Source of the DNA: a virus
Virus record (IMG/VR): IMGVR_UViG_3300021373_003645
Location: 1-25,847 of that record
Length of the DNA stretch: 25,847 bases
Reading direction: 5' to 3' (one strand)
Part shown: one piece after another, positions 1 to 25,847 of the stretch
How positions within the stretch are numbered: position 1 is the first letter of the stretch
Layout of the letters: each line of letters opens with the position of its first letter
Program-made: the position numbers and the translations under genes
Notes under the pieces: model-generated
Told to the model about the DNA's origin: nothing
Seen by the model: only the letters and a program-made list of their open reading frames with translations
Database searches by the model: none

Positions 1-1072
1 TGAAGAAGACGATGTAACGAAAGAAGAAATTTCTACTGAATTAGACGAAGCTAAAAAAGAAGAAAAGGAAGAAGTAAAAGAAGCTGAAGAAGTAGAAGAA
101 GCTAAAAAAGAAGAGATTGACGAAGAAGTTAGTCTTGACGAATTACTTGCAGAACTTAATGAAGACGAAGAGGTAACAGAATCTAAAGAAATCGAAGAAG
201 CGAAAGAAGAAATCGACGAAGCTAAGGAAGAAATTGACGAAGCTAAAGAAGAAATCGACGAAGCTAAAGATGACAAAGAAGAAGTTAAAGAATCAGAAGA
301 AATTGAAGAATCTGAAGAAATTGAAGAATCAGAAGAAGTAACCGAAGCCGAAGAGGACGAAGCCGAAGAGGACGAAGCCGAAGAAGGTGAAGGTGAAATG
401 GAAGAGGAAGAAATTGATTTAGAAGATATGTCTGAAGATGACCTTAAAGGCTTTATTGAAGATGTAATTAAGGACATGGTAGAAGCTGGTGAATTAGAAG
501 CTGGAGAAGAAATGGAAATGGATGGCGAAGAGTCAGAAATGGATATGGATATCGAAGTTGAAGATGAAGCAGAAATGCCAATGATGGAAGACAAAGAAGA
601 GTTAGATGAAATGGACGAAGTAAGTTGGAATGAAAAAAACAATCCAACTAGAGGCGCTGCTGGAGAAAGAGATCCTAAAAAAGTAGGTAAAACTACATCA
701 GCATATGCTGTAAGTCTAGAAGAAGTAATGGTTGAAGTTAATGAATTAAAACAAGAACTTCAAGAAGTTAATTTATTAAATGCTAAATTACTTTACACTA
801 ACAAAATCTTTAAATCTAAAAATTTGTCTGAAGACAAAAAAGTTAAAGTGTTGAAAGCTTTTGATAAAGCTTCAACTGTAAAAGAAGCAAAAGTTATTTT
901 TGAAACATTAAACGAAGGTATTTCATCTAAGATGACTAAACCATCAATTAATGAAGTAAAAGGTAGTGCTTCTAAAGCTGCAGGAATAGCTCCTAAAGCA
1001 AAACAGCCAATAGTTGAAAACGCTGCATTTGCACGTATGCAACAATTAGCTGGAATTATAAAAAATAATTAA
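1..1072 (+). CDS. gp22: Prohead core scaffolding protein, gp22-like (5' end outside window)
   Basis: The frame is open from base 2 with no stop, so the gene begins upstream of the window; the ATG at 398 is internal. At least 356 residues are visible. The first ~200 are almost entirely Glu, Asp, Lys, Ala and Ile in tandem repeats, as expected of an acidic helical coiled-coil scaffold. A second charged coil lies around the encoded LEEVMVEVNELKQELQEVN segment. The C-terminus ends with a basic stretch and RMQQLAGIIKNN. In T4-like phages gp22 is the major internal scaffold of the prohead and is degraded by the gp21 protease, which cuts after (L/I)xE; IVE just before the C-terminal peptide fits that rule. 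Its position directly before the gp23 gene supports the call. It is longer and more repetitive than T4 gp22 (about 270 residues). A fusion with another internal head protein cannot be excluded because the N-terminus is missing. Confidence 0.72.
   Translation, partial: EEDDVTKEEISTELDEAKKEEKEEVKEAEEVEEAKKEEIDEEVSLDELLAELNEDEEVTESKEIEEAKEEIDEAKEEIDEAKEEIDEAKDDKEEVKESEEIEESEEIEESEEVTEAEEDEAEEDEAEEGEGEMEEEEIDLEDMSEDDLKGFIEDVIKDMVEAGELEAGEEMEMDGEESEMDMDIEVEDEAEMPMMEDKEELDEMDEVSWNEKNNPTRGAAGERDPKKVGKTTSAYAVSLEEVMVEVNELKQELQEVNLLNAKLLYTNKIFKSKNLSEDKKVKVLKAFDKASTVKEAKVIFETLNEGISSKMTKPSINEVKGSASKAAGIAPKAKQPIVENAAFARMQQLAGIIKNN
206..268 (+). repeat. Three tandem 21-bp repeats in the scaffold gene
   Basis: Three consecutive 21-base units (206-226, 227-247, 248-268) each encode EEIDEAK. 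They differ only at synonymous third positions (ATC/ATT, AAG/AAA). A degenerate earlier unit encoding EIEEAK lies at 188-205. The seven-residue period matches a coiled-coil heptad. Confidence 0.9.
296..376 (+). repeat. Short tandem acidic repeats in the scaffold gene
   Basis: Two 18-base units encode EEIEES (296-313, 314-331). After a short spacer, two 15-base units encode AEEDE (347-361, 362-376). They continue the low-complexity acidic tract and probably arose by slippage-type expansion. Confidence 0.8.
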
Positions 1073-1097
1073 TTTTAACCCTATTAAAACTTAAACA

Positions 1098-2708
1098 ATG
1101 AGTTTACAAACTTTATTAGAAAGTGCAAACCCATATCACTCAGTACAGAGCGACGCTGCTCGATTAGCTGAAAAGTGGGAAAAAACAGGTTTGTTAGAAG
1201 GTTTAAAAGGTAGTACCAAAAGTAATATGGGTATGATCCTTGAAAATCAAGCTAAACAACTTGTAGTAGAAAGTTCTCAAACAGGTGGAGGAGTTGCCGG
1301 TGGTACCTTTACTCCAGGTGTTGGTGAACAATGGGCAGGTGTTGCTCTTCCGTTAGTACGTAAAGTATTCGGACAGATCGCTGCTCAAGACTTCGTATCA
1401 GTACAACCAATGAATTTACCTTCAGGTCTAGTATTTTTCCTAGACTTCCAGTATGGAACACATAAATCTCCATTCTTGACAGGTTCTTCAATGTACGGTG
1501 ACGTTTCAGGATTCGCTTCAAACGGAACTGAAGGTGGTCTTTACGGAGCTGGAAGATTTGGATATTCTGTTAATGACAAAGAAGCTACGGCTGTAACACA
1601 CACATCTGCATCTGCAGAATGGAGTGATCTTAACTTTGATTCAGATTTCTCATCTTCAACAGTAGTTCCTTCAGATTATTTAATCTTTAGTGTAACACAA
1701 TCTTCATTACCTAACCTTGATTTAGAAGGTGTAAGATCATTCTCTTTAAAATCTGGTTCAGCTGTAGTAAACGTTGCTGCATTTACAAAAGTAGATGGAA
1801 GTGATGTTAAATTTGCAGTTAAACAAGCAGATATCACTGATGGTGGTGATGTAGATGTAGTATACCAATTAGCACCAGTTGATAATGCAAGAGGTGACTT
1901 TGAAGATGGTAATACTGCATTAAACAGTGGTAACAGTGCAATTTCTATCCCAGAAATTAATGTAGAGATGAAATCATCTGCTATTGTAGCTAAAACACGT
2001 AAGCTAAAAGCTGTATGGACTCCTGAGTTCGCACAAGACTTAAATGCTTATCACGCTTTAGATGCTGAAGCTGAATTAACTTCAATCCTAAGTGAGTACA
2101 TTTCATTAGAAATTGACTTAGAAATTATGGATATGTTAATCGAGAACGCTTCTGCTGGTACTGAAGTATGGTCAGCTAAAAATGACAGAGGATACACAGA
2201 TATCTCAGGAAATGGAGCTCACGTAAACCTAGGATTCTACAATTCTCAAGGCCAGTGGTTCCAAACTTTAGGAACTAAAATCCAAAAATTAAGTAACGTT
2301 ATCCACCAAAGAACATTACGTGGTGGTGCTAACTTTATGGTATTATCTCCTAAAGTATCTACAATTATCGAATCAATCCCAGGATTTGCTGGTGATGTTG
2401 ATGGTGATGTAGAAAAATCTACTTATGCATTCGGTGTACAAAAGATCGGAGCAATGGGTGGTGGAAAAATTAAGGTATACAAAAACCCTTATATGACTGA
2501 AAACCAAATCTTATTAGGATTTAGAGGTAGCCAGTTCTTAGAAAGTGGTGCTGTATTTGCTCCTTATATCCCATTAATCATGACTCCTCTAGTATACGAT
2601 CCAGATACATTTACTCCACGTAAAGGTCTCTTGACTAGATATGCTAAGAAGATGGTACGTCCTGAATTCTACGGATTAATCAAAGTAGAAAGTTTAAATC
2701 TTATTTAG
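1098..2708 (+). CDS. gp23: Major capsid protein, gp23-like
   Basis: A 536-residue protein collinear with T4 gp23 by recall. KWEKTGLLEG and MILENQAKQL match the T4 propeptide pattern (KWKPLLEGEG, IFENQEKDF). VQPMNLPSGLVFFLDFQYG matches VQPMNSPTGQVFALRAVYG. KTRKLKAVWTPEFAQDLNA followed by the DAEAELTSIL segment matches the T4 capsid core. It forms the HK97-fold hexameric shell. The gp21 protease probably removes the N-terminal ~58 residues; E58 in QLVVESSQTGGG aligns best with the T4 cut site, though ILE49 also fits. This part is inference. Residues about 150-290 form a less conserved beta-rich insertion. The start follows an A/T-rich leader with no Shine-Dalgarno, and a strong terminator follows the stop, so transcription of this highly expressed gene is insulated. 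Confidence 0.96.
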   Translation: MSLQTLLESANPYHSVQSDAARLAEKWEKTGLLEGLKGSTKSNMGMILENQAKQLVVESSQTGGGVAGGTFTPGVGEQWAGVALPLVRKVFGQIAAQDFVSVQPMNLPSGLVFFLDFQYGTHKSPFLTGSSMYGDVSGFASNGTEGGLYGAGRFGYSVNDKEATAVTHTSASAEWSDLNFDSDFSSSTVVPSDYLIFSVTQSSLPNLDLEGVRSFSLKSGSAVVNVAAFTKVDGSDVKFAVKQADITDGGDVDVVYQLAPVDNARGDFEDGNTALNSGNSAISIPEINVEMKSSAIVAKTRKLKAVWTPEFAQDLNAYHALDAEAELTSILSEYISLEIDLEIMDMLIENASAGTEVWSAKNDRGYTDISGNGAHVNLGFYNSQGQWFQTLGTKIQKLSNVIHQRTLRGGANFMVLSPKVSTIIESIPGFAGDVDGDVEKSTYAFGVQKIGAMGGGKIKVYKNPYMTENQILLGFRGSQFLESGAVFAPYIPLIMTPLVYDPDTFTPRKGLLTRYAKKMVRPEFYGLIKVESLNLI

Positions 2709-2737
2709 TAGATATTTAAACATTTCTTAATAAATTA

Positions 2738-2764
2738 AAACCCGGCCTTGTGCCGGGTTTTTTT
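2738..2764 (+). terminator. Rho-independent terminator after the capsid gene
   Basis: Arms AAACCCGGC (2738-2746) and GCCGGGTTT (2752-2760) form a 9-bp GC-rich stem with a 5-base loop, followed by a run of T to 2764. It lies 30 bases after the gp23 stop codon. Confidence 0.93.
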
Positions 2765-2773
2765 ATTTATTTC

Positions 2774-2783
2774 ATATTTATAA
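2774..2783 (+). promoter_or_regulatory. Candidate late-promoter motif ATATTTATAA upstream of phoH
   Basis: An exact copy of the 10-base motif seen before several structural genes, just after the gp23 terminator. It lies 125 bases before the phoH ATG but 14 bases before an ATG at 2798 that opens a hydrophobic 93-codon frame overlapping phoH. It would restart transcription after the terminator. The role is inferred from recurrence and position. Confidence 0.5.
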
Positions 2784-2907
2784 CTAACAAGTACGTTATG
2801 AGTATACTATTTATCTCATTATATTTTTATATTAAACTATATCCGTTTATTAACGTATTTTTATTGTTTTCCCTAATTATTTGTATAACCCCTAAATTAA
2901 GAAGTCT

Positions 2908-3645
2908 ATGGCATCAAAACCACATACTGACGACGTTTATCGTCCGAAGAGAATTCCAAAAAACCCAATTAAGTTCAAACTCCAACTTAATGCCGAACAA
3001 AAAGAAGCGAAAGCAGTTATACTTGAAAATACAATTACCCTATTATCTGGTGGGGCTGGAAGTGGAAAAACACTTTTAGCATGTAATGTAGCATTAGATG
3101 GTCTTTTAAGAAGACAATATGATAAAATAATTATTACACGTCCTACAGTATCAAAAGAAGAAATAGGATTTCTACCTGGAGATTTAAGAGAAAAAATGGA
3201 TCCATGGGTTCAACCTATTTACCAAAATTTTTTTGCCTTATATGATAAGGTTAAAGTAGAAAAACTTATTGAAGATGGTAAAATAGAAATTGTACCCGTA
3301 TCATTTATGAGAGGTAGAACATTTTTAGAATCAATGATAATTGTAGATGAAGCACAAAATGTTACCCATGAACAAATGGAAATGATTACATCACGTATTG
3401 GTTTAAGAAGTAAAATGATGATATGTGGAGACCAACACCAAACAGATTTAAAGAAAAAATCTGAATCAGGTTTTAAATTTTTATACACAGCTGCTAGAAA
3501 AATTAAAAATTTAGAAGCAATTACATTACATAGTAACCATAGAGATTCTATTGTAGAAGATTTAATTCAATATTACCAAGAAGCAATTGAAAGAGGTATA
3601 TCAATAACTACATCAGGTTCCTATATTTATAATAATAAAAATTAA
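2908..3645 (+). CDS. phoH: PhoH-like P-loop ATPase
   Basis: A 245-residue PhoH-family ATPase. Walker A is GGAGSGKT with Lys54. Walker B is MIIVDEAQN with Asp147-Glu148. The family blocks TRPTV, EEIGFLPGDLREKMDPW, SFMRGRTF and ICGDQHQTD are all present. The ATG at 2908 is the first possible start after an in-frame TAA at 2893. PhoH proteins are common in marine T4-like phages. The family is linked to phosphate-stress regulons and RNA metabolism in bacteria, but its phage role is not settled. It sits between the capsid gene and the neck genes. A second copy of the ATATTTATAA motif lies inside its last codons (3623-3632), 27 bases before the copy that precedes gene 13. Confidence 0.95.
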   Translation: MASKPHTDDVYRPKRIPKNPIKFKLQLNAEQKEAKAVILENTITLLSGGAGSGKTLLACNVALDGLLRRQYDKIIITRPTVSKEEIGFLPGDLREKMDPWVQPIYQNFFALYDKVKVEKLIEDGKIEIVPVSFMRGRTFLESMIIVDEAQNVTHEQMEMITSRIGLRSKMMICGDQHQTDLKKKSESGFKFLYTAARKIKNLEAITLHSNHRDSIVEDLIQYYQEAIERGISITTSGSYIYNNKN

Positions 3646-3649
3646 CTTA

Positions 3650-3659
3650 ATATTTATAA
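3650..3659 (+). promoter_or_regulatory. Candidate late-promoter motif before gene 13
   Basis: An exact ATATTTATAA followed by CAAAAATATATT and the gene 13 ATG, with 12 bases between motif and start codon. A tandem copy lies at 3623-3632 within the end of phoH. The same 12-base spacing is seen at 8457 and 13066. Confidence 0.6.
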
Positions 3660-3671
3660 CAAAAATATATT

Positions 3672-4823
3672 ATGAATGTACCAATTTATGATGGTAACCC
3701 ACAGTTTATAGCTGGAACAGATGGCCTTACCCCTTTTGGGTTTTATGATAATGAAGTTGGATTCTCATCAGATGCTATTAAAGTAGCAAAATTTTGTGCC
3801 TCAAGGTTAGGTTATCCGTTAGTAGATATTGAATTACAATCAGGATCATTTTTTGCTGCTTTTGAAGAAGCTGTAACTACATATGGTAATGAATTATCCG
3901 CTTATAAAATTAGAGATAATCAATTAGACCTAGAGGGATATGCCCATACTAGTTCTTTAAATAGTACAATAGTTACCCCAACATTTGAACCCATAATAAA
4001 ATTAACAGAACAATATGGTGCTGAAGCAGGTACAGGAGGAAATTTAACATACTATACAGGTTCAATTGCTATGACCGCAAGCCAACAGGATTATGATTTA
4101 GCTCAATGGGCTGTAGATCAAGGTATAACTAGCAGTATTGAAATTAAAAAAGTATTTTACCAACCCTCCCCTGCTATTACAAGGTATTATGATCCTTATG
4201 TAGGAACTGGATTTGGTACTCAAAATATGTTTGATAGTTTTGGATTTGGTGGTATGAGTCCTGCTATTAATTTTTTAATGATGCCCTTAAATTTCGATCT
4301 GCAAGCAATCCAAGCAATTGAAATAAATGACCAAGTTAGAAGATCAAATTATAGTTTTGAATTAAGAAATAATCAATTAAAAATATTCCCAATTCCAACT
4401 ACTGGAAGTGGTAATTATTGGTTTGAATATATTATAAGAGAAGATAGAATTAATAGTGCTATACATGATACTAGTGGAACAATATCTAATGTATCAAATA
4501 CACCCTATACTAACCCCAGTTATGAAAGCATAAATGCCGTAGGTAGGCAATGGATTTTTGAATATACCTTAGCAATATCAAAAGAAATGTTAGGGTATGT
4601 AAGAGGAAAATATAGTAATATCCCAATCCCAAATTCTGAAATAACACTAAACCAATCTGATCTAATATCAGCAGCAACAACTGAAAAAGCAGCTTTAATA
4701 GAAAGACTAAGAACTTATTTTGATGAAACTTCTCGTAAATCATTATTAGAAAGAAGAGCACAAGAAACAGAATTTAAACAAACGGAACTACAACAAGTAC
4801 CGTATACAATTTATGTAGGATAA
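3672..4823 (+). CDS. gp13: Neck protein, gp13-like
   Basis: A 383-residue protein with both ends matching T4 gp13. Near the N-terminus, SRLGYPLVDIELQSGSFFAA, an acidic helix and TTYGNELS correspond to RRLGAPIINVEL...ALELYGEYH in T4. The C-terminal helix TTEKAALIERLRTYF and final YTIYVG correspond to LEKEALREELYLL...GILVG. It is longer than T4 gp13 (309 residues) because of a more extended C-terminal helix. gp13 and gp14 build the neck that closes the filled head and joins it to the tail. The gene is followed after one base by the gp14 gene, so the pair is almost certainly co-translated. Confidence 0.85.
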   Translation: MNVPIYDGNPQFIAGTDGLTPFGFYDNEVGFSSDAIKVAKFCASRLGYPLVDIELQSGSFFAAFEEAVTTYGNELSAYKIRDNQLDLEGYAHTSSLNSTIVTPTFEPIIKLTEQYGAEAGTGGNLTYYTGSIAMTASQQDYDLAQWAVDQGITSSIEIKKVFYQPSPAITRYYDPYVGTGFGTQNMFDSFGFGGMSPAINFLMMPLNFDLQAIQAIEINDQVRRSNYSFELRNNQLKIFPIPTTGSGNYWFEYIIREDRINSAIHDTSGTISNVSNTPYTNPSYESINAVGRQWIFEYTLAISKEMLGYVRGKYSNIPIPNSEITLNQSDLISAATTEKAALIERLRTYFDETSRKSLLERRAQETEFKQTELQQVPYTIYVG

Positions 4824-4824
4824 T

Positions 4825-5355
4825 ATGGCAATGTTTGGTCGCTTACGTGATGTAAGCTTAATAAGAGGATTAAATAGAGAGTTATTACATGATATTATAA
4901 CTCAACAAGCAGCTATCTATAAATTTAAACTAGAAGAAACTGGTGTAAATATTTATGGTGAAGCTGCTGGAGAAAAATATTATGATGGTCCTTTTTTGTT
5001 TAATTGTTTAATTAATAGAGAAGACCAACAATATACTGAAACAGATGAAGGAGTAGGATTTGGACAAGGAATTGAATTTGCTTTTTTTAGAGATGATTTA
5101 GTAGATGCTAATGTGGTACCTGAAGTAGGAGATATTATACTATACCAAAAAAATTATTATGGTGTAGATTCTACAATCTCTAACCAATATTTTGTAGGTA
5201 AAAACCCATCATATCCTAATAACAACTCAGATGGATCCTTAAATCCTTTAAACCCAGGATTAGAAAATTTTGGTACTAATTTATCAATTATAATTAAAAC
5301 CCATAAAATACCAAATGATAAAGTAGCAATTTCACCATATAAAGAAAGATTTTAA
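4825..5355 (+). CDS. gp14: Neck protein, gp14-like
   Basis: A 176-residue protein lying between the genes for gp13 and gp15. The central block (GFGQGIEFAFFRDDLVDANV, then VPEVGDIILY, then QYFVGKNP) matches the pattern of gp14 neck proteins, which carry a phage-conserved FAFLRxDL...GDIIxYxxxYYEID segment. It is shorter than T4 gp14 (256 residues). It is expected to act with gp13 in completing heads so that tails can attach. The start is one base after the gp13 stop, and the stop codon shares its last base with the next ATG (TTTTAATG), which indicates translational coupling. Confidence 0.78.
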   Translation: MAMFGRLRDVSLIRGLNRELLHDIITQQAAIYKFKLEETGVNIYGEAAGEKYYDGPFLFNCLINREDQQYTETDEGVGFGQGIEFAFFRDDLVDANVVPEVGDIILYQKNYYGVDSTISNQYFVGKNPSYPNNNSDGSLNPLNPGLENFGTNLSIIIKTHKIPNDKVAISPYKERF

Positions 5356-6233
5356 TGCCTAACTTTAAACCATATCCAAAAAAACAACAAGAAATTAGTA
5401 AAGGATTGCAAACTGCATTTGATACTAAAATAGGAAATCCTAATAAAGAAGTTAATCCTAGTAAATCTCAAACAGGAATTGAATTTAATAGATCAACTAA
5501 AATTAGTCAAAAAGGAGATACATCAAAAACATATTCTGTTGGGATTAAAGACATTGATGAAGCTGTTTTTTATTATTTTAATAATGTAATAAAACCATTT
5601 GTATTTCAAAATGGAGAAAGAAGATCAGTACCTATAATATATGGTAATCCTGAAAGATGGAAATCATACCAAAGAGATGGTTATTATAGAGATAAAGGAG
5701 GATCAGTAATGTTACCCATTATAGTAATTAAAAGAGATACTATTGCAAAAGATAGGAGCACATACAATAAATTAGATTCTAATTCTCCTAATTTATATGG
5801 TACATTTCAAAAGGGCTTTAACCCAAAAAATACATATAATAATTTTAATTTATTAAATAATAGAATTCCTACTACACAATTTAATACTGTAGTAGTCCCT
5901 GATTATTTAGATATTACTTATAGTTGTATTGTTCAAACTTATTACATGGAACAACTAAATAAAATAATTGAATCTGTAGAATATGCCTCGGATTCCTATT
6001 GGGGTAATCCTGAAAGGTTTAAATTTAATGCCCGAGTAAATTCTTTTTCTACAGCAGCTGAAGTAACAGCGGGACAAGACAGATTAGTTAAAAGTAACTT
6101 TGATATTAATTTAAGGGGTTATATCGTTCCCGATGTAATGCAAAAAGATTTAAATGCAATTAAAAAATTAAATTCTAAATCAAAAATTACAATTACAACA
6201 GAAACAACTGGAAACATTAATGATATTCCGTGA
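5355..6233 (+). CDS. gp15: Tail completion / sheath stabiliser, gp15-like
   Basis: A 292-residue protein, close to T4 gp15 (272). An N-terminal ~65-residue polar extension precedes the core. The core begins YYFNNVIKPFVFQNGERRSV with PIIYGNPERW, matching the pattern at the start of T4 gp15 (short helix, then RVPITYASKEHW-like). LDITYSCIVQTYYMEQLNKI and NLRGYIVPD correspond to the second half. gp15 forms a hexameric ring capping the tail tube and sheath and provides the docking face for the neck. Its ATG overlaps the gp14 stop by one base. The next genes are glycosyltransferases rather than terminase genes 16 and 17, which are absent from this window. Confidence 0.82.
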   Translation: MPNFKPYPKKQQEISKGLQTAFDTKIGNPNKEVNPSKSQTGIEFNRSTKISQKGDTSKTYSVGIKDIDEAVFYYFNNVIKPFVFQNGERRSVPIIYGNPERWKSYQRDGYYRDKGGSVMLPIIVIKRDTIAKDRSTYNKLDSNSPNLYGTFQKGFNPKNTYNNFNLLNNRIPTTQFNTVVVPDYLDITYSCIVQTYYMEQLNKIIESVEYASDSYWGNPERFKFNARVNSFSTAAEVTAGQDRLVKSNFDINLRGYIVPDVMQKDLNAIKKLNSKSKITITTETTGNINDIP

Positions 6234-6266
6234 TAATTTAAATTAAGGTTTTTATATTATAGTTCA

Positions 6267-7346
6267 ATGAAAGTTTTATTTATTACACCACATTTAAGTA
6301 CAGGAGGAATGCCTGCGTTTTTATTAAAACGTATTCAAGCATTACAACAATACACAGATTTTGAAATTTATGTTGTTGAGTGGAAATTTTTAAGCCCTCA
6401 TTTTATAGTACAAAGAGATAAAATTCAAAAACTAGTAGGAGAAAATTTTATTTCATGTTTTGGAGATGAAGAAATCCAAAATAATATTGTTGATTATTGT
6501 TACGAAAAAGAAATTGATATAATCCATATAGAAGAAATCCCTGAAGGATTTGGAGGGGGAAATAATTTTCACCCCGATTTACAAAAAGAATTATATAAAA
6601 AATCCCACCCCTGGAAAATAGTAGAATCTGCTCATGGAATGTGGTTCAACCCAAATGAGAATAAAATCCATGAACCTGATGGATATGCTTTAGTTACTAA
6701 TTATCATATTAAAGAAACCTTTAAAAACAGACCTGCATTAAAATCATTAATACCTTTCCCAATAGATACATCAATTCAATCTACCCAAACCCGAGATGAA
6801 ATATTAAATGAAATGGGATATTTACTTAAGGGTGAATTTCATATAATAAATGTGGGGTTATGGACTCCTGGGAAAAATCAAGGATATGCTATAGAAATAG
6901 CTAGAGCTTTATATGAAAAATATGGTTTTACTTATATATTTCATTTTATTGGAAACCAGGCTGGAAATTTTGCGGATTATTGGACACCTTTAATAGAAAA
7001 TTTACCCCCTAATGTTAGAATTTGGGGTGAAAGGAAAGATACTGAAAAGTTTTTTAAAATGGCTGATTTAATGTTATTTACATCTACATGGGAATGTAAT
7101 CCTATAGTACTAAAAGAAGCCATTTCTAATAATATTAAAATAATGGCTAATAATTTAGACCATTATGGTAAAGAATATATTCCTTTTATTAATAATTTAA
7201 CAGGTAATGTTTTTGAAGATAAAAATAAATTAATAGAAATAATTCATTCCCCTATTAAATATACTAAACATGATATAAAAAATAATGTGCAAAAATTTGC
7301 TAAAAATCATGTAAATTTTTATAATTCTTTATTAAATGGAAAATAA
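6267..7346 (+). CDS. Glycosyltransferase, GT4-type (GT-B fold)
   Basis: A 359-residue GT-B enzyme. The N-terminus MKVLFITPHLSTGGMPAFLL is the usual acceptor-side Rossmann start with a GG loop. The second domain begins at IINVGLWTPGKNQGYAIEIA. The nucleotide-sugar site shows E-x7-E (Glu276 and Glu284 in WECNPIVLKEA), typical of retaining group-1 transferases. There is no signal peptide or membrane segment, so it is cytoplasmic. Donor and acceptor cannot be told from sequence. Its ORF overlaps the next glycosyltransferase gene by 11 bases, suggesting the two act in one modification pathway. The acceptor could be a virion protein or a host surface glycan. The gene is very AT-rich and sits where T4 has genes 16 and 17, so it may be an acquired cassette. 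Confidence 0.88.
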   Translation: MKVLFITPHLSTGGMPAFLLKRIQALQQYTDFEIYVVEWKFLSPHFIVQRDKIQKLVGENFISCFGDEEIQNNIVDYCYEKEIDIIHIEEIPEGFGGGNNFHPDLQKELYKKSHPWKIVESAHGMWFNPNENKIHEPDGYALVTNYHIKETFKNRPALKSLIPFPIDTSIQSTQTRDEILNEMGYLLKGEFHIINVGLWTPGKNQGYAIEIARALYEKYGFTYIFHFIGNQAGNFADYWTPLIENLPPNVRIWGERKDTEKFFKMADLMLFTSTWECNPIVLKEAISNNIKIMANNLDHYGKEYIPFINNLTGNVFEDKNKLIEIIHSPIKYTKHDIKNNVQKFAKNHVNFYNSLLNGK

Positions 7347-8430
7347 TATCCTAATATCATTTAATCAGGGACCTAAAGTAGAAATTCAAGGAAATATTGA
7401 TAAAGAATATAAAATTGAATTTATTAATGAAAATACAGGTAAAGTAGAATATTTTAACACTATAAAAACTAACCATTGGACTAAATGTAATAAAAGATGG
7501 TATATACCTTGGACTATAAAAATAAATGGGAAAATACACCATACTTGGAATATAAAAAATAAAAACATATTAATTTCTATAGAATCAAAATCAATTGGAG
7601 ATACCTTAGCTTGGGTTCCTCAAGTAGCTAGATTTGCTGATTACTATAAATGTAAAGTAACTTTATCTACTTTTCATAATCATTGGTTTATAAATAAAAA
7701 AGAATATAAAAATATTAAATTTATAAACCCAGGTCAATCAGTAGATTGTTATGCTTCATATCAAATAGGGTGGTATATAACAGATAATAAATGGGATGAA
7801 GGATCATATCACCCCACTAAACCTAATACTATTCCTTTAATTCAAACTGCTAGTGATATTTTAGATATTCCTTTTAAAGAAATAAATTATGGTATAAACT
7901 ATAAAATTAAACCTAGACCTTTTAAAGAAAAATATATTTGTATAGGACCCCGTTCAACAGCAGGCTTAAAAGAATGGCCTTATAATTATTGGGAAACTTT
8001 GGCTGGCATGTTAAATAATATAGGATATAAAGTAGTAAGTATTTCAAAAGAAGGATTTGAAAAGCAAAATATTATTAATAAGGCGGATATGAAATGGGAA
8101 GATTCTATTAATTATCTCCACCATGCCGATTTATTTATTGGGTTAGGCTCTGGGTTATCATGGGTAAACTGGTGTTTAGGAAAATATACTATTATGATAA
8201 ATAATTTTAATCCTTATGGACTTGATTTTACCCAAAATATAACTCAAATTCAAAACCACTCAGTATGCAACGGTTGTTGGGCGGATACTAGATTTCAATT
8301 TGATAAGGGTAATTGGAATTGGTGTCCCCAACATCAAGGAACTTTATCTGAACATATTTGTCATAAAGCTATTTCCCCAGAACAGGTATATAAAAAAATA
8401 GAATACATCTTAAGGCATAAACTTAACTAA
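7336..8430 (+). CDS. TibC/Aah-like protein O-heptosyltransferase (BAHT family, GT9-like)
   Basis: A 364-residue protein closely following the bacterial autotransporter heptosyltransferase pattern. It has an N-terminal beta domain, then HHTWNIKNKNILISIESKS, IGDTLAWVPQVARFADYYKC, IPLIQTASDILDIPF, GPRSTAGLKEWPYNYWE, ADLFIGLGSGLSWVNWCLGK and the finger segment. The finger cysteines are C311 and C314 (CNGC), C330 (WCPQH) and C342 (ICHK), matching the four-cysteine iron finger of TibC. Known members use ADP-heptose to modify serines on strand-loop-strand repeats of autotransporters. No autotransporter is encoded here, so the target is unknown; phage beta-rich structural proteins or a host surface protein are possible. 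The ATG lies within the 3' end of the preceding transferase gene. Confidence 0.85.
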   Translation: MENNILISFNQGPKVEIQGNIDKEYKIEFINENTGKVEYFNTIKTNHWTKCNKRWYIPWTIKINGKIHHTWNIKNKNILISIESKSIGDTLAWVPQVARFADYYKCKVTLSTFHNHWFINKKEYKNIKFINPGQSVDCYASYQIGWYITDNKWDEGSYHPTKPNTIPLIQTASDILDIPFKEINYGINYKIKPRPFKEKYICIGPRSTAGLKEWPYNYWETLAGMLNNIGYKVVSISKEGFEKQNIINKADMKWEDSINYLHHADLFIGLGSGLSWVNWCLGKYTIMINNFNPYGLDFTQNITQIQNHSVCNGCWADTRFQFDKGNWNWCPQHQGTLSEHICHKAISPEQVYKKIEYILRHKLN

Positions 8431-8456
8431 AAAACTTAATTTAAATTTATTTATAT

Positions 8457-8466
8457 ATATTTATAA
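8457..8466 (+). promoter_or_regulatory. Candidate late-promoter motif before the 84-residue gene
   Basis: An exact ATATTTATAA followed by the A-rich leader TAAAATAAAAAT and ATG, with 12 bases between. The block ATATTTATAATAAAATAAAA is identical at 11072 and 15423. Confidence 0.6.
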
Positions 8467-8478
8467 TAAAATAAAAAT

Positions 8479-8733
8479 ATGAATAAGTTATCACAAGAAG
8501 AGTTACAAGACATTAAATTAAACCAACAAAGGTCTAATGAAATTATTTTTGCCTTAGGCGAAATAGCATTACAAAAAGAAGGTTTGATAGAACAATATAA
8601 AAATGTTATATCAGAACAAAATGAATTGGGTAAATCCCTTACAGAAAAATATGGAGATGGGAAAATTGATTTAAATACTGGAGAATTGCTCCCTATTGAA
8701 GAAGAAAAATCAGATACTCCTATTACCCCTTAG
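8479..8733 (+). CDS. Small coiled-coil protein of unknown function
   Basis: An 84-residue protein, not recognised. Residues 1-60 are predicted helical and amphipathic with many Gln, Glu and Lys, consistent with a coiled coil. The C-terminal ~25 residues contain GDGKIDLNTGELLP and an acidic, proline-ended tail. It has its own candidate late promoter and precedes the tail sheath gene, so a minor structural or assembly role is likely but unproven. Confidence 0.8.
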   Translation: MNKLSQEELQDIKLNQQRSNEIIFALGEIALQKEGLIEQYKNVISEQNELGKSLTEKYGDGKIDLNTGELLPIEEEKSDTPITP

Positions 8734-8752
8734 TTTTTTGAAGATTTTTTTA

Positions 8753-8762
8753 ATATTTATAA
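8753..8762 (+). promoter_or_regulatory. Candidate late-promoter motif before the tail sheath gene
   Basis: An exact ATATTTATAA with 26 bases of A-rich leader before the gp18 ATG. This is the longest motif-to-start distance among the copies directly in front of structural genes. Confidence 0.55.
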
Positions 8763-8788
8763 ATAAATACAATAAATAAACATATAAA

Positions 8789-11056
8789 ATGGCAGAAACA
8801 TTAATTTCACCTGGTGTATTAGTTCGAGAAAACGATCAATCTTTTATCCAAGGTCAACCCGTAGAAGCAGGAGCTGCTATCGTAGGACCTGCTGCTAGAG
8901 GCCCGGTAGGTATTCCTACTTTAGTAACCTCATTTAGTGAATATCTAGCAACTTTTGGTGGAACCGTAACTAGCGGGTCTTCAGAATATACTTATTTAAC
9001 ATCTATTTCAGCAAATAATTATTTTTCTCAAGGAGGAAAATCTTTGATAGTAACTAGAGTAGTATCTGGGTCTTTTGAATCAGCTACTTCTGATAAATTA
9101 TACAATGCTGCTGAAAGTGGAGTACTAGATACAGGAGCTTCTTTAACAATTGCTGCCCCTTCACCCATAAGTGGAACATTAGGTAGTTATTCTGTAACTG
9201 CAACTGGTTCTTTAAGTGGAACAGGAGCTACATTAGATATTGTAGTTAGTACAGCTAGTGGAAAATTAGATAGTAATCTTAACTTTACTCAATCAATCTC
9301 CTCATCTACAAGTGATGCTGTAAATAATAGTTATCCTGCCGCTATTTTTAGTACAGATGGTAGTGGTACAGGAGCGGTATTTACTGTTACAATTGATGGT
9401 AATGTCCCAACAGCTATTACAGCGACAGCTACAGGTAGTGGATATGTAGATGGAGAAAAATTAACATTCTCAACTGCTACTATTGGTGGTAGTTCAGATA
9501 TTGTAGTTCAACTAACTAGTTCAGCTGGTGATATAGTTTCAGATGTTGAATCTGCAACAATTACTGGAGGTGGAAGTGATTATGCAATAAGTGAAGTATT
9601 AACTGTAAACAAAGCTCAAATTGGTAACACTAATGTAGATTTAACTTTTAGTGCTTTAGGAGCTTCAGATGTAATTAATGGTATTCCTTTCCAATTAGAA
9701 ACTTTATCTGAAGGAGAAATAATGAACAATTCAGGTTCAGAAGTAGGAAATGGTGCTTTAGTTAGTGGATCTGCGGATAACATAAGATGGGAAATTGCAA
9801 CCCAAAATACTAGTTCAGGAACATTTAGTTTATTAGTACGTAGAGGAAATGATACTAATAGAAGCAAATCAATTTTAGAAACTTGGAATAATTTATCATT
9901 AGATCCAAAATCAGGAAACTACATTGAAAAAGTAATTGGTAATACAAGCTACACAATTGTAGAAGATGGAGCTGATTCATATGTACGTTCTCAAGGTGAA
10001 TATAATAATAAGAGTAAATATGTAAGAGTTTCTGCAGTAAACTATAAAACCCCAGATTATTTTGATAATAATGGGTCGGCAAAATCAGAATTTACAGCAA
10101 GTTTACCAGTAGTTTCATCTGGATCCTTTAACGGTGCTTCAGGACAATTATTTGGAGCAGGAGCTAAATTTTACGGTGATATTAATAGTAATGTTCAAGG
10201 TTTATCTCAATCTGATTATACTGCTTCTATTAATTTATTAGGTAATAAAGATGATTATAAATTTAATTTATTAACAGCCCCAGGATTAAATAATTCTGAT
10301 CATGGTACAGCTACTTCATTATTAGTAACAACTGCTGAAGCTCGCCAAGATTGTATTGCTGTTATAGATTTAGATGGATATGGAACAAATATTGCTAATA
10401 TAATTGGTGGAGCTAGTGGATTTGATAGTTCATATGCTGCTACATACTGGCCATGGTTACAAACTGTTGACCCAAATACTTCACAAACAGTATGGGTACC
10501 AGCCTCAGCTATGATTCCTGGTGTATATGCTTTTACAGATGCTTCAAGTGATGCATGGTTTGCACCTGCAGGTTTAACAAGAGGTGCTCTTGGAAATGTA
10601 ACTAAAGCAGAAAGAAAATTAACTACTTCAAATAGAGATTCATTATACGAAGCTAACGTTAACCCAATTGCTACATTCCCAGGAAGCGGAGTTGTAGTAT
10701 TTGGACAAAAAACACTACAAAAACGAGCTAGCGCATTAGATCGTGTAAATGTACGTAGATTATTAATTGCTTTAAAAAGCTTTATATCTCAGGTATCTGA
10801 TAATTTAGTATTTGAACAAAATACAATTGCTACAAGAAATATATTCTTAGCACAAGTTAACCCATACTTAGAATCAGTACAACAAAGACAGGGATTATAT
10901 GCATTTAAAGTAGTAATGGATGATACTAATAACACTCCAGATGTAATTGATAGAAATCAATTAGTAGGTCAAATTTATATTCAACCAACTAGAACAGCAG
11001 AATTTATTATGCTAGATTTCAATGTATTACCAACAGGAGCAGTATTTCCTGAATAA
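8789..11056 (+). CDS. gp18: Tail sheath protein, gp18-like
   Basis: A 755-residue contractile sheath subunit. The N-terminal block SPGVLVRENDQSFIQGQPVE, AAIVGPAARGPVGIPTLVTS and FSEYLATFGG is the classical sheath start. The C-terminal domain has NPIATFPGSGVVVFGQKTL, RVNVRRLLIALKSFI, FEQNTIATRNIFLAQVNPYL and a final IQPTRTAEFIMLDFNVLPTG, which carries the strands that lock neighbouring subunits. It is about 100 residues longer than T4 gp18 (659). The extra length lies around residues 125-300 in a Gly/Ser/Thr-rich insertion with two repeats (ATATGSGYVDGEKLTF and ATITGGGSDYAISEVLTV), probably a surface-exposed domain. The protein stores the energy for contraction and is placed just before the tube gene. 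Confidence 0.97.
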   Translation: MAETLISPGVLVRENDQSFIQGQPVEAGAAIVGPAARGPVGIPTLVTSFSEYLATFGGTVTSGSSEYTYLTSISANNYFSQGGKSLIVTRVVSGSFESATSDKLYNAAESGVLDTGASLTIAAPSPISGTLGSYSVTATGSLSGTGATLDIVVSTASGKLDSNLNFTQSISSSTSDAVNNSYPAAIFSTDGSGTGAVFTVTIDGNVPTAITATATGSGYVDGEKLTFSTATIGGSSDIVVQLTSSAGDIVSDVESATITGGGSDYAISEVLTVNKAQIGNTNVDLTFSALGASDVINGIPFQLETLSEGEIMNNSGSEVGNGALVSGSADNIRWEIATQNTSSGTFSLLVRRGNDTNRSKSILETWNNLSLDPKSGNYIEKVIGNTSYTIVEDGADSYVRSQGEYNNKSKYVRVSAVNYKTPDYFDNNGSAKSEFTASLPVVSSGSFNGASGQLFGAGAKFYGDINSNVQGLSQSDYTASINLLGNKDDYKFNLLTAPGLNNSDHGTATSLLVTTAEARQDCIAVIDLDGYGTNIANIIGGASGFDSSYAATYWPWLQTVDPNTSQTVWVPASAMIPGVYAFTDASSDAWFAPAGLTRGALGNVTKAERKLTTSNRDSLYEANVNPIATFPGSGVVVFGQKTLQKRASALDRVNVRRLLIALKSFISQVSDNLVFEQNTIATRNIFLAQVNPYLESVQQRQGLYAFKVVMDDTNNTPDVIDRNQLVGQIYIQPTRTAEFIMLDFNVLPTGAVFPE

Positions 11057-11071
11057 AAACTAAAAATTAGA

Positions 11072-11081
11072 ATATTTATAA
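11072..11081 (+). promoter_or_regulatory. Candidate late-promoter motif before the tail tube gene
   Basis: An exact ATATTTATAA followed by TAAAATAAAAACATAAA and ATG (17 bases between). It would give extra transcription of the abundant tube protein downstream of gp18. Confidence 0.6.
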
Positions 11082-11098
11082 TAAAATAAAAACATAAA

Positions 11099-11587
11099 AT
11101 GGCAGTATTAGATCCTAACGAAATATTTTACACGGCATTTGAGCCAAAACAAAAGAATAGATTTATTCTTTACGTTGATGGATTCCCATCTTACATCATG
11201 AAAGGTGTAGGAGCCGTATCTGTAAGCCAAGGTTCAGTACCTTTAAATCATATTAACGTACAACGTTATGTTAAAGGGAAAACAACTTGGGGTACAATTG
11301 AATTTACATTATTCGATCCTATTACTCCTTCTGGTGCTCAAGCAGTAATGGAATGGGTACGTTTACACCACGAATCAGTAACTGGTCGTGATGGTTATAG
11401 TGATTTCTATAAGAAAGACTTAACTGTAAATGTATTAGGACCTGTAGGTGATATCGTATCAGAATGGATAATCAAAGGAGCAATGATTACAGAAGCTTCA
11501 TTTGGAGATTTCAATTGGGATACTGAGAATGCTGCTCAAGAACTTACAATGACAGTTCAACCAGATTACTGTGTATTGAATTTCTAA
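11099..11587 (+). CDS. gp19: Tail tube protein, gp19-like
   Basis: A 162-residue protein, the same size as T4 gp19 (163). FEPKQKNRFILYVDGFPSYI, VQRYVKGKTTWGTIEFTLFD and FGDFNWDTENAAQELTMTVQ are the hallmark strands of the tube fold; the final PDYCVLNF is typical of the family. Hexamers stack to form the inner tube through which DNA passes and which is driven into the cell when the sheath contracts. Codon use is relatively enriched in C-ending and CGT codons, as in the capsid gene, fitting high expression. A strong terminator follows the stop. Confidence 0.96.
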   Translation: MAVLDPNEIFYTAFEPKQKNRFILYVDGFPSYIMKGVGAVSVSQGSVPLNHINVQRYVKGKTTWGTIEFTLFDPITPSGAQAVMEWVRLHHESVTGRDGYSDFYKKDLTVNVLGPVGDIVSEWIIKGAMITEASFGDFNWDTENAAQELTMTVQPDYCVLNF

Positions 11588-11619
11588 AAATTTACCCAAC
11601 CCTCATACCTCAAAAAATT

Positions 11620-11645
11620 GCTTGGCTTCGGTCAAGCTTTTTTTT
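11620..11645 (+). terminator. Rho-independent terminator after the tail tube gene
   Basis: The stem GCTTGGC / GTCAAGC (one G-T pair) closes on a TTCG tetraloop (11627-11630) and is followed by eight T residues. An A-run at 11612-11617 could pair with the T tract. It marks the end of the gp18-gp19 transcription unit. Confidence 0.93.
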
Positions 11646-11701
11646 ATATTGAACGTCAATACTAAAAGGAATAGTTCTTTGACATTTAAAAATAATAAGA
11701 T

Positions 11702-11971
11702 ATGGAAAATTTAGAATTTGTTTTAGGTGTCCTATCCACAGTAGGTATATTCTTAGTAGGGTATGCTTCGATAGGAGTGTTTAAGGTGAAAACCAAAGTT
11801 AGAGATGTTAACCAATCTGTAGATAATGCTTATTTAGCTATAGATGAAATCGGTAAAGATTTTAATAATGAAATTAAAGATTTACGATTAGATTACCAAA
11901 ATCAAATTGATGATATTTATAGACAAATTGATTCAAGATTTGATAAGTTTGAAAATAGAATAAATAAATAA
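11702..11971 (+). CDS. Small membrane-anchored coiled-coil protein
   Basis: An 89-residue protein with one hydrophobic segment at about residues 6-26 (VLGVLSTVGIFLVGYASIGV). It is followed by a charged helical region with hydrophobic heptads (residues 35-88) typical of a coiled coil. No family recognised. It follows the tail tube terminator and so needs its own promoter, but no copy of the ATATTTATAA motif precedes it. The topology (short N-terminus, one span, long coil) is spanin-like or holin-accessory-like only in a general way; the function is unknown. Confidence 0.75.
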   Translation: MENLEFVLGVLSTVGIFLVGYASIGVFKVKTKVRDVNQSVDNAYLAIDEIGKDFNNEIKDLRLDYQNQIDDIYRQIDSRFDKFENRINK

Positions 11972-12047
11972 TTAATAACCCGTTTTAAGAACTTTCCTTT
12001 TTAGTATTTATTAATGATAAAAATGTTTTAATTAAAATAAAGATTAT

Positions 12048-12773
12048 ATGAGTGAATTTAAATTCCCAACTGAAGAAATTGAATTACCATCTAAAGGATT
12101 AATCTATCCTGAAGATAATCCCTTATCTAGTGGTAAAGTAGAAATTAAGTATATGACTGCTAAAGAAGAGGATATTTTAACTAACCAAGCCTATATTCAA
12201 AAAGGTATTGTATTAGATAAATTACTAGAATCAGTAATAATATCTAAAATTAATATTGATGATTTAATTGTAGGTGATAAAAATGCACTTTTAATTGCTA
12301 CTCGTATTTTAGGGTATGGAGGTAATTACGAAGTTACTATAAAAGATAATAATGAAGTTATTGATCTTACACAATTAGAAAATAAACCATTTGATGAAAC
12401 TTCCTTTACAAAAGGAGTAAATGAGTTTTCTTTTACATTACCTAGTAGTAGTACTGTTGTTACATATAAACTTTTAACAGGTAAAGATGAGAAAGCAATA
12501 GAAAGAGAATTAGCTGGTCTAAAAAAGATTAATAAAAATGCATCACCTGAACTTTCAACAAGATTAAAACATATTATCACTTCAGTTGATGGTGATACAG
12601 AAAAAAAATCAATAAGAGAATTTATTGATGGTTATTTATTAGCTCGAGATTCTAGAGCATTAAGAGAGCATGTTAGAGATACACAACCAGATGTAGATCT
12701 TAATGTAATTCTAGATTCAGGAGAGGAGGTAAGGGTGCCCATTGGGCTTAACTTTTTTTGGCCTGACGCCTGA
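12048..12773 (+). CDS. gp26: gp26-like baseplate hub / tail assembly chaperone, upstream frame
   Basis: A 241-residue protein of the T4 baseplate gp26 type. The N-terminal LPSKGLIYPEDNPLSSGKVE, MTAKEEDILTNQAYIQKGIV and LDKLLESVI is the family signature. The rest is charged and helical (LTGKDEKAIERELAGLKKIN). Its position directly before the tape measure gene, together with an overlapping downstream frame that has no good start codon, fits the G/GT tail-assembly chaperone arrangement, in which the two products bind the tape measure while the tube polymerises. The frame ends in FFWPDA at TGA 12771-12773, just past a seven-T run. The upstream intergenic region has a weak motif variant, GTATTTATTA (12004-12013). 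Confidence 0.82.
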   Translation: MSEFKFPTEEIELPSKGLIYPEDNPLSSGKVEIKYMTAKEEDILTNQAYIQKGIVLDKLLESVIISKINIDDLIVGDKNALLIATRILGYGGNYEVTIKDNNEVIDLTQLENKPFDETSFTKGVNEFSFTLPSSSTVVTYKLLTGKDEKAIERELAGLKKINKNASPELSTRLKHIITSVDGDTEKKSIREFIDGYLLARDSRALREHVRDTQPDVDLNVILDSGEEVRVPIGLNFFWPDA

Positions 12774-13053
12774 TTTAGCTCCTCAAATTAGAGTAAACGT
12801 ATTTAAACAAATTCATGAAATTTTATTTCATGGTAAGGGTGGATACGATTACAATACTATATATAATATGCCTTTATGGTTGCGTAAATTTACATTTAAC
12901 GAAATAAGAATGTTTTATGAAAAGGAAGAAGCAGCATATAAAAACCAACAAGAACCAGGTAAAACCTCACTAATAGATGCAGATGGCAAAGTAAATGTCC
13001 AGCAATTTAAAAACGCATCTAAAGATTATAAAGGGAAGAGCAGCTACAAATAG
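12742..13053 (+). CDS. Frameshifted extension of the gp26-like gene (GT-type chaperone domain)
   Basis: About 100 codons in the +1 frame relative to the gp26-like gene. An in-frame TAA at 12730-12732 bounds it upstream. There is no ATG before the conserved region; TTG at 12742 is the only candidate start near the 5' end. Translation therefore probably enters by frameshifting at the T run (12753-12759), giving a fusion of about 334-335 residues. The product contains APQIRVNVFKQIHEILFHGK and YNMPLWLRKFTFNEIRMFYE, the latter typical of proteins following gp26 in tail clusters. The charged C-terminus ends KGKSSYK. The stop codon lies inside a terminator-like hairpin. The alternative is a separately started 103-residue protein using TTG. 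Confidence 0.78.
   Translation: MGLTFFGLTPDLAPQIRVNVFKQIHEILFHGKGGYDYNTIYNMPLWLRKFTFNEIRMFYEKEEAAYKNQQEPGKTSLIDADGKVNVQQFKNASKDYKGKSSYK
12750..12760 (+). promoter_or_regulatory. Putative programmed ribosomal frameshift site (AAC TTT TTT TGG)
   Basis: The upstream frame reads AAC TTT TTT TGG CCT GAC GCC TGA. The downstream frame continues GGC CTG ACG from 12760. Moving between them needs +1 or -2 on the T7 run. The overlap where both frames are open is only 12733-12770, and the T run sits in its middle. Slippage of RNA polymerase on the homopolymer is an alternative. Confidence 0.68.
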
Positions 13054-13063
13054 TTGCTCTTTT
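13036..13063 (+). terminator. Hairpin terminator overlapping the chaperone stop codon
   Basis: Arms AAGAGCA (13036-13042) and TGCTCTT (13055-13061), extended inward by a G-T pair and CTA/TAG, give an 11-bp stem with a CAAA loop, followed by TT and C. The TAG stop of the frameshifted gene is in the stem. The T tract is short, so termination may be partial. Confidence 0.6.
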
Positions 13064-13065
13064 CA

Positions 13066-13075
13066 ATATTTATAA
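13066..13075 (+). promoter_or_regulatory. Candidate late-promoter motif before the tape measure gene
   Basis: An exact ATATTTATAA, then CAAAATATCTTT and ATG (12 bases between). It follows directly after the hairpin terminator. Confidence 0.6.
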
Positions 13076-13087
13076 CAAAATATCTTT

Positions 13088-15418
13088 ATGTCATCCGAAC
13101 AGGAATTAAATAGAGCGGAAGAAATCCTTAAAAAACAGGAAGCAATAAACGAAGCAAAAAGAAAGCAAAGAGAAATTGATGCTGATATTCTTGGTTTTTC
13201 TTCTGGTTTAGTTGATTCTATTAAAGAAATCCAAGGTATTTCTACAAAAAGATCTACATTTGATTCAAGTATTCTTAAAATTAATAAGGATATTAATAAA
13301 GAAATTTTAGGACAAAAATCAGGATTATCTGATATTTCTACTGTTCAAAAACAAATTGCTAAAAATGATAGTTTAATTGAAAAGTCTAGAAAGACCCAAC
13401 AAGCAATCACAAATTCTCTATCAGCAGAAGATTTAAAAAGGGTTAATAGAATTAATATTATTTCTAAGGGACTTAAAACTGGAAAAGATGAACAAGATGC
13501 TATTCTAGAAGCAGCAGCAAAAACAGGAGAATTAGATAAAAGTGCTTTAAATAAAGCCCAAAGAAAAATGGCTTTTGCTGAAAATCTTTTAAATAAAGAA
13601 CAAGATCTTTTATCCCCTATGGCTCAACAAGCAGTTTTTTCAAAACAAAATGCTGATGAATTAGAACGCCAAAATAAACTTCGAGAAAAAGAAATCCAAA
13701 ATCTTGAAAAAGTACAAAATTCTTTAGGGTTAAGTGGTGTACTAGCAAAAGGATTAAGTAAAATCCCTGGTATAGGAGATTCAGCATCTAAGGCATTTAA
13801 AAGTGTTGAGGATAAGGTTAAAGCTACAGTTGAAGAAACAGGCGAAGCACCAAGTAAGTTTAAAACTATGACTATGTTTGCCGGAGAATTTGGCAAAGAA
13901 TTTAGCAAGGCAGTTAATGATCCATTAGCAATTTTATCTGCTATAGGGACTGCAATGGTTAAAAACAACCAAAAAATAACAGAACTTGGTAGAAGTATGA
14001 CAATGTCAACTGAAGAAGCTACAAAATTTGCTGGTGAATTTAGTTCTATAGCATTTTCTTCTGATGATATAAATACAACTACGGCTAATCTAGTACATAA
14101 TTTCCAGGATATGAGTGAATCTCTTGGTTTTATGGCAAAATTTTCAGGTGATACTCTAGAAACAGCTACTAAACTACAATATACCTTAGGGCTTAGTGCA
14201 GACTCAGTAGCAAATTTAGCGGGAGCAGCCGAAGTATCTGGAGACAACTTTAATGATCAATATAAAAGTGCATTAAAAATTAGCCATGAAGCTCAAAGAG
14301 AAGTAGGTGTAAGAGTTAATTTAAAGAAAGTATTAGAAGACACAGGTAAAATAACAGGACAAATACGAGCTAACTTAGGAGGTAGTATTGAAGAAATAGC
14401 AGAAGCAGTTACTAAAGCTACATTATTTGGTTCTACATTAGAAGATGTAGCTAATATGGGTAGTAAGCTTTTAGATTTTGAATCATCAATAACTTCAGAA
14501 TTAGAAGCAGAAATGTTAATTGGTAGAAATCTTAACCTCGAAAGAGCAAGAGCAGCAGCTTTAGCTGGAGACCAAGTTACATTAATGGAAGAATTGAATT
14601 CACAAATGGGTTCATTAGAAGACTTCCAGGATATGAATGTTATCCAACAACAAGCATTAGCAAGTGCTATGGGTATGACAGGAGACCAGTTATCTGATAT
14701 TTTAATGAAGCAAGAAATTCAAGGTAAAACAGCTGAAGAATTAAGAGAATTGGGCAAAGATGAATTAGCTGCTACTGTTGAAAAGCAAAGTGCTCAAGAA
14801 TCTTTCAATGCCGCCGTAGCTCAATTAAAAGGATTATTTGCTGATACAATGAAGTTTTTAAACCCTGTAATGGAGGGATTTAGTTTTATAGTTAAACAAG
14901 CCTTAGCCTTTAAGGATATAATAGTTGCTACAGCAGCAGGGTTTGCTATATATAAAGGTTCTATGATGGTTATTAATGCTCTTCAAGCTAAAAATAATGC
15001 TCTATCTTTAAAGGGGATGTTTACTGCTTTAAAAACAGCAGCTATAAAAGCTTCAATTAACCCTATAGCAGCGGGAATTGGGCTACTAGCGGCAGCCGGC
15101 GTTTATGCTTATTTTGCATCTAAAAAAGCTGATGATATGATGTCCCCTGGAGGCAATTCAGGAGGTTATGGTAGTAGAACATTATTAGGCCCCGAGGGTG
15201 CAATTGCATTAAATAATAAAGATACAGTTATAGCAGGTACAAATTTATTTAATAAAGGAGATGATGTAATATCTAAGGGAGCAGGCGATATTTCAATGTC
15301 AGACAACACAGAAACAAACAATTTGTTAAAACAATTAATATCAACAAACTCACAAGGATACCAAAAATTAGATAAAAAACCAGAATTATCTCCTGTTGGT
15401 TTATATGAAGTTCAATAA
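13088..15418 (+). CDS. Tail tape measure protein
   Basis: A 776-residue, mostly alpha-helical protein. The N-terminal ~220 residues are Lys/Glu/Gln-rich coiled coil. The middle is Ala-rich helix with MTMSTEEATKFAGEFSSIAF and similar segments. Two hydrophobic stretches lie near residues 600-625 and 657-680 (INPIAAGIGLLAAAGVYAYF), followed by a flexible Gly-rich tail containing LLGPEGAIALNNKDTVIAGT. Such hydrophobic C-terminal segments are a tape-measure feature and are thought to insert in the host membrane during ejection. At about 1.5 angstrom per residue the length predicts a tail near 115 nm. Placement right after the tail-assembly chaperones and before the baseplate genes supports the role. 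It has no clear resemblance to T4 gp29, so the call rests on architecture and context. Confidence 0.82.
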   Translation: MSSEQELNRAEEILKKQEAINEAKRKQREIDADILGFSSGLVDSIKEIQGISTKRSTFDSSILKINKDINKEILGQKSGLSDISTVQKQIAKNDSLIEKSRKTQQAITNSLSAEDLKRVNRINIISKGLKTGKDEQDAILEAAAKTGELDKSALNKAQRKMAFAENLLNKEQDLLSPMAQQAVFSKQNADELERQNKLREKEIQNLEKVQNSLGLSGVLAKGLSKIPGIGDSASKAFKSVEDKVKATVEETGEAPSKFKTMTMFAGEFGKEFSKAVNDPLAILSAIGTAMVKNNQKITELGRSMTMSTEEATKFAGEFSSIAFSSDDINTTTANLVHNFQDMSESLGFMAKFSGDTLETATKLQYTLGLSADSVANLAGAAEVSGDNFNDQYKSALKISHEAQREVGVRVNLKKVLEDTGKITGQIRANLGGSIEEIAEAVTKATLFGSTLEDVANMGSKLLDFESSITSELEAEMLIGRNLNLERARAAALAGDQVTLMEELNSQMGSLEDFQDMNVIQQQALASAMGMTGDQLSDILMKQEIQGKTAEELRELGKDELAATVEKQSAQESFNAAVAQLKGLFADTMKFLNPVMEGFSFIVKQALAFKDIIVATAAGFAIYKGSMMVINALQAKNNALSLKGMFTALKTAAIKASINPIAAGIGLLAAAGVYAYFASKKADDMMSPGGNSGGYGSRTLLGPEGAIALNNKDTVIAGTNLFNKGDDVISKGAGDISMSDNTETNNLLKQLISTNSQGYQKLDKKPELSPVGLYEVQ

Positions 15419-15422
15419 TATA

Positions 15423-15432
15423 ATATTTATAA
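15423..15432 (+). promoter_or_regulatory. Candidate late-promoter motif before the 55-residue gene
   Basis: An exact ATATTTATAA followed by TAAAATAAAAATC and an ATG at 15446 (13 bases between). Its presence before a 55-codon frame is the main support for that small gene. Confidence 0.6.
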
Positions 15433-15445
15433 TAAAATAAAAATC

Positions 15446-15613
15446 ATGGGATTATTAGACAAATTACAATCAGTAGGATCTATATTTTCAAAAGGAAATG
15501 GTCAATCACCTAAACTTGTAGAATTAGATGAAACTAAGTTAACACCAGCACAATCAAATTTTGATTTAGATGGTGTTACACCAGAAAAATATAGCGATAG
15601 ATTACCTGAATAA
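15446..15613 (+). CDS. Small protein of unknown function (55 residues)
   Basis: ATG 15446 to TAA 15611-15613 encodes 55 residues beginning MGLLDKLQSVGSIFSKGNG and ending TPEKYSDRLPE. The first 14 residues could form an amphipathic helix; the rest is polar and likely extended. It lies in the 204-base gap between the tape measure and the next tail gene. An exact ATATTTATAA motif and the typical A-rich leader stand directly before it, which is the best evidence that it is translated. No homologue recognised. A minor baseplate component or assembly factor is possible. Confidence 0.75.
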   Translation: MGLLDKLQSVGSIFSKGNGQSPKLVELDETKLTPAQSNFDLDGVTPEKYSDRLPE

Positions 15614-15622
15614 CATAATTAA

Positions 15623-17446
15623 ATGGGACTAGTTAATTTAACAACAAATTTAAAGTCTCTACGTTATGGGAAAGATAGAATAGGGGGTGGCTCTAGTAAC
15701 CAACCTTATATTAAAAGGGATATTCCTGATAGCTTTTCAGATGTAGGACGAACTGGGGGACCAGATGTCATTTTACGAGGTGGAACTTTAGCACCTGGTA
15801 GAGCGGCTAGAGATGTTTCTAGATTAACTCAAATGTTTTTTGATTTTAAATCAATTGGAGGTCCTTTATTTATAGCTAAGGAAAATTTATTATCACGTAC
15901 ATCAGTTGCCACAGATGGTAAAGGTAAAGCCCTAAATAACGGTGTATACTTGCCTACCTCTACTTTATTACAATCCGCTGGTAACTCTTTAGGCCTGCAT
16001 TTAAATAAACAAGGAATTGATCCTTTTAAAGGTATAGGACAAAATGGAGGAGGTATATTTGAACTATTTGGAGGATCAGATCCATTAGGACAACCAACTT
16101 ATGTTGAAATAACTACTAATCCTAATTATGAAAGTAAATTAGAAGGATTTGTTGGTAATAAAATTAATACCAAAACAGACTCCCCCGAACTATTTAATTA
16201 TCAAGGTGGTCCTGGTTCAGTATTAGGTATAGGAAAAACAATAATACCCTTATCTAAACAAAGAACTGGATTAAATAATCCTAATTTAAATTATACTACA
16301 GGATCATATGTAGTTGGAGGTTCTATAGCAAATGGGTTTTTTAATCTTAATGTTTATAATGAAAGTAAATATACTTCCCCAACTAATAAATCAGATATAA
16401 CATTAAGCTTACAAAGTAAATTAGGAGCAACTCCAAAATTTGCATCCGAAATAAATGATCCTCTAACTTCATTATTTCTAAAAACTGGATTTACACAAAA
16501 TACAGTAGGTAACGGGTTAAATGATAAATTTAGACCAAATGAATATAATACTCCTACTGAAAATAACCCTAGTATCCAAGAAGATTTTAGAATTAAAAGT
16601 GATGATCCTAAAACTAAGGCCTTTAGGTTAGATTATACCCGTCAAAATATAGAACAAAGAGTTGGTTTAGGTAACCCTGGTAAGAAAAAAAGTAAAGAAC
16701 AATTAGCAAATTATCAAGAAGGTATAGGGGAATTAGATAAAATAAACTCTTTAAGATTGTATAAATCAGGTGTTGTTACTCCTGATACAGATAAAAATGA
16801 TTTAGTTAAATTTAGAATTGGTATTATTCAAAATGATAACCCTTCTGAAAAAATATTTATTCACTTTAGAGCATTTTTAGATTCTATGTCTGATGATTAC
16901 TCAGCAGATTGGTCTTCGGATAAATTAATGGGTAGAGGAGAAAACTTTTATAGATATAATGGATTTGATAGAAAAATTTCATTAGGTTGGACTGTAGTAG
17001 CTCAATCTAAAGACGAATTAATACCTATGTATCAAAAATTAAATTATTTAGCTTCAACTTTAGCCCCAGACTATTCAAAATCACTAGGTTATATGAGAGG
17101 TAATTTAGCTACATTAACTGTAGGTGGATATTTATATGAACAACCTGGAATTATTACAAGTTTAAACTATCAAATACCAGAAGAATCCCCATGGGAAATA
17201 GCAATACCAACTAAAACGGGTGCTGATTCTAATAATGACATTTTATCGGATAAAAGTGTAAAAGAAATGCCTCATATGATTAAAGTAACAGGTTTTAACT
17301 TTATTCCAATACATGAGTTTATCCCTAGAACCCAACAAAATAAATTTAACAGTGATGGTAAATTAACTTCTTTTGGAAAAGAAAGGTATATAGCATTAGA
17401 TAATGGGGTTAATAGTAACTATGATAGTGAAAATTATATTAAATAA
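15623..17446 (+). CDS. Baseplate / tail-tube initiator-type structural protein
   Basis: A 607-residue protein. The N-terminal ~300 residues are Gly/Asn/Pro-rich and poorly conserved in appearance. The C-terminal ~200 residues look like a tube-type beta domain: KFRIGIIQNDNPSEKIFIHF, RAFLDSMSDDYSADWSSDKL, FYRYNGFDRKISLGWTVVAQ, YMRGNLATLTVGGYLYEQPG and SLNYQIPEESPWEIAIP. This pattern is shared by baseplate proteins that nucleate or cap the tail tube (the role of gp48 and gp54 in T4), but I cannot assign it to one of them. It lies between the tape measure and the LysM-type gene, and its stop overlaps the next ATG by one base (TAATG). Inference: the platform on which the tube is built. Confidence 0.7.
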   Translation: MGLVNLTTNLKSLRYGKDRIGGGSSNQPYIKRDIPDSFSDVGRTGGPDVILRGGTLAPGRAARDVSRLTQMFFDFKSIGGPLFIAKENLLSRTSVATDGKGKALNNGVYLPTSTLLQSAGNSLGLHLNKQGIDPFKGIGQNGGGIFELFGGSDPLGQPTYVEITTNPNYESKLEGFVGNKINTKTDSPELFNYQGGPGSVLGIGKTIIPLSKQRTGLNNPNLNYTTGSYVVGGSIANGFFNLNVYNESKYTSPTNKSDITLSLQSKLGATPKFASEINDPLTSLFLKTGFTQNTVGNGLNDKFRPNEYNTPTENNPSIQEDFRIKSDDPKTKAFRLDYTRQNIEQRVGLGNPGKKKSKEQLANYQEGIGELDKINSLRLYKSGVVTPDTDKNDLVKFRIGIIQNDNPSEKIFIHFRAFLDSMSDDYSADWSSDKLMGRGENFYRYNGFDRKISLGWTVVAQSKDELIPMYQKLNYLASTLAPDYSKSLGYMRGNLATLTVGGYLYEQPGIITSLNYQIPEESPWEIAIPTKTGADSNNDILSDKSVKEMPHMIKVTGFNFIPIHEFIPRTQQNKFNSDGKLTSFGKERYIALDNGVNSNYDSENYIK

Positions 17447-17748
17447 TGAAAAGGTATCAAGACATAAAAATTATAAATAATCCTAAAGGTAAAAGATATT
17501 ATGGAACCACCAAGTACCCAGAAATTCCATTATCTTTAGAAGATATTTATGTGTATACTACTCAGGCAGATAGATTTGATTTACTTGCTCAACAATATTA
17601 TAATGATTCTTCTTTATGGTGGATAATTTCTTCAGCAAATAGTGATCTACCCCAGAATTCTTATTATATTCCAGAAGGTAAACAAATTAGAATACCCCAA
17701 AATATTGCATCGGTGCTTTCTCAATTTAAAGCCCTAAATGGAAGATAG
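17446..17748 (+). CDS. LysM-like baseplate protein, gp53/XkdP-type
   Basis: A 100-residue protein. The core DRFDLLAQQYYNDSSLWWII, SSAN and YYIPEGKQIRIP has the LysM-like pattern of T4 gp53 and of the small LysM tail proteins found before the hub gene in many myophages (for example XkdP before XkdQ in PBSX). In tails this domain serves protein-protein packing at the baseplate rather than secreted peptidoglycan binding; no signal peptide is present. It is half the size of T4 gp53 (196). The ATG overlaps the stop of the preceding gene, and the next gene starts two bases after its stop, so the three are translationally linked. Confidence 0.78.
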   Translation: MKRYQDIKIINNPKGKRYYGTTKYPEIPLSLEDIYVYTTQADRFDLLAQQYYNDSSLWWIISSANSDLPQNSYYIPEGKQIRIPQNIASVLSQFKALNGR

Positions 17749-17750
17749 TT

Positions 17751-20700
17751 ATGAATGGAAATATAATAGGAGAAGAATTTGAAGAGTATGTATTTAATCA
17801 AATCGCCCAAAGACAAAAAAATCAATTTTCGGGTTTTAATTCTTCTCGTACCCCGGAACAATTACAATATTTAAATAACACCAATGCTTGGGTTAAATTA
17901 GCCTCTGGTATTTCTATTAATGAAGCAGAAGGAGGATTAGATAGACTTCGTAAAGTTATAGGAGATGATACTCTTATTAACCAATTTAATGGGATGGGTT
18001 TAGCCAAAAAAACAGTTTTGTTTAATGGCATATCAGAAACAACTCCTGCTGAATATAATAACGGAAAAAAAGTAGAAAAACTTTCTGAATATAATTTAAG
18101 ATCGGGTTATTCTAAATCTTCTAATATATGGAACTTAACATCAGCTTATGGTTTAGGAGGTTCTGATTTTGGTCAACAGCCTATGCCTGGTATTATAGAT
18201 GTTAATGTAAAATCTTTAAATAGAGGATCTATTAGAGAAGCTAATATTAAAATAAAGGCATATAATAAGTTCCAATTTGAAATACTTGAACTTTTATATT
18301 TTAGATTGGGGTGTACTATGATGTTAGAATGGGGTAATGATAAATTTATTAGTAATGAAGGTGAATATAAGCAAATAGGTAATACTATTATAGAAGACAT
18401 ATGGTTTATTGAAAATAACTACACCCAATTAAATATGATTGATGCTGTAGAAAGATATAGAGGGTATTATGATGGTAATTATGATGGTTTTTTTGGAAAG
18501 GTAGTTAATTTTACTTGGAACTTTAATGCTGATGGAAGTTATGACATTGATTTAAAATTAATAACAGTAGGGGATGTAATAGAATCTTTACAAGCTAATG
18601 TCCCTGTTGATGCCTCAGAAGTAGGATTAATTGAAACTACATTAACTTCTTCAAAAAATGACAAGTCATCAGAGTATATAAATCTTCAAGATTCTTCAAT
18701 AATTAATGCAGCTCAAAATAATAAAATAGGAAAATATTTATTCACCAGTATAGGAGATGAAACATTATGGGATAGTTCTAACCTAGAGTATTTTTCTTTA
18801 AAAGATACTAAAAGTTTAGGATTATATCCTGTAGATAAAAAGATAAATGATAAATATAATTATTTTTTAACCTTTAAAGAATTATTAAACCTTTTCCAAA
18901 ATAGTATTATACCTGGAATAGAATTAGGGGATAAAATTGATCCCTGTTTAGATATTGAAAAAGATTCATTTGCTAATAAAATTGCTTACTATCCTAATCA
19001 AACCTCTCTTGATCCTAGAATTTGCATATTTAAATATGCTTTTGGTAGCATAGGAGAAAAAAACCCAAGATATAGCATAGATGGTATTCTTACTCCTAGT
19101 TATTTATATTATTTAAAAGATTATGTTGGGGTAGTTGGGGATGATGTATTATATGGAAGGTTAATGAATATTTATTTAAATTATGATTTTATTTCTAAAT
19201 GTTTAGTATCTAATACCAAAGATGGAAAATTATCCGTATTTAAATTTTTCCAAAAAATATGTAATGGTATTAATAGAGCTTTAGGAGGACTTAATAATAT
19301 AGAACCTATTATTAAAAATGATAAAATTATAACTTTTATTGATCAAAACCCTATTCCTGGGTATTTAGAATCTCTATCTGTAGATAAAACTATTGTTGAT
19401 TTAGAAGTATATGGATTTAATCAAGTTAGTGGTTCTGCTAATTTTGTTCAAGATATATCTTTTAAAACATCAATTACCCCTAATCTAGCATCTACGTTGA
19501 CTATAGGTGCAACTGCAGGAGGGTCAACTGAAGATGGTACTGCTTTTGCTGCATGGAATGAAGGTTTAAAAGATAGATACGCTTTAAAATATGTAGAACC
19601 CCAAGGAAACCCAAAACCAACTTTAACCCCAAAAGCTAATAGGGTAAAGGAATTAATAAAAATTTATGATAATAAATCTAGTTGGGGGATTTTTTTAGGA
19701 AAAGACCCTAATGAAAATGAAATTGAAGGAACTGGAATTATCCCAACTAAAGAATCAGAATATAAAAATAAAAAAAGAAGTATTACCCATGGATTAGTAT
19801 CAGGGGCTATGTCTGTTAGAGAATTTGTAATTAAGTCATTAGAATCAGATAGTTATATTGAAGAAAATAAAGATATTATTTCCCAATCTCAATTAGCTTT
19901 AGAAAAAAATAATAATTATGCTGTTTATTTAGCTGAAGCTTTTGGGGGTGAAACAGGTGTAAAGGTTGCAAGCTTAGTGACAGGAGCTAGAAATCAAAAA
20001 GAAGTTAAAGAAAAAAATATCACTCCTGTTCGCCCCGCTAAATCAAAATATACTTTATTTGATTCTAAATTTATAGGTAGGGCTAAATCAACTTATAGAT
20101 CATATATTAATGCTATATCAAAAGCAAATTTTTACGATGTAGAAGAAATAGATGAAAAATCCGTTTCAAATACAATTGGTTTTATCCCCGCGGGGTTCAA
20201 TATAGACTTACAAGGAATTTCTGGGATTAAAATATATAATAAATTAAATATTAATAATACTTTTTTACCTTCACAGTATCCTAAAGCTTTAAAATTTATA
20301 ATACAAGGAGTTAGCCATAAAATTAGCAATAATACTTGGAGTACCTCTTTAGATACTTTTTCAATCCCTAAAGTTAAACCTGTAGAAAGAGGAGATGTCT
20401 CTAAATTTTTATCTCAAATAGCTACTATTGATGGTGCAGAAAAATTAAAAGACCTGGAAGATCAAGGACCACTTCCACATATTGGTGATGTATATACCCG
20501 TATTTATTATAAAGGGAATTTAACAGATAGGGGAGCAGTATTAAGAAAAATGAATAAGGATGCAAGACCTACTTTTCGGGCGTTTTTAAATGATTTTGTA
20601 AATAATTGGGATGGTTATAAAATGCATATAAATGCTATAGGAAGAACATTTGAAAAATCAGTACAACTCCAAAAAGAAAATCCTAAAAACGCATCCCCAG

Positions 20701-20987
20701 GATATTCTAAACATAATTATTATGCTGGTTTAGATTTTAATATAGAAACTCCTATGGGGGATATGTTAATGAAACAAGGAATGAAAAATAAATGGATAAA
20801 CCAAGGATTTGAAAAATTAGCCGCTAAACATGGTATAACATGGGGTGGTAACTTTTCAAGTTATGAGGATTGTATTCATTTTGCATATGAATTTAATATA
20901 AACACAGCAGTTACAAATGCTACTGAAAAATATGGCTCATTAGAAGAAATGAAGGGTGATGATGGTAAACACGTAAAACTAACATAA
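17751..20987 (+). CDS. Baseplate hub protein with C-terminal M15-family peptidase
   Basis: A 1078-residue protein. The N-terminal region contains PGIIDVNVKSLNRGSIREAN with IKIKAYNKFQFEILELLYFR, a hub-like beta domain found in gp27-type proteins. The central part (about 200-850) is mixed and unrecognised. The C-terminal ~130 residues form an M15-type (VanY/Ply500-like) metallopeptidase. Zinc ligands are visible as His988 and Asp995 in SKHNYYAGLDF and His1043 in DCIHFAYEF, with WGGNF before Asp1040. M15 enzymes cut D-Ala or L-Ala-D-Glu bonds in cell-wall peptides. In T4 the hub carries a gp5 lysozyme domain; here an endopeptidase seems to do that job during tube penetration. The starting gene context (tape measure, tube initiator, LysM protein) supports a hub role. 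Confidence 0.82.
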   Translation: MNGNIIGEEFEEYVFNQIAQRQKNQFSGFNSSRTPEQLQYLNNTNAWVKLASGISINEAEGGLDRLRKVIGDDTLINQFNGMGLAKKTVLFNGISETTPAEYNNGKKVEKLSEYNLRSGYSKSSNIWNLTSAYGLGGSDFGQQPMPGIIDVNVKSLNRGSIREANIKIKAYNKFQFEILELLYFRLGCTMMLEWGNDKFISNEGEYKQIGNTIIEDIWFIENNYTQLNMIDAVERYRGYYDGNYDGFFGKVVNFTWNFNADGSYDIDLKLITVGDVIESLQANVPVDASEVGLIETTLTSSKNDKSSEYINLQDSSIINAAQNNKIGKYLFTSIGDETLWDSSNLEYFSLKDTKSLGLYPVDKKINDKYNYFLTFKELLNLFQNSIIPGIELGDKIDPCLDIEKDSFANKIAYYPNQTSLDPRICIFKYAFGSIGEKNPRYSIDGILTPSYLYYLKDYVGVVGDDVLYGRLMNIYLNYDFISKCLVSNTKDGKLSVFKFFQKICNGINRALGGLNNIEPIIKNDKIITFIDQNPIPGYLESLSVDKTIVDLEVYGFNQVSGSANFVQDISFKTSITPNLASTLTIGATAGGSTEDGTAFAAWNEGLKDRYALKYVEPQGNPKPTLTPKANRVKELIKIYDNKSSWGIFLGKDPNENEIEGTGIIPTKESEYKNKKRSITHGLVSGAMSVREFVIKSLESDSYIEENKDIISQSQLALEKNNNYAVYLAEAFGGETGVKVASLVTGARNQKEVKEKNITPVRPAKSKYTLFDSKFIGRAKSTYRSYINAISKANFYDVEEIDEKSVSNTIGFIPAGFNIDLQGISGIKIYNKLNINNTFLPSQYPKALKFIIQGVSHKISNNTWSTSLDTFSIPKVKPVERGDVSKFLSQIATIDGAEKLKDLEDQGPLPHIGDVYTRIYYKGNLTDRGAVLRKMNKDARPTFRAFLNDFVNNWDGYKMHINAIGRTFEKSVQLQKENPKNASPGYSKHNYYAGLDFNIETPMGDMLMKQGMKNKWINQGFEKLAAKHGITWGGNFSSYEDCIHFAYEFNINTAVTNATEKYGSLEEMKGDDGKHVKLT

Positions 20988-20988
20988 T

Positions 20989-21849
20989 ATGTATTTTCCA
21001 AAATCTCAAATAATAGAAAATTTATATACTAATGGAGGAGAATTAAAACCTTTTAATGAAGAAACCCAATACACAGGACATTATTATAAAACCTCCACAG
21101 GAGAATTCTTCTCAGGAAAAAATCCTGACTCTAATAAAAATATTCCTTTAGAACCCTTATCTCCTTTAGGTAATGATATAACAAATCCTAGTTTTAATGT
21201 GAATGATCAAGAAAAAAGTAAAGTTAAGTTTACTTCTCTTGAATCTGAACCCTTAGGAAATAATTATTATGTTATTGATAACTCTTATTACAAAGCTAAA
21301 TCACTCCCCCAAAATAGAGGTAGGGCTCCTAGACCTCCTATTCAAAGTATTCCTAAACCTACACAAGGGGATTATAAAGAGAAAAAATTTACTAGATACT
21401 TTGTAAAAAAAGCTACCCAACCCCAATTTATTGAGATTGATAAAGAAGAATATGAATTATTTAAAAATCAAGACTCGACTGTACAATCTAACTTATACTT
21501 TCCTATAAAAATTGAATGGGTTTTAATAGGAAATAGAACAGAAGTATTTAACCAAAATAAATCTACTATTAAACTTTATGAATCTACAAATAAATTATAT
21601 GGATTTACCCTATCTTTTAAAAATCAATACTTAAAATATTACAGATCAGATATAAATTCTAATTTGTATACTGATGGAACTGAATATATAAAAAGATCTA
21701 CAGGTCAACCTTATGTTGGAAAATATCACATACATCCCACAAAAGGTCCAATGGAAGGAGAAAATCATGTTTCTACCCCTCATGATTATTTAGATCCTAT
21801 TTTAAAAGATAATAAAAAATCCCTTGGAAATAGCACAGGAGGTTATTAA
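20989..21849 (+). CDS. Putative baseplate/tail structural protein with a duplicated Tyr/Gly motif
   Basis: A 286-residue polar, Tyr- and Asn-rich protein without signal peptide or membrane segment. It carries two related segments: residues ~11-46 (NLYTNGGELK ... YTGHYYKTSTGEFFSGKNP) and ~225-261 (NLYTDGTEYIKRSTGQPYVG then KYHIHPTKGPMEGENH). The second half of the motif, TGxPYxGxYHxHPxxGPMxGxxH, is one I recall from structural proteins of other environmental phages, but I cannot name the family. It starts one base after the hub stop codon, so it is probably a hub- or wedge-associated component. Downstream the genome switches to DNA metabolism genes. Confidence 0.65.
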   Translation: MYFPKSQIIENLYTNGGELKPFNEETQYTGHYYKTSTGEFFSGKNPDSNKNIPLEPLSPLGNDITNPSFNVNDQEKSKVKFTSLESEPLGNNYYVIDNSYYKAKSLPQNRGRAPRPPIQSIPKPTQGDYKEKKFTRYFVKKATQPQFIEIDKEEYELFKNQDSTVQSNLYFPIKIEWVLIGNRTEVFNQNKSTIKLYESTNKLYGFTLSFKNQYLKYYRSDINSNLYTDGTEYIKRSTGQPYVGKYHIHPTKGPMEGENHVSTPHDYLDPILKDNKKSLGNSTGGY

Positions 21850-21872
21850 CGTTACGGAAATAAAAAGGTTAT

Positions 21873-23150
21873 ATGTACTGGCTTGTAGAAAACGAGGAAC
21901 AGTTAAATGTTTTAATAAATAGTAGTTATAAAGAGGCTTTCATTGAGGTAATACCTTATAATGACACAATACACCCCGTACAAAACCACGTTAGTTTAGT
22001 GTATATTAGACCGATTAATGCAAGTAAAGGCTTTATGGTATGCGTTACGCATAGTGAATGTTTAAATGCATTAAACACGCGTATAATCGATTTACTAAAC
22101 AAATTTGAAATATTATATTGTCGTGATAAAAAAGAAATACTACATTATTTTCCAATCAAAGCTCTTTATGACATAACACCACCCCCTCATACGTATATAC
22201 GACCTACAACACAAACACATGATTTATACTATCGTGAACACAAAGATAATCCGGAGTTAAACTTAATTATACCTATTGTCAAACATTATGAATTGTGTGA
22301 AACGATTTTTAAAGATCTAAAAGCAAATATTAACATAGAAAAAACAAAATATGATGAATTCTTTAACAATAGAGTATCCATGGTATTCAACGCCATCGAG
22401 AGAAGTGGAATACGTATACACAATGACACCTTTAGTAAACACTTCCATCCCATTGATGGTGAATACACATACACTCAGTTCAACTTAAAAACAACAACTA
22501 CTAGACCTAGTAATAAATTTAAAAATGTAAATTATGCCGCACTCAACAAAGAAAACGGATGTAGGAAAAGTTTTATTCCTCGTAATAGCAAACTTGTGGA
22601 GATTGATATTTCTGCTTACCATCCTAGTTTGGCTGCTCGTCTCATTAACTATAGCTTTACCACTAGTGATATTCACGCTCATTTTGCTACCCTATATAAA
22701 GTGGATTACAAAAAATCGAAAGAGCTTACTTTTAAACAGCTTTATGGGGGAGTTTTCGAAAATTACAAACACCTTGAGTTCTTTCGGAAAATAGAAAAAT
22801 ACGTAGGAGATAACTGGAATAAGTTCCAAAGCGACGGGTTTATAGAATGTCCGGTTTCTGGGTATGTTTATAAAAAAGAAAACTTGGATAACATGAATCC
22901 ACAAAAGTTATTTAATTACGTGTTACAAAATTTAGAAACATCAACTAATGTGTTGGTTTTATGGGATATTTTTCGTATATTACGGGGATACAAAACGAAG
23001 CTAGTACTATATACTTATGATTCGTTTTTATTTGATTGGGATGAAGGTGAAACAGAATTATTAGAGAAAATAAGAGATATTTTCAAAAAATATAAACTAA
23101 ATATTAAAGAAATAGAAGGTTATGATTACAACTTTGGAGAAACCGCTTAA
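21873..23150 (+). CDS. Compact family-A DNA polymerase
   Basis: A 425-residue protein with family-A polymerase motifs. NLKTTTTRPSNKFKNVNYAA and ENGCRKSFIPRN resemble the TGRLSS...NLQNIP...R..F block. Motif A is LVEIDISAYHPSLAARLI with Asp245, followed by SDIHAHFA. The motif B / O-helix core KELTFKQLYGG gives Lys283, Phe287 and Tyr291 at the spacing of E. coli Lys758, Phe762 and Tyr766. Motif C is LYTYDSFLF with Asp383. The N-terminal ~140 residues could be a shrunken exonuclease fold, but no DxE pair is seen, so proofreading is probably absent or on another gene. T4 itself uses a family-B enzyme. The gene uses more ACG and CGT codons than the adjacent tail genes. It opens the replication cluster. 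Whether it is the main replicase is not shown. Confidence 0.82.
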   Translation: MYWLVENEEQLNVLINSSYKEAFIEVIPYNDTIHPVQNHVSLVYIRPINASKGFMVCVTHSECLNALNTRIIDLLNKFEILYCRDKKEILHYFPIKALYDITPPPHTYIRPTTQTHDLYYREHKDNPELNLIIPIVKHYELCETIFKDLKANINIEKTKYDEFFNNRVSMVFNAIERSGIRIHNDTFSKHFHPIDGEYTYTQFNLKTTTTRPSNKFKNVNYAALNKENGCRKSFIPRNSKLVEIDISAYHPSLAARLINYSFTTSDIHAHFATLYKVDYKKSKELTFKQLYGGVFENYKHLEFFRKIEKYVGDNWNKFQSDGFIECPVSGYVYKKENLDNMNPQKLFNYVLQNLETSTNVLVLWDIFRILRGYKTKLVLYTYDSFLFDWDEGETELLEKIRDIFKKYKLNIKEIEGYDYNFGETA

Positions 23151-23589
23151 TACGTATAACGCGAAATACGACGTTATAACTAACATTCAAAATTTAAGCG
23201 ACTTGAATAATAAATTATTTTGTACCTTCACTAATTTAGAGGGACTAGACACACTTATAGAAAATATTACATCAAAATATGATATAATTTATAATAAACT
23301 TTTTGTGCTAGAAATAGTAGGAAAAAATGAATACGTAGTTACTTACAATGTAGATCAAACCAACTTATCATCAATCCCAGAAAATACTATATTAGTACAT
23401 CGTAAAAAGGAATCTAATACCTTATATACTATTAATGCTTTAAATGAGTTAATTAAAAAATTAAATGATGGTGTAGTAGACACTAAATATAGAGTAGATT
23501 GGCAACATTATAGAAATTGTGTTTTACTTACACAACATAACGAATTAAACCAATTAAACACAAAAATTTACAAAATTATTGAACTATAA
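23122..23589 (+). CDS. Conserved-looking protein of unknown function
   Basis: A 155-residue soluble protein. The start ATG lies 29 bases inside the 3' end of the polymerase gene in the +1 frame, suggesting translational coupling. The C-terminal part INALNELIKKLNDGVVDTKY, RVDWQHYRNCVLL and LNQLNTKIYKIIEL has the feel of a conserved small domain, but I cannot name it. The first half is Asn/Leu-rich without motifs. No cysteine cluster, P-loop or membrane segment is seen. Because of its coupling to the polymerase it could be an accessory replication factor; this is inference only. Confidence 0.75.
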   Translation: MITTLEKPLNTYNAKYDVITNIQNLSDLNNKLFCTFTNLEGLDTLIENITSKYDIIYNKLFVLEIVGKNEYVVTYNVDQTNLSSIPENTILVHRKKESNTLYTINALNELIKKLNDGVVDTKYRVDWQHYRNCVLLTQHNELNQLNTKIYKIIEL

Positions 23590-23590
23590 T

Positions 23591-23621
23591 TTGGCTTCTT
23601 AAACTACAGTTCGTATATTAC
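23591..23621 (+). promoter_or_regulatory. Candidate Bacteroidota-type promoter before the SSB gene
   Basis: TTGG at 23591-23594 and TATATTAC at 23614-23621 are separated by about 20 bases. They partly match the Bacteroidota TTG / TAnnTTTG pattern. It lies in the 73-base gap before the SSB gene, which lacks the ATATTTATAA motif. The match is partial. Confidence 0.3.
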
Positions 23622-23662
23622 ATTTACATATAAACAGTTATAATTAAAAATAAGTTACATTT

Positions 23663-24502
23663 ATGGATTTATCAAAGCTTAAACAGAAATTGGATACCCT
23701 CCAATCAAAACCACAGGGTGGTCAAAAGACCGATTACTCAACTATTTTTTGGAGACCTACAGTAGGTAAACAACAAATTAGGATTGTACCATCCGCGTAC
23801 GATACTTCAAACCCATTTACAGAACTCAAATTCTATTATGGTATAACAAATAAGGTTATGATTTCACCACTTAATTTTGGTGATAAAGACCCTATTGCTT
23901 TATTTGCTCAAAAACTTCGTGAAGGTGAGTATAATAAAGAAAATTATGTACTTGCTAAAAAGCTAGACGCTAAAACACGTACTTTTGTTCCCGTTGTAGT
24001 ACGTGGAGAAGAAGATAAAGGTGTTAGACTATGGCAATTTGGAAAACAAGTATATGAAGAATTACTTGCTCTTGCAGTAGATGATGAAATTGGGGATTAT
24101 ACCGATATTGTTGGTGGTAGAGATATCACAGTAGAAACAGTAGGACCAGAATCAACTGGTACTCCTTATAATAAATCATCAGTACGTGTTAGATTAAAAA
24201 CTTCACCCCTTAGTGAAGATGCTGAATTAGTAGAAAAATGGACAAGCGAGCAACCAAACCCAACAGATGGTTTGTTTAAACGTTATTCATTTGATGAAAT
24301 GAAATCAGCATTAGAACAATGGTTATCACCAGAAGAAGGAGAAGAAGAAGAAGTTGTTGCAGCCCCAGTTGCACAAAAACCCACTACTAATTTTAGTTTA
24401 GATACTACTAAAGCTAAACAAAGTAAAGTAGATGAATTTGATTCTCTATTTGATACAAAATCAGGTGGATCCAGTAATAATGCTGATGATCTTCCTTTCT
24501 AA
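23663..24502 (+). CDS. gp32: Single-stranded DNA binding protein, gp32-like
   Basis: A 279-residue protein, close to T4 gp32 (301). The OB-type core begins TIFWRPTVGKQQIRIVPSAY, with FTELKFYYGI, and continues NYVLAKKLDAKTRTFVPVVV and GVRLWQFGKQVYEELLALA. The C-terminal region is acidic (EEGEEEE near residue 232), then flexible, ending FDSLFDTKSGGSSNNADDLPF. The protein contains no cysteine, so the zinc site of T4 gp32 is absent. The DDLPF end resembles the DDIPF tip of bacterial SSB, which binds many repair and replication partners. It coats single-stranded DNA and should work with the UvsX gene two bases downstream. A 6-bp hairpin lies 26 bases into the coding region. Confidence 0.9.
   Translation: MDLSKLKQKLDTLQSKPQGGQKTDYSTIFWRPTVGKQQIRIVPSAYDTSNPFTELKFYYGITNKVMISPLNFGDKDPIALFAQKLREGEYNKENYVLAKKLDAKTRTFVPVVVRGEEDKGVRLWQFGKQVYEELLALAVDDEIGDYTDIVGGRDITVETVGPESTGTPYNKSSVRVRLKTSPLSEDAELVEKWTSEQPNPTDGLFKRYSFDEMKSALEQWLSPEEGEEEEVVAAPVAQKPTTNFSLDTTKAKQSKVDEFDSLFDTKSGGSSNNADDLPF
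23689..23705 (+). promoter_or_regulatory. Hairpin 26 bases into the SSB coding region
   Basis: ATTGGA (23689-23694) and TCCAAT (23700-23705) pair perfectly around the loop TACCC. It is one of three hairpins at nearly the same offset in consecutive replication genes. Confidence 0.5.
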
Positions 24503-24504
24503 GT

Positions 24505-25578
24505 ATGGCAAAAAAAGTATCAAAGTCTCTCTCGGCGGCAGTGTCCGCCGAGATTAAGAGCAAATTTGATCTTAATAAATTTAAATCATCTAAAGGTTTA
24601 AATAAAAACGTCAAATTTAAGGAACAACAATGGATACCATTATCACCTGCTTTTCAAAAAGTAGCTGGTGTCCCTGGAATACCAATGGGACATATTTCAT
24701 TACTTAGAGGACATTCTGACACAGGTAAAACTACGGCATTACTAGAGGCAGCTGTTTCAGCCCAAAATATGGGAATTTTACCTGTATTTATTATTACTGA
24801 GATGAAATGGAATTGGGAACACGCAGCCCAAATGGGATTACAAGTAAATTTAATCAAGGATGATGAAGGGAATGTTGTAGATTATGAAGGTAATTTTATC
24901 TATGTTGATAGAGAGACTTTACATACAATTGAAGATGTAGCTGCCTTTATTATGGATTTACAGAATGAGCAGAAAAAAGGTAACTTACCTTATGATTTAG
25001 CATTCTTTTGGGATTCAATCGGATCTATCCCTTGTGCAATGTCAGTTGAAAAACTAAAAAACAATAATGAGTGGAATGCAGGAGCAATGTCAACTCAATT
25101 TGGTAATACAGTAAACCAAAGTATTGTAATGTCCCGTAAAGAATCATCACCTTATACTAATACTCTAATTGCAGTTAATAAAGTTTGGACAGCAAAAGCA
25201 GAATCACCTATGGGTCAACCTAAAATGATGAATAAAGGTGGAATGGCTATGTGGTATGATGCAACATTTGTAGTTACATTTGGTAATATTTCAAATGCTG
25301 GAACATCTAAAATCAAAGCAATTAAAGGTGGTATGCAGGTAGAATGGGGTAAAAGAACAAACTTACAAATTGATAAAAACCATGTTAATGGTATGCAATC
25401 AAGAGGTAAAATTGTTATGACAAACCATGGTTTTATTGAAGATACTGATAAGGATAAAAATGCTTATAAAAAAGACCATGCAGATGAATGGTCTAAAATT
25501 CTAGGAGGAGGACAATTTAAAATTGTAGAAGACCAAGAAGATACAACACCTGTGCTTTACGACGCAGAAGACTTATAG
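24505..25578 (+). CDS. uvsX: UvsX-type RecA-family recombinase
   Basis: A 357-residue RecA/UvsX protein. Walker A is RGHSDTGKTTALLEAAVSAQ with Lys75, followed by FIITEMKWNWEHAAQMGLQV. The Walker B-like strand is YDLAFFWDSIGSIPC. QFGNTVNQSIVMSRKESSPY and TLIAVNKVWTAKAESPMGQP then KMMNKGGMAMWYDATFVVTF match UvsX-type L2 and core segments. The acidic C-terminus is usual. It forms filaments on single-stranded DNA for strand exchange and recombination-dependent replication, working with the gp32-like protein encoded just upstream (two bases between genes). The start codon is followed at +25 by a GC-rich 9-bp hairpin whose codons (TCG, GCG, TCC, GCC) are unusual for this genome. Confidence 0.94.
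   Translation: MAKKVSKSLSAAVSAEIKSKFDLNKFKSSKGLNKNVKFKEQQWIPLSPAFQKVAGVPGIPMGHISLLRGHSDTGKTTALLEAAVSAQNMGILPVFIITEMKWNWEHAAQMGLQVNLIKDDEGNVVDYEGNFIYVDRETLHTIEDVAAFIMDLQNEQKKGNLPYDLAFFWDSIGSIPCAMSVEKLKNNNEWNAGAMSTQFGNTVNQSIVMSRKESSPYTNTLIAVNKVWTAKAESPMGQPKMMNKGGMAMWYDATFVVTFGNISNAGTSKIKAIKGGMQVEWGKRTNLQIDKNHVNGMQSRGKIVMTNHGFIEDTDKDKNAYKKDHADEWSKILGGGQFKIVEDQEDTTPVLYDAEDL
24530..24553 (+). promoter_or_regulatory. GC-rich 9-bp hairpin 25 bases into uvsX
   Basis: TCTCGGCGG (24530-24538) pairs perfectly with CCGCCGAGA (24545-24553) around the loop CAGTGT. There is no T tract after it, so it is not a standard terminator. It is the most GC-rich short segment noticed in this part of the window. Confidence 0.65.
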
Positions 25579-25588
25579 AAAGTAAAAC

Positions 25589-25847
25589 ATGAAACATAAA
25601 GAATTATTTAGTCTGCTGGACAGTGTCCAGGAGGATCAGGAAGAGACTGTACAAAAGAAACATGATAGAGTACTAATTTTAGATGGTTTAAATCTATTTT
25701 TTAGAAACTTTGCTATGATGAATATGGTTAATCCTGATGGAGTTCACATTGGTGGATTAGGTGGGTTCTTCCGTTCTTTAGGTGCCATGATTAGACAAAC
25801 AAATCCAACCTCTGTTTATGTAGTATTCGATGGAGCAGGTTCTACAA
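25589..25847 (+). CDS. 5'-3' exonuclease / flap nuclease (T4 RNase H-like), 3' end outside window
   Basis: The ATG at 25589 opens a frame that continues to the window edge (86 codons seen). After a charged N-terminal ~27 residues, RVLILDGLNLFFRNFAMMNM, HIGGLGGFFRSLGAMIRQTN and PTSVYVVFDGAGST show the start of a PIN/FEN nuclease: the first metal-binding Asp in ILDGLN, and VVFDG as the second. In T4 the related RNase H removes RNA primers and flaps on the lagging strand. Here it would also complement a family-A polymerase lacking its own 5' nuclease. The gene starts 11 bases after the uvsX stop. A hairpin 27 bases into the coding region shares CAGTGTCC with the uvsX hairpin. Confidence 0.88.
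   Translation, partial: MKHKELFSLLDSVQEDQEETVQKKHDRVLILDGLNLFFRNFAMMNMVNPDGVHIGGLGGFFRSLGAMIRQTNPTSVYVVFDGAGST
25616..25630 (+). promoter_or_regulatory. Hairpin 27 bases into the flap nuclease gene
   Basis: CTGGAC (25616-25621) and GTCCAG (25625-25630) pair perfectly around the triloop AGT. The string CAGTGTCC (25621-25628) is also found in the uvsX hairpin at 24539-24546, in another reading frame. Confidence 0.5.

Follow-up and report, generated by a model that had tools for sequence, protein, structure and literature searches.

Three consecutive replication genes of a T4-type virus each carry a perfect hairpin about 25 nucleotides inside the coding sequence, which raises the question of whether such structures are selected as RNA or follow from the encoded peptides, and what would respond to them. 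The window, meaning the whole stretch of DNA that was analysed, is a virus record of 25,847 bases with a T4-type gene set, in which PHROG matches identify a major capsid protein, a tail sheath, a gp32-type SSB and a UvsX-like recombinase. The window genes and early-coding hairpins described below lie on the plus strand. The ssb gene (23663..24502; PHROG 1192 SSB, E 4e-19) encodes a T4 gp32-type single-strand binding protein and holds the position that ssb has in the gene order of Immutovirus NC_055915. The start codon of the uvsX-like recombinase gene (ORF 24505..25578; PHROG 97 UvsX-like, E 1e-14) lies 2 nt past the ssb stop. It is followed by a 5'-3' exonuclease/flap-nuclease (FEN) gene (25589..25847), an open frame from 25589 that is cut by the window end and whose identity agrees in gene order with the annotated 5'-3' exonuclease of NC_055915. 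The nearest isolate found is that same genome, Flavobacterium phage immuto, with a UvsX 62% identical and the order ssb-recombinase-5'-3' exonuclease-DnaB in common with the window. The sequence GTTACAT stands directly before the ssb start in the window (23654) and before ssb and dnaB in immuto (NC_055915 2418 and 5375), and is perhaps a start-region or promoter motif.

The three hairpins are found as the first-pass annotation described them, in position and in their stems of 6, 9 and 6 perfect base pairs. The SSB hairpin, ATTGGA-TACCC-TCCAAT (23689-23705), starts at +26 from the ATG at 23663 and has a 5-nt loop with its apex at +34. The uvsX hairpin, TCTCGGCGG-CAGTGT-CCGCCGAGA (24530-24553), starts at +25 from the ATG at 24505, with a 6-nt loop and its apex at +36.5. 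The core of the FEN hairpin, CTGGAC-AGT-GTCCAG (25616-25630), starts at +27 from the ATG at 25589 and closes a 3-nt loop with its apex at +34; past one mismatch, an outer CT/AG pairing widens the whole to 25613..25633, and the extended stem begins at +24. When the single sequences are folded and compared with dinucleotide shuffles, the uvsX hairpin alone is significant (z -4.5), the window copies in SSB and FEN reaching z -0.5 and -1.25; for these two such shuffles are insufficient, and the proof is a comparative one. A covariance-model comparison with Rfam finds no known family at these positions, even with the threshold relaxed to E<=1. The first ~75 nt of ssb, past the hairpin as well, are nearly constant across many loci whose SSBs are only 78-90% identical, and two more short stems fold in this stretch (window 23690-23737).

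The grouping of the three stems had been flagged as needing a statistical test, and it passes one. When codons are redrawn by window usage under unchanged peptides, 0.5 of the 23 window genes are expected to bear a perfect stem of 6 bp or longer with its start at +15..+40, and four do (p 0.0007); these are SSB, uvsX, FEN and a gene at 4825. The per-gene values are p 0.004 for SSB, 0.20 for uvsX and 0.021 for FEN, and their product, the joint p of the trio, is 1.7e-5. Taken by itself, the uvsX stem is unremarkable: its peptide, SLSAAVSAE, is easily palindromic, and such a stem forms in 20% of the synonymous draws.

Relatives supply the comparative proof. Scanning with UvsX recovered 80 loci, and against a codon null based on average codon usage the median z-scores, which are non-independent among relatives, are -4.18 for FEN (62 distinct relatives, 97% at p<=0.05), -3.56 for SSB (50 distinct, 82% at p<=0.05) and -3.9 for uvsX (18 distinct members of the SLSAAVSA clade, with double changes). 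The observed pairing is 0.79 for SSB, 0.96 for uvsX, and 0.93 and 0.89 for FEN classes A and B, where the highest values in 300 synonymous draws are 0.60, 0.77, 0.72 and 0.70; in all tested families it lies above all 300 draws and all slid registers. The SSB stems use 19 different 5' arms (null pairing 0.545+-0.017), and SSBs only about 45-55% identical place unlike stems at the same codons. SSB stems in which the letters differ while pairing is kept include TTGGA-TACCC-TCCAA, CGATTGCA-AGAAA-TGCAATCG and GTCTGAA-CTCTA-TTCAGAC. Arm pairs in the SLSAAVSA clade of uvsX include, besides TCTCGGCGG/CCGCCGAGA, TCTCGGCAG/CTGCCGAGA and TTTCCGCGG/CCGCGGAAA. In FEN, the two classes have loops of 3 nt and 6 nt, differing by one inserted codon; the class A core shows C-G/T-A exchanges, and pair 14/18 changes from C-G to T-A, first-base and third-base changes being paired. 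The loops of FEN and SSB are free to vary, and that of uvsX is kept solely inside the SLSAAVSA clade. The alignments thus indicate a real RNA element under selection in SSB and FEN, its fold kept by compensatory changes while the letters change.

The kind of mismatch that is tolerated identifies the strand. A-C mismatches are rarer than under the synonymous null (31 vs 69.5 in SSB, 4 vs 34 in FEN class A), whereas G-U pairs are hardly depleted (19 vs 19.5 and 28 vs 38), which places the helix in the coding-strand RNA, that is, the mRNA. A DNA cruciform is disfavoured by the same asymmetry. The stems are built with rare codons (CTG 1.1%, CTC 1.8%, TCG 2.6%, GCG 4.8%, GTG 3.4%). At codons 10-14 the SSB and FEN peptides converge on L-D-x-[LV]-Q, a consequence of stems that are in phase, in which Leu codons pair with Gln codons and Asp codons with Val/Ile codons. 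Synonymous conservation is not higher in the hairpin than in its surroundings, and in FEN it is lower (0.60 vs 0.71), as expected if pairs change together. The element is also lost in places. The uvsX stem is gone from the SLT and LSSE clades, and the immuto clade has no FEN hairpin, a weak one in SSB and, in uvsX, a different stem with a 17-nt loop (AAACCGC...GCGGTTT), which shows the element to be dispensable there. Within the clade of the window, the element has survived both challenges that the first-pass annotation set for it, synonymous shuffling and compensatory change in relatives.

The same annotation treated the hairpins as a feature of replication genes, which is true of the neighbourhood and not of the genome. 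For 30-nt windows at +18 in the same set of loci, FEN has a median z of -3.7, SSB of -2.4 and uvsX of -1.5, and the neighbours, named by their order against NC_055915, stay near zero (helicase -0.2, ribonucleotide reductase -0.5/+0.4, polymerase -0.2, gp2-like gene -0.1); exactly ssb-uvsX-fen stand out in this 8-kb neighbourhood. When 52 ortholog families from 16 contigs are ranked, FEN is first, uvsX second and SSB sixth, with gene 4825, phoH and capsid filling places 3 to 5. Gene 4825 (4825-5355, 176 aa, downstream of phoH) has a perfect 6-bp hairpin, GCTTAC-GTGAT-GTAAGC, at 4841-4857, starting at +16, and corrects the earlier impression that only a weak phoH stem follows other starts; the median z of its family, taken over 42 distinct relatives, is -2.1 at +18. 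Within that family the early-coding hairpin occurs in two registers that are unlike each other, GCTYAC-GTGAT-GTRAGC and CAGAGAG-ATGT-CTCTCTG (window 4841-4857, loci L370-L449). The phoH stem itself (2929..2944, at +21 in phoH, 2908-3645) is weak and of 5 bp in the window, and reaches 7 bp in relatives G001 and G002 (GGACGAT-GTAT-ATCGTCC or near); the family median z is -2.1 at +18 in 34 distinct relatives. In the capsid family (window gene 1098..2708, PHROG 138) the hairpin has its apex at about +46 and is weak in the window copy, with examples in G008 and G019 and a median z of -1.9 at +30 in 49 distinct relatives. Six families of mixed function thus bear the element and most neighbours do not: fresh scans put most other structural-gene neighbours near zero, and the tail sheath has no conserved hairpin.

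The proposal of one fixed offset gives way to one offset per family, constant within families and different between them, from an apex at about +25 to +28 in gene 4825 and phoH, through that of the trio, to about +46 in capsid. The other half of that proposal, an mRNA structure under selection just past the initiation footprint, holds. Across 907 ORFs the mean z is +0.10 at offset 0, falls to -0.51 at +18 and -0.57 at +27, and returns to about -0.25 past +70; the ORFs were called mechanically and some starts are wrong, which is expected to dilute the signal and not to create it. Family-weighted stems at +20..+39 are 4- to 5-fold above the synonymous null, and about 3-fold without the trio. At +20..+59, the stem excess is 3.8 in immuto, 4.7 in G011 and 4.1 in G013, the three largest relatives, and 2.9 in G016 and 1.7 in G001, two smaller contigs. 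T4 has 22 stems there against 10.2+-2.3 under the synonymous null, a 2.2-fold excess, and nothing comparable is seen within the opening 75 nt of its uvsX or gene 32. Low-G+C hosts show excesses of 1.6 to 2.3, the 48 genes sampled from E. coli being too few for a verdict.

This profile, with weak folding at 0-20 nt and folding above the synonymous-codon null at about 30-70 nt, is that of the published transition peak, a zone of selected mRNA folding 30-70 nt after the start that is tied to high expression (Peeri and Tuller 2020, PMC7063772). The place and the synonymous-codon logic are the same, but the transition peak is known as a genome average, whereas here single compact stems covary in named genes of a phage clade. 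The hairpins are best described as a strong, gene-specific form of it. On the sequence evidence, there is roughly an even chance that they are cis-acting early-coding structures, selected for pairing and not for letters, with the ribosome, initiating or already translating, as their direct target. The conserved structure, free letters, family-specific offset, mixed gene functions and milder excess in T4 favour an effect on the ribosome over a repressor that reads sequence. Both the ribosome as target and the sign of the effect are inferred. The start region (-20 to about +22) would stay unstructured so that a 30S subunit can bind without a Shine-Dalgarno (SD) sequence; the hairpin base would lie about 8-10 nt past the leading edge of the initiating ribosome, which would meet it with codons 3-5 in the P site; and a brief slowing there could meter initiation, space ribosomes or hold a subunit near the start. 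In T4, SSB, UvsX and the capsid protein are highly abundant. Against a direct effect on the ribosome speak the sheath, which would be expected to be abundant and has no conserved hairpin, and FEN, which is not an obvious high-abundance protein; the loss in the immuto clade, the uvsX losses in two clades and the unequal offsets across families also weigh against it. Selection on early-coding folding is usually visible just as a genome-wide average, and here single genes keep a compact stem by compensatory change. A large and diverse clade of Flavobacterium-type phages supplies many natural variants, losses and replacements, and its natural pairs (the same protein with and without the stem) are suited to asking whether an early hairpin promotes or restrains translation in bacteria whose initiation does not use Shine-Dalgarno pairing.

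A translational repressor is a possible though rather unlikely reader of these stems: a gp32-, gp43- or RegA-like phage protein would bind them as operators, for instance SSB recognising the hairpin shape together with the A+U-rich start flank, so that excess SSB represses ssb, uvsX and fen jointly. In favour of this, the element occurs in three adjacent genes and is missing from the replication genes around them, and gp32 targets combine strict structure with relaxed sequence (PMC535899). The likeness to the T4 operators, the gene 32 pseudoknot and the gene 43 hairpin (PMC3014915), extends to T4-like replication genes with RNA structure near the start codon. Those operators, however, are located at the ribosome site or upstream of it and depend on a protein, whereas the trio stems begin in frame at about +25 and the loops of FEN and SSB carry no conserved recognition sequence, that of uvsX being clade-limited. 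A shared repressor site had seemed conceivable from CAGTGTCC, common to the uvsX and FEN loops of the window in different frames, but this sequence is not kept in the FEN of relatives, and the search for it together with the loop comparison yields no common motif. The presence of the element in capsid, phoH and gene 4825 is a further difficulty. There is a small chance of a regulon defined by shape only, in which one phage RNA-binding protein, possibly SSB, reads a hairpin of any letters lying a fixed distance into the coding sequence; if true, ssb, uvsX, fen and some late genes would be co-controlled in a host without Shine-Dalgarno initiation.

The first-pass annotation had also suggested a structure that replaces Shine-Dalgarno pairing, and this is doubtful: a hairpin of the Kozak type would halt a sliding or scanning 30S subunit and keep the start codon in the P site. 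In its favour, Bacteroidota lack SD sequences (PMC6847099), and eukaryotic hairpins downstream of the AUG enhance start recognition at a set distance, best at 12-18 nt with some effect to 27-30 (PMC2001202), where the hairpin base is at +16 to +27 here. That system concerns eukaryotic scanning ribosomes, however, and no bacterial precedent was found in the literature searched. Gene 4825, at +16, falls within the optimum, but the trio lies beyond it, at variance with the expected spacing, and the capsid stem is further out. T4, an SD user, has an excess too, and hairpin strength is not significantly correlated with upstream A content or gap. A speciality of SD-less translation was likewise rejected, given T4 and the just weak excess in hosts, as was the idea that the stems make up for weak start surroundings (genes with a hairpin have A at -3, if anything, more often). 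Translational coupling was also rejected, as hairpin strength is independent of the distance to the upstream stop. A role in mRNA stability, RNase processing or RNA-polymerase pausing, outside translation, is improbable: helices on the mRNA strand are compatible with any of the three, but cleavage at the hairpin would ruin the reading frame, a promoter-proximal pause would be of little purpose in uvsX and fen, which look operon-internal, and 6-9 bp is a short stem for RNase III. It is scarcely credible that the stems are chance or a by-product of peptide constraint. The uvsX peptide and the unremarkable shuffles of the SSB and FEN window copies point that way, but fixed-peptide nulls are exceeded in every family and first- and third-base changes are paired, which refutes it for SSB and FEN.

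Two further structures were observed in passing. The gene upstream of ssb (immuto gp002 family, loci L210-L230) contains a near-invariant palindromic TTCGATTACGATATCGAA at about +30, encoding FDYDIE, in a region with a median z of about -1. After the capsid gene, at 2737-2761, a strong terminator-like hairpin, AAAACCCGGC-CTTGT-GCCGGGTTTT, is followed by a T run.
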